Positions 1 to 64,000 of a stretch of DNA of 64,000 bases are shown piece after piece. This stretch comes from a bacterium (lineage in GTDB: Bacteria; Vulcanimicrobiota; JABDET01). The stretch lies in the NCBI GenBank assembly GCA_021817145.1, contig JAKAVV010000001.1, forward strand, positions 62,001 through 126,000. Reading direction: 5' to 3'. Below the pieces are notes generated by a model that did no database searches, had not been told where the DNA came from, and saw nothing but the letters and a program-made list of their open reading frames with translations. A program made the position numbers and the translations under genes. Each line of letters starts with the position of its first letter. Position 1 is the first letter of the stretch.

Positions 1-2
1 GA

Positions 3-404
3 GCCTTGATCACTGCCAGGTTTGCTCTTGAACAGGGAAGAGGGGTGTTCGCTCTTCCCGGCATCCCTGGGAATCCTTTATCAAAAGGAACAAATGGTTT
101 AATTCAAGCGGGAGGAAAGCTTGTGCAGGAAATAAAGGATATCCTTGAAGAATTTCCTTCTGAAGTGAGTTCTCTGCTGAATTTAGAAGCAGTAGAAAAA
201 TCTTTAAAAGAGGGGGAGAAATTGCCTGAAGAAAACGTGGCAAGAGAAATTTTGAGATTGTTGAGTCCAAAAGAGGGAGTTTGCATTGAGGATCTGGTTT
301 GCCGCATGAGTCTTCCTGTTTCAAAACTTTCATCTGCTCTCGTGTTTCTGGAAATGAAAGGATACGTTTCCAGGCTTCCAGGGAATTTTTACGTGAAATT
401 ATGA
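3..404 (+). CDS. dprA: DNA processing protein DprA/Smf, C-terminal part (5' truncated by window)
   Basis: LITARFALEQGRGVFALPGIPGNPLSKGTNGLIQAGGKLV is the DprA Rossmann-fold C-terminus, followed by a winged-helix-like tail. Confidence 0.9.
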   Translation, partial: ALITARFALEQGRGVFALPGIPGNPLSKGTNGLIQAGGKLVQEIKDILEEFPSEVSSLLNLEAVEKSLKEGEKLPEENVAREILRLLSPKEGVCIEDLVCRMSLPVSKLSSALVFLEMKGYVSRLPGNFYVKL

Positions 405-2542
405 GCTCTTTGATCATTGTAGAATCTCCAGCAAAAGCGCGGACAATTAAGAAGTTCCTTTCAAAAGGATACGAAGTAAAAGCTTCTATGGGACATATTC
501 GAGATCTTCCCAAAAGCCAGTTAGGGGTAGATGTTGGAAATCATTTTACTCCCAAGTATATTGTGATTAAAGGGAAAAACAAAATTATTAAAGAGTTGAA
601 AGCTGCGGCTAAAGATTCAAAGCAGATTTTCCTGGCAACAGATCCTGATCGAGAAGGGGAAGCGATTGCATGGCATTTAAGCGAGATTTTAGGAATTGAA
701 AAAGACGCGAAACGAATTGAACTGCGCGAAATTACGAAAACAGCTCTCCAGAATGCTTTAAAGCAAGCGAAGCGCCTGGATCAAGATAAAGTTAATGCTC
801 AGCAGGCAAGAAGAGTTTTAGATCGTCTGGTAGGATATAAATTAAGTCCTTTGCTCTGGAGTAAGATAAAACGAGGGTTAAGCGCTGGAAGAGTTCAATC
901 TGTAGCTGTTAAGCTGATCTGCGAAAGAGAAAAAGAGGTTCAAGCTTTTGTTCCTGAGGAGTACTGGACTCTGGGAGCCCATCTTTTTAAAAAGGAAGGG
1001 GATTCTTCTATTTTTTCCGCCCTTTTGTCAAAGATCAAGGGTGAAAAGGCTGTTCTTCCTGATGAAACAAGAACCCAGGAAGTGGTTCAAGCCTTGACAG
1101 GAAAACCGTTTGTAGTTTCTGCGATTCTTGAGAAAGAGCAGAGAAGAAATCCTCCTCCTCCTTTTATTACCAGTACTCTGCAGCAAGATGCCAGCCGAAA
1201 GTTAGGGTTTAAAGTTTCTAGGACTATGAGTATTGCTCAACAGTTGTATGAAGGACTTGATATTGGAGAAGAAGGAACAGTTGGATTGATTACTTATATG
1301 AGAACTGACTCTACTCGAGTCGCAGAATACGCTCAAAAAGAAGCCCAAGAGTTTATTCTTCAAAAATTTTCAGAAGAGTACTGGTTAGGGAAGATTTTTA
1401 AGATAAGGGAAGGGGCTCAAGATGCTCATGAGGCAATTCGCACAACCAGCGTTTTTAGAACCCCTGAGAAATTGAAACCTTATTTAAATCGAGATCAATA
1501 TCGTTTGTATCGTTTAATATGGGAAAGATTTTTAGCCAGTCAGATGAGCCCTGCTCTTTTTGACGTTAAAACAATTGAAATTAAATCTGGCGAGTATGAA
1601 TTTAAAGCCACTGGAAGCACATTGAAGTTTCCTGGATTTTTAGCTGTTTATCAGGAAGCGAATGAGGCGACCCGCCGTTTGCGAGCGAGCAGCGCGGATC
1701 CTCAGGAGCCTTATCAGGAAGCAGCTGATGTCGAGTCTTCAGAGGATCAAGACAAAGCGAGTCTCCCTGAATTGAAAGAAAATGAGCTCTTAAACCTGGA
1801 AAAACTTGAACCTAAACAGCATTTTACTCAGCCCCCTCCTCGTTATACAGAAGCAAGCCTTGTCAAAACACTTGAGGAAAATGGAATTGGAAGGCCTTCT
1901 ACTTATGCTCCTATTATTGAAACGATTTTGCAGAGGAGATATGTTGCCATTGAGAACAAGCACTTTCTTCCGACACAGTTAGGATTTATCGTGACAGAGA
2001 CTCTCGAAAAAAATTTCTCTGATATTTTGAATGTGGATTTTACGGCTGCCATGGAAAATAAGCTGGATGCCGTGGAAGAAGGGAAATTGAACTGGGTGGA
2101 TCTCCTTTCAGAATTTTATCCTTCTTTTGAAGGGGCATTAAAAGAAGCTCAAATTCATCTGGAAAGAGTTAAAGTTGAGCCTGTTGTGATTGAGGAAACC
2201 TGCCCAAATTGTGGAAGAAATTTAGTGATTCGTGAAGGAAGATTCGGTCAGTTCATTGCCTGTCCAGGGTATCCAGAGTGCCGCTACACAAAAGGGATTT
2301 CAAAAGGAACAGGAATTTCATGTCCTGAGCCAGGCTGCACAGGAGAGATTTTGCAATTAAAAACAAAAAAAGGAAGAGCGTTCTATGGCTGCAGCCGTTA
2401 CCCCGATTGTCAGTTCAGAAGCTGGAATAAGCCTTCTTCCGAAAAGTGTCCTCAGTGCAGCTCTCTTTTATTTGAAAAAAACAGTAAAAATGGAAAAGTT
2501 GGACTGGTGTGTTTAAAAGAGGGATGCGGGTACAAAAACTGA
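401..2542 (+). CDS. topA: DNA topoisomerase I (type IA)
   Basis: MSSLIIVESPAKARTIKKFL start; GLITYMRTDSTRV active site; C-terminal CxxC zinc ribbons. Start moved to 401 (ATGA overlap with dprA). Confidence 0.96.
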   Translation: MSSLIIVESPAKARTIKKFLSKGYEVKASMGHIRDLPKSQLGVDVGNHFTPKYIVIKGKNKIIKELKAAAKDSKQIFLATDPDREGEAIAWHLSEILGIEKDAKRIELREITKTALQNALKQAKRLDQDKVNAQQARRVLDRLVGYKLSPLLWSKIKRGLSAGRVQSVAVKLICEREKEVQAFVPEEYWTLGAHLFKKEGDSSIFSALLSKIKGEKAVLPDETRTQEVVQALTGKPFVVSAILEKEQRRNPPPPFITSTLQQDASRKLGFKVSRTMSIAQQLYEGLDIGEEGTVGLITYMRTDSTRVAEYAQKEAQEFILQKFSEEYWLGKIFKIREGAQDAHEAIRTTSVFRTPEKLKPYLNRDQYRLYRLIWERFLASQMSPALFDVKTIEIKSGEYEFKATGSTLKFPGFLAVYQEANEATRRLRASSADPQEPYQEAADVESSEDQDKASLPELKENELLNLEKLEPKQHFTQPPPRYTEASLVKTLEENGIGRPSTYAPIIETILQRRYVAIENKHFLPTQLGFIVTETLEKNFSDILNVDFTAAMENKLDAVEEGKLNWVDLLSEFYPSFEGALKEAQIHLERVKVEPVVIEETCPNCGRNLVIREGRFGQFIACPGYPECRYTKGISKGTGISCPEPGCTGEILQLKTKKGRAFYGCSRYPDCQFRSWNKPSSEKCPQCSSLLFEKNSKNGKVGLVCLKEGCGYKN

Positions 2543-3852
2543 CGATCATTGGTGGAGGGCTGGCAGGGTGCGAAGCAGCCTGGCAGGCAGCTGAGCTTGG
2601 GGTCGAAGTTGAACTTTATGAGATGCGCCCCGCAGTTTTAACTTTAGTTCATAAAACGGATCTTTTAGCAGAGTTGGTTTGTTCTAACTCTCTTGGAGTA
2701 AATGATCCAATGAAAGCCCCTGGGCTTCTGAAAGAAGAGTTGAGGAAAGTTGGCTCTTTATTGTTAAAAGCAGCAGATTCCTGTTCCATTCCAGCAGGTC
2801 AAGCTCTTGCCGTAGATCGTGGAGAGTTTTCTAAAAAAGTGACGGATTTGATTTCCAGCCACCCGGGGATACAAGTGATTCGAAAAGAGGTTCAAGAGAT
2901 CCCAGAAGGGGTATGCATTATTGCCACAGGTCCATTAACCAGCCCTGCTTTCAGTTCTTCTCTTAAATTTCTCTGCGGAGATTATTTGTATTATTATGAT
3001 GCTTCTGCTCCTATTGTTACAGGAGAAAGTTTGGATCTGTCGAAATTATATCACGGCTGTCGTTATGGTCGTGGAAATGAAAAAGCATATTTGAACTCCC
3101 CTTTTACAAAGGAAGAGTACCTGAATTTTGCAGCAGCCATTCAAACCAGTGAAAGAGTTCCTTATGCTCCTCATGAAGACCCTAAGTTTTTTGAAGGATG
3201 CATGCCGATTGAAGAAAAAGTGGATCGAGGAATTGACACGCTCAGGTTTGGCGCTATGAAACCTGTTGGACTTCCTGTTCCAGGAACAGGAAAAGAACCT
3301 TATGCCGTGGTCCAGCTTCGTCTTGAAAATCAGGAAGGAACCATGTATAATTTAGTTGGATTTCAGACCCGAATGAAATGGGGGGAGCAGGCGCGGATTT
3401 TCCACATGATTCCAGGGCTTGAGAAGGCTGAGTTTGTGAGATACGGAGTGATGCATCGAAATATTTTCATCTCTGCGCCGACTTTGCTTTCTCCGACTTT
3501 GCAATTAAAAACGAATCCTCTCCTTTTTTTTGCTGGTCAGATTACCGGAGTTGAAGGATATGTTGAAGATATTGCTTCTGGTTATTTAGCAGGAGTGAAT
3601 GCTGCTTTATACATGACAGGGATGAAGCCGATTCTGTTTCCAGAAACAACGGCTGTAGGGTCTCTTATCCATTATATTACCCATGCCCGTTCAAAAGATT
3701 TTCAACCCATGAGCATCAATTTCAGTTTGTTTCCTCCCCTTCCTTTTTCTGTTAAAGATAAAGCCTTGCGCCAGAAGCTTACAGCAGAAAGGGCATTAAA
3801 GGATTTGGAACAATTTAATCAATATTCAAGAAAGGGGGTTTATGCATCATGA
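2524..3852 (+). CDS. trmFO: Methylenetetrahydrofolate--tRNA-(uracil-5-)-methyltransferase TrmFO
   Basis: [51 protein letters not shown]. Confidence 0.95.
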
Positions 3853-4370
3853 CAACCGTTGTGGCTGTGATTAAAGACGGAAAAGTAGCGATGTGCGGAG
3901 ATGGGCAGGTAACCATGAATCAAACGGTTATCAAACATAAAGCTAAAAAGATTAGAAAAATGTTCGAGGGGAAAGTTTTGGCGGGATTTGCCGGTTCAGC
4001 TGCAGATGGGCTTGCCTTGTTTGAAAAGTTTGAAAAAAAGCTGGAAGAATATCATGGGAATCTCCCAAGAGCATGCGTAGAGCTGGCAAAAGAATGGAGG
4101 ATGGATAAAGCGCTGAGAAGGCTTGAAGCTCTTCTGCTGGCCGCAGACAAAGATCATCTTTTCGTTCTTTCTGGAACAGGAGATGTTGTGGAACCGGATG
4201 AAGGGGTCGCTGGAATTGGATCGGGTTCCCCTTATGCAATTGCTTCGGCGAGAGCCCTTGTTAAACATTCTTCTTTGACTGCTCGTGAAATCGCTGAAGA
4301 ATCTCTTAAAATAGCGGCTGATATCTGCATTTATACGAATCAGGTCTTAACAATAGAGGAACTGCTTTGA
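3849..4370 (+). CDS. hslV: ATP-dependent protease peptidase subunit HslV
   Basis: [41 protein letters not shown] overlap with trmFO. Confidence 0.95.
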
Positions 4371-6592
4371 GTTTGAGTTTTGTTATTCCTCTGTCTGTTT
4401 TAATGGCGCTGCTGCTTGCGATACTAGCCTGGCTCTCTTTATCGCGGCAGTTTGACCAGAGGGTCTTAAAAATGAAAGAAAAGACCGAACAGGAAATGGC
4501 TGATCAGCTGCATAAATATCAAGATTCTCTTCAAACTCAGAGGATTTTATATGAAAAAGTCCAGCAGAGATTGGAAGAAATTTCCACTCTTCACAGGATT
4601 GCCATGACTTTGAATTCAACTCTTTCTCTCCCTGAAGTGATGCAGCAGGCGCTCAGAGAAATGGTTCGAATTTTTAAAGCGGAGTCAGGGGGGATTTTTT
4701 TAAAAGATAAAAATAAAAGCGAATTGATCCTCCAGGAGGGTTTTGGTTTTCCTAAAATTTCGGTCTCTCTTCCTGTGGGACAAGGGATTGCCGGAGTTGT
4801 TTTTCAGCAGAACTCTCCTTTTTTGATTTCAGATGTCAAAAGCGAAAGAACGATTGATCCAGCTTATTTGATTCGGCGGAGTGTCAGCTCTATTATGGCT
4901 GCTCCTTTAATTGTTCGGGGAAGGATCATTGGAACAGTTGAGCTGCATCACACACTTTCTTCTTACTTTAAAGATGAAGATCTGAAATTGTTCGAAGTGA
5001 TCTCTTCTTCTCTTGCCATGGCGATCGATAATGCTAAATTATATCAGGAATCCAGCGAAAATTTAGAAAAAAGGCTGGACGAGCTGTTTACTTTGTATCA
5101 CGTTACACAGGTCGTTTCTTCCAGTTTGAATCCTGATATTATTCTCCACCGCCTCCAGAATTTGATTCGGCAGACTTTAAAGGCAAGCGATACGGCTGTT
5201 CTTCTAGAAGGGGATTCTGATATTGCGTATCTTTTGAGCATTAAAGAATTTTCAGCTTCTTTGTTAGAAGGAATTCCTCTTTTCTTTTCAGATGCGAAAA
5301 AGCAGGAATTTTTTAAGTCATGGATTGAAAAAAATGAGCCTGTTTGTTCTTTTGGAATTGTTCCTATTCTCATTGATCGAAAGTTAGGGGGAATTATAAG
5401 AATTTGTTATCGAGAACAGCATGATTTTATTGAAGAAGAAGCAAGACTTCTTCTTGCCCTTGCCCAGCAGGCTGGTATTGCCATAAAAAACGCCAGACTG
5501 TATGAAGAGGTTGTGAAAGAGAAAAAGCTTCTGGACTCCTTGTTCACTTCTATTGCTGATGGGGTGATAACCACAGACCAGAGATTGAATATCCTTTCTG
5601 TGAATCCCGCTGTGGAGAAAATTTTGGGCTGGAAAGAAGCAGAGCTGATGAACTCCCCTTTCCAAGAGATTTTTCATGTTGACATGAGTCTTCAGGATAA
5701 TGAGAAAGGGAATTCGTCTGTTCCTATTTATCGGGAGTTTCTTGTTAAAGCAAAAGATGGCTCTGAGAAATTTTTATCTCTTGTCTTTTCCCCTCTCCGT
5801 GGAGAAAGTGGAGATCTGCTGGGATTTGTTTCTGTGTTCAGGGATATTTCCAAGATTAAAGAGATGGAGCAGATGAAATCTGATTTTATTTCCACGGTTT
5901 CTCATGAGCTGCGCACTCCCCTTACTTCTATTAAAGGATATATTGCCACTCTTCTGCATCCTGCCACACAATTTGATCAGAGCACACAGAGAGAATTTTT
6001 GCAAATTATGAACCGAGAAGTGGACCGATTAAGCGGATTAATTTCCGATCTTTTGGAAGTGTCTAGAATTGAATCCGAGAAGTTCCATACCAATCCTAAA
6101 TTTTCAGATTTAATGCCGATTATCAGGCAGATGATTGAGAAATATAAACAGATGCACCCAAAATATGGCTTTTCCTATTCTGGTCCTGATGCTGTTGAGT
6201 TGGAGTTTGACGGGAACCAGATCGAGTATGTTTTGCAGCATCTGTTGAACAATGCGGTTAAATATTCTCCTAAAGGCGGAGATGTGGAGGTGCAAATTCA
6301 GCCTGAAGGGGATAGGATTTGCGTCAGCATCAAAGACCAGGGAGTTGGTATTCCTTTTGATGAACAAGAGAAGATATTTGATCGGTTTCATCGAGTGGAC
6401 AATCGCCCTACTCGATGGGCTTACGGCTGGGGTTTAGGGCTTTTTATTGCTAAAAAAGTGATAGAGGCGCACGGCGGCAAAATTTGGGTAGAATCTATTT
6501 TAGGCGGAGGATCTAAATTTATTTTTACGCTGCCACTTAAAAATGGAGGGGAGAAGATCAATGATAAGTCATCCCATCATTCTCGTCATTGA
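4367..6592 (+). CDS. Membrane-anchored GAF-GAF-PAS sensor histidine kinase
   Basis: N-terminal TM, two GAF-like regions, PAS, HisKA ([17 protein letters not shown]), HATPase ([26 protein letters not shown]). Confidence 0.9.
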
Positions 6593-6929
6593 AGACGATG
6601 AGAGCATCGCGAATTTAATTAAAATCAATCTGGATTTGACAGGGTTTAAGACCATTCTTGCTGGCGATGGAGATATCGCTGTTCAGTTGTTTGATGCAAA
6701 TCCGGTTTCACTTGTTCTATTGGATTTAATGCTGCCAGGAAAAGATGGTTGGGAGGTTTTGGAGCATATCAAATCAAAAGGAAACGGAAAGATTCCTGTG
6801 ATCGTGACATCTGCTAAAACTCAAAGATCTGATTTTGAGAAAGGAGCTGATATGGGGGTTGTTGATTATGTGACAAAACCTTTTGACCCGTATGATTTAA
6901 TCCAGAGGATTAAAGGAATTCTTTCGTGA
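6561..6929 (+). CDS. Single-domain response regulator (receiver)
   Basis: [17 protein letters not shown]...LVLLDLMLPGKDGWEVL...TSAKT...TKPFDPYDL. Confidence 0.92.
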   Translation: MISHPIILVIEDDESIANLIKINLDLTGFKTILAGDGDIAVQLFDANPVSLVLLDLMLPGKDGWEVLEHIKSKGNGKIPVIVTSAKTQRSDFEKGADMGVVDYVTKPFDPYDLIQRIKGILS

Positions 6930-7294
6930 GCGCAAAAAAAATTTTAATTGTTGAGGATGAAGAAGTTGTTCGGCGGTTTATTAAGATTTCGCTTGAATTT
7001 GAAGGTTTTAAAGTTTACGAAGCTTCCAATGGTGAAGAAGGGATTATTTCTGTTCAAAAGGAGCTGCCTGATCTGATTATTACAGATTTAATGATGCCTG
7101 AAATGGATGGGGTTGCATTCTACAAGAAAATGAAAGAGGAGAAAGAAACGATGAGCATTCCCATTATTGTTTTAACGGCAAAAGACACTTTCCAAGATAT
7201 TCATGAAGCTTATAAGACAGGGGTTGTTATCTATTTAACAAAGCCGTTTGATCCGGGAATGCTGGTTCAGAGAGTCCATGAAATCCTCTCCTGA
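6926..7294 (+). CDS. Single-domain response regulator (receiver)
   Basis: LIVEDEEVVRRFIKISLEFEGF...LIITDLMMPEMDGVAFY...LTAKD...TKPFDPGML; GTGA overlap with upstream RR. Confidence 0.92.
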   Translation: MSAKKILIVEDEEVVRRFIKISLEFEGFKVYEASNGEEGIISVQKELPDLIITDLMMPEMDGVAFYKKMKEEKETMSIPIIVLTAKDTFQDIHEAYKTGVVIYLTKPFDPGMLVQRVHEILS

Positions 7295-9854
7295 AACTTT
7301 TCCAGCGCCTCAACCCTCTTTTACTCCTCTCCTGGATCAATATTTTGATTTAAAAAAAAAGTGCTCTGATTCTCTGCTTTTATTCAGAGTCGGAGACTTT
7401 TACGAGGCTTATGGTGAAGATGGGGAAAGATTAAGTTCTGCCCTTGATATTGTTTTAACAGGTAAAGAGGTTCGAGGCGTTCGAGTTCCAATGGCTGGTT
7501 TTCCTTATCATACCCTTGACAATCATTTAAAAACTCTGCTTACTCAAGGATATAAAGTGGCGGTCTCAGAACAGATGGAAGATGCTTCTCGAAGCTCAGG
7601 ATTGATTGAGCGGAATATCGTGCGTTTTTTGACCCCAGGGACCATCCTTGAAGGGGATTTGTTAAATGAAAAAGAGTTTAATTTTATTTTAGCGATTTTC
7701 CCGGATGGGAAAGAAATAGGATTATCCTGGGCTGATGTTTCAACTGGGGATTGGAAGGCAGCTGTTATTCCTGAAGATAAAGCTCTTTTCTTTCAGGAAT
7801 TTCTAAAGATTTCCCCTAAAGAGGTTCTTCTTCCCGAAAACTTTTTTCGTAAAGATTGGTTCCAGGAGGAATCCGTAAAACTCTCTTTTTTCCCGTTTGA
7901 ATCATCCCTTGAGCAGCAGCAGGGATATTCACATCTGCCTGTTTCAGCCCAAAAAGCCTGTTTGTTCTTAAAGAGATATTTCCAGGAAATTTACAGGGGA
8001 AATCTTCCCAAGCTGCAGATTCCCGTTTTTCATCCGATACATCAATATATGGTTCTGGATCCAGCGGCTTGTCGAAATTTAGAACTGCTCGAGAATTTAT
8101 CTGCAGGAGGAAAAGAGGGGAGTCTGCTGCATCTTCTGGATCAAACGAAAACTCCGATGGGCGGGAGACTGCTGCGTCAGTGGCTTCTCTATCCTCTTCT
8201 GGATTTAAAAGAGATTGCGTACCGCCAGGATGCTGTAGAAGAGCTCTTGAAACAGTCTTTTCTGCTGGCAGATTTGCAAAATTCTTTATCCCGTATTGGG
8301 GATTTGGAGCGCATTTTATCCCGTGTTTTATTCCAAACAGCGAATGCGAGAGATTTACTTTCCATGAAGGTAATTTTGCAGGAGATTCCGCTTCTAATTC
8401 GTCTGCTTGCGTCCTGCCAGGCTCCGGCTCATCAAAAGTTTCTTCTGGAAATGCCTGATTTTTCTTCTTTGACAGTTTTGCTCGAAAAAGGGATCTCTTC
8501 TGATCCTCCTCTGAGTTTAAAAGAGGGGGGATTGATCAAAGAAGGGTTTCATCCTGAACTGGATGTTTTAAAAAAAGATTTAAAAGAGGCGGTAAACTGG
8601 ATCGCTGAATTGGAAGAAAAAGAGAGAAAAGAAACAGGAATTAAGTCTTTAAGAGTCGGTTTTAATCAGGTTTTTGGCTATTATCTTGAAGTTACAAAAT
8701 CAAATTTGTCTCTGGTTCCTTCTCGCTATATCAGGAAACAAACTCTTGCCAATGCGGAGCGGTATGTGACAGAAGAGTTGAAAAAGCAAGAAGCGCGAAT
8801 TTTATCGCTTCAAGAAAGAGTCAAATTTCTGGAATATGAAATTTTCTGCGAAATCCGCGGTGAAGTAAAAAAACAGGATGAAGCTCTCAAGAAAGGGGCG
8901 AATTTACTTGCCCAGCTTGACTGTTTTGTCAGTTTTGCTTTTCTAGCTCTTCATTATCGTTTTACTCGACCTGTTGTGGATGATGGGGATCTTCTCAGCA
9001 TTTCCGCAGGACGTCATCCTGTTGTTGAGTCTTTCTCTAAGGAGCCATTTATCCCTAATGATGTTTGTCTTTATCCAGAGGCTCGCCTTTTTGTGATTAC
9101 AGGACCGAATATGGCGGGAAAGTCCACTTTTCTGCGCCAAACCGCTTTAATCGTGATTCTTGCTCAGATGGGGAGTTTTGTTCCTGCTGACGCGGCTCAA
9201 ATTGGCGCCCTGGACAGGATTTTTACTCGGATTGGATCGTCTGATGATCTTCACCATGGGGAATCCACTTTTTTTGTTGAAATGAAGGAATGCGCTGAAA
9301 TTTTGAGAAATGCTGGGGAAAAAAGTATGGTTTTGCTGGATGAAGTGGGTAGAGGGACAGGCACTTATGATGGATTGAGTTTAGCCTGGGCTGTATCAGA
9401 AGCTCTTTTGAGAACAGAAGCTAAAGTTCTTTTTGCCACTCATTATCATGAAATGACTGATCTGGCCGATCTTTATCCTGCTGTAAAGAATTTTACAGTT
9501 GCTGTTGAAGAGAGAGGAGATGAACTAATTTTTTTAAGAAAAATTTTACCAGGTTCGTCTAATAAAAGTTATGGAATTCAAGTGGCTCGTCTTGCTGGCA
9601 TTCCTGAATCTGTTGTTAAAAGAGCGGGAGAGATCCTTGTTTCCCTTGAAACTCAGAGCCCTTCGAAATCTCGGAGTTTTTCAACTCGCCGCGCTTTTTC
9701 TATTCCTTCTTCCAGCTCTGTTCAGCTGCATCTTTTTTCTTGCGACCAGCATCCTGTTTTAGAGCGATTGAGAACTTTGGATCTCAATCACATCACTGCT
9801 ATAGAAGCTTTAAATTTGCTAGATCGGTGGAAAAAGGAGTATTGTAAAGAATGA
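7278..9854 (+). CDS. mutS: DNA mismatch repair protein MutS
   Basis: LLFRVGDFYEAYGEDG mismatch-recognition motif; GPNMAGKSTFLRQTALIVILAQMGSFVPA Walker A; start moved to 7278. Confidence 0.97.
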   Translation: MKSSPETFPAPQPSFTPLLDQYFDLKKKCSDSLLLFRVGDFYEAYGEDGERLSSALDIVLTGKEVRGVRVPMAGFPYHTLDNHLKTLLTQGYKVAVSEQMEDASRSSGLIERNIVRFLTPGTILEGDLLNEKEFNFILAIFPDGKEIGLSWADVSTGDWKAAVIPEDKALFFQEFLKISPKEVLLPENFFRKDWFQEESVKLSFFPFESSLEQQQGYSHLPVSAQKACLFLKRYFQEIYRGNLPKLQIPVFHPIHQYMVLDPAACRNLELLENLSAGGKEGSLLHLLDQTKTPMGGRLLRQWLLYPLLDLKEIAYRQDAVEELLKQSFLLADLQNSLSRIGDLERILSRVLFQTANARDLLSMKVILQEIPLLIRLLASCQAPAHQKFLLEMPDFSSLTVLLEKGISSDPPLSLKEGGLIKEGFHPELDVLKKDLKEAVNWIAELEEKERKETGIKSLRVGFNQVFGYYLEVTKSNLSLVPSRYIRKQTLANAERYVTEELKKQEARILSLQERVKFLEYEIFCEIRGEVKKQDEALKKGANLLAQLDCFVSFAFLALHYRFTRPVVDDGDLLSISAGRHPVVESFSKEPFIPNDVCLYPEARLFVITGPNMAGKSTFLRQTALIVILAQMGSFVPADAAQIGALDRIFTRIGSSDDLHHGESTFFVEMKECAEILRNAGEKSMVLLDEVGRGTGTYDGLSLAWAVSEALLRTEAKVLFATHYHEMTDLADLYPAVKNFTVAVEERGDELIFLRKILPGSSNKSYGIQVARLAGIPESVVKRAGEILVSLETQSPSKSRSFSTRRAFSIPSSSSVQLHLFSCDQHPVLERLRTLDLNHITAIEALNLLDRWKKEYCKE

Positions 9855-11347
9855 AGAGTTCCCGATTCCAATCTCTGCATCTGGTTTTGAGAATGATGAC
9901 TCTGTGCTTTTTGATTTGGGGAATTATGTCAGGTAAAGCATTTTTCTTTGATCAAGTCCTTCCCTGGAAGATTCCCGCTTTTATTGCTGCTGGATACATC
10001 TTATTATCTGCTGCTCTGCTGCTCTGGTTTTTTAAATTTGCTTTTTTGGAGCCTGTTTTAATTTTTTTAGATTTTTTGGCAGGGTTTTTCTTTTTGTTTT
10101 TGTACAAGGGTTCTTTGTTTTTTTCGTTTCCATTTTTTCTTGCCACTTATACCGCAGGGGGGATTTCATGGGGAGCATCCCTTTTTTCAGCTCTGGGGGG
10201 AACTGTCTTTTTTGCTTTAATGAATTTCTATTTTAAAGGAGCGATTTCTCCTGTTCTGCGAGATCCATCCTGGTTGTTTGTTCTTGCATTGAGTTCAGCT
10301 ATTTCAAGCCTGGGTCTGTTTAAAGCCGCTTCTCAGGAGCAGGAGAAAAAAATGGATGCCCTGATTTCTTTAATTGAAGCAGGGCAGCAGCTGGGCTCGA
10401 CATTAACTTATGAGCATGTGTTTCAACTGACGTTTACGATGACCAAAAATCTATTTAACGCATCAACCACTGCTGTTTATTTAAAAGACAGCGATGAGAT
10501 TATGAAGGTTCGGGCGATTGAATCCCCTTATGCAAAAATGTTTTCTGATTTTGATCCAAAATCCGCAAAAACGATCTTAGGGAAATTGATTCATCAAAAA
10601 ACGTCTGAAATCATTCCTGATCTGGAACAGATTCCTGAATCAGAAGAACAGGTTCTTCCACGAACCGCTCGATCTCTTCGTTCCTGCATGACTGTTCCTC
10701 TTATATTCGAAACAGAAGTCATAGGGCTTTTGTTTGTTGGCTCTTCTGCGCCGCGCGTGTATAATGGAGAATCTTTAAAATTATTTTCAGTTCTGGCCAA
10801 TCAAGCTGCTATTTCTCTCCGAAATGTTCAGCTTCACGAAAAAACAGCAACAATGGCGATCACAGACAGTGTTTCAGGACTTTATACTCATGGGTACATG
10901 CAGGAAGCTTTAGAACGGGAATTTCGCCGCTGTAAATACAATAATCTTCCTTTATCAACGATTATTTTAGATGTGGATCATTTTAAAGTCGTGAATGACA
11001 CTTATGGCCATCCACAAGGGGATGCCTTGCTCCGTCAGTTAGGAGCTGTGATTAAAACTGTAACAAGGGCTTCTGATATTGTGTGCCGATATGGTGGAGA
11101 TGAATTTATGATTATTCTGCCTGAAACCAATCGGATTGGAGCTGTCCTGGTGGCAGAAAGAGTCAGGCAAACTGTTGAGGAATATGAGTTCGTTTTAGGC
11201 TCAAAAATTGTGCATATCACGATCAGCGGAGGGGTTGCCAGTTTTCCTGAGGATATTGAGACGAAAAAAGATTTGATTGATAAAACGGATCAGGCTCTTT
11301 ATAAGTCTAAACAGAGCGGAAGGAATAAGATTTCTTTCAACTCATGA
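9851..11347 (+). CDS. Membrane GAF-GGDEF diguanylate cyclase
   Basis: Multiple N-terminal TM segments, GAF-like region, GGDEF domain with RYGGDEF and upstream RASD (I-site RxxD). Confidence 0.9.
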   Translation: MKSSRFQSLHLVLRMMTLCFLIWGIMSGKAFFFDQVLPWKIPAFIAAGYILLSAALLLWFFKFAFLEPVLIFLDFLAGFFFLFLYKGSLFFSFPFFLATYTAGGISWGASLFSALGGTVFFALMNFYFKGAISPVLRDPSWLFVLALSSAISSLGLFKAASQEQEKKMDALISLIEAGQQLGSTLTYEHVFQLTFTMTKNLFNASTTAVYLKDSDEIMKVRAIESPYAKMFSDFDPKSAKTILGKLIHQKTSEIIPDLEQIPESEEQVLPRTARSLRSCMTVPLIFETEVIGLLFVGSSAPRVYNGESLKLFSVLANQAAISLRNVQLHEKTATMAITDSVSGLYTHGYMQEALEREFRRCKYNNLPLSTIILDVDHFKVVNDTYGHPQGDALLRQLGAVIKTVTRASDIVCRYGGDEFMIILPETNRIGAVLVAERVRQTVEEYEFVLGSKIVHITISGGVASFPEDIETKKDLIDKTDQALYKSKQSGRNKISFNS

Positions 11348-11350
11348 AAA

Positions 11351-13078
11351 ATGGGGAAAGTTAAACTTTTAGATCCTTCTGTTGTCGAGAAAATAGCGGC
11401 GGGAGAGATTGTTGATCGCCCTGCCAGCATTGTTAAAGAGTTGATTGAAAACAGTCTGGATGCCGGCAGCAGCAGGATTGAGATTGAGTTAAAGGGCGGG
11501 GGATTAGAACAGATTGTCATTTCAGACAATGGATGCGGAATGGAAGAAGGGGATGCCGTTCTGGCTCTTCAAAGGCATGCCACCAGCAAAATTTCTGCTT
11601 TTGAAGATTTGGAAGAGATTCAAAGTTATGGATTTCGCGGTGAAGCCTTAGCCAGTACTGCAGCTGTCTCAAGACTTGAATTGACAACAGGAGAAAAAGG
11701 GGGATCCAAAGGAACCAGAGTTGTATGCGAAGGGGGGGAGATTAAAATGATTAACCCTTCTGCTCCACAAGAAGGAACCAGGATCACTGTCCAAGATTTA
11801 TTTTTTAATCTGCCCGCTCGAAAGAAGTTTTTGAAATCTTTGCAAAGTGAAGAATCAGCCTGCCTGGATCTGATTGGTAAAATGGCGTTGACAAGGTGTT
11901 CTATTAGATTCCAGGTAAAAAGAAACGGGAAAATATGGGAAACTTATGCTGCTGGAGAATCGCTCCAGCAGAGATTCTTAAAGCTGTTTCCTCAGACTCC
12001 TGATTCCCAGCTTTTTCCTGTTGAAATCGCTCAAAATTCGATGCGATTAACAGGATTTATTGGCGCTCCTCTTTTTTCTAAATCAAATCGAAATCAAATT
12101 TTGATTTATGTTAATTCTCGTCTTGTTAAACCAGGTGTTTTAAGTCAAGCTGTTGTGGATGGCTATTCAGGATATTTGGAAGCAGGGAAATTTCCTGTGG
12201 TTGTTTTGTTTTTGGAAATTGCAGGGAAATGGGTAGATGTGAATGTCCATCCGGCAAAAGTGGAAGTTCGCTTTTCTCATCCTAAAGAGGTTTATGGATT
12301 TGTCGAAAAAAGCATCGCATTGAAATTAAGGGAGATTCAAGAAGGGATTAGACCTCATGTTATCCCTTTTTATCATTCTGATTCAAATTCTAACTCATAT
12401 CTTCCCTCTGTTTATTTATCTGGTTCTAGTGGAAGAACTCAGGAATTGGCTCTTTTTGAACAGAATGGGGATTATCAAATTAAGACCAGGCTTAATCCTG
12501 CTGCTAAACCTAAATTTTTAAGTTTTGTGGCTCGCACTTATGGGCTTTTTCAAGAAGAGGATGTTCTTTTTCTTGTGGATCAGCATTTGGCTCATGAAAG
12601 ATTGAATTTTGATCTGCTGGAATCCAGGTTAAAAGACTCGGCTTGTCCTTCTCAAGAACTTCTAACCCCGATGTCAGTTCAACTTCCTTCATATCAAGTC
12701 GGCATAGTTCAGCAGTATCGAGAGTTTTTTAGAACCGTGGGTCTTGATGTGGAAGATTTCGGATCAGGGACAGTTCTGGTTCGCTCTGTTCCCCTTGGGC
12801 TGGAAAAAATCGGTTCTAAAAGTTTTTTCCTTTCTTTTCTCGAAAAGGTTGAAAATTTGGAAGATTCAAAAAGCAGAGAAAATATCTATAAAAAAATCTT
12901 GATGACAATGGCGTGTCGTTCTTCTATTCAAGCAGGAGATGAAATCTCTCCTCAAGAAATGATTTCGCTTTTTGAACGGCTTTTGAACTCTTCAAATCCT
13001 TACTTTTGCCCTCATGGAAGACCAGCCCTTATTAAGCTGGCTCTGGATGAAGTGCACAAATTATTTAGAAGAAAGTGA
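11351..13078 (+). CDS. mutL: DNA mismatch repair protein MutL
   Basis: IAAGEIVDRPASIVKELIENSLDAG; SYGFRGEALAS; C-terminal DQHLAHERLNFD, ACRSSIQAGD, CPHGRP endonuclease motifs. Confidence 0.96.
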   Translation: MGKVKLLDPSVVEKIAAGEIVDRPASIVKELIENSLDAGSSRIEIELKGGGLEQIVISDNGCGMEEGDAVLALQRHATSKISAFEDLEEIQSYGFRGEALASTAAVSRLELTTGEKGGSKGTRVVCEGGEIKMINPSAPQEGTRITVQDLFFNLPARKKFLKSLQSEESACLDLIGKMALTRCSIRFQVKRNGKIWETYAAGESLQQRFLKLFPQTPDSQLFPVEIAQNSMRLTGFIGAPLFSKSNRNQILIYVNSRLVKPGVLSQAVVDGYSGYLEAGKFPVVVLFLEIAGKWVDVNVHPAKVEVRFSHPKEVYGFVEKSIALKLREIQEGIRPHVIPFYHSDSNSNSYLPSVYLSGSSGRTQELALFEQNGDYQIKTRLNPAAKPKFLSFVARTYGLFQEEDVLFLVDQHLAHERLNFDLLESRLKDSACPSQELLTPMSVQLPSYQVGIVQQYREFFRTVGLDVEDFGSGTVLVRSVPLGLEKIGSKSFFLSFLEKVENLEDSKSRENIYKKILMTMACRSSIQAGDEISPQEMISLFERLLNSSNPYFCPHGRPALIKLALDEVHKLFRRK

Positions 13079-13103
13079 CTTTTTTCTTTAGCTCATCATT
13101 CTC

Positions 13104-13985
13104 TTAAGCATAAGCGAAGGCTTGGGCTGTGGCATTTGCCGCCATTTCTCTGTGAGTCGCATTCTCTGTAGCAGGAGCTGGCCGTTCATAATTGTTCATG
13201 AAGTATGCTGCAGCAGCTGCTGGGGAACTCGCATGAGCATTGATATCTGCGACTGATCCATTTTGACCGATATATTTCATGACAGCATTCAATTGGAATC
13301 CGAGATCTCGCTGAGGATTTCCTGTTACAGCGCCTGCGAGCGGAGGCGTCCATCCAATTAATCCGTTTCCTCCACTTCCAACGCTTTCAGGATTTCCTCC
13401 TGATTCCTGGGCAATATTCCCAATAATGCCGGCAGCAGCATTATGCGAAAGCCCATGCGAAGTAAAGAAATTATACATAGCCTTAGCATTCTGTGGAACC
13501 TGTCCATTAGCTGATGTTAGGGGACCAACACTGCTGCCTCCTGCTCCTTGTGAAGATCCAGCATTTCCTCCACCGCCGTATCCACCTCCGCCAACTGGGC
13601 TTCCACCGCCGTATCCACCTCCGCCGACAGGATTTCCACCGCCGTATCCACCTCCGCCGATAGGGCTTCCACCGCCGTATCCACCTCCGCCAACAGGGTT
13701 TACCCCACCATATCCTCCTGCGCTTCCTCCAGGAGTTCCTCCGTTCTGTCCCATTTGTTGTAATAACATGGTTAATTCAAGTAAAATCATTTCTAGTTCT
13801 GCATTAAGCTGAGCTGGATTTGAGGAGGAATTTGAGCTCTGTGGCCCTCCTAATGGATTGGAATAAGAACCTTCTGAACTGCTTGAACAGCATGATCCGC
13901 TGGATCCAAGAGTTTGAGAAGGGTATTGGAATTCTGGGTTTATTAACCCACTGCTGCTGAAACCATTCCCTATATTATTGAACAT
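13104..13985 (-). CDS. Gly-rich tandem-repeat protein with C-terminal phage-tail-lysozyme-like domain
   Basis: GGGGYGGG[SN]P[VI] 11-aa repeats; C-term AKAMYNFFTSHGLSHNAAAGIIGNIAQESGGNPESVG resembles phage tail lysozyme domains. Confidence 0.75.
   Translation of the reverse strand: MFNNIGNGFSSSGLINPEFQYPSQTLGSSGSCCSSSSEGSYSNPLGGPQSSNSSSNPAQLNAELEMILLELTMLLQQMGQNGGTPGGSAGGYGGVNPVGGGGYGGGSPIGGGGYGGGNPVGGGGYGGGSPVGGGGYGGGGNAGSSQGAGGSSVGPLTSANGQVPQNAKAMYNFFTSHGLSHNAAAGIIGNIAQESGGNPESVGSGGNGLIGWTPPLAGAVTGNPQRDLGFQLNAVMKYIGQNGSVADINAHASSPAAAAAYFMNNYERPAPATENATHREMAANATAQAFAYA
13570..13713 (-). repeat. 33-bp in-frame tandem repeat (about 4 units) encoding GGGGYGGGxPV
   Basis: ccaccgccgtatccacctccgcc repeated with small variation on the + strand. 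Confidence 0.85.
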
Positions 13986-14160
13986 GATTATATCTCTCCT
14001 TCAATTACTATTTTTTATCCTGATTTCAGTATAGTGGATTTTAAAGGGTTTTTCAAGAAGTAAAGGGTTAACAGTGTTAAATGATTGTTAATTTACGGCT
14101 GCCGGTTCGTAAAGGCTCATGTGAAAAAGGAGGTCTTTCATAAGATTTGAATTTCTCATC

Positions 14161-16212
14161 ATGAAAAAAATGATTTTTTTATTGGCAGCTTTTGTTTCAT
14201 TTTTTTCTTTTTTAAAAGCAGTTCCTTTTTTCTCGCCAAACAGAATAAAAACAGTTGTATTGTACAGTGATTATACAGAAAAACATAAGCCAGATCCGAT
14301 CTTTTTTGATTGGGAGATGAAAGGGGTTCTGCAGACATTAAATTCTCTTCACGTGTCCTATAAAGTTCTGCATGATTCCCAGTTTAATTTAAAGACTCTT
14401 AAGTCTTACCGCCTGTTAATTCTCCCTGATACCATGGATATGACTAAAAAAGAGGTTCTAGCCGTGAAATCTTTTGTTAAAAATGGAGGGAAAGTTTTGG
14501 CGACAGAATTTGCGTCTTTGCGAAACAAAAAGGATCAATCAGCTTCTGGATCTGATGATTTTCAATTAGCATCTTTGTTTGGGGTTGATTTTCTGAGTTA
14601 TAACGCCGATCCTCCTGAAGCAGGTTGTTTGAAATTGGTAAAAAAATTAGGCGGAACGATTCTTCAATTAGGAAGAAATCATGCAGTTTATGTTCAAACC
14701 CAGAGAGGGGATCGAATCCTTGCCCACTGGGTAAATGACAATAAAAAAACCTTTAGTCTCCCTAAGAGATTGGATGCTGCTCTTGTGGAAAATAAACAGA
14801 AAACAGCGATCTATTCAGGAGAAGATCTATTCAATCCGCAAAACTCAAATAGTCAGATTATACAGGAACTTATCGCTGATTTAATGAACCATTTAGTTCC
14901 AGGAGTCGCTCGATTTGCATCTAAATTTACAGGTGTTTATCCTCATCTTCCTTATCTTGGATATTTCCCGGAAATTCAAGGATCTGAGCGGAAAATTCAA
15001 GTCGGATTTCCTTATTCTATCCGTTCAGGATATATTACGTGCGATGCTCCTTTTTATATTGAGAACGGTAAAAAAGAGGTTTTTTTTAACGCCCGCTCAA
15101 ACTGGAAAATCGCTTTTCAGGCTGTTCCTCATGGATTCATGGTTTCAGGCAGGGATGGATCCCGTTTTTATTTTGTTCCATCGAATCCAGCTTTCCCTTT
15201 AAAAGTGGTTTTGTGGCATGGAGATCGGATTCCTGACAGCGCTTTTAAATTCTTAGCGGTGAGAGGATCTCTCATTTTAAAAGATTTGCATGGAAAAAGG
15301 GTTTTGGTGAATGCTCTGCCGTTAAAAGATTACCTGGCAGGAGTCATTCCTCATGAGGTTCCATTTTATTTTTCTAAACAAGCTCTTGAGACAATGGCTG
15401 TTGTGGCTCGGACTTTTGCTTTGAGAGAGATAGAGAAAAGAAAATTTAAAGGATATGATATCTGTTCAACTCCTCTGTGTCAGACGTACAGCGGGTTGGC
15501 TTATGAGTCAGCTTCATCTAGAAATGCTGTTTCCGCGACACAAGGAAAAGTTCTTGTTTATCATGGAAAACTAGCTTATCTTCCTTATTTTTCCACCTGT
15601 GGAGGAATCACAGAAGCGATTCAAAATGTATGGAACGTTCCTCCTGTGCCTTATCTTAAATCCATTGTGGATGGACCTGAACCTATTCGAGAAAATTTGA
15701 GCGCAAGCCAAGGAGTAAAACAGTTTCTGCTCCGTCCCCCTGATAGTTACTGCAAAAATTCGAGCCGGTTTCGCTGGAAACAAACTTATTCTGTTAATGA
15801 ACTGGAATCTTTGTTTAGACGATCTCTTCCTCTTCTTTTAAAAAGAAAAGTGAAATTAGGCATTATTAAAGGATTGAAAGTGCTGCAGCGATCTACTGCG
15901 GGAAGAGTTATGGATCTTCAAATTAAAACCAGTCATGGAGTTTATAATGTTTATAAAGATAAGATTCGATGGCTTTTCAGTGAGGGAGAGGTTGGACTTG
16001 GGGGGCTCCCAAGCACGTTGTTCGTGATGAAAGAAAATCGAGGGATCCATGGTTTGCTTCGTTCTGTTACTTTCATTGGTGGTGGATGGGGTCATGGAGT
16101 TGGACTTTGTCAATATGGAGCGGAAGGAATGGCACAAAAGGGGTTCTCTTATCAAAAGATTCTTCAGCATTATTATCCAGGAACAAATCTTGTAAATGAA
16201 ACATGGCCATGA
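14161..16212 (+). CDS. Secreted SpoIID/LytB-domain protein with N-terminal amidotransferase-like domain
   Basis: Signal peptide; N-term RLLILPDTMDMTKKEVLAVKSFVKNGGKVLATE; SpoIID motif METMAVVARTFALREIEKRKFKGYDICSTPLCQTYSG...CGGITEA; GWGHGVGLCQYGAEGMA. Confidence 0.85.
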   Translation: MKKMIFLLAAFVSFFSFLKAVPFFSPNRIKTVVLYSDYTEKHKPDPIFFDWEMKGVLQTLNSLHVSYKVLHDSQFNLKTLKSYRLLILPDTMDMTKKEVLAVKSFVKNGGKVLATEFASLRNKKDQSASGSDDFQLASLFGVDFLSYNADPPEAGCLKLVKKLGGTILQLGRNHAVYVQTQRGDRILAHWVNDNKKTFSLPKRLDAALVENKQKTAIYSGEDLFNPQNSNSQIIQELIADLMNHLVPGVARFASKFTGVYPHLPYLGYFPEIQGSERKIQVGFPYSIRSGYITCDAPFYIENGKKEVFFNARSNWKIAFQAVPHGFMVSGRDGSRFYFVPSNPAFPLKVVLWHGDRIPDSAFKFLAVRGSLILKDLHGKRVLVNALPLKDYLAGVIPHEVPFYFSKQALETMAVVARTFALREIEKRKFKGYDICSTPLCQTYSGLAYESASSRNAVSATQGKVLVYHGKLAYLPYFSTCGGITEAIQNVWNVPPVPYLKSIVDGPEPIRENLSASQGVKQFLLRPPDSYCKNSSRFRWKQTYSVNELESLFRRSLPLLLKRKVKLGIIKGLKVLQRSTAGRVMDLQIKTSHGVYNVYKDKIRWLFSEGEVGLGGLPSTLFVMKENRGIHGLLRSVTFIGGGWGHGVGLCQYGAEGMAQKGFSYQKILQHYYPGTNLVNETWP

Positions 16213-17081
16213 AGCGGATGGTTTTTTCAAAAACGAGAATAAACTTGGCAAGATCCTTTTATTTTTCGGGCGAGGAAGCGCTGAAAATTCAAAAAAAGAT
16301 GGGTATTTCTGCTGCAGACTTGTTGAGAAAATTAGCTTATGTGGTTTCTCAACAAGGGATTGCTCCTATTTCTCATTATCAAGTAGGAGCAGCTGTTCTT
16401 GGAAAAAGCGGGAATATTTATCTAGGAGTTAATCTGGAATTCCCTGGTGTTCCTTTAAATCAAACCATTCATGCTGAGCAGTTTGCTGTTATCAATGCAT
16501 TTAATCACGGGGAGAGAGGTATAACTTTTCTAGCTGTTACTGCCCCTCCTTGCGGATGCTGCAGACAGTGGGTCTCTGAAATCGGGGATGACTCTTCTAA
16601 ATTAAAAGTTTTGATTTCCAGAGAAAGAGTTATTCCTTTTATTCGTCTTCTTCCCCATTCATTTGAGCCATTTGTTCAGGGAACACGAAAAGGCTTTTTA
16701 TCTCCCCAAAATAATGGATTAAAATTTGCTGATAAACTTTCTCCTCGGGGAGGTTTTGATAAAGAGCTGTGGTCTGCAGCTTTGCGCGCTGTTAATGCCT
16801 CTTATGCCCCTTACTCAAAAGCCTTCTCAGGAATTGCTTTAAGGGCAGAGAATGGGAAAATTTATATGGGAAGCTATATCGAGAATGCAGCTTTTAATCC
16901 AACTCTTTCCCCTTTGCAAACAGCTTTGATAGCCCTTGTGTCTGATGGGCAGTCTTTGGGAAAAATTAAGAAAGTCTTACTGCTGGAAAGAAAAGGGGCT
17001 CTTATTAGTCAAGAATCTCAGATTAGAGATTCTTTGAAAAGAAACGCTTCTCAAGCGATTTTCATCCCCCTTTTCTTTTAA
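16203..17081 (+). CDS. cdd: Cytidine deaminase (two-domain, E. coli type)
   Basis: ISHYQVGAAVLG...NQTIHAEQFAVINA...PPCGCCRQWVSEI plus second degenerate deaminase domain. Confidence 0.88.
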   Translation: MAMKRMVFSKTRINLARSFYFSGEEALKIQKKMGISAADLLRKLAYVVSQQGIAPISHYQVGAAVLGKSGNIYLGVNLEFPGVPLNQTIHAEQFAVINAFNHGERGITFLAVTAPPCGCCRQWVSEIGDDSSKLKVLISRERVIPFIRLLPHSFEPFVQGTRKGFLSPQNNGLKFADKLSPRGGFDKELWSAALRAVNASYAPYSKAFSGIALRAENGKIYMGSYIENAAFNPTLSPLQTALIALVSDGQSLGKIKKVLLLERKGALISQESQIRDSLKRNASQAIFIPLFF

Positions 17082-17131
17082 CTAACAGGGCTGTACATGA
17101 CATCAGTGTCGGATTGGTAACATTTTTTTAA

Positions 17132-17160
17132 TTGAACTGCGAATCTCTTTTCGTTATACT
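17132..17160 (+). promoter_or_regulatory. Putative sigma70-type promoter for the kinase-like triplet
   Basis: TTGAAC-N17-TATACT read directly; about 80 bp upstream of the GTG at 17241 that has an aaggagga RBS. Confidence 0.6.
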
Positions 17161-17240
17161 GATAACGTGGCTAATATGATTTATACAGCATCATTCAGAG
17201 TAACGTTTTTATGTGTCAGTGGTGCTGAAGGAGGAGACCA

Positions 17241-18143
17241 GTGAATTCAGTCGAGCTTTTGCGCGTTTATCCACTTAACCAGCCAGCTGCGGGTCAGAAG
17301 GCTCATTTGAAAGGGAGAAATGGCGCTGAAAAAGCAAGGGGAGAAGATGGGAATATTTATGTGTTTAAATCCCCTCAATACGGTAGAAAAGGGAATCCTT
17401 TGACCTCTTCAGAAGTGAATGAAGCGATTGCGAAAGAGGTTGTGGCTTCCCATATTTTGATTGATGGATTTAAGCTGCAAGGGGTTCCTTATCAGGAGGG
17501 GCTTGTCCAGAAAAAAGAGGGTCATCTTGAAAAAGCTGTCATCTGCCCTTATATCCCTGAGCTTTCTACACTTTGTGAAACTTCAATTAAGAAAATCAAG
17601 AATCCGGATGAAGCTGTTGCTCAGTCTATTGTAAAGGGTTGGATAGGGGAATGGGGAACCATTCTTAATAACAGCAATGTTTTCGTAAAAAAAGATGGAA
17701 CTGTTCTAGCAGGGGATTTTGGAGAGGCTTTTCGGAAAGGGATCAGTTTTCGGCCCATTCCAGTCGCTCTTTTTAAAGGGTTCCCAAAAGCTAACTTTAC
17801 CATCATGAATCATTACGCTAATTCTTCTAATGTTAAAGACGTATCAAAAAAAATTAAAAAATTATCTGATGATGAGATTCGCGGAATGGTTCACCAATAT
17901 GGAACTCAATACACTTCTTTTTGGAATCAAAAGTTAGAAGATCGATTGACACAGGTTTTAATTCAGAATAGGGATGAATTAAAGAAGAAAAATATATTTG
18001 AGAATTTTTATAAAGGGTTTCATCCGATGATTACACCGCCATTCAGTTCTCTGATAGGATTTGTCAGTCTTTATGTCAGAACTCCTCTAGCCCATGCTGT
18101 TCGTATTTTTGAAAATTATCTTCCGAAAGGAGCGCTGCGATGA
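17241..18143 (+). CDS. Putative atypical kinase-fold protein, tandem paralog 1
   Basis: Shared core AEKARGEDGNIYVFKSP...EVNEAIAKEVVASHI...EKAVICPYIPELSTL...GEWGTILNNSNVFVKKDGTVLAGDFG; kinase-like Lys/Glu/Asn/DFG-like spacing. Confidence 0.6.
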   Translation: MNSVELLRVYPLNQPAAGQKAHLKGRNGAEKARGEDGNIYVFKSPQYGRKGNPLTSSEVNEAIAKEVVASHILIDGFKLQGVPYQEGLVQKKEGHLEKAVICPYIPELSTLCETSIKKIKNPDEAVAQSIVKGWIGEWGTILNNSNVFVKKDGTVLAGDFGEAFRKGISFRPIPVALFKGFPKANFTIMNHYANSSNVKDVSKKIKKLSDDEIRGMVHQYGTQYTSFWNQKLEDRLTQVLIQNRDELKKKNIFENFYKGFHPMITPPFSSLIGFVSLYVRTPLAHAVRIFENYLPKGALR

Positions 18144-19033
18144 ATCTTTTGCGTGTTTATCCTTTAAACCAGAAAGCTGCGAATTCAAATGCTCGATGGA
18201 GTGGAGCCAATGGAGCTGAAAAGGCAAAGGGAGAAGATGGAAATCTCTATGTCGTTAAATCGCCTCGATATGGAAGGAATCATCATCTTTTGACCTCTTC
18301 AGAAGTGAATGAAACGATTGCGAAAGAGGTTGTGGCTTCCCATATCTTGGCAGATGAATTTAAACTGCCTGGGATTCCTTATCAGGAGGGGATTTCTCAG
18401 AGAGAAGATTCTCCCCCTGAAAAAGCGGTGATCTGCCCTTATGTTCCTGATCTTTCGACTCTTTGGGAAACTTCAGCAAAAAAGATTAAGAACCCGGATG
18501 AAGCGGTGGCTCAGTCTGTTGTCAGGGGCTGGTTGGGGGATCCCGATACAATTATTAATAACAGCAATATTTTTATAAAAAAAGATGGAACCGTTTTATC
18601 GGGAGATTATGGGCTTGCTTTTCAGAGAGGGATTCGTTATAAAATTGCTCCACATCTACCTGGAAAAGGAGCGCCAAAAGCCAGTCTGGCAATTATGAAT
18701 GAGTATGCCTCTCCTTCAAATGTTGAACCTGTATCGGAAAAAATCAAACATTTATCTGATGAGGAGATTCGGGGAATGGTTCACAAATACGGGACTGAAT
18801 ACACTTCATTTTGGGATTCAAAATTAGAAGACCAGTTCACCCAGATTTTGATTCAGAATCGGGATGAACTGGCTGCAAAAAATGTCTTTGAGAATTTTTA
18901 TAAGGGATTTCATCCGTTTATTACGCCACCCATTAGTATTGCGATAGGGGCTGTTGTTCCTCATATTGGTCTTCCACTTGCCCAGGCTTTTCGCGTATTT
19001 CATGATCATCTTCCAAAAGGGTTGAGAAAATGA
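18140..19033 (+). CDS. Putative atypical kinase-fold protein, tandem paralog 2
   Basis: EKAKGEDGNLYVVKSP...VICPYVPDLSTLWE...GDPDTIINNSNIFIKKDGTVLSGDYG; ATGA overlap with paralog 1. Confidence 0.6.
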   Translation: MNLLRVYPLNQKAANSNARWSGANGAEKAKGEDGNLYVVKSPRYGRNHHLLTSSEVNETIAKEVVASHILADEFKLPGIPYQEGISQREDSPPEKAVICPYVPDLSTLWETSAKKIKNPDEAVAQSVVRGWLGDPDTIINNSNIFIKKDGTVLSGDYGLAFQRGIRYKIAPHLPGKGAPKASLAIMNEYASPSNVEPVSEKIKHLSDEEIRGMVHKYGTEYTSFWDSKLEDQFTQILIQNRDELAAKNVFENFYKGFHPFITPPISIAIGAVVPHIGLPLAQAFRVFHDHLPKGLRK

Positions 19034-19896
19034 AACCTCTGCAAGTTTATCCTCTCCATCAACCTGCTGCTGGCGCAAAAGCTCATTTTTCGGGAGCTCA
19101 TCATGCTGAAAAAGCAAAAGGTGAGGACGGGAATTTGTACGTTGTAAAACAGTATGGAAAAGGGGATCACAAAACTCCTTTTGAAGTGAATGAAGCGATT
19201 GCGAAGGAGGTTGTGGCTTCCCATATTGTTGTGGATAAATTTAAACTGCCTGGGATTCCTTATCAGGAAGGGACGGTTTACGGTGAGAGTGGAAAACTTG
19301 AAAAAGCGGTGATTTGCCCTTATGTTCCTGATCTTTCAACTCTTTGGGAAACATCGGCTAAAAAAATCAAGAATCCGGATGAAGCGGTGGCTCAATGTGT
19401 TGTTAGGGGGTGGCTTGGAGATTGGGATATAATCATTAATAACAGCAATATTTTTGTTGCGAAAGACGGGAGTGTTTTGGCAGGGGATTTTGGGCAAGGT
19501 TTTAATCGTGGGATTTCTACACGTGAAATCTTGATCCCATCGATAAAGAAGATCCCAAAAGCGAACCTGACGATCATGGGAAGATACGCAAAACCCACCA
19601 ATGTCAGACCTGTTGTTGAAAAAATAAAAAATTTATCAGATGAAGAGATACAAGGGATGGTTCATCAATATGGGGAACAATACGTTCAAGAATGGAATTC
19701 TGATCTGGAAAGTAAATTTACGAAAATTTTAACTGAAAATCGGGATAAACTGGCAGAGAAAGATCTGTTTGAGAAGTTTTATAAAGGATTCCATCCGATG
19801 ATTACCCCACCTATCAGCAGATTATTAACCGCTGCGGCCGGGAGTTTTTTCTTTCCTTTTGCTCAACTGATTCGGCATGCTATTTCTCGAATTTGA
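19030..19896 (+). CDS. Putative atypical kinase-fold protein, tandem paralog 3
   Basis: EKAKGEDGNLYVVKQYG...VICPYVPDLSTLWE...GDWDIIINNSNIFVAKDGSVLAGDFG; ATGA overlap with paralog 2. Confidence 0.6.
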   Translation: MKPLQVYPLHQPAAGAKAHFSGAHHAEKAKGEDGNLYVVKQYGKGDHKTPFEVNEAIAKEVVASHIVVDKFKLPGIPYQEGTVYGESGKLEKAVICPYVPDLSTLWETSAKKIKNPDEAVAQCVVRGWLGDWDIIINNSNIFVAKDGSVLAGDFGQGFNRGISTREILIPSIKKIPKANLTIMGRYAKPTNVRPVVEKIKNLSDEEIQGMVHQYGEQYVQEWNSDLESKFTKILTENRDKLAEKDLFEKFYKGFHPMITPPISRLLTAAAGSFFFPFAQLIRHAISRI

Positions 19897-19958
19897 TTGT
19901 TTGCAGGGAATTTTAAAGAGATACCGAACCTCTGAGAGCAAATGAAAAGAGGTGATGC

Positions 19959-20774
19959 ATGGTTGCAATTTCAATGAAACAGCTCCTGGAAGCAGGAGTG
20001 CATTTTGGGCACCAGACAAGGCGATGGAACCCCAAGATGTCCAGATTTATTTTTACTCAAAGGAACGGAATTTACATTATTGATTTACAAAAGACCGTTC
20101 AGAAAATAAAGGAAGCCGCGAACTTTTTAAGAGACACGGCAAAAGACGGAAAAGCCATTTTATTTGTTGGGACGAAAAAGCAGGCGCAGGATGTGGTAAA
20201 AGAAGAGGCGATTCGAGCGGGTATGTTTTTTGTGACTCAGAGATGGCTGGGAGGAACGTTAACCAATTTTGGAGTTATCCGCAAACGAGTAGAAAGAATG
20301 AGAGAGCTCAGAAAAATGAATGAACAGGGGATTCTGGATAACCTTCCTAAAAAAGAAGCGAATAAATTGAGGGAAGAGTTAGAGAAGTTAGAGCGGTTTT
20401 TGTCTGGAATTGAAGGGATGGACAAACTGCCAGGGGCATTGTTTGCCATTGACCCTAAAAAAGAAGCAATTGCTGTTCGGGAGGCAAGGAAACTGGAAAT
20501 TCCGATTGTGGCAGTGATTGATACGAATTGCGATCCCGATGAAGTGGATTATCCGATTCCAGGAAATGATGACGCTATTCGAGCCGTGAAACTTTTAACG
20601 TCTAAAATGGCGGATGCGATTTTAGAAGGGAAAGCCGTTATGTCTGAACTGGTTGCTGAATCCACAGAAGGGGAAACCCTTTCCATGGAAGAGTTGGAAT
20701 CTCAAGAAACAGTGCAAGAACTTTTGGAAAAAGATTATGAAGAAGAGTATTATGAAGAGGTGGAACAAGAATGA
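19959..20774 (+). CDS. rpsB: 30S ribosomal protein S2
   Basis: [41 protein letters not shown]. Confidence 0.98.
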
Positions 20775-21385
20775 CCCAGGGAACAACGATTCCAGCAAGT
20801 TTAATTAAAGAGCTAAGAGAAAAAACCGGGGCAGGAATGATGGACTGCAGAAAAGCCCTGGAAGAAGCGGGCGGCGAGATGGAGAAAGCCATGCTGATTT
20901 TAAGAGAAAAAGGGATTCTCGCTGCTGAGAAAAAGAAGGGCAGAAAAGCGATTGAAGGACGGGTAGAAGCTTATATTCATTTTGGGGGGAAAATTGGAAC
21001 CTTAATTGAGGTCAACTGTGAAACCGATTTTGTGGCGCGAACCGATGAATTTCAAAATCTCTGCAAGAATTTGGCGATGCAGGTGGCTGCTTCTAACCCG
21101 CAGTGGGTTTCAAGAGATCAAGTTCCCGCTGAAGTGATTGAAGCAGAAAAGAAGATTCACCGCGAGTCAGCCATACGTGAAGGGAAACCCCCTGCCATTG
21201 TAGAGAAGATTGTTGATGGAAAAATGGAAAAGTTTTTTCAGTCTGTCTGCCTTCTGGAACAGCCTTATATTAAAGAACAAGAAAAGCCAGTTTCAACCAT
21301 GATTAAGGAAATCATAGGTAAAATCGGGGAGAATATTTTAGTTCGACGTTTTGCTAGATTTGCGCTGGGGGAGAACTCAGATTGA
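20771..21385 (+). CDS. tsf: Elongation factor Ts
   Basis: [44 protein letters not shown]. Confidence 0.98.
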
Positions 21386-22098
21386 CCCTTCGGTTTAAAC
21401 GGATTCTTTTAAAACTTTCAGGAGAAGCATTCGCTGGACAGCAAGGATATGGAATTGATCTGCTGGCTGTTGAAGTGTATGCTCGGCAGATTAAAGAAAT
21501 TCAAGAAATGGGGGTTCAGATTGCTGTTGTTGTTGGAGGGGGGAATATTTGGAGAGGGACTGATCAAGCTCACCGGACTATGGATAGAGCAACAGCAGAT
21601 TACATGGGAATGCTGGCAACAGTCATGAATGCCATGGCTCTTCAGGATTGTTTAGAACATTTAGGAGTTGTGACAAGGGTTCTTTCAGCTATTGAAATGA
21701 GGGCTATTTCAGAGCCCTTTATCCGCAGAAGAGCGGTGCGTCATCTAGAAAAAAATCGAGTGGTTATTTTGGCTGCTGGCAGCGGAAATCCTTATTTTAC
21801 AACTGACACTACTGCTGCTCTGCGCGCTCTTGAAATTGGGGCAGAGGCTCTGCTGAAAGCCACTAAAGTAGATGGGGTTTATGACATGGATCCAAAGCAG
21901 TTTCCTCAGGCTGTAAAGTATAATGAATTGACTTATATGGATGTTATCAGCAAAAATTTAAAAATTATGGATGCAGCAGCTATTTCTCTGTGCAAGGATC
22001 ATGGACTGCCAATCATGGTTTTTAATATGGAACAGAGAGACAGCATTAAAAATATTCTTAATGGCAAAGCAGTAGGAACACTGGTTCGCCAAGATTAA
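21382..22098 (+). CDS. pyrH: UMP kinase
   Basis: [55 protein letters not shown]. Confidence 0.97.
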
Positions 22099-22116
22099 AA
22101 AAACGGAGACTCCGAT

Positions 22117-22677
22117 ATGTCAAGCCAATCTCTTTTATCTCAAACAGAAGAAAAGATGAAAAAAACAGTTGAGTCTCATAAAAAAGAGCTAGCCACAATT
22201 CGTTCAGGCAGAGCTTCTTCCACTCTTCTGGATAAAATTCTGGTCAATGCTTATGGATCAGATATGCCTTTGAAGCAGTTGGGTGGGATTTCGGCCCCTG
22301 AACCCAGACTTTTAGTTATTCAGCCTTTTGATAAATCTACTATTCCTGCTATTGAAAAAGCGATTTTGAAGTCAGATTTAGGTCTTACTCCAAGTGTTGA
22401 CGGCGGTCTTATTAGACTTCCTATCCCCCAGCTTACAGAGGAAAGAAGAAAAGATCTTGTCAAAATAATAAAGAAAAAGATTGAAGAAGGGAAAGTCGCT
22501 CTGCGCAATCTTAGACGGGAGGCGAATGACGAATTGAAAGAAATGGAAAAAAAGGGTGAAATTTCCGAGGATGAAACCAAGCGTCTTCAGGAACAAATTC
22601 AAAAGATGACAGATCATCACAGCAAAGAATTGGATATCGCTTTTTCCGCTAAAGAAAAGGAGATTATGGAAGTATGA
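22117..22677 (+). CDS. frr: Ribosome recycling factor
   Basis: ELATIRSGRASSTLLDKILVNAYGSDMPLKQLGGISAPEPRLLVIQPFD. Confidence 0.97.
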   Translation: MSSQSLLSQTEEKMKKTVESHKKELATIRSGRASSTLLDKILVNAYGSDMPLKQLGGISAPEPRLLVIQPFDKSTIPAIEKAILKSDLGLTPSVDGGLIRLPIPQLTEERRKDLVKIIKKKIEEGKVALRNLRREANDELKEMEKKGEISEDETKRLQEQIQKMTDHHSKELDIAFSAKEKEIMEV

Positions 22678-22877
22678 CCTTTCCTGATCTTGTTGCTTTC
22701 CCTTTAGAAGAGGCAGTTCAGAAAATAAAAGAGTCGGGATGCGAGTTTGAAGTTCAAAAAACTTATTCTGTTAAGTCTTTCAATGGAAATGGAAAGTGGA
22801 GAGTTGTCCGCCAGAGAACGAAAGATGGAAAACTGATTTTAACCACTGCTGAAGAATGTGCGGGGATTCTTTCATGA
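22674..22877 (+). CDS. Small conserved-looking protein of unknown function between frr and uppS
   Basis: 67 aa, ATGA overlap with frr stop; in-frame and coupled with the operon. Confidence 0.65.
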   Translation: MTFPDLVAFPLEEAVQKIKESGCEFEVQKTYSVKSFNGNGKWRVVRQRTKDGKLILTTAEECAGILS

Positions 22878-22902
22878 TTTTCGCGGTTTAGATCAGTGCA
22901 AC

Positions 22903-23652
22903 ATGGCGCTGGCGAAAACAAAACTGTCTGTTTCTGAACCTTCTCTTGATCCATCCAATATTCCTCACCATATTGCAGTCATCATGGATGGAAACAGAAG
23001 ATGGGCAAAAGAGCATCATCTTCCTGCCTGGGAAGGGCACAGAAAAGGGGCAGAAACTTTAAAACAGATCGTGGAAGCCTGCGGGGATTTAGGGGTAAAA
23101 GTTTTAACCGCTTACGCTTTTTCTAAAGAAAATTGGAAGCGCTCTAAAGAAGAGATTGACATCATTCTGCGCCTATTTAATTTTTATTTGAGACATGAGA
23201 GGGAGAATCTTTATCAGAATGGGGTTCGATTTCAGGCAATTGGACATATTCAAGAAATGGGGGAAAAACTTCGGGAAGAGTTTAGGAAAACAGAAGAATA
23301 TACAGCCGAAAATTCAAAGCTGCTGCTGAATTTAGCGGTTAATTACGGCGGAAGAACAGAAATGGTGGATGCTGTCAAAGCAATCAGCCAGAAAGTAAAA
23401 AATGGGGAACTTGAAGTTTCTCGAATTGATGAAAATTTGATTTCGCAGCATCTTTATACAGCAGGGCTTCCGGATCCCGATCTTTTAATCAGAACCAGTG
23501 GTGAATTGCGAATTAGCAACTTTTTGCTGTGGCAAATGGCTTATGCGGAATTCTGGTTCACTCCTCTGCGCTGGCCTGATTTTAAAAAAAGCGATTTGGT
23601 TCAGGCAGTCGCGGATTATCAGAGTCGTTCAAGACGGCTGGGGGGAAGCTGA
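22903..23652 (+). CDS. uppS: Undecaprenyl diphosphate synthase (isoprenyl transferase)
   Basis: IPHHIAVIMDGNRRWAKEHHLPAWEGHRKGAETL; RTSGELRISNFLLWQMAYAEFWFT. Confidence 0.96.
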   Translation: MALAKTKLSVSEPSLDPSNIPHHIAVIMDGNRRWAKEHHLPAWEGHRKGAETLKQIVEACGDLGVKVLTAYAFSKENWKRSKEEIDIILRLFNFYLRHERENLYQNGVRFQAIGHIQEMGEKLREEFRKTEEYTAENSKLLLNLAVNYGGRTEMVDAVKAISQKVKNGELEVSRIDENLISQHLYTAGLPDPDLLIRTSGELRISNFLLWQMAYAEFWFTPLRWPDFKKSDLVQAVADYQSRSRRLGGS

Positions 23653-24464
23653 ATACTCTCGGGAAAAGAGTTTTTACAGGGGTCCTTTTTGCCAGCGCTG
23701 CTTTTTTTCTTGTTTACGACAGTCCTTATGCGGTCGGGATAGGAGCGTTTTTTTTAAGCCTTATTTCCCTTTATGAATGTTATCGGGCTGCAAAAGTAGA
23801 TCGGTTTTATCAGCAGCTTGGATATGGTTCTAATATTTTTCTTTTTTTGGCGATGTTTGATAAGCAGAGATTTTCCATGCGGATTCCTTTTTCTTCCTTT
23901 TTCTTGATTTCATCTTTTATCTTCATCCTTTTTTTTCTCTGCTTATCCTTGATTTTGAAGATTTTCAAGAAATTGAATTTTCTATCTCCATTCTGGATCT
24001 CCTTAGGTTTTTTATGGATTTCTCTCCCTCTCAGCCTTGCTTTTTACCTGCGGATGATGAATCATGGGTTTTGGTGGCTTTTTATTGGTATTTTAGCTGC
24101 TTCTCTTTATGATACAGCCGCTTATTTTATTGGAAAGGGGTTCGGAAGGCATCAAGCTTTTCCTAAAATCAGTCCTGGGAAAACCATTGAAGGAACAATT
24201 GGGGGAATTTTCATTTCATTAGCCGCTGTATTCTTTTTGGGGAAGATTTTAGATCTTACTCTGATTCAGCGATTAGGGTTAAGCTTACTGCTTCCCTTTG
24301 CAGCAGTTGGGGGGGATCTCGTAGAGTCATTGTTTAAAAGAAAAACAGGGCTGAAAGATTCTGGAGCTGTCCTTCCTGGGCATGGAGGAGTGCTGGATAG
24401 AGTGGATTCTCATTTGCTTGTAATTCCAGTCATTTTTTTTTACAGGATTTTGCTGCTGCGGTAA
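23649..24464 (+). CDS. cdsA: Phosphatidate cytidylyltransferase; apparent CTG start overlapping the uppS stop
   Basis: ORF track lists only 23847-24464, but the frame is open upstream: (L)NTLGKRVFTGVLFASAAFFLVYDSPYAVGIGAFFLSLISLYECYRAAK; C-term SPGKTIEGTIGG...GDLVESLFKRKTGLKDSGAVLPGHGGVLDRVDS. Confidence 0.85.
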   Translation: MNTLGKRVFTGVLFASAAFFLVYDSPYAVGIGAFFLSLISLYECYRAAKVDRFYQQLGYGSNIFLFLAMFDKQRFSMRIPFSSFFLISSFIFILFFLCLSLILKIFKKLNFLSPFWISLGFLWISLPLSLAFYLRMMNHGFWWLFIGILAASLYDTAAYFIGKGFGRHQAFPKISPGKTIEGTIGGIFISLAAVFFLGKILDLTLIQRLGLSLLLPFAAVGGDLVESLFKRKTGLKDSGAVLPGHGGVLDRVDSHLLVIPVIFFYRILLLR

Positions 24465-24645
24465 GTGATTCTTGATTCCACCTCTGTAAAATGATTGGCG
24501 GCATGAAGAGGAACCTCTCTAAACTCTACAGAATTTTTTACTATGAAATTGAACACAATGGGTAAAGTTTTTTTTCTTCTTTTAGATCTTTTGTGATCAG
24601 TCGTATTAAACAACAGATTGTGTTGAGGTGTGTTTAACCCTTTGA

Positions 24646-25680
<1,035 letters not shown>

Positions 25681-25682
25681 AA

Positions 25683-26774
25683 ATGCCATCTGATAATGAT
25701 TGCATGCGCCAGGTTTTTAAGCTTGCTGAAAAAGGGAAAGGGAAAACCTCTCCTAATCCCATGGTTGGGGCGGTCCTCGTTAAAAATGGGGAGATTGTGG
25801 GGGAGGGATTTCATCAAGGGTTTGGAATGCCTCATGCTGAAATCGAAGGTTTAACCTGCGCTGGGGATAAAGCTGAAGGTTCTACTCTTTACATTAATCT
25901 TGAGCCTTGCTGCCATTATGGGAAAACCCCTCCTTGCTCAAAAGCATTGATTGATGCGGGAGTTAAAAAAGTTGTGGTTTCTATTCTGGATCCCAATCCA
26001 CAGGTTAATGGGAAAGGAATTCAGGAATTAAGAGCAGCGGGAATACAGGTTGAGGTTGGGGTTTTAGAACAAGAAGCAAAACAGTTGAACGAAGTTTTTT
26101 TGAAATGGATCGTAAAAAAGCAGCCTTTTATCTTGTTAAAGGCAGCGCTTACTCTGAATGGAAAGATGGCGGATATGGATGGAGATTCAAAATGGATTAC
26201 AGGTGAAAAAGCTCGAGAAAAAGCAAGAGAAATGCGGGGATGGTATGATGCTGTTCTGGTTGGAATTAAGACAGTTTTAAAAGATGATCCTCTGCTGACC
26301 TGCAGAACACCAGGACTTAAAAATCCTGTGCGAATTGCGCTGGATACCAGATTAAAAATTCCGCTGGATTCAAAATTGGTAAAAACAGTTGGGGAGGCTC
26401 CTTTTTGGGTTGCGACTTGCCACCCTGATCCGGATAAAGTAGAAAAACTTCAAAAAGCAGGGGTAAAAGTGATTTTACTCTCTGAAGAAGAGGAGGGGAA
26501 AGTTTCTCTGCGGGCATTATCTGAATATTTGGGGGCATGCCAGATTTCAAGCCTTTTTGTAGAAGGCGGCGCAGAAGTTCTTGGGGGTTTTTTAAAAGAA
26601 AGATTAGTGGATAAAATTATTTTTTTTATGGCTCCTAAATTGATTAGTGATTCAGGATTAGGGGTTTTTCAAAAGTGGAGGGAAAATTCTATTAGGCAAG
26701 CATTGATACTGAAAAATTTGGCAGTATCTCAAATTGAGCAAGATGTTTTGATCCAGGGGTATCCTGAGTTTTGA
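25683..26774 (+). CDS. ribD: Bifunctional riboflavin biosynthesis deaminase/reductase
   Basis: TSPNPMVGAVLVKNGEIVGEGFH...HAEIEGL...LEPCCHYGKTPPCSKALI; DSKWITGEKAREKAREMRGWYDAVLVG. Confidence 0.96.
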   Translation: MPSDNDCMRQVFKLAEKGKGKTSPNPMVGAVLVKNGEIVGEGFHQGFGMPHAEIEGLTCAGDKAEGSTLYINLEPCCHYGKTPPCSKALIDAGVKKVVVSILDPNPQVNGKGIQELRAAGIQVEVGVLEQEAKQLNEVFLKWIVKKQPFILLKAALTLNGKMADMDGDSKWITGEKAREKAREMRGWYDAVLVGIKTVLKDDPLLTCRTPGLKNPVRIALDTRLKIPLDSKLVKTVGEAPFWVATCHPDPDKVEKLQKAGVKVILLSEEEEGKVSLRALSEYLGACQISSLFVEGGAEVLGGFLKERLVDKIIFFMAPKLISDSGLGVFQKWRENSIRQALILKNLAVSQIEQDVLIQGYPEF

Positions 26775-26839
26775 ACGAGCTGACTGCTGTCAGATTAAAG
26801 CAGGATAGAAATTTGATGAGAAGAACGAAAGAGTGAATC

Positions 26840-28360
26840 ATGAGTTTTATTCAGGAGAAAAAACCTTTCAAAAAAATATTAATTGCGAATCGAGGAGAGA
26901 TTGCAGCTCGAATCATTAAGACAGTTCAGGAAATGGGTATTCCCGCTGTTTCTGTTTATTCAGATCCGGATCAAAGATCTCCTCATGTCTGGTTATCAGA
27001 TGAATCCTATCCTCTTCATGGGATAGAATCATCAGAAACTTATCTGCATATTGAAAAAATTCTTGATATAGCAAAAAAAAACGAATGCGATGCCATCCAT
27101 CCCGGATACGGCTTTTTATCTGAAAATCCTGAGTTTGCAAAAGCTTGTCAAGATTCTGGGATTACTTTTATTGGACCAAGCTCAAAAACGATCGCTCAAT
27201 TAGGGGATAAATTAAAAGCAAAAGAGATCGCGAAAAGAGCAGAAGTTCCTGTTCTTCCCGAAATATCTGTTCCAATTGGAATTTCTGAGGACGAACTAAA
27301 AAAATCTGCTGAACGGATTGGTTATCCGATCTTAATTAAAGCAGCTGCAGGTGGGGGAGGGAAAGGGGTTCGGCTGGTTAAAACAGATGAAGAATTAAAT
27401 CAAGCAGTTGAATCCTGTCAGCGTGAAGCAAAATCCGCTTTTGGAGATCCCCGTGTTTTTTTTGAAAAATATCTGGATCACCCTCGGCATATTGAAATTC
27501 AAATTTTTAGAGATGATTATGGGAATATGGCGTATCTGTTTGAGAGAGAATGTTCAATTCAACGGAGGTTTCAGAAAGTTTTAGAAGAATCCCCTTCCCC
27601 TGTTTTGACCTCATCCTTAAGAGAAAAGATGGGAGAAGCAGCAAAAAAGATTGCTGAACAGGCGGGATACACGAATGCAGGGACTGTTGAATTTTTATTG
27701 GATTCATCCGGCAATTTTTATTTTTTAGAAGTGAACACAAGGCTTCAGGTGGAACACCCTGTCACTGAAATGGTGACACTCCAGGATCTGGTGGAATGGC
27801 AGATTTTAATTGCTGAGCATCAGAAACTTCCCTTGAAACAAGAGCAGCTTAAATTGAACGGGCATGCTTTGGAGTGTCGGATTTATGCCGAGGATCCAGC
27901 CCATGATTTTTTCCCATCCACGGGAAAAATTGAAGTTTATGAAGAGCCCGTGGGTCCCAATATCCGCATTGACAGCGGAATTATAAAGGGTTCTGAAATG
28001 ACGATTCATTATGATCCCATGCTCGCAAAATTGATTGTTTGGGGAAACACAAGAGAAAAAGCTCTTCGGAGAATGCAGAAAGCTTTAAAGCGGTTTGCGA
28101 TTCTTGGAGTTGTCACAAATATTGAATTTCTGCAGGGATTGGTTTCTCATCCCGAATTTGTAAAAGGAAATTTAAGCACTCATTTTCTTTCTGAAAATCA
28201 GATTTCTTTTAGGGGAAATACCCCAGACGAAGTCCTGACAGCAGCAGCTGCTTTCTATTTGGCAGGTAAAAACTTTTATCAAGATAAAAAAGATCAACCT
28301 TCTGCATCCCTGGAAAAGAAAACTCCCTGGGAATCTTTAGGAAAGTGGAGAGGGATGTAA
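26840..28360 (+). CDS. Biotin carboxylase subunit of an acyl-CoA carboxylase
   Basis: FKKILIANRGEIAARIIKTVQEMGI; AAAGGGGKGVRLV; FLEVNTRLQVEHPVTEMVT. Confidence 0.92.
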   Translation: MSFIQEKKPFKKILIANRGEIAARIIKTVQEMGIPAVSVYSDPDQRSPHVWLSDESYPLHGIESSETYLHIEKILDIAKKNECDAIHPGYGFLSENPEFAKACQDSGITFIGPSSKTIAQLGDKLKAKEIAKRAEVPVLPEISVPIGISEDELKKSAERIGYPILIKAAAGGGGKGVRLVKTDEELNQAVESCQREAKSAFGDPRVFFEKYLDHPRHIEIQIFRDDYGNMAYLFERECSIQRRFQKVLEESPSPVLTSSLREKMGEAAKKIAEQAGYTNAGTVEFLLDSSGNFYFLEVNTRLQVEHPVTEMVTLQDLVEWQILIAEHQKLPLKQEQLKLNGHALECRIYAEDPAHDFFPSTGKIEVYEEPVGPNIRIDSGIIKGSEMTIHYDPMLAKLIVWGNTREKALRRMQKALKRFAILGVVTNIEFLQGLVSHPEFVKGNLSTHFLSENQISFRGNTPDEVLTAAAAFYLAGKNFYQDKKDQPSASLEKKTPWESLGKWRGM

Positions 28361-28364
28361 AAAT

Positions 28365-28862
28365 ATGAAATTATTTTTTGAGCTGCCAGAGGGAAAAGAA
28401 ATGATAGAGGCAAGCATTGATACGGATTCCAGGAGTTCTGATTTCTATCAGGCGCGGATTGATGGCAGAACTCTGAGTGTTAAACTTTATCCTTTTTCAG
28501 AACAGGGGTGGCTGCTGCTGGAGAGAAATAAAGTCAGTCCGCTTTATATGATCAAAAATAAAGATCAGATTCTGGTATGGTTTGAAGGGAAAGTCTATCC
28601 TTTAAAACTTAAGCCAGAAAAAAAAGAGAAGAAACCTTTTTTCCATTCAGGTGAAATTACTGCCCCAATGCCAGGGAGAATCATTAAAGTTTTGGTTAAT
28701 CCGGGTGATTCTGTTTCAGCTGAGAAACCTCTGCTGGTTTTAGAATCCATGAAAATGGAGATGACGATTTCAGCCCCGTTTTCAGGGGATGTTAAAACTA
28801 TCTTTTGTCAGCCAGGGGAAATGGTTGAAATGGGGAAACTTTTGATGGAGCTTCAATCCTGA
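28365..28862 (+). CDS. Biotin carrier (biotinyl-lipoyl) subunit of an acyl-CoA carboxylase
   Basis: ITAPMPGRIIKVLVNPGDSVSAEKPLLVLESMKMEMTISAPFSG. Confidence 0.9.
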   Translation: MKLFFELPEGKEMIEASIDTDSRSSDFYQARIDGRTLSVKLYPFSEQGWLLLERNKVSPLYMIKNKDQILVWFEGKVYPLKLKPEKKEKKPFFHSGEITAPMPGRIIKVLVNPGDSVSAEKPLLVLESMKMEMTISAPFSGDVKTIFCQPGEMVEMGKLLMELQS

Positions 28863-28899
28863 TGCTAACCTTTTCTGCCACTATTGGAGAACGACAAAG

Positions 28900-29829
28900 A
28901 TGATTTTGCCAAAGTTTGTTACTCTTGTGGAAGTAGGTCCAAGAGATGGGCTTCAAAATGAGCCCGAAACAATTTCAACAACTGACAAGTTGAAATTCAT
29001 TGAGATATTGTCAGAAAGCGGGTTAAAAGAGATTGAAGTTACTTCTTTTGTTAGACCGGATCAGATTCCTCAACTGTCAGATGCAGCGCTGCTGGCTAAC
29101 CAGCTTCCAAGCTCTCATTCTGTTCTTTATTCTGCTCTGGTTCCAAATTTGAAGGGGCTTGAAAGAGCTCGCTCAAGCGGAATAAAAAAAATCGCTGTTT
29201 TTACCGCTGCTTCAGAAACTTTCAATCAAAAGAATATTCATGCCAGTATTCAGGAATCTCTGGATCGTTTCAAAGAGCTGATTCCTGAAGCCCAAAAAAT
29301 CGGAATGGAAATAAGAGGGTATATTTCAACTGGATTTGTCTGTCCTTTTGAAGGGGACGTTCCAAAAGAAAAGGTTTTAGAGGTGGCTGAAAAGCTTTTA
29401 GAGATGGGGATTGGACAGATTTCAATTGGAGATACCATTGGAGCTGCTTCTCCTAAAGATGTGGAAGAAACGATTGGATTTCTTTTAGCGAAAATTTCAG
29501 CAGGAAAAATTGCTCTGCATTTTCATGATACTTATGGAACCGCTCTTGCCAATGTGTATGCTGCTCTTCAACTGGGGATTACCACTTTTGATTCTTCGGC
29601 AGGAGGGCTTGGTGGATGTCCTTTTGCTCCAGGGGCTGCTGGAAATATTGGAACAGAAGATTTGATCTATTTTTTTCATCGAATGGGGATAAAAACAGGG
29701 GTAGATTTAAATAAAATTTTCGAAGCTTCTTCTTTTATTTCTAATCTTTTGAAACGTCCACTGTCCAGCAGACAGTGGCAGAGATTGAGATCTCAGCAAA
29801 AAGGTAAAAATTCTGGGAATGGTAAATAA
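28900..29829 (+). CDS. Hydroxymethylglutaryl-CoA lyase
   Basis: VTLVEVGPRDGLQNEPETISTTDKLKFIEIL; SAGGLGGCPFAPGAAGNIGTEDLIY. Confidence 0.93.
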   Translation: MILPKFVTLVEVGPRDGLQNEPETISTTDKLKFIEILSESGLKEIEVTSFVRPDQIPQLSDAALLANQLPSSHSVLYSALVPNLKGLERARSSGIKKIAVFTAASETFNQKNIHASIQESLDRFKELIPEAQKIGMEIRGYISTGFVCPFEGDVPKEKVLEVAEKLLEMGIGQISIGDTIGAASPKDVEETIGFLLAKISAGKIALHFHDTYGTALANVYAALQLGITTFDSSAGGLGGCPFAPGAAGNIGTEDLIYFFHRMGIKTGVDLNKIFEASSFISNLLKRPLSSRQWQRLRSQQKGKNSGNGK

Positions 29830-29835
29830 ATCAGC

Positions 29836-31218
29836 ATGAACTTAACAGAACAGCTGATAAAAGCAAAAACCTTTCTTCATTCAGATCCATCTCTTTTACA
29901 ATGGGATAAAGAATATTTATGGCATCCATTCACTCAAATGGAGGAATGGCTGCAGGAAGAGCCTCTTGTCATTGAAAGAGGGGATGGGGCTTTCCTTTAT
30001 GATATTGAAGGAAAGCGATATATTGATGCTGTAAGCTCGATTTGGTGCGCGGTTCATGGTCATAACCATCCGTATATTGTGAGTTCAATGATTGATCAGA
30101 TTTCAAAAATCTCTCATTCCACTCTTTTAGGATTATCGAGTGTTCCTGCCATTCGATTAGCGGAGAAATTGATCGCTGCTGCTCCAAAAGGATTAAAAAA
30201 AGTCTTTTTTTCGGATTCTGGCGCAGGGGCTGTTGAAGTGGCTTTAAAGATGGCTGTGCAGTACTGGCACCTGCGGGGAGAAAAGAGAACACGATTTTTA
30301 AGAGTGCAGGGATCGTATCATGGAGATACTTTTGGCAGTATGAGTGTGGGGTACTCTGATGCTTTCCATAAACCTTTTCAGGAAATGCTGTTTGAAGCAG
30401 ATACCATTCCATCCCCTTATTATTTAAAGAAAACGAAAAAAATAACAGAAGAAGAAGCGGAAAAAGAATCGTTGTTAAAAGCCGAAGAGTTTTTAGAAGA
30501 ACATGGCTCGCAGACTGCTGCTTGCATTGTGGAACCTCTTATTCAAGGGGCCGCTGGTATTATTCCCCATTCCTCTCGTTATTTAAAATCTCTTTATGAT
30601 AGGGTAAAATCTTATTCTGTCTTGTTCATTGGGGATGAAGTGGCAGTCGGGTTTGGAAGAACTGGAACCCTTTTTGCGGTTGAACAAGCGGGAATCTCAC
30701 CTGATCTCTTATGCCTTGGGAAAGGTTTAAGCGGAGGATATCTTCCTTTATCAGCAACCCTTGCCACAGAAGAAATTTTTGAAGCTTTTTTAGCGCCTTT
30801 CGAGGAGTTTAAGCAGTTTTTTCATGGACATACTTTTTCAGGGAACTCTCTTGCCTGCGCAGCTGGAATCGCGAGCCTTGAGATTTTCAAAAAAGAGAAT
30901 ACTTTAAAAAGGTTGGAACCAAAACTGGATCTGTTCTGGTCTTTTTTGAAAGAAAAGATTGAGCCGCTTGAAAATGTGATGGAGGTTAGAGGGAAAGGAT
31001 TTTTTGCGGGAATAGAAGTAGGAAAAAATAAGCGGGAGAATTTTCCGGTGGAGTTTAGAGCAGGGAAAAAAATAATGATGAAAGCAAGAAGTTATGGGAT
31101 TATTTTTAGACCTCTTCTGGATACTATTGTTTTAGCTCCACCTTTAAATATTCAGGAAGGGATTTTGAAGGAACTTTTGAACGGTATTTTAAATTCGATT
31201 CAGGAGGAATTAAGATGA
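29836..31218 (+). CDS. bioA: Adenosylmethionine-8-amino-7-oxononanoate aminotransferase
   Basis: LWHPFTQMEEW; SSIWCAVHGHNHPYI; GDEVAVGFGRTGTLFA; LCLGKGLSGGYLPLSATLA. Confidence 0.94.
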   Translation: MNLTEQLIKAKTFLHSDPSLLQWDKEYLWHPFTQMEEWLQEEPLVIERGDGAFLYDIEGKRYIDAVSSIWCAVHGHNHPYIVSSMIDQISKISHSTLLGLSSVPAIRLAEKLIAAAPKGLKKVFFSDSGAGAVEVALKMAVQYWHLRGEKRTRFLRVQGSYHGDTFGSMSVGYSDAFHKPFQEMLFEADTIPSPYYLKKTKKITEEEAEKESLLKAEEFLEEHGSQTAACIVEPLIQGAAGIIPHSSRYLKSLYDRVKSYSVLFIGDEVAVGFGRTGTLFAVEQAGISPDLLCLGKGLSGGYLPLSATLATEEIFEAFLAPFEEFKQFFHGHTFSGNSLACAAGIASLEIFKKENTLKRLEPKLDLFWSFLKEKIEPLENVMEVRGKGFFAGIEVGKNKRENFPVEFRAGKKIMMKARSYGIIFRPLLDTIVLAPPLNIQEGILKELLNGILNSIQEELR

Positions 31219-31883
31219 AAGGGTTTTTAATTACAGGGACAGACACTGGAATTGGGAAAACTTATGTTGGAGTCCATCTGGCAAAAGCTTTTTTGAACCA
31301 GGGGATAAAAAAAGTTGGGGTTTTTAAACCTGTTGAAACAGGGGTTCTTGATATTCCTCAAGATGCTCTGGCATTAAAAGAAGCGGCTCAATGCTGCGAA
31401 GGATTGGAAGTGGTTTGCCCTTACACTTTTCGGGATCCTGTGGCTCCTTATGTCGCTTCTAAAAGAGAAGGGAGACCGATTCTGTTATCTATTTTGCAAG
31501 ACACTTATCAAAGAATTGCGGAAAGACATGAGATGATTATTGTAGAAACAGCAGGCGGACTGATGGTTCCAATTAATGAAAAAGCTTCTTATGCTGATTT
31601 AGCCTTATTATTGAAACTTCCTGTTGTTGTGGTTGTAGGGAAACGTCTTGGAGCGATTAATCATGCGCTCTTAACCATTGAAACCGCAAAAGCGAAAAAG
31701 CTGGATCTTTTAGGTTTTGTGATCAATGAGTTTCAGGAAGATACCTCTCCAGGGGCAGCTTCAGTGGAATCTGTGTTAAAAGAGTTTTCCAATGTTCCAG
31801 TATTAGGGACTGTTCATTATCAGGGAGATGCATCTCGTGTGGCATCTGTTTTGTCTGAAAAGATTTTAGAGTTTGCGTATTGA
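31215..31883 (+). CDS. bioD: Dethiobiotin synthetase
   Basis: GFLITGTDTGIGKTYVGVHLAKAF; IIVETAGGLMVPI. Confidence 0.95.
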   Translation: MKGFLITGTDTGIGKTYVGVHLAKAFLNQGIKKVGVFKPVETGVLDIPQDALALKEAAQCCEGLEVVCPYTFRDPVAPYVASKREGRPILLSILQDTYQRIAERHEMIIVETAGGLMVPINEKASYADLALLLKLPVVVVVGKRLGAINHALLTIETAKAKKLDLLGFVINEFQEDTSPGAASVESVLKEFSNVPVLGTVHYQGDASRVASVLSEKILEFAY

Positions 31884-31912
31884 ATGATTGTGAATGACTG
31901 TTTGAGTTGTTT

Positions 31913-31988
<76 letters not shown>

Positions 31989-31998
31989 GTATTCGTTT

Positions 31999-33723
31999 CT
32001 ATTCTTCCCTGCAGTTCTGCAAGGTAACCATTTGAAATGCGTAAGCATTTAAAATATACTGCTGCAGCATTCTCTGCGCATTGAAAAAGGAGCCGTTGAG
32101 AGCAATGGCATGACGCATGACATCAATATAACTTTGTGGATTTTCATAAAAAAGAGGAAGAATTTTTTTCTCAAGTTTTTCATAAAGAGAAAAAGCGTCT
32201 TGAGCGATATTATCATGGGTTACATAGTCCCATCCCGATTCTCCAATCCCCCAACCTGTAACCCCTTCAATACATCCTTCTATCCACCACCCATCTTGAG
32301 TGCTTAAACTGGGGACCCCATTTAAAGCTGCTTTCATTCCACTGGTGCCAGAAGCTTCAAGAGGTGGTTGAGGGGTATTTAACCAGAGGTCCACCCCTGG
32401 AATGATGATTCTAGCAAGTGAAAAATCGTAATTTTCAAGATAAATGATTTGAATGACATCTTTCAAACTTTTTTTTAATTCAAAAAGATGTTGAATGATT
32501 TTTTTTCCGTCCTCATCTTGTGGATGGGCTTTCCCTGCAAGGATGAATTGGATTGGGTGTTTTTTTGCGATTCTTTTCAATACTTCCAGATCCTGAAATA
32601 CAAGATCAATCCGTTTGTATCGGGTTGCCCGCCGCGCCATCCCGATAGTAAAAGAATCTTGAGGCAGGATTTCTTTTGTTAAACGATTGACTTGATTGAG
32701 AAGTTTTTTTTTCGCGGTTTGATGGGCTCTGTAAAGTTCTTCTTTTGGAATGCTGAGGGCTGAGCGAAGGCTGGCATTGTCCTCCCTCCATCCCGGAATG
32801 TATTTATCATAAAGAATTTGAAATGGTTCTGCTGTCCAGGTAGGAGCATGAACTCCGTTTGTGATAGAATCAATGGTGTATCTCCCAAACATTTTGCTCA
32901 CTACTTCTCTGTTTCTTTTGGATACGCCATTGACATAACGGCTCATCGTGAACGCTAAATGGGCGACATCAAGAGTTCCCTGCAAGCTTAATAGGTTTGT
33001 TAAATTAAAAAAGATATGATCCGAGCCAATAACCTGTTCCACAAGATTTAAAGGGAATCGATCAAAGCCAGCAAGGACAGGGGTATGGGTCGTAAAAACG
33101 CACTTTTTCCTGACTGATTCAATCTCTTTTTCACTAGCGGTCTCTCTGCCGGATTTTACAATTTCTTCTTTTAGAAGTTCTAACGTAAGAAAGCTTGAGT
33201 GCCCTTCATTCATGTGGAATCTCTGCAGGTTATTGTAACCCAGAGCTCTCAGTATTTTGACCCCGCCGATTCCGAGGATAACTTCCTGGCAGAGACGATA
33301 ATGCGGGTCTTCTCCATAAAGGAAATGGGTCAGCTTTCGATCCCACTCTGAATTTCCAGGAAGATCCGCGTCCAGTAAATAAACTGGAACTCTGAAACCT
33401 TCTGCCCCAACTGCTTCGTATTTCCAAGCCTTTAGATTGACCTGTCTTCCTTCAATGAAAACAGAGATAACAGGTTCTTCTTCTTTTAGATAAGCTTCAA
33501 CAACCCATGGTTCTGGTTTTTCAATCTGTTTGCCATAGAGATTCAGTTCCTGGTGAAAATATCCCATTCGATGAATGAGGGTAACAGCCAGAAGGGGGAG
33601 TTTTTTTTCTGCGGCTGCTCGGATCATGTCTCCCGCAAGAATGCCCAGTCCACCGCTGTAAGTTGGAATCTTTTCATCCAGCGCAATTTCCATGGAGAAA
33701 TAAGCAATAGATCGGTCATCCAT
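31999..33723 (-). CDS. glgP: Alpha-glucan phosphorylase (short GT35 type)
   Basis: SIAYFSMEIALDEKIPTYSGGLGILAGDMI; FHMNEGHSSFLTLELL; GTSGMKAALNGVPSLSTQDGWW. Confidence 0.93.
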   Translation of the reverse strand: MDDRSIAYFSMEIALDEKIPTYSGGLGILAGDMIRAAAEKKLPLLAVTLIHRMGYFHQELNLYGKQIEKPEPWVVEAYLKEEEPVISVFIEGRQVNLKAWKYEAVGAEGFRVPVYLLDADLPGNSEWDRKLTHFLYGEDPHYRLCQEVILGIGGVKILRALGYNNLQRFHMNEGHSSFLTLELLKEEIVKSGRETASEKEIESVRKKCVFTTHTPVLAGFDRFPLNLVEQVIGSDHIFFNLTNLLSLQGTLDVAHLAFTMSRYVNGVSKRNREVVSKMFGRYTIDSITNGVHAPTWTAEPFQILYDKYIPGWREDNASLRSALSIPKEELYRAHQTAKKKLLNQVNRLTKEILPQDSFTIGMARRATRYKRIDLVFQDLEVLKRIAKKHPIQFILAGKAHPQDEDGKKIIQHLFELKKSLKDVIQIIYLENYDFSLARIIIPGVDLWLNTPQPPLEASGTSGMKAALNGVPSLSTQDGWWIEGCIEGVTGWGIGESGWDYVTHDNIAQDAFSLYEKLEKKILPLFYENPQSYIDVMRHAIALNGSFFNAQRMLQQYILNAYAFQMVTLQNCREE

Positions 33724-33761
33724 ACTTTATGTGTAAATTCTGATTTTGGCTTTATTCCCCT

Positions 33762-34139
33762 TTAAGGCAGCCTATCAGGATTTTTTAATTCTAAATCTAG
33801 AGTTTCTTTTACCGCATTTTCGACTTCTCCGAGCAATTCGTCTGAAAGGGAAGTCAGAGGTCCTTGAATCAATCTAGAATTGTCTACAGCTCGAATTTGA
33901 TCAATCAAAAGATCGGAGTCCCTCTTAAGTTTCTGGGCTTTAGCTATTCTAACACGCAGCGGCCACGCAGCTTCTATAAGATTTGTAGTCAATGGAATGA
34001 TGAGTGTGGAGGGGTGTCCTGCATCTAAGAGAAATTGGGACTGTATGATCAAAACAGGTCTTGTTTTTCCTGGCTCTGTGCCAATTTGTGGGTTTAAGTC
34101 TGCGAGCCAGATCTCTCCTCTGTTAAGTTTCAGGGTCAT
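33762..34139 (-). CDS. PemK/MazF-family endoribonuclease toxin
   Basis: LNRGEIWLADLNPQIGTEPGKTRPVLIIQSQ; LIDQIRAVDNSRL. Confidence 0.88.
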   Translation of the reverse strand: MTLKLNRGEIWLADLNPQIGTEPGKTRPVLIIQSQFLLDAGHPSTLIIPLTTNLIEAAWPLRVRIAKAQKLKRDSDLLIDQIRAVDNSRLIQGPLTSLSDELLGEVENAVKETLDLELKNPDRLP

Positions 34140-34377
34140 GTTCAATTTTTGAGAATTCAAGATTTACCCGCATACTCTCTTGCCTGACCTTTTTAGATGC
34201 GGCAGAGATTCGTTTTGCCTTTATTTTTTTATAGGTTTCCTGATTCATTCGGGCAATCGCTTCACGAATATAAGCGGATCTGGATAATTCCAGGATTTGC
34301 GCGCATTCTGAGCTCAGTTCAAGCAGTTTATCCGGAAGTTTCAAAGTGATTACTTGAGGATTGTTTCCGCTCTTCAT
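34123..34377 (-). CDS. Ribbon-helix-helix antitoxin
   Basis: QVITLKLPDKLLELSSECAQILELSRSAYIREAIARM; overlaps the start of the MazF-like gene. Confidence 0.8.
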   Translation of the reverse strand: MKSGNNPQVITLKLPDKLLELSSECAQILELSRSAYIREAIARMNQETYKKIKAKRISAASKKVRQESMRVNLEFSKIEHDPET

Positions 34378-34460
34378 AAATACATTTTAGCATATAATTT
34401 GTGTACTGTCAATAAAAATATACTAAATTAACATACGGATTTAATTCTAAAAACAAGTAT

Positions 34461-35225
34461 TCAAGCCAAGCTCTTGTTTAATAAAGATGCCAGATACCCT
34501 GCTCCAAGACCATTGTCAATGTTTACGACAGAGACTCCGAGAGCGCAGGAGTTCAGCATAGCGAGTAAAGCAGCAAGCCCGTGGAAACTGGCGCCGTACC
34601 CAATGCTGGTGGGAACAGCGATGACAGGTTTGCCAAAAAGTCCTGCTGTCACACTTGGAAGAGCTCCTTCCATCCCTGCCGCAACCACCAGGATTTTACT
34701 CTTCTCGATTATTTCTTTATGATTTAAAAGTCTGTGAACTCCCGCTACTCCAACATCATAAATGCGTTCTACTTTGTTCCCCATAATTTCTGCAGTGACA
34801 GCTGCTTCTTCTGCCACAAAAAGATCAGAGGTTCCTGCTGATAAAATCGCAATTCCAGGGTTCTGCTTCTGCTGCTCGAGCCTGCCGACAATAACCATTC
34901 TTGCGTTTTCGCGATAATCAATGGAACGAAATGATTTCCGCAAAGCTTTCACATGATTTTCTTCAGCTCTTGACGCCACAGCAAATCCATTGGATTCGTA
35001 AATTTTTTTGGCGATTTCAGCGACTTGTTTTGGGGTTTTCCCTTGAGAAAGGATAATTTCTGGAAATCCTGTCCGAAAATGTCTGTGAATATCCGCTTTA
35101 GCAAACCCCAGATTTTCATAAGGCAGAAATTTAAACTTTTCAATCGCTTTTTCAGGGGAGATTTTTCTCTCATGCAAATCCTGAAACAATTTGAAGATTT
35201 TTTCTGGTGAATGTTCTTTTTTCAT
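34461..35225 (-). CDS. larB: LarB-like (AIR-carboxylase-related) protein
   Basis: HRHFRTGFPEIILSQGKT; VVAAGMEGALPSVTAGLFGKPVIAVPTSIGYGASFHGLAALLAMLNSCALGVSVVNIDNGLGAGY. Confidence 0.9.
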   Translation of the reverse strand: MKKEHSPEKIFKLFQDLHERKISPEKAIEKFKFLPYENLGFAKADIHRHFRTGFPEIILSQGKTPKQVAEIAKKIYESNGFAVASRAEENHVKALRKSFRSIDYRENARMVIVGRLEQQKQNPGIAILSAGTSDLFVAEEAAVTAEIMGNKVERIYDVGVAGVHRLLNHKEIIEKSKILVVAAGMEGALPSVTAGLFGKPVIAVPTSIGYGASFHGLAALLAMLNSCALGVSVVNIDNGLGAGYLASLLNKSLA

Positions 35226-35302
35226 GTCTGGCTTATTTCTTTCTTTTAAACTCTAACCCTTTGAATGATGAAGGATACAAGGATATGTATTAGAATCAAG
35301 AG

Positions 35303-35722
35303 GTGATGAATTTTACAGAAAAAGAAAAAGAGCTGGCTCTGCAGCTGAAGCAAAAGGGGTTGAAGTGGAAGCCAGAAGAAGGGGATTGGTTTTGGGTTAT
35401 GGAGGAGGTTTCTCATCATTTTTATTTAGGAGAAAATCTCCCTGCTTCTTACTTTTTCCAAAAAGGGGGAGTTTTTCTTTTTGATTCTTCCATGATCTGG
35501 CATCTTCAACATGGGGGGCTTAACATCAGCAGTTTTGTTTGGCTTCCATCCTGGAACTTTTGCAGAAAAGTCCTTAGAAACAAGGAGTATCTTTTGGAGC
35601 TTCATGACTCAAAAGATGGGATTTTTCTCCGTGTCAGCAAAAAGGATGAGCAGTATGAACAGAATGCTCTAACTGATTTAGAAGCAGTGTACTCGATACT
35701 TCTCCAAACTTTCCCTTTATAG
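35303..35722 (+). CDS. Hypothetical protein (139 aa)
   Basis: Intact ORF with good codon context; no family recognised. Confidence 0.6.
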   Translation: MMNFTEKEKELALQLKQKGLKWKPEEGDWFWVMEEVSHHFYLGENLPASYFFQKGGVFLFDSSMIWHLQHGGLNISSFVWLPSWNFCRKVLRNKEYLLELHDSKDGIFLRVSKKDEQYEQNALTDLEAVYSILLQTFPL

Positions 35723-35723
35723 A

Positions 35724-37274
35724 TTAAGATTCAGTCTGGAAAAGCCCTTTCCCTGTCATTTCAGGTGGGGGTTCGATCCCTTGGGCAAGCAGAATCGTTG
35801 GGGCAATATCAGCTAAAATGCCGTTTGTTCTGAGTTTTTTCCCTTTATACTCTTCATTCACAAAAATAAAAGGGACAGGATTGGTGGTGTGAGATGTGGA
35901 GGGTTGGTTTGCTGCAGAATCCCATTTTAATTCAGCGTTTCCATGATCAGCAGTAAGGATAGATAGCCCTCCTTTTTTAAGAACAGCTTCTGTTAACTGT
36001 CCAATCAGTGGATCTAAGGTTTCTACCGCTTTAATGGTGGCTTCCAGATTTCCTGTATGGCCAACCATATCGGCATTTGCAAAATTCATGACAATGCAGT
36101 CATAGAGATCGGATTGTATTTTCTCTAAACAAGCTTGAGCAATTGGAATCGCAGACATTTCAGGCTGCAGGTCATAAGTTGGAATTTTTAATGAGGGGAC
36201 GAGCAGTCTCTCTTCTCCTGGAAAAGGGGCTTCTTTTCCTCCTCCAAAAAAGTAAGTTACATGGGCGTATTTTTCTGTTTCTGCAGTGTGAAATTGTTTT
36301 AGGCCATACTGGCTCCAGATTTCACTGATAGTGTTTTTTAAGTCTTCTTCTTCAAATGCGGCAGGAGTCGTGAATTGAGTATCGTATTGTGTCATGCTGC
36401 AGAAGGAAATTTTTGGCTGCTGCAAGTGGAATCCAGGAAAATTTTGAGTGGTTAAAGCAGAAGTTAACTCTCGTGCTCTGTCAGCTCTAAAATTAAAAAA
36501 GATCACTCCATCTCCATCTTGAATAATCGGCTGTTCTTTTTTAGAGTCAGATTGAATCAGAGTTGGCAGGACGAATTCATCGCTTTCCCCCCGTTGATAC
36601 GCTTTTAAGACAGCTTCTTGAGCTGAGCCAGCCTGGAGCCCTTCTCCCAGCGCAAGGGCTCGGTAAGCCTTTTCAAGTCTATCCCATCTTTTATCTCGAT
36701 CCATGGCATAATATCTTCCTGCCACACTCCCAACAAGACCAGTATTAAATTTTTTCATAACTTTTTCTAATCTCTGAAGATAAGTTAACGCAGATTTTGG
36801 AGGGGTGTCTCTCCCATCTAAAAAAGCATGGATGATTAATTGGACAACTTGTTCTTGTTTTGCCATTTGAATCAGAGCTTCTAGATGTTCGAAAGAGCTG
36901 TGAACCCCTCCATCACTGAGCAGCCCTAAAAGATGAAGCTTCCCTTTTTGTTTTTTTGCGTCTGACATAACTTTTAGAAGAGCAGGATTTTTAAAAAACG
37001 AGCCATTTTCGACTGCGTATGAGATTCGAACAATATCCTGATAAACAATTCTTCCTGCCCCAATATTGAGATGTCCTACTTCAGAGTTCCCCATCAATCC
37101 TTTTGGCAGCCCCACAAATTCTCCAGATGCCTGTAATAAAGTGGAAGGAAAGGTTTCGGTTAATCTATCCATATTGGGGGTTTTAGCTAGTTTAATGGCA
37201 TTGAATTCTCTTTGTTCTCGAATCCCCCATCCATCCAGTATGATAAGAAGGGTTGGTCTGTATTTTATCTGCAC
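35724..37274 (-). CDS. gpmI: 2,3-bisphosphoglycerate-independent phosphoglycerate mutase
   Basis: LLIILDGWGIREQREFNAIKLAKTPNMDRL; GNSEVGHLNIGAGRIVYQDI; TADHGNAE. Confidence 0.97.
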   Translation of the reverse strand: MQIKYRPTLLIILDGWGIREQREFNAIKLAKTPNMDRLTETFPSTLLQASGEFVGLPKGLMGNSEVGHLNIGAGRIVYQDIVRISYAVENGSFFKNPALLKVMSDAKKQKGKLHLLGLLSDGGVHSSFEHLEALIQMAKQEQVVQLIIHAFLDGRDTPPKSALTYLQRLEKVMKKFNTGLVGSVAGRYYAMDRDKRWDRLEKAYRALALGEGLQAGSAQEAVLKAYQRGESDEFVLPTLIQSDSKKEQPIIQDGDGVIFFNFRADRARELTSALTTQNFPGFHLQQPKISFCSMTQYDTQFTTPAAFEEEDLKNTISEIWSQYGLKQFHTAETEKYAHVTYFFGGGKEAPFPGEERLLVPSLKIPTYDLQPEMSAIPIAQACLEKIQSDLYDCIVMNFANADMVGHTGNLEATIKAVETLDPLIGQLTEAVLKKGGLSILTADHGNAELKWDSAANQPSTSHTTNPVPFIFVNEEYKGKKLRTNGILADIAPTILLAQGIEPPPEMTGKGLFQTES

Positions 37275-37318
37275 GAAGTGTGTATTAACTAAAACGCGAT
37301 TCCAATCCTTTTTAGGGT

Positions 37319-38371
37319 TTAAAAATGGATTCCGATGAGTAGTCCTGGAGATCCTTGGACAGCAGTTGGAAGAATCAGAACACTTTGGTTTTTATCTTGA
37401 TTTTGGTGCAGCTCTGTAATCGCTTTCCCCGTAAAATATCCGATGACCCCTCCAACAAAAACGTCAGATGCCCAGTGAACATTGTCATTGACCCTTGCGA
37501 ACCCAGTTAAAGTGGCCATGCCATAAGCAAGAGGGGGAATATAAGAGACATTTCTATATTCTGTCGCAATCACAGAAGCAATGGCAAAAGCCCCTGTGGT
37601 ATGTCCTGATGGAAAAGAGAGAAAATCATTGTTTAAAGATAGGCTGGGACCTTCAAAAGTATTATAAGGGAGCCCTGTGTAAGGACGGGCTCTATGAGCG
37701 ATCAATTTTATCCCCATTGTAAAGGCATCAGCAATCACAAAACTTTCCAGGGAAAGAAGAGCGGTTTTTCCAAGTTTTGGGTTTGGGTGAGCCCAGTACA
37801 GGATGCCAAGAACAGGAAGGGCTGCTCCTTCTCCAAAAGGGGTGGCAAAAGAGGCGACATCATTGGTGAATCCACTGCGGTTTCTCTGAAAAAATGATTG
37901 AATTTGGGTGTCATGAAAGTAAATTCCAGCTCCAACTCCAAGCATGGCAGCAGCCCTGATCCAGGTAAGAGCTCCCCATCTGGAAGGAGAGGTGATTAAA
38001 TTGACGGCATCATCAGGATACCACTCCCAGTAAGGAAGGTTCGATTCATTGGTTTGAGCTGAGGCCACAGGTGCGACTGCAGCAGGGGATGTCAAAGATA
38101 TACTTCCTAAAGAAGAATAAGGGGTTCTTATGTTTAGAGGAACTGGGGGAAGGGAAGGAAGAATGGCTGCAGTGGTTTTAGGGAAAAAGATGGGAATAGA
38201 AGGTATTTTTGCATTTTTGAGATTTTTTTCTGTCTTTGTTGTGGATTGTTTTTTTCGAGTGGGCGTTTTTAGAGTGAGTGTATTGGTGAACCCTGGTTGA
38301 AAAATGAAAAGAGAAAAGAGAATCCCTGAGATGAAACGGAAAAATTTAAGTCTTGTTTTCGATTTATTCAT
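37319..38371 (-). CDS. PAP2-superfamily membrane phosphatase
   Basis: KLIAHRARPYTG...SFPSGHTTGAFAIASVIA...RVNDNVHWASDVFVGGVIGY. Confidence 0.88.
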   Translation of the reverse strand: MNKSKTRLKFFRFISGILFSLFIFQPGFTNTLTLKTPTRKKQSTTKTEKNLKNAKIPSIPIFFPKTTAAILPSLPPVPLNIRTPYSSLGSISLTSPAAVAPVASAQTNESNLPYWEWYPDDAVNLITSPSRWGALTWIRAAAMLGVGAGIYFHDTQIQSFFQRNRSGFTNDVASFATPFGEGAALPVLGILYWAHPNPKLGKTALLSLESFVIADAFTMGIKLIAHRARPYTGLPYNTFEGPSLSLNNDFLSFPSGHTTGAFAIASVIATEYRNVSYIPPLAYGMATLTGFARVNDNVHWASDVFVGGVIGYFTGKAITELHQNQDKNQSVLILPTAVQGSPGLLIGIHF

Positions 38372-38489
38372 CCGAGCTTATTTGTGAAAGCGAAGAAAAA
38401 CTCCTTTTTTTGTTATTTTTCAGAAAAGATACAAGGTTTAAGCAGGCAAAATTCGCTTTATCCCGAATACACAGAAGGGTGATTTTTAG

Positions 38490-39062
38490 ATGAATCAAGA
38501 AGAAGATAAAGTAACTGAAAAAAATAAATCGTCAAATGAAGAAACCTTGAACCAGGACCTCGTTCAAGAAGAGTTGACTCGCTTGAAAGAAGCTTTAGAG
38601 AAACAGGAGAAAGAGTCAATAGGGTATTTGGAACAGATTAAGCGGCTGCAGGCTGATTTTGAGAACTGGAGAAAGAGAATCGAGTCGGAAAAGCAGTTTC
38701 TTATTGAAAATGCCAATTTTGCTCTTGTGAAAAAGCTTCTGCCTGTTCTAGATAATTTTGAACGGGCTCTTGCCTCTAGTTCTTCCTGTCAGGGTGAGAA
38801 AAATGAGATTCAGGAAGGAGTTTCATTGATCTGCCGCCAAATTTCAGATCTTCTGAAAGAAGAAGGATTGGTATTAATGGAAACGATTGGAAAACCTTTT
38901 GATCCTAATTTTCATGAAGCAATCGGTTATGAAGAAAGAGAAGAAGGGGAAGATCATACTGTGATTGAAGAGGCAAGAAAAGGGTATATATTTAAAGGAA
39001 GAGTATTAAGGCCTGCACTGGTTAAAGTTTTGAAGATTTCGGAAAAAGCAAATAAAATATAA
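38490..39062 (+). CDS. grpE: Nucleotide exchange factor GrpE
   Basis: RLQADFENWRKRIESEKQF...LLPVLDNFERAL...PFDPNFHEAIGYEE. Confidence 0.95.
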   Translation: MNQEEDKVTEKNKSSNEETLNQDLVQEELTRLKEALEKQEKESIGYLEQIKRLQADFENWRKRIESEKQFLIENANFALVKKLLPVLDNFERALASSSSCQGEKNEIQEGVSLICRQISDLLKEEGLVLMETIGKPFDPNFHEAIGYEEREEGEDHTVIEEARKGYIFKGRVLRPALVKVLKISEKANKI

Positions 39063-39093
39063 AAATTGAATCGTCAAAAAGGAGGAGAAAAGA

Positions 39094-41040
39094 ATGGCTA
39101 AAGTGGTAGGCATCGATCTTGGAACAACGAATTCTGTTGTGGCTATTCTAGAAGGGGGTAAACCTGTTGTTATCCCTAATGCTGAAGGGAGTCGTCTCAC
39201 TCCAAGCGTGGTGGCATTTACAAAAACAGGGGAAAGACTGGTTGGGGAATTAGCTAAAAGACAGGCTGTTGTCAACCCTGAAAACACCGTTTATTCCATT
39301 AAACGGTTTATGGGAAGATTCATGACTGAAGTGAATGAAGAAATGAAACTGGTTCCTTATCAAGTTGTGGCAGGACCTCAAGGGGAAGCAAGAGTCAGGC
39401 TTCAGGGGAAGGATTACACTCCTCAGGAGATCTCTTCCATGATTCTTCAAAAGTTAAAAACAGATGCTGAAAGGTATCTAGGTGAATCTGTAACAAAAGC
39501 GGTTATCACGGTTCCCGCGTATTTTAATGATGCCCAAAGAACTGCCACAAAAGAAGCGGGACAGGTTGCTGGGCTTGAAGTTCTAAGAATTATTAATGAA
39601 CCAACAGCCAGCTGCATGGCTTATGGAATGGATAAACAGGATGAAACATTGACTATTTTAGTTTTTGATCTGGGTGGAGGAACTTTTGATGTTTCTATCT
39701 TAGAGGCTGGCGGCGGAGTTTTCCAGGTAAAAGCGACGAATGGGGATACCCATTTAGGAGGGGATAACTGGGATCAACTGCTGATTGACTGGATGGCGGA
39801 AAAGTTTAAAGCTCAAAATGGGATTGATCTGCGGAAAGATCGGATGGCATTACAAAGGTTAAAAGAGGCTGCTGAAAAAGCTAAAATTGAACTCTCTCAA
39901 GTAACTCAAACCAATATTAATCTCCCTTTTATCACAGCAGATGCTTCTGGAGCTAAACATCTGGATGTAACGATTACTCGTTCCGAGTTTGAAAAGATGT
40001 CTCTCAATTTAGTGGAACGATGCGCTAATCCAACTCGTCAGGCTATTTCTGATGCAGGGTTAACTCCTGAGAAGATTGATCGAATACTTCTGGTTGGCGG
40101 AGCAACCAGAATGCCTATGATTCAAGAGTTTGTGAAACGATTTTTTGGGAAAGATCCTCATAAAGACATTAACCCTGATGAATGTGTTGCTTTAGGGGCA
40201 GCAGTTCAAGCTGGGGTTCTGGTTGGAGAAGTCAAGAACATTGTTCTTGTGGATGTAACCCCTTTAAGTCTTGGAGTGGAAGTCCTTGGCGGATATGTTG
40301 AAAAAATGATTGAACGAAATACCGCTATTCCAACTTCAGGGAAAAAAGTGTTTACAACAGCCGCTGATTCTCAAACTGCTGTAGAAGTGCACGTGATTCA
40401 AGGGGAAAGAGCAATGGCAGGAGATAATAAAAGTCTTGGTAAGTTTATGTTGACCGATATTCCACCTGCTCCTCGCGGAATTCCTCAAATTGAAGTTAAT
40501 TTCGAAATTGACTCGAATGGGATTTTAAATGTGACGGCAAAGGACCTGGCAAGCGGGAAGCAGACAGGGATTCGTTTGACTGGCTCTACCAATCTGCCCA
40601 AAACTGAAATTGATAAAATGATTAAAGAATCAGAAGCTTATGCTGAAACCGATAAAAAGAAGAAAGAAGAGGCAGAAGTTAAATCTCAGGCAGATTCCCT
40701 TATTTATACCACAGAAAAAACTTTAAAAGATATTCCTAATGTGGACTCTGCGTTAAAAGGAAAAGCTGAAGAGGGGATGAAAAAGCTGAAAGAAGCCATG
40801 GATTCGAATGATATGAATCGGATTAAATCTGAAAGTGAAAGTTTGAAACAGGTTCTTTATGAAGTTAGCTCTTCTGTTTATGCCCAAGCAGGGGCTGCTG
40901 CAGGTGGTTCTGGAGGAAAGACTGTATGGACTCCTCAAGGTGAACACCCAGTTGGAAATGAGCCATCCTCTCCGGGCGGAAATGGTGGAGTGATTGATGC
41001 GGATTATCGTGTTGAAGGAGATGGTGAGGGGAAAAAGTAA
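39094..41040 (+). CDS. dnaK: Chaperone DnaK
   Basis: [54 protein letters not shown]. Confidence 0.98.
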
Positions 41041-41045
41041 GGTCA

Positions 41046-43274
41046 TCAAGCTGATTTCGTAAATTCACCTATTGGAATATGGCTTAAATTTTGGATTAAT
41101 AATCTAACTAAAGCGGGATCAAAGAGCGTTCCCGCTTCTTTTTTTATCTCTTGAATGGCTCTTTCTGTATGAACCTGCCCAAGCTGAGGGGCATTTGCTG
41201 AAATATCATCAAACGCATTTGCCAGGGATAAAATGCGGGATCCAATCGGGATCTCTTCTCCTTTTAATCCATCAGGGAACCCTTTCCCATCATACCGTTC
41301 ATAAAAATGGTATAAAATGGGTAGAAAAGGGAACTTTCCTGAGAGAGGCTGTAGAATTTTAAGCCCTGTTTTAAGGGGGATTAAGATCTGCTTCCAATCC
41401 TCTTCTGTTAACCCTTCTGGTTTTCGGTAAAGTGTTTCAAAATGCCCCATTTTTCCGATTTCATGCAGTAAAGCAGCGGATCTGATGGTTTCCAGCTCTT
41501 CAGCTGGCAGACTGCATGCTTTTCCAAGCATAATGGCATAACTGGCAACCCGTTCACTGTGTCCTTTGTTAACAGGTTGATAAAACTCCACCGCTCTCAG
41601 CAGAGCTTTCATGGCATCTAGATATAACTGGCTCAAGTTCTGGCTTAGAATACAGGTTTGAATCCCTGAAGCAATTTGGTTTCCAAGAAATGAGAGGGAA
41701 ATTAAATCTTCCTGGCGATAGGTTTGATTTAATGACCCGGCCCAAACAACTCCAATAATTTCATTTTTTGAAATGAGAGGAGCAGCTAAAAATGAGGAAA
41801 CTTCAAGATCTTTTTCAAATTTTGCGGTCAGTGATGAAGTTTGGAGGTTTTCGATGCAAATTCCTTTTCCTTCAGAAGCAGCTTTTCCGCAAATCCCTTC
41901 TTGAGGATTTAGAGTTTGATTCTCTGTATTTGGAGAGACTCCTGATGCAATATTGAGAACCAGTTTTCCTTCAGAATTTTTCAATAAAATTCCTGCTGCA
42001 TGAGTGTCATGAATAATTTCCTGAGTTAGAGTTAAAGCAGATTCTAGAAATTCGTCCAGGGTGAAATCTCCGGTGTGAAGTTGGCTGACTTGATTGAAAC
42101 CCTGCCATTCCTGGAGTTTGTTTAATAAAGCTGTTTCTGTTTTGCGGCTCTCTGCCAGAACCAGAATTCCTGTAAAGAGCAGTGTCAGAAGACAAAGAGA
42201 AATAACGTTTAAGACAGCGCCAGTAAGGGCAAAGAGCAAAAATCCAGAGATAAAGATTCCAAAGCAGAGAAAACTCACCCAGGGAAGAAATTTTTTCCAG
42301 GGGTAAGAGGGAAGAAAATACCCTAAAATAAACCCTAAAATCAAAAGCAAGATTAATTTTTTGAGTGGAGAAATCGGATAAATAAACTGCTGTTTCAACA
42401 TATTGTCAAGAATTTGCGCTTGAATATCAAGCCCGGGCAGAGCTCCAACAGGAGTAATTTTAATATCCTGCCCAAGAGGAGAAGTAATCCCGATCAATAC
42501 AATTTTATGGCGAAAGATCTTCTGATAAGGGAAATTTGGATTTAAAAGTTGGTCCGCTGGAATGGATCGGAAATGAGAATGATTGTAATTGATCCAGAGC
42601 GCCCTTTCTCCATCTAATGGGATTTTTAGTGATCCAACTTGAAGCATTCTTCCCTTCTGCGCTGTTCTTTTAAAGAGGATCTTTTTATACAATAGATAAG
42701 CTTCTAGAGCAAAAGCGGGATAAACCTTACCCTGATAATGGGTTAAAAGCAGGGTGCGGTGAACTCCAAACTGGTCGGTTTCCACATTGACAAACCCCTG
42801 GTTTGTTTTTTGGGAAAACGGAGGGGCAGGGGAGACCTCCTGGACTGGGGAGGATAAAATACTCGTTTTACCTTTTTCTAAATAATTAAACCAAATCGGT
42901 AAAATAACATTTTTATGAAGAGTAGAAGCGAATTTTAAATCACTTGAAGAAGGAGTTGAAAAATCCAGATCAAATCCAATTACAGAGGCTTTTGCTTTTT
43001 CCAGTTTTTTTGTTATTTCCCCCCAAATCTTTCGATTCCAGGGCCATTTCCCGACTTTTTGGATTGAATGAGTTGTAATTGGAAGGAGTAGGATAGGGCT
43101 TGAACCAGAGGAATGTGGTTGGAAGATTCCTCTGATTGAAAAACAAGTTTTTAACCAGTAAGCATTGGCTAAATCGAAGAAACCTAATCTGCTGACTCCA
43201 AAAGCGCAGAATGCCAGAATAATCCCTAATTTTATCCATTTTGCGCTGCTTTTAAGCCAGGCTGAAGTTTTCAT
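41046..43274 (-). CDS. CHASE2-GAF-HD-GYP-like protein with degenerate HD-GYP ligands
   Basis: CHASE2-like SPILLLPITTHSIQKVGKWPWNRKIWGEITKKLEKAKASVIGFDLDF; TM segments; GAF; HD-GYP-like HSERVASYAIML...LHEIGKMG...YERYDGKGFPDGLKGEEIPIGSRIL. Confidence 0.85.
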   Translation of the reverse strand: MKTSAWLKSSAKWIKLGIILAFCAFGVSRLGFFDLANAYWLKTCFSIRGIFQPHSSGSSPILLLPITTHSIQKVGKWPWNRKIWGEITKKLEKAKASVIGFDLDFSTPSSSDLKFASTLHKNVILPIWFNYLEKGKTSILSSPVQEVSPAPPFSQKTNQGFVNVETDQFGVHRTLLLTHYQGKVYPAFALEAYLLYKKILFKRTAQKGRMLQVGSLKIPLDGERALWINYNHSHFRSIPADQLLNPNFPYQKIFRHKIVLIGITSPLGQDIKITPVGALPGLDIQAQILDNMLKQQFIYPISPLKKLILLLILGFILGYFLPSYPWKKFLPWVSFLCFGIFISGFLLFALTGAVLNVISLCLLTLLFTGILVLAESRKTETALLNKLQEWQGFNQVSQLHTGDFTLDEFLESALTLTQEIIHDTHAAGILLKNSEGKLVLNIASGVSPNTENQTLNPQEGICGKAASEGKGICIENLQTSSLTAKFEKDLEVSSFLAAPLISKNEIIGVVWAGSLNQTYRQEDLISLSFLGNQIASGIQTCILSQNLSQLYLDAMKALLRAVEFYQPVNKGHSERVASYAIMLGKACSLPAEELETIRSAALLHEIGKMGHFETLYRKPEGLTEEDWKQILIPLKTGLKILQPLSGKFPFLPILYHFYERYDGKGFPDGLKGEEIPIGSRILSLANAFDDISANAPQLGQVHTERAIQEIKKEAGTLFDPALVRLLIQNLSHIPIGEFTKSA
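41111..41147 (+). terminator. Putative rho-independent terminator of dnaK inside the convergent gene's 3' end
   Basis: AAGCGGGA-tcaaagagcgt-TCCCGCTT followed by ctttttttat. Confidence 0.55.
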
Positions 43275-43297
43275 CGAGTTTGATCCACAGATCTCTT

Positions 43298-43726
43298 TTA
43301 TCCTTTTCCACAAGTTAAGGTGTCAGGTGTTTCGACTTCATAATTTATGCCATTTTTAAGGGCGCGCGTAAAATAAACAAAAGCGCTCTTTTTCTTTTTT
43401 TGAATCGTTTGATCCCAATATCCTGAGTGTGTTGAATTGAAAAATGTCCAGAGGGTTACTTTCATACGAGAGCTGATGGTAACCATTTTTCCGTTGGACA
43501 ACTTTAAGATGCAGAAGCAGTGAGGTCCTGTTTTAATGGTGTCTCCATTAACAATTGTTTCTGATTTTTTTAATTGGCTCATGGTTCCATGATGGAGTAG
43601 AATCACCCCATTTGTTGTGTAAAGAATTGTGGCTTGTGGGGAATAGATAAATCCTTTTTCTGCTTGTCCAGGGTTCCAGACAGCTGTCAGTAAGCATAAA
43701 AAAGTGAGAAGATACAATTTTCTCAT
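43298..43726 (-). CDS. Short FecR-like secreted protein
   Basis: Signal peptide; IVNGDTIKTGPHCFCILKLSNGKMVTISSRMKV...INYEVETP resembles FecR domains. Confidence 0.65.
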   Translation of the reverse strand: MRKLYLLTFLCLLTAVWNPGQAEKGFIYSPQATILYTTNGVILLHHGTMSQLKKSETIVNGDTIKTGPHCFCILKLSNGKMVTISSRMKVTLWTFFNSTHSGYWDQTIQKKKKSAFVYFTRALKNGINYEVETPDTLTCGKG

Positions 43727-43867
43727 AAATCTCTCCATCTTTATTATACTCTGCCAGAGAGTAAAAAGATACTGCGTAATTGAACGATTTTACGATCCCA
43801 ATTGGAGGAGGCAGAAGTAAGCTCAGAAGGGCAGAGCAAAATAAGAGAGGAATGTGGACTTACTGGA

Positions 43868-43900
43868 ATAAAAAAAAGAGGAGGCTTTTAAGCCTCCTCT
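43868..43900 (-). terminator. Rho-independent terminator of the SLH porin gene
   Basis: Perfect 10-bp stem AGAGGAGGCT-tttA-AGCCTCCTCT with a poly-A tract on the + strand (U tract on the - strand transcript). Confidence 0.85.
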
Positions 43901-43915
43901 CAACGATTTTACTTT

Positions 43916-46270
43916 TTAGAACAAGAAGCGTAAACCAGAAGAAACCTGGGTTCCATTATATCCGCTGACATGAGTGCCAACTGCGCCAACAGAAGCGCCG
44001 TCACTGTTATCATTCAGATAGAACTGGTTGTACATGATCCAGGCTTGAGCATTTTTGGTGAAGTTGTAATTGACTCCAACATAAGGCCCAAATTGTTTGA
44101 ATAGAAAATCGCCATGAGTGGTTGGAGATTCAAGGTACTGTCCTGCTCCATTGGATAAGAACTGATCATAACCAGCAGAAATAACCCATAGATTGTTTCC
44201 TGCTGGCATATAGTTCAGTCCAGCTCTCCACCAGTTAGACTGCAGGTTAATATTATTTTCATCAGTGGTTGGACGCTGAATCTGGTTGCTGATGTAAATT
44301 CCAGACAGTGAAAGCTCTTTATAAGGAGTGTAATCAGCATAGCCGTACCAAGTAATAATTCTTCCTTTTGGAGGATTCGGTAATCCAGGGACAGCATAGA
44401 AAACAGGTTCATAAAAACCGGGTTGGAATTCATTGGTTGTCGTGGTATCTGTTGCCTGTGTCAGGTTTTCATACCATCCTCCAACATTCCCTTTTCCATA
44501 ATTCCAGTTCAGGTAAGCTCTGTACCCATTTCGATTATTGGGGTATTTTCGGGAATTATGAGCCTGGTAGAAAAGATCTCCTGCTCCTGTTTGAGCCCCC
44601 ATAAAAAATGGCGTGGTATAAGGGATACTGTAAGTTGACATAAAAGGATATTCTAGATAGTCAATAGGTAGTCCAGTATTGAACTGAGCAGCTGGGACAT
44701 TCAATTCAGAGATAAAGGGATCATAGGTTGGCTGAACATCTAAATAATCTGCTCCACCCGTGACTTTTCCAGCGGTTTTTCCGATAGCGATTCCTGCATC
44801 CCACATATCTCCGCTGACATTATTATAAAGGGAGCTGGCATGGTTTCCATTGTATTCGCTGTTTCCATATTTGCCCCAAACTCCAAGCCAATTTAAATTC
44901 TTTTTGAAGTGAAGGACAAAATCTGCTCCATACATGTTCTCTTCTTGTGGTCCAATGCCGACTGGAGTGAGTGTGGTTGGATTGGGCATTGACCATGATC
45001 CTGGATTGTCAACTCCAGAACCGAAAGCAGCTCCAGTTCCAGCAGGTTGAGAAGCTGAGTCATTCATGAGTCTGACAAAAGCCCCAGTGATTTTAGCATT
45101 TAAAGCGGAATCTTTGAATTTATACCCTAAAGCTCCGCCGAAGACTTCGTTCTGCCATAAAGTAGGAGTGCCAGAATCAAATCCAGCGCTGGAAGGGAGT
45201 TTTCCAGCTGCGATTTCATAGTTAAGTCCTGTTCCAATGGTCGTTACAGTTCCATAGAGCTGTCCGCCGTAGAAAGGAAGATAATCAGGTCCATAGATTC
45301 CAGGATTAGGTGTTCCTTCTAACATGAAATCTGGAATATAAGCTGGTCTCCAATCTCCGACAACAGCCGTTGTGTCGCCACTGTCATTTTGGACATAAAT
45401 CTGGCTGAGGTTAGCATTTAAATTATGAAGGAAAGCAGTATTGACTCCACTTGCCGCAACTCCTCCTTGCGGATTATAAGCAGGGTTGTCAAGGGTTGGG
45501 GCTGTTACACCGTAAGTGTAGCCATTTCCCATATCTCCTTGATTATTGTAAAGGGCGATAGTTCCCCCTGCATTCCACTTGTTTTGGAGTTTAGCGTCAA
45601 CTTGAAAATATCCAACTTCTGTTAAAGCGGTTCCGCTTTGAGCAGGGAAAACAGTAATCAAGCGATTCATGGGATAACCTTCTACATCCCCTTCCCATGG
45701 ATTATTCTGCCACCTATGGCGGTAAACATGGGTGTGATCCCACAGTGAATTTTCACCGGTAGTTGGTTCTCGATTTCCAATGGTTAAAGAATCGAATTGA
45801 TAAGGGGAAGCAGCTTCAGTATCATTGGACTGAGCATATCCAACAGTTGAGAATCGGGTTTCAAACCCTCCGTGCAGTCTGACTGCAGCCAGTTTTTTAA
45901 CTTGACCTTGCAGAGAAGCCAGAGTGTTTTCGACATTGCTGAGTCTAACACCCATAGCGTCTAATTCGTTTTTGTACTCATTGACCAGTCGTCTGATTGC
46001 ATCGAGATCAGCTTTTGTGACTTGTGGCTTTTGTCTTTCCAAGTACTCCACCAATCTTGCCACAATCATAGCGACTTGATAACGAGTAGCGGGTTGGGCT
46101 CCTCGAAATGTTCCATCTGGGAAACCTTCGACAAGCCCTTTTTGCGCTAATAACTCAACTGCTTTTGTTGCCCAGTGATGAGCGGGCAGATCGCTGAAGG
46201 GCGAAGCAAAAGCTGGGAGAGCCATGCCAAAGGCGAAAACAACTAATAATAATGTTGCGATTTTTCGCAT
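43916..46270 (-). CDS. SLH-domain outer-membrane porin
   Basis: Signal peptide; SPFSDLPAHHWATKAVELLAQKGLVEGFPDGTFRGAQPATRYQVAMIVARLVE; coiled coil; long beta-barrel-like C-terminus ending in LRFLF. Confidence 0.88.
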   Translation of the reverse strand: MRKIATLLLVVFAFGMALPAFASPFSDLPAHHWATKAVELLAQKGLVEGFPDGTFRGAQPATRYQVAMIVARLVEYLERQKPQVTKADLDAIRRLVNEYKNELDAMGVRLSNVENTLASLQGQVKKLAAVRLHGGFETRFSTVGYAQSNDTEAASPYQFDSLTIGNREPTTGENSLWDHTHVYRHRWQNNPWEGDVEGYPMNRLITVFPAQSGTALTEVGYFQVDAKLQNKWNAGGTIALYNNQGDMGNGYTYGVTAPTLDNPAYNPQGGVAASGVNTAFLHNLNANLSQIYVQNDSGDTTAVVGDWRPAYIPDFMLEGTPNPGIYGPDYLPFYGGQLYGTVTTIGTGLNYEIAAGKLPSSAGFDSGTPTLWQNEVFGGALGYKFKDSALNAKITGAFVRLMNDSASQPAGTGAAFGSGVDNPGSWSMPNPTTLTPVGIGPQEENMYGADFVLHFKKNLNWLGVWGKYGNSEYNGNHASSLYNNVSGDMWDAGIAIGKTAGKVTGGADYLDVQPTYDPFISELNVPAAQFNTGLPIDYLEYPFMSTYSIPYTTPFFMGAQTGAGDLFYQAHNSRKYPNNRNGYRAYLNWNYGKGNVGGWYENLTQATDTTTTNEFQPGFYEPVFYAVPGLPNPPKGRIITWYGYADYTPYKELSLSGIYISNQIQRPTTDENNINLQSNWWRAGLNYMPAGNNLWVISAGYDQFLSNGAGQYLESPTTHGDFLFKQFGPYVGVNYNFTKNAQAWIMYNQFYLNDNSDGASVGAVGTHVSGYNGTQVSSGLRFLF

Positions 46271-46486
46271 TTAATACCTCCTTTTTTGTTGAAGTAAGCA
46301 CTTTCGTGCTTTTTGATGTTCGAGTTTGGTTTTAAACTCTTTTATTTAATCCCTCCTTTCCTTAAATATCATCTACTTTTTGAATTATACCTCCCACTTA
46401 TTCAAGAGGTGCCTTTAAATTCCTTCTTTGGAAAAGATAGCTGAATATAAAAAAAGAGGAGGCTGGCTGCTTCCTTCTTTTCACAT

Positions 46487-47680
46487 TTAAAACACCATGG
46501 CAACAGTTGTGGTGTTGTGCATTCCTGATAATTGTCCCTGCACCATCATAATCTCTCCATAAGTTTCGAATCCAATAACAGGAGCTTTTACCGTTTCCTT
46601 GATTCCATCTACCGCTTTTTTAAAATCTTCTCCAAGATAAAGGGAACGGCAGATGCAGTCGAAAATGATTCCTCCTGAAGCTTTTTTTCCTCCTAGATTT
46701 TTTACCGCGATCTCAGCAGCTTCTTTAGCGGATTTAATTTGGTCCTCTTTTTCACTAGACATTCCTCGAATAATCAGCCCTTCTGGGATTTCGCAGGCAA
46801 ATTGAATAGATTTATCCGGATTAACCTGTAAAGGGGCTCTTACTTTAAACTCTTTCCCCATGACAATTCCCGCTTCATTAGCGAGTAAAAAGCTGGAAAT
46901 TTGATCTTTAGGCGCTGTATTTAGATTGATCCCCGATTTTTTTGCCACAGGCTCCATTTGTTCTTTCCATTCTTCAAAAGCGGGTCTTCCATTGAGTTCT
47001 TTAACAATATTCCCATCTGATTTCGTAACAAAAAGAGGTTTTGTTGCTGGTGTATGTCCGTGTTTTACTCCAAGCCCGAAAGGGGTTTTAGAAAAAATAA
47101 GAGCGACTGTCAGCGCATCTGTTAGAGCTTTATCATTGCAAAAGACCCAGGTTTCCTTAAACTTGCAGTCATCTCCAGCAGCTCCTCCACCAAATTTTGT
47201 ATCTGTTCCTAATGCATAGAGCAGTTCTTCAACTGCCTCTTCTCCCTGTCCTGCCATTCCATCAATCAGAGTGACTGCGGATTTATAAGGATAACCATCA
47301 ATATGAGAAGGGAACCCTTCTCTTGCTTGAGCGATTGCGTTTCTTCTGTTTTTACGTAAGCCCTGCCCTATGCCCACATAAATTTTGGAATCTGGAATAC
47401 TGAGCATTCCGACAGCAGCAAGCCCTTTCCCAACAATCTCTTCAGTAAATTCCCCTGCTGTTGTGCAGCCAATTAAGGGGGTTGTTCCAGTGATAGATCG
47501 TATTCCTTTAATGACCTCGGGGAAATTATATTGGGTTCCCATAAATACCAGAATCAAATCCGAGTTTTTAACCCCGAATTTTATTTTAGCTTTCCGGGCT
47601 GCTTCTTCCCCTGTTTTATAACTATCTGTTCCTTTTGCATATCCTGTTGCCAGACTCGTTGTTTCGATTTTTAAAGACAT
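46487..47680 (-). CDS. FIST-domain (FIST_N/FIST_C) sensory protein
   Basis: SLATGYAKGTDSYKTGEEAARKA...LILVFMGTQYN...LIGCTTAGEFTEE; C-term FDCICRSLYLG...VIGFETYGEI. Confidence 0.85.
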   Translation of the reverse strand: MSLKIETTSLATGYAKGTDSYKTGEEAARKAKIKFGVKNSDLILVFMGTQYNFPEVIKGIRSITGTTPLIGCTTAGEFTEEIVGKGLAAVGMLSIPDSKIYVGIGQGLRKNRRNAIAQAREGFPSHIDGYPYKSAVTLIDGMAGQGEEAVEELLYALGTDTKFGGGAAGDDCKFKETWVFCNDKALTDALTVALIFSKTPFGLGVKHGHTPATKPLFVTKSDGNIVKELNGRPAFEEWKEQMEPVAKKSGINLNTAPKDQISSFLLANEAGIVMGKEFKVRAPLQVNPDKSIQFACEIPEGLIIRGMSSEKEDQIKSAKEAAEIAVKNLGGKKASGGIIFDCICRSLYLGEDFKKAVDGIKETVKAPVIGFETYGEIMMVQGQLSGMHNTTTVAMVF

Positions 47681-47812
47681 GACGCACCTCCTGAAGTGAG
47701 TATTGCTTTTTGGCTTCTTGGCGCTTTTATGGATTCCTGCATAAGGAAAAAAATTTAGATATAGTCCTTTTGTCCCTGTTCAAAATTTTTAGTAAAGTAT
47801 ATAATAAAAAGG

Positions 47813-48967
47813 ATGAGTGATTTAATGATAACTGGATCTTTGTCTCAGAAAAAAGAAGCAAAAGAGTTTTTTTTAGAGTTTCTTTCAGGCCAATCTTCAT
47901 TTAATCAGATTATTACCATTAATACAACAAGAATTGAAACTTTGTTAATAGAGTTTTTTAAAGTGACAGAAAAATTAAATCAACAGTTGATTCAAGCTGC
48001 CACTACAGTAACTGATTCATCTGCTTTATCCCGGCAGCTGACTGCTGCTGTTGAAGAGATCGCAAAAGGAATGGAGTCTCAGCTTAAAAGTGTTATGGAA
48101 GTGTCCAGAACTGTTTCTGATACTTCGGAGATTTTTAAAAGCGTTGTTGAAAAATCTCGTGAAACCTCTCTTCTTTCTTCTCAAACAACTCAGGCTGCTC
48201 GTCATGGGGCAGAACTTATTTCTCTTTCAGGCAGGGCAATTCAAGAAGTAAAAGCAATTTCTGACAAATCCGTTTTTCAAGTCGTTGAACTTCAGGAAAG
48301 TTCTGAGCGGATTAGCGAAATCGTTGAGTTGATTGATGATGTGGCTCAACAAACAAATTTGCTGGCTTTGAATGCAGCGATTGAGGCCGCCCGCGCGGGG
48401 GAACATGGTAGGGGATTTGCAGTGGTAGCCGAGGAGATCGGGAAATTGGCTTCAAAATCTCGTTCTGCCACAAAAGAGATTCGGCATATTTTAACAGGAG
48501 TTCAAAAAGGAACTAAAGATGTGGCTGTAACCATTGATATTAGCAAAAAAGAGGCGGAAAAGGGGTTAAACCTTTCCATAGAATCGGTTGCCGAAATTCA
48601 AACAATTGTTGCTGCAATGGAAAATACAGACAAGAATGCGCAGACCGTTTTTGATTTTTGCCAAGAGATTGAGAAAAAGTTTGCAAATTTAATTTCTGCC
48701 ACTACCACCATGTCTTCGATATCGGAAGAATATACTGCCACTGGGGAAGAGGTCGCTGCAAGCGCCCAAGAAATCAACTCTGCGTTTAAAAAATTGACGC
48801 AGTCCACTGAAGCGATTAATGCTGATATGGAGGATTTTACAAATCAGAGGGTGCTGCTTCGTTCTACTCTGACCAAGATTTTGGGAGAAACGAAGCAGGC
48901 TATTAAGGGGTTTGAAGAGTTATATCATACATTTCAAAAAGCTGTTGAAGCATTGGAAGAGTCTTAA
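47813..48967 (+). CDS. Cytoplasmic methyl-accepting chemotaxis protein
   Basis: [43 protein letters not shown] hairpin signature; no TM segment. Confidence 0.92.
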
Positions 48968-49006
48968 GAAGTTTAGACAGGAAGAAAAATCCGATCATCG
49001 AAATTC

Positions 49007-49930
49007 ATGCCTGTTATGTCTTTTTTACGTAAAACTTTTTTGATTCTTTCTGAGAACAGCTGGCTGCATCAATTTATTATGAGTCATGGATTTTCTAAAA
49101 ATATGGCATCCAGATTTATCGCAGGCGAAACCTTGCAAGATGCGGTTCAAGTAATCCAGATGCTGAACAAAAAAGGGATGACCGCTACTTTTGACCATCT
49201 TGGGGAGAATGTTAGAACAGAAGAAGAAGCACTTCATGCTTCTGAAATTTATTTTCAAATTTTAGAAAAAATTCAAGAAACGAAGATCTCTTCTAATGTT
49301 TCATTAAAAATGACGGAAATGGGGCTGGATCTAAATCTTGAGCTGGCTCGTCTAAATCTTGAAAAAATTTTAGCAAAAGCCGCTGAATTGAACAATTTTA
49401 TTAGAATTGACATGGAAAGTTCAAATTACACAGAAAAAACATTGGCGCTTTTTAAACAGGTTTATTCATCTTATAAAAACGTCGGTGTTGTGATTCAGGC
49501 TTATCTTTATCGGAGCGAAAAAGATATTGATGATTTAATCCAGATTCAAGCTCGAGTTCGTCTGTGCAAAGGGGCTTACAGCGAACCTCCTGACTTAGCT
49601 TTCCCTAAAAAAGCGGATGTGGATCGGAATTACATCAAACTCATAAAAAAACTTCTTTTAAAAGGGAATTACCCCGCTTTTGCGACTCATGATCCTAGAA
49701 TGATAGAAGCAGTTAAAAAGACTGCTCAAGAAAATCGGATTACTCCCGACCGTTTTGAATTTCAGATGCTTTATGGAATTCGCAGAGATCTTCAAGAGCA
49801 GTTGGTGCAAGAGGGGTACAATCTGCGGATTTACGTTCCTTATGGAACCATGTGGTATCCGTATTTTATGAGGCGGCTGGCAGAAAGACCTGCCAATCTC
49901 CTTTTCTTCTTAAAGAATTTAGCTCGATAA
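49007..49930 (+). CDS. Proline dehydrogenase
   Basis: TFDHLGENVRTEEEA; RLCKGAYSEP; FEFQMLYGIRRDLQEQLVQEGYNLRIYVPYGTMWYPYFMRRLAERPAN. Confidence 0.92.
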   Translation: MPVMSFLRKTFLILSENSWLHQFIMSHGFSKNMASRFIAGETLQDAVQVIQMLNKKGMTATFDHLGENVRTEEEALHASEIYFQILEKIQETKISSNVSLKMTEMGLDLNLELARLNLEKILAKAAELNNFIRIDMESSNYTEKTLALFKQVYSSYKNVGVVIQAYLYRSEKDIDDLIQIQARVRLCKGAYSEPPDLAFPKKADVDRNYIKLIKKLLLKGNYPAFATHDPRMIEAVKKTAQENRITPDRFEFQMLYGIRRDLQEQLVQEGYNLRIYVPYGTMWYPYFMRRLAERPANLLFFLKNLAR

Positions 49931-49962
49931 ATTAAAGATAGTCTTTTTTCTCTTGACATGGT

Positions 49963-50142
49963 TTGCCATATCGCTTTGGGAAGCCTCTGCAGTACAGCTT
50001 GAAAGGCGCTCGAACGATGCGTATAGGGGATTATCGAGTTGTGTATGTTTTAAAAGGTGAAGAGATTTGGGTTCTTGCTATTATTCACCGAAAAGAAGAT
50101 TACCATGGGCTTGAAAAAAGATTATCGTGGCTTCCAAGATAA
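49963..50142 (+). pseudogene. RelE/ParE-family toxin remnant (C-terminal part)
   Basis: My translation, absent from the ORF track: LPYRFGKPLQYSLKGARTMRIGDYRVVYVLKGEEIWVLAIIHRKEDYHGLEKRLSWLPR*; in-frame TGA upstream. Confidence 0.75.
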
Positions 50143-50146
50143 AAAT

Positions 50147-51331
50147 TTAAGGTTCATCTCCATTGGAAGGGGTTCCAAAAAAACGGAAATACAGGTAAGT
50201 GTTTACCGTCATAATGGCTCCATATAAGTAGAAAGGGATGCCGATTTCTGATAGATCAAATAGGTATCCTGTCATCAGAATTCCTCCTGAAGAAGAGGCT
50301 AAACGGGCAACTTGATTGGTTCCAAGGGCTCTTCCCATCTCATCATCTTTTACTCTTTCTGTTAATTGAGTTTGCTGAATCGGCAGAGCAGCAATTCTGA
50401 GAGCAGGAGACAAAAAATAGATGATAAGGGCAAAAGGGAGGTTTTTTATCAAGGGGAGCAAGATCATTAAGACTGCTCCTAGTCCTCTTGTAAAAGCCAT
50501 GCTTCTGACAAACCCTAAAGTTTTTTCAAGGAGAGGAGCTGTTAAAAGTCCTGCTGCAGCAATTAACCCGCTGATAAATCCATAAACCGCCATTTCAGAT
50601 TTTGGGACATGATACACGAGAACGAAAAACGGGATTAAAAAAGGGGTTACCAGTCCTTGGGAAAAACCATTTAAGATTCCAGTTATTGTGAATTTTCCGA
50701 TGGTGCGCGCGCTTTTTAATTTTTTTGGATTTCCTTTTATTTTTTTAAATTTAAGAGGCAGCACGAAAAGGATCCCAATGAGTGATATCAGCATGGCTGC
50801 AAAAAAGGCTCCTTGAATCGTAAAAAGTTTTGCCAGGAGCGTTCCAAGAGCAGCAAGAATACCGCTGATAAAGGTGAAAACAGAATAGTATTTCGTGCGG
50901 TTTTCAGGAGTGGTCAAATCAGCGAGAATCGCGCTTTGAATTGGCTGAGCTGCTCCACCCACTCCTCCACCAGCAAGAGAACCAGTGGCTGAATATCCTC
51001 CGAGCACAGCAGCTGCAAAAAGAGGAAAAAGCGCATGGGACAAGAGAACAAAAAGGCAGCTTAAAGGAATTAAAACAGCTACCACTAGAAGGGTTTCTTT
51101 TCTTCCCCATACATCGGTTAAAAATCCGAAGGATAGTCCGAGAAGAGCTGTTCCAATGGATGCTGCTGTGTAAAGAAAACCGAGAATAAGGGCACCATGG
51201 CTGAACGATTTTAATACAAGATAAGGGAAGGTTAGGGCGATCATTCCAGCTGCAATGCTTCTGCAAATTCGAAAGGTGAGAAAAAGAAGGGTCCCTGTGG
51301 GATTTTCACGTGAGCTGGAATGGATCAACAC
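50147..51331 (-). CDS. MFS transporter
   Basis: About 12 hydrophobic segments; GLSFGFLTDVWGRKETLLV loop motif. Confidence 0.85.
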   Translation of the reverse strand: MLIHSSSRENPTGTLLFLTFRICRSIAAGMIALTFPYLVLKSFSHGALILGFLYTAASIGTALLGLSFGFLTDVWGRKETLLVVAVLIPLSCLFVLLSHALFPLFAAAVLGGYSATGSLAGGGVGGAAQPIQSAILADLTTPENRTKYYSVFTFISGILAALGTLLAKLFTIQGAFFAAMLISLIGILFVLPLKFKKIKGNPKKLKSARTIGKFTITGILNGFSQGLVTPFLIPFFVLVYHVPKSEMAVYGFISGLIAAAGLLTAPLLEKTLGFVRSMAFTRGLGAVLMILLPLIKNLPFALIIYFLSPALRIAALPIQQTQLTERVKDDEMGRALGTNQVARLASSSGGILMTGYLFDLSEIGIPFYLYGAIMTVNTYLYFRFFGTPSNGDEP

Positions 51332-51346
51332 TTTTTGCGCTGCTGC

Positions 51347-52639
51347 CTATCCTGTGATGCGGAAGCGGAGAGAGATAACATTGACAGGTCCCCGATCTCT
51401 ATTGTATCCTGGATTTGCGATTTTTTGATAATCTAAGGTAATGGTTTCATGACTGAAAATTCTATGAGCGTAATACACTTCGAAAATTCGTTCTGATCCA
51501 TAATTCAATTTTCCATCCCCTAACCAGGTTCCAATTCCTCCTGCTGCTAGATAAGCGGCATGAACAGAAGAAAGATCATTTTGCCCCAGAGCAATTCCAG
51601 CATAATCATTTGGTATTTTCCAAAGTTTTCCAGATAGCTGAGCGCCAAGAGAAAAGGTTCGATCCGCTTCTGTGAAAACAAAGCTCTGGGTTTGTCCATT
51701 ATTCCAGCCGTAGCGCATGAAAATTCCAGTTCGTTTATCTTTAGATAAAGGTTGATCCAGGTTGATTCCAAAACCGTATTTAACCGCTCCAACTCTAGCT
51801 GTGCAGGAAATACAGGGGATTGTATTTGTTTCTTGGGCAAGAGCTAGGGATTCAGCATAATTCCCCATGTCAGCGAGGTTTCGATACAGCAAGAATCGAA
51901 CCGTCATTCTGTGGAGTTTGGAAGTGATTCTTGGATAAAAATCCAGTTCCATTTGATCCCCTTGATTATGAGCCATATCTGTTGAAAGGTTTATTCCGTT
52001 CGCCACTGTTGGCATTTGGAAGATCCCTAATCTGAACGCCCATCCAGGATGGATCCAGGAAACAGCCAGTCCTCCTGAATACCCGATTGTATCTGCAGCA
52101 TAATCGTACGCCGTATCATTGATAAAAGTCCAGTTTAGAAATTGAGTATTGGTTTCATTGGCATAAAGATTTTGATCAAATACATCGGTAACAGCGAATT
52201 TCCCGAATCTGACCACCAGATGGCTGTCAGGTGTTACGGGTTGAGTCCACTGCAAAAAATAGCGCGCAGGGAAAGGAGTTCTTGCAAAAGCTCCGGCAAA
52301 CACGACATCCCCATTCACATAGCCGGCAAGCCCGACCCCTCCTCCTCCAACTCCAACCCCTCTTGTCATCTGAATATCCAGCCCGCCTGTTAAGCTGCTT
52401 AAAAAGTGAATTCTCCCAGAGACAATGTAATTGGTGACTGTTTCTGTTTCATTTCGCGATAAAAAACTGTTAGGTCCCTGATAAGGGCTCGGAAATTTAA
52501 ATAAAGTTTGGACAATAGAAGTGGCTCGATAACTCCATTGGTAGAAGGAGTTGGATTTGCCGTGAGCATAAACCAGAGTCTGCAGGAAGAGGAAAACAGA
52601 TAAAAGCAAAAATGTCTTTTTTATTTGTTTTTTTCTCAT
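51347..52639 (-). CDS. Carbohydrate-selective porin-like outer-membrane protein
   Basis: Signal peptide; VVRFGKFAVTDVFDQNLYANETNTQFLNWTFINDTAYDYAADTIGYSGGLAVSW; ends with a beta-strand-like SLRFRITG. Confidence 0.7.
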   Translation of the reverse strand: MRKKQIKKTFLLLSVFLFLQTLVYAHGKSNSFYQWSYRATSIVQTLFKFPSPYQGPNSFLSRNETETVTNYIVSGRIHFLSSLTGGLDIQMTRGVGVGGGGVGLAGYVNGDVVFAGAFARTPFPARYFLQWTQPVTPDSHLVVRFGKFAVTDVFDQNLYANETNTQFLNWTFINDTAYDYAADTIGYSGGLAVSWIHPGWAFRLGIFQMPTVANGINLSTDMAHNQGDQMELDFYPRITSKLHRMTVRFLLYRNLADMGNYAESLALAQETNTIPCISCTARVGAVKYGFGINLDQPLSKDKRTGIFMRYGWNNGQTQSFVFTEADRTFSLGAQLSGKLWKIPNDYAGIALGQNDLSSVHAAYLAAGGIGTWLGDGKLNYGSERIFEVYYAHRIFSHETITLDYQKIANPGYNRDRGPVNVISLRFRITG

Positions 52640-53382
52640 TTGCGAATTTGGAAAGTTGCGGATTCAACCACTGTCACCTGTTTTTCAATTGTAGAGGTAC
52701 TGTACTGTCCAAAAGCGCTGACTTCTGTGGAGCCAGGGGCTGTTACCTGGAATAAACCCACGTTCACTCCTCGAAGCACCCCAATTTTATCTCCTGCTGC
52801 TCTGGCTATGGCTGCAGCCCTTGATTTTGCGTCTTTTGTGGCTTTAGCAAGCATTTCAACTCGTAAAGGGGCTAATTCTGTATAAAGAAACTGAGGGGGC
52901 TCTGACACAACAGGAATCCCTTGATTAATAAGTTGGTAAATATGGCGCGCAAGATCGGCGATTTGATGAACATGATGAGACCGGATTTCAAAATTTTGAA
53001 TTAATTGATATTGAACAATATACCCTGTCATTTGCCCATTGATGAACTGTTGAATATTGTTTGCTGTGAGCGGTGATTCCGCGATTTCGCTTTTTGGAAT
53101 CTGGTTCGAGCTCAAATAATTTAAAATCGCTGTGGTGTCTGTCTGGACTTTCTGGTAAGCCTGCTGAAGTGTTACCCCCTTCCCTTTTACTGAAAACTGC
53201 CAGACCACATAATTCGATTCGATTTTCTTTGAAGCAGTTCCTGAAACAGTGATTAATTGATTGGTTTCTTTTATTTTGTTGATTGTTTTAGAGACCAGCC
53301 ATCCAAAAATAACAAGAGCTGCTGAGATAAAAAGTAAACCCAAAAATAATTGAGGGAACCGCTGTGAAGATGAATGTTCCAT
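52636..53382 (-). CDS. SIMPL-domain (DUF541) protein
   Basis: LITVSGTASKKIESNYVVWQFSVKGKG...AATKDAKSRAAAIARAAGDKIGVLRGVNVG-like C-terminus. Confidence 0.85.
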   Translation of the reverse strand: MEHSSSQRFPQLFLGLLFISAALVIFGWLVSKTINKIKETNQLITVSGTASKKIESNYVVWQFSVKGKGVTLQQAYQKVQTDTTAILNYLSSNQIPKSEIAESPLTANNIQQFINGQMTGYIVQYQLIQNFEIRSHHVHQIADLARHIYQLINQGIPVVSEPPQFLYTELAPLRVEMLAKATKDAKSRAAAIARAAGDKIGVLRGVNVGLFQVTAPGSTEVSAFGQYSTSTIEKQVTVVESATFQIRK

Positions 53383-53447
53383 ACTTTTTTTTTCTGGTTA
53401 ATCGCTTAGCATCCTGCTAGTCAAGATCATGCTAACCAAGATATATC

Positions 53448-53493
53448 TAGAGGATGCCTACTGTTATTACGAAATGTCATTAGAGGATGCCTA
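53448..53493 (+). repeat. 13-bp direct repeat TAGAGGATGCCTA x2, 33 bp apart, upstream of DUF433 gene
   Basis: Copies at 53448-53460 and 53481-53493. Confidence 0.8.
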
Positions 53494-53529
53494 TAGGAAA
53501 AATTTGCGATGTATGGTATAATATCATCA

Positions 53530-53841
53530 ATGAGACTAAAACCGGGAGAAAAGATTAAAACGGATCAGGCTGAATGGAAATCGCATTCCACAAAACGAAG
53601 CAGACCAGATACGCGCGCTCGCATCACAGTCGATCCAGAGATCTTGACAGGGAAAGCTGTTGTAAAAGGAACTCGCTTGTCTGTGGAATTTATTATTGAA
53701 CTGCTTGCTAAAGGCTGGACTACGAAAGATATACTAGAAAATTATCCGCAGCTTGCAAGTGAGGACATTCAAGCTTGCTTAGCCTATGCTGGAAAAATTT
53801 TAAGAGTGGAAAAAGTATATCCTCTGCAGTTTAATCCGTGA
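53530..53841 (+). CDS. DUF433 family (antitoxin-like) protein
   Basis: RITVDPEILTGKAVVKGTRLSVEFIIELLAKGWTTKDILENYPQLASEDIQACLAYA. Confidence 0.88.
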   Translation: MRLKPGEKIKTDQAEWKSHSTKRSRPDTRARITVDPEILTGKAVVKGTRLSVEFIIELLAKGWTTKDILENYPQLASEDIQACLAYAGKILRVEKVYPLQFNP

Positions 53842-54203
53842 ATTCTCTGAAATTGCTTGCGGATGAAAATTTTCCATGGAAAGCAGTAAAAGCTCTTCGA
53901 TCATCCGGTTATGATGTGGTATGGGTTGCTAAGGATAAGCCAGGAAGCACTGATCTGGAAGTTTTGTCTAGAGCAGCCAGGGAAAAGCGAATTTTATTAA
54001 CCTTCGACCGTGATTTTAGCACACTGGCATTTCGCATGGTCCTGCCGGCAGAAACAGGGGTTATTCTCTTTACTATTCCACTTGATTCTCTACTGCTGCT
54101 TGCCGAAAAGGTTGTTCATATTCTTGAGAGCCGTGATGACTGGTTTGCCCATTATTCCGAGATCGGGGATGACTGCATTCGAATGTTTCCTCTATTTACA
54201 TAA
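53838..54203 (+). CDS. DUF5615 PIN-like toxin-like protein
   Basis: LKLLADENFPWKAVKALRSSGYDVVWVAKDKPGSTDLEVLSRAAREKRILLTFDRDFSTLAF; GTGA overlap with DUF433 gene. Confidence 0.87.
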   Translation: MNSLKLLADENFPWKAVKALRSSGYDVVWVAKDKPGSTDLEVLSRAAREKRILLTFDRDFSTLAFRMVLPAETGVILFTIPLDSLLLLAEKVVHILESRDDWFAHYSEIGDDCIRMFPLFT

Positions 54204-54417
54204 TTTAAAAATCACTTTCCCATCCTATTTCGCCCTCCTTTTTTACTCTATTTACAGATCATAAATTGAACTTATTTAATATAAACCTAGAGAGGAGGTG
54301 ACCTTTTCGCTTGGCAGTTTACCCATGACATAATCGCTTGGGAATAACAATAAATTGCAAAAAAGGGGAAGATAGAGGAGAAAACGGAAAAGATCGCGTT
54401 AGGATTTAAAAAAAATA

Positions 54418-55632
54418 ATGAAAAACAACAGCTATTTTCAATTATTAAAAACGAATCGAGATTTTCGGAAATTTTGGATTGCCCAGCAGATCAGCATGGC
54501 AGGGGACTGGATTACCAGTATTCCTCTTTTAGGGCTTGTGCTGACTTTGACAGGTTCAGGGCTGGATACAAGTTTAGTGCTGGTTTTTACTTTAATTCCT
54601 TATGTTCTTTTTGCCCCTTTTTCCGGAGTGCTTGCGGATCGAACGAATCGAAAAGCGATCATGGTGATTGGAGATTTTATAAGAACCCCTCTTGTTTTAG
54701 GGTTTTTGCTCATCCATCACGCTTCCCAAATTTGGATTGTATATGTTTTGATTATTATTGGCGAGTTGATTGGGGTTCTTTATTATCCAGCTGCTTCTTC
54801 CGCTTTTCCTAATCTCGTGGAATCTCATGAACTTTATACGGCTAATGCTTTGTCAGGAGCCAGTTGGGGGGTTATGTTAGCTGTTGGTTCAGCTCTCGGT
54901 GGGATTATTGCGAGCTTGTGGGGGAGAAATATCTGTTTTATTGTGGATTCTGCTAGTTTTTTCATTTCTGCTTCCATTACATTGACAATAAAGCGCCCCT
55001 TTTCAAAACAGAGAATAGAGAAAAAAGAGACAGGAGGGTTTCGAGATTTAAAGGAGGGGCTTCAGTATTCTCTTGCCCAGCCTAGAATCTGGCAGGTGAT
55101 TTTATTGAATGGAGGGCTTGGATTTGCCACAGGAATGGTGATCTTATACTCTATTTTCCCTGTTCAAGTTTTCCATGACGGAGATTTTGGAATTGGAACT
55201 CTTTATGCTATTCGAGGGGTTGGAAATATTATTGGAGCCCCTCTTGCCAGGCATCTGGTTCCAGAGGAGATGTCTTCTCTTAGAAAAGGGCTGTTCTGGT
55301 CAGGAATTGTGGTTGGGGTTTTCTATCTTTTTTTCAGTCAGTCTCCTGGACTTCTTATTGCGTGCGCTGCTGTTTTACTGGATCATATTGGAAATGGAGC
55401 GTTTTGGACTCTATGCAATTTTTCAATCCAGAAATTGGTTCCTGATCAGTATTTGGGAAGGGTTCTTTCTTTTCAGACCGCTGTTTTTACTCTTGCGATG
55501 GCTTCAGCCAGCCTTCTCTGCGGAGCTTTAGTGGGGATTATTTCCCCCAGATGGGTTGCAGCAGGTTTTGGGGTTGTTACTTTGATTTATGTGTCTTTCT
55601 GGTTTAAGCTGACGAGGAGATCGTTTCAGTGA
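54418..55632 (+). CDS. MFS transporter (EntS-like)
   Basis: NRDFRKFWIAQQISMAGDWITSIPL; GVLADRTNRKAIMVIGD; multi-TM. Confidence 0.88.
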   Translation: MKNNSYFQLLKTNRDFRKFWIAQQISMAGDWITSIPLLGLVLTLTGSGLDTSLVLVFTLIPYVLFAPFSGVLADRTNRKAIMVIGDFIRTPLVLGFLLIHHASQIWIVYVLIIIGELIGVLYYPAASSAFPNLVESHELYTANALSGASWGVMLAVGSALGGIIASLWGRNICFIVDSASFFISASITLTIKRPFSKQRIEKKETGGFRDLKEGLQYSLAQPRIWQVILLNGGLGFATGMVILYSIFPVQVFHDGDFGIGTLYAIRGVGNIIGAPLARHLVPEEMSSLRKGLFWSGIVVGVFYLFFSQSPGLLIACAAVLLDHIGNGAFWTLCNFSIQKLVPDQYLGRVLSFQTAVFTLAMASASLLCGALVGIISPRWVAAGFGVVTLIYVSFWFKLTRRSFQ

Positions 55633-55748
55633 TAAAAATGCGGTTTTTATGATCGATCTCATTGCAGTATTTCTAGATGCCGTGTAGAATAATGTGTTAC
55701 TACTGTTTTATGAGGATAATGGAAGGAGCTCGTAAGTAAATAGGAATT

Positions 55749-56857
55749 ATGGGCAAACTTAATGAGAATCAAAAAATAGTGACTCGGGACATTTTGTTTT
55801 TTTTAAGTGAGAAAGCAGTGATTTATCTTGTTTTTATACTTGCTCTTTTTGCTTTTGCTGTTTTTTGCGCTTTGTACTGTCAGAAGTCAGCCTCAACCCT
55901 CAAGCTGAAAGCCCGACTAAAGCGATTCCCGTATTTCCCAACCCCAATTTGAATCAAGCGTTTCGCAATGCTGTATGGGAAGGGAATTTGCAGTTAATAA
56001 AACAGCTCTTAAAAAAGGGGGCTGATATTAACCATCAAGGATCTTATGGGGCAGGAGAAATGACCCCTTTGGCCACTGCTGTCAAATGGAGGCATTTTAG
56101 AGTGGTGAAATATTTAGTTTCTCATGGAGCAGACGTCAATGAGCCTTCTTTTATTGGGTATACTCCTTTGGAAATAGCTGTCAAATATAAAAATTTAAGA
56201 TGTGTGAAGTATTTAGTTTCTCATGGAGCAGAGATTAATCTAAAAGATTCGTATGGGAATTTTCCTCTCAGCTATGCAGCTCGAAAAGGGGAGTTAAGGA
56301 TAGTAAGGTTTTTAGTTTCTCATGGAGCAGAGATTAGTCTAAAGGATTCTTATGGTGAGACTGCTTTGGGTGAAGCTTTGTTTTACCATCATCTTCGCGT
56401 TGTGAAATATCTTTTGTCTTATGGACCCAAGTGGAGGGAGAAAACAACCCTTCTTTCCTATTCAGCAGCAGTTCATTATCCTGATGAATATATTGGACAG
56501 AAGATAAATTGGAGTGGATCAGTGGTAAGTATTGATACAGGTAAAGGGTTTTTAGAAGTGCTCAGGGGCAACTCATTATACCCATTGATCGTATTTTATA
56601 AAGGATACTGCTCGACCAGCAAGTTAGCAAAAAGAGGTATTAAAGATGGCGTCAAAATTAGAATTTTTGGCGTTTTTGAGGGGTTGACCTCTAATCCTTC
56701 TGTAAAGGTAAAAGCGATTCAGATTGAACGGCTGAAAACAGGTAACCCTGGTGGGCGAAAGAGGCGAACCCGCGTGGCTCACGATTTGGTAAAAAGTAAT
56801 AGTTTTTGGATGCTTTTACATGGCAAGCAGTGGAGGATGTTGAAGGTTCCTCGCTAA
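55749..56857 (+). pseudogene. Ankyrin-repeat protein, frame-split from its N-terminal signal/TM segment; C-terminal OB-fold-like region
   Basis: 55749 ORF supplies SEKAVIYLVFILALFAFAVF; ORF at 55865 supplies repeats VVKYLVSHGADVNEPSFIGYTPLEIAVKYKNLRC. One extra T in the T6 tract at 55861-55866 would join them. Confidence 0.65.
56748..56764. repeat. 17-bp copy of tRNA-Val 3' end (putative attachment-site remnant, distal)
   Basis: ctggtgggcgaaagagg identical to 61055-61071. Confidence 0.7.
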
Positions 56858-56874
56858 TCTTGCATGTCATAAGA

Positions 56875-57705
56875 ATGAATTTGAGTGAATGGTTTAGGGT
56901 GTCACCTGACGTTATGAGCAGTCAGGTCACGAGTTTGACCTGGAAGCCCTCTCCTTACCCTCGGCCTGGAGGGAGTTCCGGGGCCTTTGAGGTTGAAGCA
57001 TCCGAGGGGGATTATAGGGCACTGCTTAAGCCCGGCAGGCCTGATCCTCAATCTTTGCCTCGGTGTCAGGCTGCTGTGGAAAGAATCGCTTTCGTTTTGG
57101 GAAACCGTCTTGACCTCCCCATTCCACCAGTCCAGTTGACCAAAGGCTTTCCCCCGGCAGTGGCTGACTGGCCTTGCTGCATCGCATTTAAGCCAAAGGG
57201 AGCCGTGTGGACATGGGGATATTTACAGGCAAAGGGCGCACTGTCAGCTCTTGATAAGAATTTGTTTCAGGAAGGCGCAAGGATTGTTCCATTTCATATC
57301 TGGATAGATGCCCATGACCGCGCAAACCAGGGGAATATCCTTTATGTCGAAAATCCCGAATCTGGGGAATCCCGGTTCTTCTTTATCGACCACTCCACCA
57401 GCATGTTGGGGGCCGAGCAGGTGGGACATAAGCACTGGCGGGAGGGCCGTCCTCTGGAGTTCGTCCAATGTGCGGTTTTCGCTCAGTTTTTGGAACAAAT
57501 TTCCTCTCTCACAGCGTCCAAAACCATAGACAAAATCGCCAATTTGAGTGATAATGAGATTAGAGAGGCCGTTTTATCCATTCCGGAGGAGTTCCTTACA
57601 AGTGAGGAGAAATGCCTTACCATAGAGGGGCTTCTACAACGGAAGGGGAAGATTCGGGAGCTTGTAAAAAGGTGGTTTGAGAATTATGGGAAATCGTATG
57701 ACTAG
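56875..57705 (+). CDS. HipA-like atypical kinase domain protein
   Basis: YRALLKPG...VERIAFVLGNRLDLPIPPVQL...FHIWIDAHDRANQGNILYV...FFFIDHSTSML; start set at ATG 56875. Confidence 0.7.
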   Translation: MNLSEWFRVSPDVMSSQVTSLTWKPSPYPRPGGSSGAFEVEASEGDYRALLKPGRPDPQSLPRCQAAVERIAFVLGNRLDLPIPPVQLTKGFPPAVADWPCCIAFKPKGAVWTWGYLQAKGALSALDKNLFQEGARIVPFHIWIDAHDRANQGNILYVENPESGESRFFFIDHSTSMLGAEQVGHKHWREGRPLEFVQCAVFAQFLEQISSLTASKTIDKIANLSDNEIREAVLSIPEEFLTSEEKCLTIEGLLQRKGKIRELVKRWFENYGKSYD

Positions 57706-58099
57706 AAAGGAATTCACGTGCTGCTCCTTTTCCCCTGACGCAAGCAGCAAGAAAGGCCACGTTCTCGCCGTGATTGCCGCCACATGGCAGGGAGAAAACA
57801 AGTTGAAAAATGTCGAGTGGTGCCTGAATGAGGAAGCAAGAAGCCTTCTGGAGGATGTCACAAAAATCAAGTCCCTGAGGAACGTCCTTCTGAATCTGCA
57901 TGATTTCTTTAAAGAAGCGGCCACAAGAGCAGTGGAACGTCTTGGTTCCGATCATGCAAAGTTTTGGGACATGTTTTTTGACGAAGTGGGTTGCCTAAAT
58001 TTCTCTTTCACTGAACCGGCGGAAACGGACACCGAATCCCTGAAGGAAATTTTGAACCAGCAGATCAGGTCGAAAGAAGAATTGCTGGTTACCGCGTGA
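57698..58099 (+). CDS. Hypothetical partner protein overlapping the HipA-like gene
   Basis: MTRKEFTCCSFSPDASSKKGHVLAVIAAT...; 8-nt overlap with upstream CDS. Confidence 0.6.
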   Translation: MTRKEFTCCSFSPDASSKKGHVLAVIAATWQGENKLKNVEWCLNEEARSLLEDVTKIKSLRNVLLNLHDFFKEAATRAVERLGSDHAKFWDMFFDEVGCLNFSFTEPAETDTESLKEILNQQIRSKEELLVTA

Positions 58100-58119
58100 A
58101 CCTTGCATCTCTATAAATC

Positions 58120-58167
58120 CTGGTGGGCGAAAGAGGACTTGAACCTCTGACCTCCTGAATGTAAGTC
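58120..58167. repeat. 48-bp perfect copy of the tRNA-Val 3' half (putative attachment site)
   Basis: ctggtgggcgaaagaggacttgaacctctgacctcctgaatgtaagtc identical to 61055-61102. Confidence 0.93.
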
Positions 58168-58303
58168 CAATGTGCCACTTTTTGCCCCTTTTTAGTTTCG
58201 TTGAGTTTGTTCAGTATTTATAGGGGTTTAAGCCACTTTTCAAGTGAAGGTCAGTTTGTCCATTTTTACCCCTTTTTGGACTCATCCGTTAGAAAGCTTA
58301 ATT

Positions 58304-59587
58304 CTACCACCGTTTCACCCCACCATGACGGGAACAAGCACCGCGCCCTGTGGCTTCTGAGCAAGTTCCATCACGACAAAGCGTTTCTCCTTGACATTGG
58401 TTATCTTTTTTCTGATTTCCCTGCTGTGGGTTCTCATTCGATGGGGCAACTATTGTTGCGCCTAATGGTGAAGTTCCAATATACCAAGCTGGATGAATCT
58501 CCATCCAACCATGATCTTTATCAAGTACGTACGGGCCCACAACGTAAACATGGGAACCAACTTCAGGCTTTCGAATTGAATTGTGGTATCCTTCACAAGC
58601 AGTAATCGCATCAATTTGGGTTACGGAATGTTCACACACTGCTTCCACAACAAGGTCTCCATGCTCACCAGAATAATTCCTTCCATCGAGAAGCCTTTGG
58701 TAAGGATTGTCCAGAATAATGTTGATATGATAATCTCCATCTCTTTCTGGTCTCACGGTGTCCACTGTTCCCGATACAAGCATGCAGGAGTTAATGACCT
58801 TGAGTCTCCAGGAGTTATAAACATGCGCCATGATGTCTCCATGTTTACAATAGGATCCAGAGGAAACATAATTGCTGTTACCATTTCCCCGTCCTCCTGC
58901 ATTGCCAAGGTTGAATTCTTTTGGCATGTTCTGCAGGTACGTAACTTCTACTGGATGAGTATGCTTAATTTCTACTGCATAGAAAGGAGCATGGCAGTTC
59001 GAGGCTATTTTCTTGGAAATCATCAACTCTGTAATTTTTTTTAAGATGGCTTTATCATTACCGTAAGAACCCGGGGTTCCGCTAAATTTTAAATCTGAGG
59101 TTTTCTCCGACACCTTAACCACGACAAGATTAAGTGGGGAAATATCCTGGCAAAGTTTCACGGAAAAATGCTGTCCAACTTGAATTTTTTTACCTTTTCC
59201 CGCTGGGATTTCGTAAAATATTTTCTTGCCTGATTGAACTATACTTACAGGAAGCGAAAGAGGTTTATTTTTTTTTGATTCATGATACAGAAGTAGAATA
59301 CTCAGTCCTCTTCTCATTTTAAATTTGCCTTTTGTGTTAAAGAAGCCAACCATCTTTTCCCCTTCTGGATAAATTCCCGAAATCGTCCCAATTTTTTCAC
59401 CGTGAAATAAGATTTTGAAACTTGACAATGAAGGAAGTGGAAGCTGGGGTTTAAAAGAAACCCGAATCTCCCTCCATCCCATATTCATTACTCCTGTAAC
59501 GACTGCGGGTATCTGCTCATCTGCAGCAATGGCTGATATTTGAAGGAGAAATAAAAGTAACAGGAATTGAACGAAGTTATGTCTCAT
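58304..59587 (-). CDS. Secreted multidomain protein: MCE-like N-terminal region, OB-fold-like GWMEIHP domain, DUF3761-like C-terminus
   Basis: Signal peptide MRHNFVQFLLLLFLLQISAIAAD; SSFKILFHGEKIGTISGIYPEG; CMLVSGTVDTVRPERDGDYHINIILD...DKDHGWMEIHPAWYIG; LCRDGTCSEATGRGACSRHGGVKRW. Confidence 0.65.
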   Translation of the reverse strand: MRHNFVQFLLLLFLLQISAIAADEQIPAVVTGVMNMGWREIRVSFKPQLPLPSLSSFKILFHGEKIGTISGIYPEGEKMVGFFNTKGKFKMRRGLSILLLYHESKKNKPLSLPVSIVQSGKKIFYEIPAGKGKKIQVGQHFSVKLCQDISPLNLVVVKVSEKTSDLKFSGTPGSYGNDKAILKKITELMISKKIASNCHAPFYAVEIKHTHPVEVTYLQNMPKEFNLGNAGGRGNGNSNYVSSGSYCKHGDIMAHVYNSWRLKVINSCMLVSGTVDTVRPERDGDYHINIILDNPYQRLLDGRNYSGEHGDLVVEAVCEHSVTQIDAITACEGYHNSIRKPEVGSHVYVVGPYVLDKDHGWMEIHPAWYIGTSPLGATIVAPSNENPQQGNQKKDNQCQGETLCRDGTCSEATGRGACSRHGGVKRW

Positions 59588-59842
59588 CAGTAGAACCTCC
59601 TCTGGCAATTTATGGAAATTCTCATTGTACTCCTTTTTTCGTTTTTCACAACCTACCCCTAAACAGTAAGCCAGCAGTAGCCATTGCGTAGAATATGAAT
59701 ACTGGCTGTTATGAGAAATTAGGCTGAAAAGGAAGGAAAAGAAAAGCTGGCAGGGGCAGTAAACTCTTCCCTTTAAAGCAAACGGGTAAGAGGTTACGTA
59801 TTACGAAAAGAACGAAAACCGTTTTAAGGGAAAGGTAATGGG

Positions 59843-60823
59843 TTAGGGTTTTGGTCTTTCCCAGAGCACACGTCCTGATTTGCGAAACAACACAATCGAA
59901 TTAGCCCTGCGGTGTTCAGTCGCTCCTGAGCTTATATACTGCAAATTAACAGATCCTAAATCAAGAAGATTTTTCCCGTCTGCGCTGTCCATCTGCAGGG
60001 TAGGTCTTCCATTTGAATGAAGAAAAAGGAAAGCACGAAGGGTTCCTTTGGCATCGTACATCTCCAAGTCTGGGCTTCCATGCTGACCAAGCAAAAACAT
60101 AGCACGGGGGTTTCCTTTGGCATCGTCCATCCCTAACATTGGGCTTCCATGCTGACCAAGGGAAAACATAGCACGGGGGTTTCCTTTGGCATCGAGCATC
60201 CCTAACATTGGGCTTCCATGCTTAGTAAGAAAAAACTTAACACGGGGGTTTCCTTTGGCATCGTCCATCCCTAACATTGGGCTTCCATGCTTAGTAAGAA
60301 AAAACTTAACACGGGGGTTTCCTTTGGCATCGTCCATATCCAAGTGTGGGCTTCCATGCTGACCAAGCAAAAGGAAAGCACGGGGGTTTCCTTTGGCATC
60401 GTCCATCCCTAACATTGGGCTTCCATGCTTAGTAAGGGCAAGTGCAGCACGGGGGGTTCCTTTGGCATCGTCCATCCCTAAGTCTGGGCTTCCATGCTGA
60501 CCAAGGGCAAGTGCAGCACGAAGGGTTCCTTTGGCATCGGACATCCCTAACATTGGGCTTCCATGCTTAGTAAGAAAAAGGAAAGCACGGGGGGTTCCTT
60601 TGGCATCGAACATATCCAAGTGTGGGCTTCCATTACGAATACCAAAAGACCCTCTGGTTTTCCCCTTAGAATCAACGAGGCGGAACTCTTGCGCTGAGAT
60701 GACTTTTCTTTGGTCTGCTGCAAAGACTGGTTTCCCATAAAGGAAAGTAGTCATGACAGCCCCTCCCAGAAATCCTGAAATCATCAGAACTAATAATCCT
60801 CCTAAATACTGCTTGGTGTTCAT
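59843..60823 (-). CDS. Membrane-anchored/exported protein with about ten 23-aa tandem repeats
   Basis: N-terminal hydrophobic segment; HGSPMLGMDDAKGNPRAxFxLxx repeated; start set at ATG 60823. Confidence 0.85.
   Translation of the reverse strand: MNTKQYLGGLLVLMISGFLGGAVMTTFLYGKPVFAADQRKVISAQEFRLVDSKGKTRGSFGIRNGSPHLDMFDAKGTPRAFLFLTKHGSPMLGMSDAKGTLRAALALGQHGSPDLGMDDAKGTPRAALALTKHGSPMLGMDDAKGNPRAFLLLGQHGSPHLDMDDAKGNPRVKFFLTKHGSPMLGMDDAKGNPRVKFFLTKHGSPMLGMLDAKGNPRAMFSLGQHGSPMLGMDDAKGNPRAMFLLGQHGSPDLEMYDAKGTLRAFLFLHSNGRPTLQMDSADGKNLLDLGSVNLQYISSGATEHRRANSIVLFRKSGRVLWERPKP
59950..60634 (-). repeat. 69-bp coding tandem repeat array (about 10 units)
   Basis: gggcttccatgct[gacc/tagt]aag... cctttggcatcgtccat repeated every 69 bp. 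Confidence 0.9.
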
Positions 60824-60986
60824 CGTTTCATCACTCCTTTTTTTAATTATTCTGAGTAACAGCATGGATCTTTCGTTCTTCTTTAATTTATCTCGAATGT
60901 TAGGTTTCCCTGCTCTAAAGACACCGAAGTTTGCTGTGGTACAAATTTGATGAGATTTTTAATAATTTTTTCATTCTCTGGGAAAT

Positions 60987-61008
60987 CACGTTAGATCCAC
61001 GTTAGATC
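60987..61008. repeat. 11-bp perfect tandem direct repeat CACGTTAGATC x2
   Basis: Read directly; flanked by TCACG...CGTGA. Confidence 0.9.
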
Positions 61009-61055
61009 GTGAGTGTTTTCAAAACCAGATAAACTCACAAACACCGCATCAATAC

Positions 61056-61132
61056 TGGTGGGCGAAAGAGGACTTGAACCTCTGACCTCCTGAATGTAAG
61101 TCAGGCGCTCTAACCAACTGAGCTATTCGCCC
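61056..61132 (-). tRNA. tRNA-Val (anticodon TAC), CCA encoded
   Basis: Reverse complement GGGCGAA-TAGCTCAGTTGGTTAGAGC-G-CCTGACTTACATTCAGG-AGGTC-AGAGGTTCAAGTCCTCT-TTCGCCC-A-CCA. Confidence 0.97.
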
Positions 61133-61161
61133 GCGCTTTGAGAATTCGATAGGGTTTGCAT

Positions 61162-61341
61162 CTACGATCGATTTTCATGTTCGGTTCGTTCCTGTATCTC
61201 ATTTAGCTCCTTTTCCTTAATCCCGACATATCGAGTAAATGCGCGATACAGAAATTCTCTTTCTGATAGATTTAATTTTTCCAAAAGATGATTTAGTCGA
61301 GTATAATCTTCCGGAGAGATGTAAAAGTTTAATTCCACCAT
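61162..61341 (-). CDS. 59-aa small protein, possible ribbon-helix-helix-like, directly after the PhoR-like kinase
   Basis: My translation, absent from the ORF track: MVELNFYISPEDYTRLNHLLEKLNLSEREFLYRAFTRYVGIKEKELNEIQERTEHENRS*; 2-nt gap after the kinase stop. Confidence 0.6.
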   Translation of the reverse strand: MVELNFYISPEDYTRLNHLLEKLNLSEREFLYRAFTRYVGIKEKELNEIQERTEHENRS

Positions 61342-61343
61342 AA

Positions 61344-63101
61344 TCAGTTTAATTTTTCAGAGGTGGGAAGAAGTCCTTTGGAAGGGAAAAAAATAGTAAC
61401 AACTGTTCCCTGATTTTCTTGGCTTTTAATTTCAATCCGACCTCCATGTGATTCGATGATTTTCTTGACAATGGGAAGCCCAAGCCCCCATCCTTTTCCT
61501 TTTCTGTTTTTTCCTCCTTGGAAAAAGGGTTCGAAAATATTGGGTAAATCTTCTTTAGGAATGCCGTACCCATTGTCTGTAATCTGCAGGAGAATTTCTT
61601 CATTTAAGTAGGAAAGGGAAGTCTGAATTTTTCCTCCTGGAGGAGAATATTTAACCGCATTATCTAAAAGGTTTAGAATGACTTGTTTGAGGCGGTGGCT
61701 GTCTCCCATGATTTCAGGTATTTCCCCTTGGCACTCATATTCTAAGAGGATCTGATACCTCTCTGCATGATTTTGAAAGGTCTCCACTGTTTCTTTTACT
61801 AGATCAGGGAGAGAAACAGGTGAATAAGTTAGAGGGGTTTGTCCGCTGCTGAATTTTGAGAATTCTAGAAGTTCTTCAACCAGTTCTGTCAGACGATTGG
61901 ATTCATTTTCTATTCGGGAGAGGATTTTTTTGATTTCATTTTCTTTTTCTAACCCTGGGTCATCCAGAAGAGTAATAACATATCCTTTAATAATGGTTAA
62001 CGGGGTGCGCAGTTCATGAGATACCTGCCCTAAAAATGAGTTCCTGACCTCTTCCAACTGTCTGATTTCAGTAATATCTCTGAAGATCACCATTCCTGAT
62101 ACCTCTTCTAAAGGGGTGAGGGGGATCACATAAATTTTTAAAACATTGTAAGGAAGTGAGACTTCCAGGCTCAAGATTTTTTTTTGATCTAAAGAATCTG
62201 AAACCAATTTCAGCGCTTCTTTCAGCGGCCAGATTGATTCCAGAGATTTTCCTGAGGCTTCAGAAGATTTTACTCTTAACATTCTTTCAGCGGTTGGATT
62301 CAAAAAATTGATGTTTTGATTTTTGTCCAGAACAATCAGCCCATCAATCATGGAGGAGAAGAGCGCTTTTAAGGTTATTTTTTCTCTCTGCAGCTCTTGA
62401 AATTGAATTTGCAATTTTTCCGCCATATCATGAATTGCTTCCCCAAGTTGTCCTAATTCGTCTTTTCTTTTAAAGGTAATCCGTTCTTTCCATTCTCCTT
62501 TTGAAATTTTTTGAGTGACTTTTTCCAGTTCCTTAATGGGTTTAGCGAGAGCAGCAGAAGCAGCAAAGGAAAGGATAAAAGAAACCATAAAGGCTCCTAA
62601 AGCGACCCATAGTAAAGTGGTGTCAAAAATTGACAAAACAGGGGAAAGAGTGGATTCTGAAATTCTTCCTTCAATGATCCCTGCGGGTTCATTGAATTGA
62701 TTAATTGCTCGAGCAGCGCACCAGGATTTCCCAGATCTCCAGAGCGTTCCATTTATTTTCTCAAGGGCTTCCATCGCTTTTTTAGCAATAAAACCGGTAG
62801 GTTTTCCCCTAAGTTTTGAGTCAAAGACAATTTCCCCTTGAAGGTTTGCGACAAGAAGATGAATTTTAGGATTAAAATGCTTCCTTGTTAAAGATAACTG
62901 TGAGGCAAGAGTTAAACTTCCCGTTACTCCTAGATTCATTTCAATTGAGTGGCTCAAAATCCGCACCTGTGTTTTAACTTGACGAGCCAGTTCTTTCTCG
63001 AGTTCTTTTTTGACTCTTATGTCAATGATGAAGATTTCAGCGCTGAGAATCAAGGTGATTAAAACCAAAAAAGAAAAGAACCACTGGAGCCGGATGCTCA
63101 T
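61344..63101 (-). CDS. PhoR/WalK-like HAMP-PAS sensor histidine kinase
   Basis: Two TM segments, [57 protein letters not shown]. Confidence 0.93.
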   Translation of the reverse strand: MSIRLQWFFSFLVLITLILSAEIFIIDIRVKKELEKELARQVKTQVRILSHSIEMNLGVTGSLTLASQLSLTRKHFNPKIHLLVANLQGEIVFDSKLRGKPTGFIAKKAMEALEKINGTLWRSGKSWCAARAINQFNEPAGIIEGRISESTLSPVLSIFDTTLLWVALGAFMVSFILSFAASAALAKPIKELEKVTQKISKGEWKERITFKRKDELGQLGEAIHDMAEKLQIQFQELQREKITLKALFSSMIDGLIVLDKNQNINFLNPTAERMLRVKSSEASGKSLESIWPLKEALKLVSDSLDQKKILSLEVSLPYNVLKIYVIPLTPLEEVSGMVIFRDITEIRQLEEVRNSFLGQVSHELRTPLTIIKGYVITLLDDPGLEKENEIKKILSRIENESNRLTELVEELLEFSKFSSGQTPLTYSPVSLPDLVKETVETFQNHAERYQILLEYECQGEIPEIMGDSHRLKQVILNLLDNAVKYSPPGGKIQTSLSYLNEEILLQITDNGYGIPKEDLPNIFEPFFQGGKNRKGKGWGLGLPIVKKIIESHGGRIEIKSQENQGTVVTIFFPSKGLLPTSEKLN

Positions 63102-63763
63102 ACCATTGTAAAAATGTATCCTTTTCCCCAGACAGTCTTCAAAATGCGCTCCCCTTTCATCTTTTCTCTTAAATTTTTAACATGAACATCAAGAGTTCTT
63201 GTGTCCATGCTTTCTGTTCCCCATACTTGTTTTAAGATTTCTTCCCTGGTCAGGATTTTTTCATGATTTAAAACGAAAAAGTAAAGTAAATCGAATTCTT
63301 TTGGAGATAACTCTAGAGGTCTGTTTTGATAAACAACTTTCCTTTTCAGAATATCCAGACTGAGGCTTCCAAGAATCACTTTTTTTTCTTTATCTCGGGG
63401 TTGTAATCTTCGTAAAACAGCTTTTACTCTTGCTGTAACTTCTCTTGGATTAAAAGGTTTGGTAATATAGTCGTCAGCTCCTTTTTCAAGTCCAATGATT
63501 CGATCTTGATCGCTTCCTCTAGCAGTCACGAAAATGACAGGGATATTGCTTATTTTTCGAACTTCTTCAGTAACTTGATCCCCATCCATGTCAGGCAGTT
63601 GGAGATCTAAAAGAATGAGATCCACAGGAGTGGTTTGTATTTTCGAAATCGCTTCTTTACCTGTTGAAGCAGTTAAGGTTTGGTATCCGGAGCGGGCTAG
63701 ATTGATTCGCAGGAGATCAAGAATCGCTTCTTCGTCGTCCACGATCAAAATCGTTTCCATCAT
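63098..63763 (-). CDS. OmpR/PhoB-family response regulator
   Basis: Receiver IVDDEEAILDLLRINL...LILLDLQLPDMDG...TKPFNPREV plus winged helix LELSPKEFDLLYFFVLN...RTLDVHVKNLREKM. Confidence 0.95.
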   Translation of the reverse strand: MMETILIVDDEEAILDLLRINLARSGYQTLTASTGKEAISKIQTTPVDLILLDLQLPDMDGDQVTEEVRKISNIPVIFVTARGSDQDRIIGLEKGADDYITKPFNPREVTARVKAVLRRLQPRDKEKKVILGSLSLDILKRKVVYQNRPLELSPKEFDLLYFFVLNHEKILTREEILKQVWGTESMDTRTLDVHVKNLREKMKGERILKTVWGKGYIFTMV

Positions 63764-64000
63764 TTATTTTTTGGAAATTTCCAAAATTTTATATTTTATC
63801 TTTCCTGCGGGAGTTTTAGCTTCAACCTGTTCTCCTTTGTGTTTTCCCAGGAGAGCTTTCCCAACAGGGGATTCGTTTGAAATTCTATGATTAGATGGGT
63901 CGCTCTCCGCTGATCCAACAATGGTGTAGCTTTCAGATTCATTGGAATCAGCATGTTTCAGTTTAACGGTTGAGCCAACACTGACAATATCGGTGTGGAT
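63764..64000 (-). CDS. greA: Transcription elongation factor GreA, C-terminal part (truncated by window)
   Basis: Reverse-strand translation ...STDIVSVGSTVKLKHADSNESESYTIVGSAESDPSNHRISNESPVGKALLGKHKGEQVEAKTPAGKIKYKILEISKK*. Confidence 0.9.
   Translation of the reverse strand: MHTDIVSVGSTVKLKHADSNESESYTIVGSAESDPSNHRISNESPVGKALLGKHKGEQVEAKTPAGKIKYKILEISKK

What the first reader, a model, noticed from the sequence alone, without database searches (positions are those of the whole stretch)
17241..19896. Tandem, translationally coupled triplet of divergent kinase-fold proteins upstream of rpsB
Seen: three adjacent 288-300-aa ORFs joined by ATGA overlaps, with a shared core: L[RQ]VYPL[NH]Q.AA..., GEDGN[LI]YV.K, EVNE.IAKEVVASHI, EKAVICPY[VI]P[DE]LSTL, NNSN[IV]F[VI].KDG[TS]VL.GD[FY]G, LSD[DE]EI.GMVH.YG and FYKGFHP.ITPP. 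Inference: the invariant Lys, Glu, hinge-like VICPY, Asn and GDFG order fits the HipA/PI4K-type atypical kinase fold, but the catalytic loop is not a standard one. A candidate promoter (17132-17160) sits upstream of the first gene. A triplicated kinase-like operon abutting the rpsB-tsf operon is the best candidate here for an undescribed system; substrate and role are unknown.
Basis: partly seen in the sequence, partly recalled or inferred. Interest (0 to 1): 0.75.

Follow-up and report, generated by a model that had tools for sequence, protein, structure and literature searches.

The report
Tandem PI4-kinase-like proteins, one lacking Asp
Three side-by-side, co-translated copies of a previously unnamed bacterial protein have a kinase-like fold related to PI3/PI4 kinases; the first copy has lost the proposed catalytic aspartate in both known species, which suggests two working kinases and one inactive partner, but what they act on is unknown.

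Summary
Three adjacent genes (17241-18143, 18140-19033, 19030-19896) encode 300/297/288-aa paralogues, 61-67% identical, joined by ATGA overlaps. No Pfam, NCBIfam, PADLOC or PHROGs family names them. AlphaFold models (pTM 0.83) match only kinases in Foldseek's listed PDB hits. A family profile matches PF00454 (PI3/PI4-kinase) proteins of the same phylum (hhalign score 60; 40 column shuffles at most 22; unrelated proteins at most 18). HipA does not match above shuffle level. So the kinase-fold reading is right, on the PI4K side rather than HipA. Lys40, Asn143, Asp156 and Gly158 are invariant in 18 members. The aligned catalytic Asp is present in 16 of 18; only paralogue 1 of the window and of its sister species has Gly (GEWG). 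A tree puts the triplication and one Asp loss before the species split, and orthologue dN/dS is 0.08-0.15, so paralogue 1 looks like a retained pseudokinase. A fourth, complete copy lies elsewhere. The promoter's -10 element and spacing are conserved. The rpsB neighbourhood is not: the sister genus lacks the triplet there. The family is sparse (10 of 149 phylum genomes). Best reading: a genus-level kinase/pseudokinase operon. Substrate, complex formation and activity are untested.

The parts
17132..17160 (+). Candidate sigma-70 promoter TTGAAC-17-TATACT upstream of paralogue 1
   Evidence: Pattern scan; -10 TATACT, spacing and an upstream AATTGGTAACATTTTTTTAATTGAA block conserved in the sister species, where the -35 reads TTGAAT
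17241..18143 (+). Paralogue 1 (P1), 300 aa, PI3/PI4-kinase-like fold; aligned catalytic Asp replaced (GEWG): candidate pseudokinase
   Evidence: AlphaFold pTM 0.83; Foldseek kinases
18140..19033 (+). Paralogue 2 (P2), 297 aa, complete motif set K40, E63, D136, N143, D156, G158
   Evidence: AlphaFold pTM 0.83; Foldseek kinases
19030..19896 (+). Paralogue 3 (P3), 288 aa, complete motif set
18140..18143 (+). ATGA start/stop overlap P1/P2 (GTGA in sister species)
19030..19033 (+). ATGA start/stop overlap P2/P3 (TAATG in sister species)

Best explanation
The triplet is a genus-level operon of a new, divergent bacterial branch of the protein-kinase-like superfamily on the PI3/PI4-kinase side. P2 and P3 keep every residue expected for binding Mg-ATP and transferring phosphate (Lys40, Glu63, Asp136, Asn143, Asp156). 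P1 keeps the ATP- and metal-site residues but lost the catalytic Asp before the two species split and has stayed under purifying selection. The three are made from one promoter with coupled translation, and I infer that they assemble: P1 as pseudokinase scaffold or allosteric partner, P2/P3 as phosphotransferases acting on an endogenous protein or a membrane lipid. Shown here: gene structure, conservation, ancestry, motif states. Supported by prediction: fold and PI4K-type kinship. Inferred: activity, complex formation, substrate.
For: Predicted fold: AlphaFold pLDDT 83.8 and pTM 0.83 for P2, 84.3 and 0.83 for P1; the 50 PDB hits listed for each are kinases, out of 523 and 248 chains at E<=0.001; among the listed P2 hits PI4KIIalpha and VPS34 have the highest TM (0.45, 0.42). 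Kinship: hhalign prob 93.3%, score 60.4 against PF00454-positive proteins of the phylum, aligning the Lys, catalytic Asp, Asn and DxG; controls at most 22.3. Viral structures: several hits named PI3/PI4-kinase. Motif table over 18 members. Tree: ((W1,S1),(W2,S2)),(W3,S3), then W4/S4, each branch at least 98/97. dN/dS for P1, P2, P3 orthologues 0.149, 0.092, 0.083. Conserved -10, spacing and coupling.
Against: Global TM-scores are low (at most 0.45), so the exact subfamily rests mainly on sequence motifs. No ATP binding, activity or interaction has been measured. In P1 the neighbouring D134 is Glu, which could in principle act instead, and SelO-type enzymes work without the usual Asp, so 'pseudokinase' is a sequence inference. 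No partner gene is conserved beside the family across the phylum.
Confidence: 0.5

Rival explanations
1. All three are active, interchangeable kinases kept for dosage, with no division of labour; P1 uses Glu134 or an altered chemistry such as AMP transfer.
For: All ATP- and metal-site residues (K, E, N, D, G) are kept in P1; W1/W2 have lower dS (0.71) than the W1/S1 and W2/S2 orthologues (1.16, 1.39), as partial gene conversion would give.
Against: The copies are 61-67% identical and each has its own orthologue in the sister species; GEWG is kept in both species' P1 and in no other member.
Confidence: 0.22
2. They are lipid kinases of PI4K type acting at the membrane, anchored by the hydrophobic C-terminal tail.
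For: Nearest characterised folds and profiles are PI4KII/VPS34 and PF00454; the last ~30 residues of the tandem copies are hydrophobic (19-residue maximum 1.16-1.62).
Against: The tail is below or at the edge of a typical transmembrane score and poorly modelled; kinase-like folds of this type include enzymes of other activity; no inositol-lipid genes were looked for.
Confidence: 0.2
3. They are effectors or toxins delivered to other cells.
For: PF00454 relatives in the same genome (L062, and L061 in the sister) carry long low-complexity N-terminal halves like secreted polymorphic proteins; the window has a Gly-rich phage-lysozyme-type protein.
Against: The triplet has no leader, fusion partner or immunity-like neighbour; it lies among housekeeping genes and shows strong purifying selection.
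Confidence: 0.1
4. A HipA-type toxin-antitoxin module.
For: The kinase fold and tandem coupled genes recall split HipA (HipBST) modules (PMC9325769).
Against: The HipA profile match is at shuffle level (20.2 against 19.2); the gene upstream is a cytidine deaminase 159 nt away, not a HipB-like regulator; each copy is a full kinase domain, not a split one; a separate HipA exists in the genome.
Confidence: 0.04
5. A translation-linked regulator tied to the rpsB-tsf operon.
For: P3 ends 62 nt before rpsB with no terminator-like site found between; the arrangement is kept in the sister species.
Against: The sister genus G002 and the other phylum genomes where the gene upstream of rpsB could be read have other genes or none there; the fourth copy lies beside unrelated genes.
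Confidence: 0.06

Closest known systems
PF00454 PI3_PI4_kinase-type bacterial proteins (same phylum; L054, L056, L061, L062, L059, L063)
   Same: Kinase fold with V.K lysine, catalytic Asp, Asn and D.G in the same order; hhalign prob 93%
   Different: No PF00454 hit for the triplet itself; catalytic loop two residues longer; GD[FY]G instead of IDHG/IDNG; triplet is short and tandem; P1 lacks the Asp
Eukaryotic PI4-kinase type II (PDB 4hne)
   Same: Highest listed TM-score in Foldseek for P2 (0.45); DR..NDNW-like catalytic loop
   Different: 14% identity, TM below 0.5; no palmitoylation motif was looked for; substrate unknown
HipA / HipBST kinases (PF07804)
   Same: Kinase-like superfamily; co-encoded neighbouring genes
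   Different: No significant profile match; no HipB or HipS-like partner
Bacterial pseudokinases (review PMC12599244) and Legionella novel kinase-like families (PMC9758233)
   Same: Bacterial kinase-like proteins, some with lost catalytic residues, missing from standard family libraries
   Different: The reviewed pseudokinase families are Ser/Thr-kinase-type; in the passages read, none is a tandem of one degenerate and two complete PI4K-like copies

Membership tests
Protein-kinase-like (PKL) superfamily | N-lobe sheet with Lys-Glu pair, C-lobe with catalytic loop and DFG-like motif | tested here: met
   AlphaFold + Foldseek; motif table
Protein-kinase-like (PKL) superfamily | Catalytic Asp in the catalytic loop | tested here: inconclusive
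   Met in P2, P3 and 14 other members; not met in P1 and its sister orthologue
PF00454 PI3/PI4 kinase | Score above the curated Pfam cut-off | tested here: not met
   No PF00454 hit even at E<=10 or in longer relatives at E<=1
PF00454 PI3/PI4 kinase | Profile-profile homology to PF00454 members | tested here: met
   hhalign 93.3%, score 60.4, controls at most 22.3
PF00454 PI3/PI4 kinase | Lipid (or protein) phosphorylation | not testable with these tools
   Needs purified protein
HipA (PF07804) | HipA_C profile match | tested here: not met
   No hit in Pfam; hhalign at shuffle level
HipA (PF07804) | Adjacent HipB-like antitoxin | tested here: not met
   Upstream gene is a cytidine deaminase, downstream rpsB
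Known anti-phage defence systems | PADLOC model match | tested here: not met
   No hits for the triplet

The most novel reading that the evidence does not exclude
A previously unnamed bacterial PI4K-like kinase family has evolved an obligate three-subunit enzyme, one pseudokinase plus two distinct active kinases from one translationally coupled operon, comparable in logic to eukaryotic kinase/pseudokinase pairs.
Probability: 0.3. Interest if true: 0.62.

Novelty: new variant of a known kind. Interest (0 to 1): 0.45.

Why it matters
Bacterial PI3/PI4-kinase-like and pseudokinase proteins are poorly characterised and often missed by family libraries. A compact operon with one degenerate and two complete copies, kept under selection in two species, would be a clean system for asking how a pseudokinase arises by duplication and what it does for its active partners. 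A longer branch of the same family sits directly after ftsW in cell-wall clusters of three related genomes, which offers a functional lead.

Tried and rejected
Pfam, NCBIfam, PADLOC and PHROGs scans gave nothing usable; weak AraA_central, DpsA and LegK7 hits are below cut-off and discarded. PDB sequence search gave only a NEK1 match at the DFG stretch and weaker kinase matches there. Plasmid and phage tblastn: no match. The viral-contig scans failed four times because the machine gave no answer, so presence in viruses by sequence is untested there. The single genome-contig scan was made with one sequence and finds close relatives only, so the family outside this phylum is untested. HipA affinity rejected. 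A role linked to rpsB rejected on synteny. Recent horizontal gain not supported: GC 0.41 and GC3 match the neighbours.

Full report
WHAT IS THERE. Three genes on the + strand at 17241-18143, 18140-19033 and 19030-19896 encode proteins of 300, 297 and 288 aa. Their junctions are ATGA overlaps. Pairwise identities are 61-67%. They lie between a dimeric-type cytidine deaminase (16203-17081) and rpsB (19959). A fourth copy (49% identical to P2) lies on another contig between a UDP-sugar dehydrogenase-like gene and a rarA-like ATPase gene (names by eye). The sister species (L005/G001) has the same triplet in the same place and the fourth copy too, with coupled junctions GTGA and TAATG.

EXPRESSION. 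By itself that is nothing. Its -10, its spacing and an upstream block are conserved in the sister species while the surrounding sequence has diverged, which makes it credible. No terminator-like site was found between P3 and rpsB.

FOLD. AlphaFold models from alignments of the family reach pTM 0.83 for P2 and P1. The 50 PDB hits listed for each are kinases. TM-scores over the whole chain are low; PI4KIIalpha (0.45) and VPS34 (0.42) are the best listed for P2. In the viral library several hits are annotated PI3/PI4-kinase, though the top hits are large phage proteins annotated otherwise. The fold assignment is therefore solid, the placement among kinases less so from structure alone.

KINSHIP. 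The same genus has proteins above the Pfam cut-off for PF00454, PI3/PI4 kinase. A profile of 18 members of the present family against six PF00454-positive proteins of the phylum gives hhalign probability 93.3% and score 60.4, with the Lys, catalytic Asp, Asn and D-x-G aligned. Forty column shuffles reach at most 22.3, the reversed profile 15.0, and seven unrelated protein pairs from the window at most 18.3. A HipA profile built from the same phylum scores 20.2 against a shuffle maximum of 19.2. So 'PI4K-type' is supported and 'HipA' is not. The triplet itself is not a PF00454 member by Pfam's own threshold.

ACTIVE SITE. In P2 numbering Lys40, Gly133, Asn143, Asp156 and Gly158 are invariant in 18 members. 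Glu63 is Glu in 14 and Gln in 4. Asp136, aligned with the catalytic Asp, is Asp in 16 and Gly in two: P1 and its sister-species orthologue. The loop from this Asp to Asn143 is two residues longer than in the PF00454 proteins; the most distant member (L019) has the usual length. P1 is therefore a candidate pseudokinase that lacks one catalytic residue. Its neighbour Asp134 is Glu in P1, so residual or different chemistry is not excluded.

HISTORY. The tree groups each paralogue with its orthologue (bootstrap/SH-aLRT 100/97 to 100/99), P1 with P2, then P3, then the fourth copy. The triplication and the single Asp loss predate the split of the two species. dN/dS between orthologues is 0.149 for P1, 0.092 for P2, 0.083 for P3 and 0.111 for the fourth copy, in the range of ordinary genes here (0.018-0.276). 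dS is high (above 1), so these ratios are rough. W1 and W2 share lower dS (0.71), suggesting some gene conversion.

DISTRIBUTION. Of 149 phylum genomes held, 10 have a match at 1e-6, most of them single longer proteins. The sister genus has a different gene upstream of rpsB, but that genome is 67% complete. In three genomes of another family (G016, G038, G044) the longer member lies directly after ftsW, in G038 and G044 visibly within the mraY-murD-ftsW cluster. In G010 it overlaps the end of a SecA gene. No neighbour is conserved across the family. The phylum is not named by the tools; a same-phylum genome of one 3.5-Mb contig (G009) resembles Vulcanimicrobium alpinus (3,508,363 bp, PMC9758169), so Eremiobacterota is my guess only.

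HOW IT PROBABLY WORKS. P2 and P3 bind Mg-ATP and transfer a phosphate; P1 binds nucleotide and regulates or scaffolds them; coupled translation keeps them in proportion. The first two clauses rest on conserved residues and predicted fold, the last on gene structure. Substrate is unknown. Pseudokinases as regulators of active kinases, and bacterial pseudokinases in general, are described in PMC10870513 and PMC12599244.

LIMITS. Nothing biochemical was done. The collection scans of viral contigs failed, and genomes outside the phylum were searched once with a single sequence. The profile comparison depends on alignments of modest depth (effective number 2.6-3.6).

Noticed in passing
L048:7985-9223, L046:about 8950-9900 (minus), L099 (G044), L052:1442-2662: Longer single-copy family members of one phylum family lie directly after ftsW in three genomes (mraY-murD-ftsW cluster in G038 and G044); in a fourth (L052) murG and murC follow nearby. 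A cell-wall link for that branch is possible.
   Followed up: partly
G000:C34 (L062) and G001:C29 (L061): PF00454-positive proteins with ~300-residue low-complexity N-terminal halves that look like secreted or polymorphic proteins.
   Followed up: partly
window 56806-57705 (+): A 299-aa HipA_2-like kinase ORF (Pfam E 0.001, below cut-off; phrog_3162 E 3e-10) next to an ankyrin-repeat protein (55865-56857).
   Followed up: partly
window 13104-13985 (-): Gly-rich protein with a C-terminal Phage_lysozyme2 domain (E 5e-21).
   Followed up: no
window 59843-60865 (-): Protein made of repeated units resembling 'GSPMLGMDDAKGNPRA'.
   Followed up: no
window 58124-58187 (-): Rfam tRNA hit of 35.8 bits that ARAGORN did not report; possible degenerate tRNA.
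   Followed up: no
L041:3601-6561 (-): SecA with an N-terminal extension of about 165 residues whose gene overlaps the following family member in G010.
   Followed up: partly

Follow-up and report, generated by a model that had tools for sequence, protein, structure and literature searches.

CIMEs, elements of the cis-mobilizable type, are bounded by att sites, carry cargo only and are without genes for integration and transfer; they are mobilised when another element integrates at their att site (PMC7563491, PMC5704250). They accrete at tRNA or ribosomal-protein genes, for example in Streptococcus, measure 1.2-13 kb and stand in tandem with further att copies (PMC7563491, PMC5704250), the most decayed element lying farthest from the target gene (PMC7563491). 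In Dehalococcoides, islands are arranged in tandem downstream of one RNA gene, ssrA, each with a direct repeat of the 3' end of that gene (PMC3146451). A composite island with a HipA-type kinase (HipAB) has been described at tRNA-Trp of Shewanella (CGI48; PMC8978831).

The locus analysed here lies in a window of 64,000 nucleotides (G000:C28:62001-126000) from a draft genome of 42 contigs (G000; 2.66 Mb, 97% complete), which was compared with one congener genome (G001) and with three extracted loci (L049, L022 and L021). It resembles the ssrA islands, which likewise combine a tandem arrangement and 3'-end repeats with strain-specific cargo and in some cases are without an integration module (PMC3146451). 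However, many of the ssrA islands contain a serine recombinase module, and their 20-bp repeat lies at the T-loop (PMC3146451), whereas here the core measures 47 bp and starts in the anticodon arm, and serine recombinases are absent. With CGI48 it shares a kinase of HipA type in a tRNA island, but CGI48 measures 48 kb and encodes an integrase and an excisionase (PMC8978831), compared with a segment of 1.4 kb here that contains no integrase and in which a HipA_2-like kinase is accompanied by a different partner.

The intact tRNA-Val(TAC) that had been read from the sequence alone on the minus strand was recovered by ARAGORN, and the 48-bp and 17-bp copies of its 3' part (termed R2 and R1, respectively) were verified as exact matches in the orientation of the tRNA (Table 1). 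Positions 58120-58167 equal 61055-61102, i.e. 47 bp of tRNA and 1 bp past the CCA end, and positions 56748-56764 equal 61055-61071. R1 is slightly closer to R2 than to the tRNA, with 18 bp matching exactly (56747-56764 and 58119-58136) and 20 of 21 positions identical when the comparison is extended (56744-56764 and 58116-58136). Allowing up to three mismatches, the 18-mer of the tRNA end has an expectation of 0.06 occurrences in the shuffled window; four were observed, namely the tRNA, R2, R1 and one site with three mismatches. Genome-wide, the 16-bp tRNA end TGGTGGGCGAAAGAGG occurs with at most one mismatch only at the tRNA, R2 and R1 in G000, and once in the congener, where it is the tRNA itself. 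The arrangement of three repeats is real and beyond chance.

Table 1. Features of the tRNA-Val(TAC) locus; positions refer to the window unless a contig is named.
Feature	Position	Strand	Description
Intact tRNA-Val(TAC)	61056..61132	-	ARAGORN; Rfam RF00005, 77.5 bits; 3' half is the tRNA-side attachment site (attL-like)
Left end adjoining tRNA	61019..61055	-	common to tRNA-Val(GAC) locus G000:C5 (L022 3325-3361)
Tandem GATCTAACGT sites near left end	60989..61012	-	
Cargo ORF, 340 aa	59843..60865	-	N-terminal hydrophobic segment and 23-aa repeats
Cargo ORF, 434 aa	58304..59608	-	likely secreted; DUF3761-like C-terminus, sub-threshold
Conserved right end	58168..58293	-	corresponds to L049 3318-3443, within a 181-bp alignment (95% identity)
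R2, exact 48-bp copy of tRNA 3' half	58120..58167	-	tRNA positions 31-77 plus 1 bp; distal attachment site (attR-like)
140-aa ORF	57677..58099	+	overlaps kinase gene; likely partner; weak PDC-M04A match (PADLOC)
HipA_2-like kinase	56878..57705	+	ATG at 56878; longer ORF from 56806
R1, 17-18 bp copy of tRNA 3' end	56747..56764	-	within 3' part of ankyrin ORF; candidate older attR
L049	contig JAJZOC010000069.1, 3.5 kb		bin MAS4.bin4 (G149, 0.7-Mb bin); same junction at 3444-3490

Read in tRNA orientation, the full tRNA is followed by the left end, the 340-aa ORF, the 434-aa ORF, the right end, the displaced tRNA 3' half and the outer flank, which is the order expected from insertion into a tRNA. 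R2 and the tRNA are 100% identical between the CCA end and position 31 in the anticodon arm, where the match breaks off abruptly to background level; when the outer flanks are joined, an intact tRNA-Val(TAC) results. A duplication that covers the tRNA from its anticodon arm to its 3' end and leaves the tRNA restored is the mark of the anticodon-loop integration class. Tyrosine integrases include such a class, and the enzyme of this element would presumably belong to it.

The ends of the 2.9-kb element recur at other loci. An exact search of the genome contigs with the 47-bp tRNA half gave two loci, the tRNA of the congener and L049, a contig from another bin that ends eight bases beyond the junction. 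Over its last 181 bp, L049 is identical to the window at 172 positions; all nine differences fall within the 126 bp inside the element (117/126 identical, 93%), and the 47-bp core and the eight outer bases are unchanged. The recurrence of the R2 junction in another bin makes misassembly at this point unlikely; L049 itself may have strayed into its bin. Its inner content differs from that of the window and comprises genes for a C5 cytosine methyltransferase (Pfam, 4e-73) and a putative type II restriction enzyme (PADLOC, 7e-18), followed further inward by a stretch common to the end of a transposase gene elsewhere in G000 and by the start of a SocA/Panacea gene. No close copy of the methyltransferase and restriction genes was found in G000, the best DNA match (66%) being to another methyltransferase gene. 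The Panacea start of L049 and its upstream motif are present also at G000:C5 beside tRNA-Val(GAC) (92% over 214 bp), where the 37 bp directly 3' of this tRNA match the left end of the window as part of a 114-bp match at 87%. This second island is cut off at the contig end, next to an IS end, and no viral relatives of the Panacea gene were found. Common ends at two tRNA-Val loci and on one further, strain-like contig are the pattern that a family of site-specific elements would give. The reading of the 2.9-kb segment as an integrated element, which we regard as well supported, is backed by an end that occurs with other cargo in another bin, by an opposite end that recurs at a second tRNA-Val gene and by the mosaic junction in the anticodon arm.

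The right end contains two related copies, AAAAAGGGGTAAAAATGG and AAAAAGGGGCAAAAAGTGG, 84 bp apart, and a third related copy lies near the Panacea gene in L049. A doublet similar to the tandem GATCTAACGT sites of the left end stands beside the right end in L049 (3305-3324). We read these copies and doublets as candidate arm sites for a binding protein such as an integrase.

Several further features were noted at the related loci. On L049, two exact 37-nt repeats (GCTTTAATGCGCGATCCATAAAAATAAGGATTGAAAC), 75 bp apart (438-549), form a short CRISPR-like array beside the restriction-modification cargo, and a dispersed repeat of about 95 bp (149-250) is found, at 87-93% identity, also on contigs C1, C21, C27, C37 and others of G000. 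Beside tRNA-Val(GAC), the SocA/Panacea-domain gene is followed by a 127-aa ORF matching phrog_19071 (L022 436-1387, G000:C5) and then by a gene pair that by eye resembles IS21 IstA/IstB.

Within the 2.9-kb element, about 190 non-coding bp separate the tRNA from the first ORF, which does not encode an integrase. Profile searches gave no confident family assignment for this 340-aa ORF; it contains eight tandem repeat units of 69 bp (23 aa) at 59918-60700. Residues 275-385 of the 434-aa protein have paralogues at G000:C3 and G001:C11, and no viral relatives of this protein were found. None of the ORFs between R1 and the tRNA matched any relaxase or coupling-protein family.

The 1.4-kb segment between R1 and R2 has a G+C content of 49%, compared with 38-43% around it. 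Its kinase matches Pfam HipA_2 below the cut-off (E = 1e-3), PADLOC PDC-M03A (5e-6) and phrog_3162 (2e-10), and the stop codon of the adjoining 140-aa ORF lies 20 bp before R2. A single weak match (27% identity) was obtained for the kinase in the phylum, and searches for plasmid matches, viral relatives and relatives of solved structure gave none; an AlphaFold model (mean pLDDT 39) was discarded. The sequence-only reading had proposed two adjacent insertions at one tRNA. Independent evidence backs the inner one, as described above, while the outer one is a step that we infer. The most natural reading of the 1.4-kb segment is an older element of the same kind that was displaced outward by accretion, to which we give an even chance; this agrees with the pattern in CIMEs, where decay is most advanced in the outermost element (PMC7563491).

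Two other origins of the repeats were weighed. The alternative that the sequence-only reading had set against itself, in which a duplicated array of tRNA-Val genes would have left the repeats behind, draws on Rfam, which scores 58124-58187 as tRNA (35.8 bits, gathering score 29 bits). However, this score derives from the exact 3' half; the 5' side of R2 aligns to the tRNA only as GGGCAAAAAG, a similarity that half of random 40-mers reach as well, a RGGGYAAAAA-like motif also occurs elsewhere in the element, away from any tRNA half, and ARAGORN called no tRNA at R2. The similarity that in an array would run on into the tRNA 5' half is not found, and because the sequence preceding position 31 stays at this random level, R2 is a mosaic junction rather than an ancient tRNA duplication. 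An array was rejected for R2, and for the repeats we hold it to be very improbable. R1 could instead be a fragment produced by local duplication or conversion in the ankyrin ORF, in which case it would be no attachment site and the 1.4-kb segment no element. Its length of only 17-18 bp, its position in an open ankyrin frame and the absence of a conserved end beside it speak for such a fragment; against it, the genome has no match to R1 besides R2 and the tRNA, and R1 has the correct orientation for an attachment site and delimits, together with R2, a compact kinase-plus-partner module of different base composition. No end like that of the 2.9-kb element was found next to R1, nor any independent copy of R1, and a truncation test detected no homologue of the C-terminal part of the ankyrin ORF holding R1 in 58 relatives. 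A fragment is a serious possibility for R1, somewhat short of an even one.

In the congener, the right flank is about 76% identical, the left-flank genes are rearranged and placed on a different contig, and no DNA match to window positions ~55650-61050 was found in the stretches compared. Its tRNA-Val(TAC) lies only 293 bp from a contig end that falls within 76-bp tandem repeats, and the flanks of both of its tRNA-Val genes differ from those in G000. The search for an unoccupied insertion site in this congener, the check that the sequence-only reading had called for, yielded none. The 76-bp repeat is perfect and runs from directly 3' of the tRNA to the contig end (L021 23-279, G001:C9). Elsewhere in the window, two adjacent ORFs of 110 and 121 aa (53509-54203), by eye toxin-antitoxin-like of the DUF433/DUF5615 type, are absent from the aligned blocks of the congener, and three consecutive paralogous ORFs of ~290-300 aa stand in tandem between housekeeping genes (17241-19896).

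Neither the ORF list nor profile searches revealed an integrase between R1 and the tRNA, in agreement with the sequence-only reading, and the tRNA is not flanked by an integrase of the island's own as in an autonomous island. That reading had suggested looking for a trans-acting integrase elsewhere in the genome. In the binned genome, none except Xer was found: G000 encodes one PF00589 protein, with its best score to XerC/XerD-like models and just under their cut-offs, and no PF00239 serine recombinase. Because the element contains no integrase and the genome none but Xer, we class it as non-autonomous and of the cis-mobilizable (CIME-like) type. In the mechanism that we propose, a mobile element would have recombined site-specifically into the anticodon arm of tRNA-Val(TAC), with a tyrosine integrase as the likely agent. 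After insertion, the tRNA would have had a re-formed 3' half at one end of the element (61056), the displaced half coming to lie at its far end (58120-58167). The element would be a member of a small family whose ends are conserved and whose cargo can be exchanged, and which would also occupy tRNA-Val(GAC) of the same genome, and its movement, by mobilization in trans or in cis, would require an incoming integrase. We consider it quite probable that the locus represents a family of integrase-less, CIME-like elements inserted site-specifically at tRNA-Val, with the kinase segment most likely an older accreted member.

Two further explanations concern the missing enzyme. The integrase of the element might be present in the organism on a contig that was not binned, as the genome is a 42-contig draft of 97% completeness and the island on C5 ends at a contig end beside an IS end. 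Against this stand the lack of a second PF00589 gene and of any PF00239 gene in G000 or G001, and the viral, phage and plasmid collections, in which no element with these ends was found and weak matches span only tRNA-like bases; we judge it unlikely. Alternatively, the islands may be fixed relics of an ancient site-specific insertion whose cargo is now swapped only by homologous recombination, for example through transformation, between the tRNA and the conserved ends. The presence of no recombinase except Xer agrees with this explanation, as does the different cargo at the same locus and behind the same end in L049, a difference that homologous recombination between the common ends would also explain. 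However, for the left end to stand at two different tRNA-Val genes, site-specific movement must have occurred at least in the past, and the unchanged 47-bp core next to nine differences in the neighbouring 126 bp (p = 0.05) hints weakly at a constraint on the site. We regard fixed relics as possible, if somewhat doubtful.

The integrase-less element of the preferred reading shares with CIMEs its small, att-bounded form, the restriction to cargo, the tandem array of further att copies and the position of the most decayed copy farthest from the target. It has direct repeats of attL/attR type (48 bp exact, a mosaic junction and a conserved end) and encodes neither an integrase nor conjugation or mobilization functions. 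It differs from CIMEs in that no autonomous ICE or IME partner is known in the genus and no related one was found, and in that its ends are conserved at a second tRNA-Val gene too. The element works like a CIME and probably is one; gene content and att sites provide the assignment here. CIMEs are also characterised by origin from an ICE or IME through deletion and by mobilization through an element that integrates at their att site.

A bolder possibility, which we think improbable, is a genus-specific family of cargo-only islands of ~1.4-3 kb with intact attachment sites and conserved ends that circulates between tRNA-Val isoacceptor genes without a resident integrase, moved wholly in trans by visiting elements. 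If so, such islands would swap cargo of defence type, namely restriction-modification genes, a Panacea gene pair and a HipA-like kinase. The near-identical end with different cargo in another sampled genome makes the element a new but ordinary example of a known gene carrier, one more in a well-described class. It marks tRNA-Val as a site of cargo exchange in a poorly known lineage, where one end is kept while the cargo is replaced, and because the host genome apparently has no integrase except Xer, it offers a clean minimal case for asking whether integrase-less islands still move.
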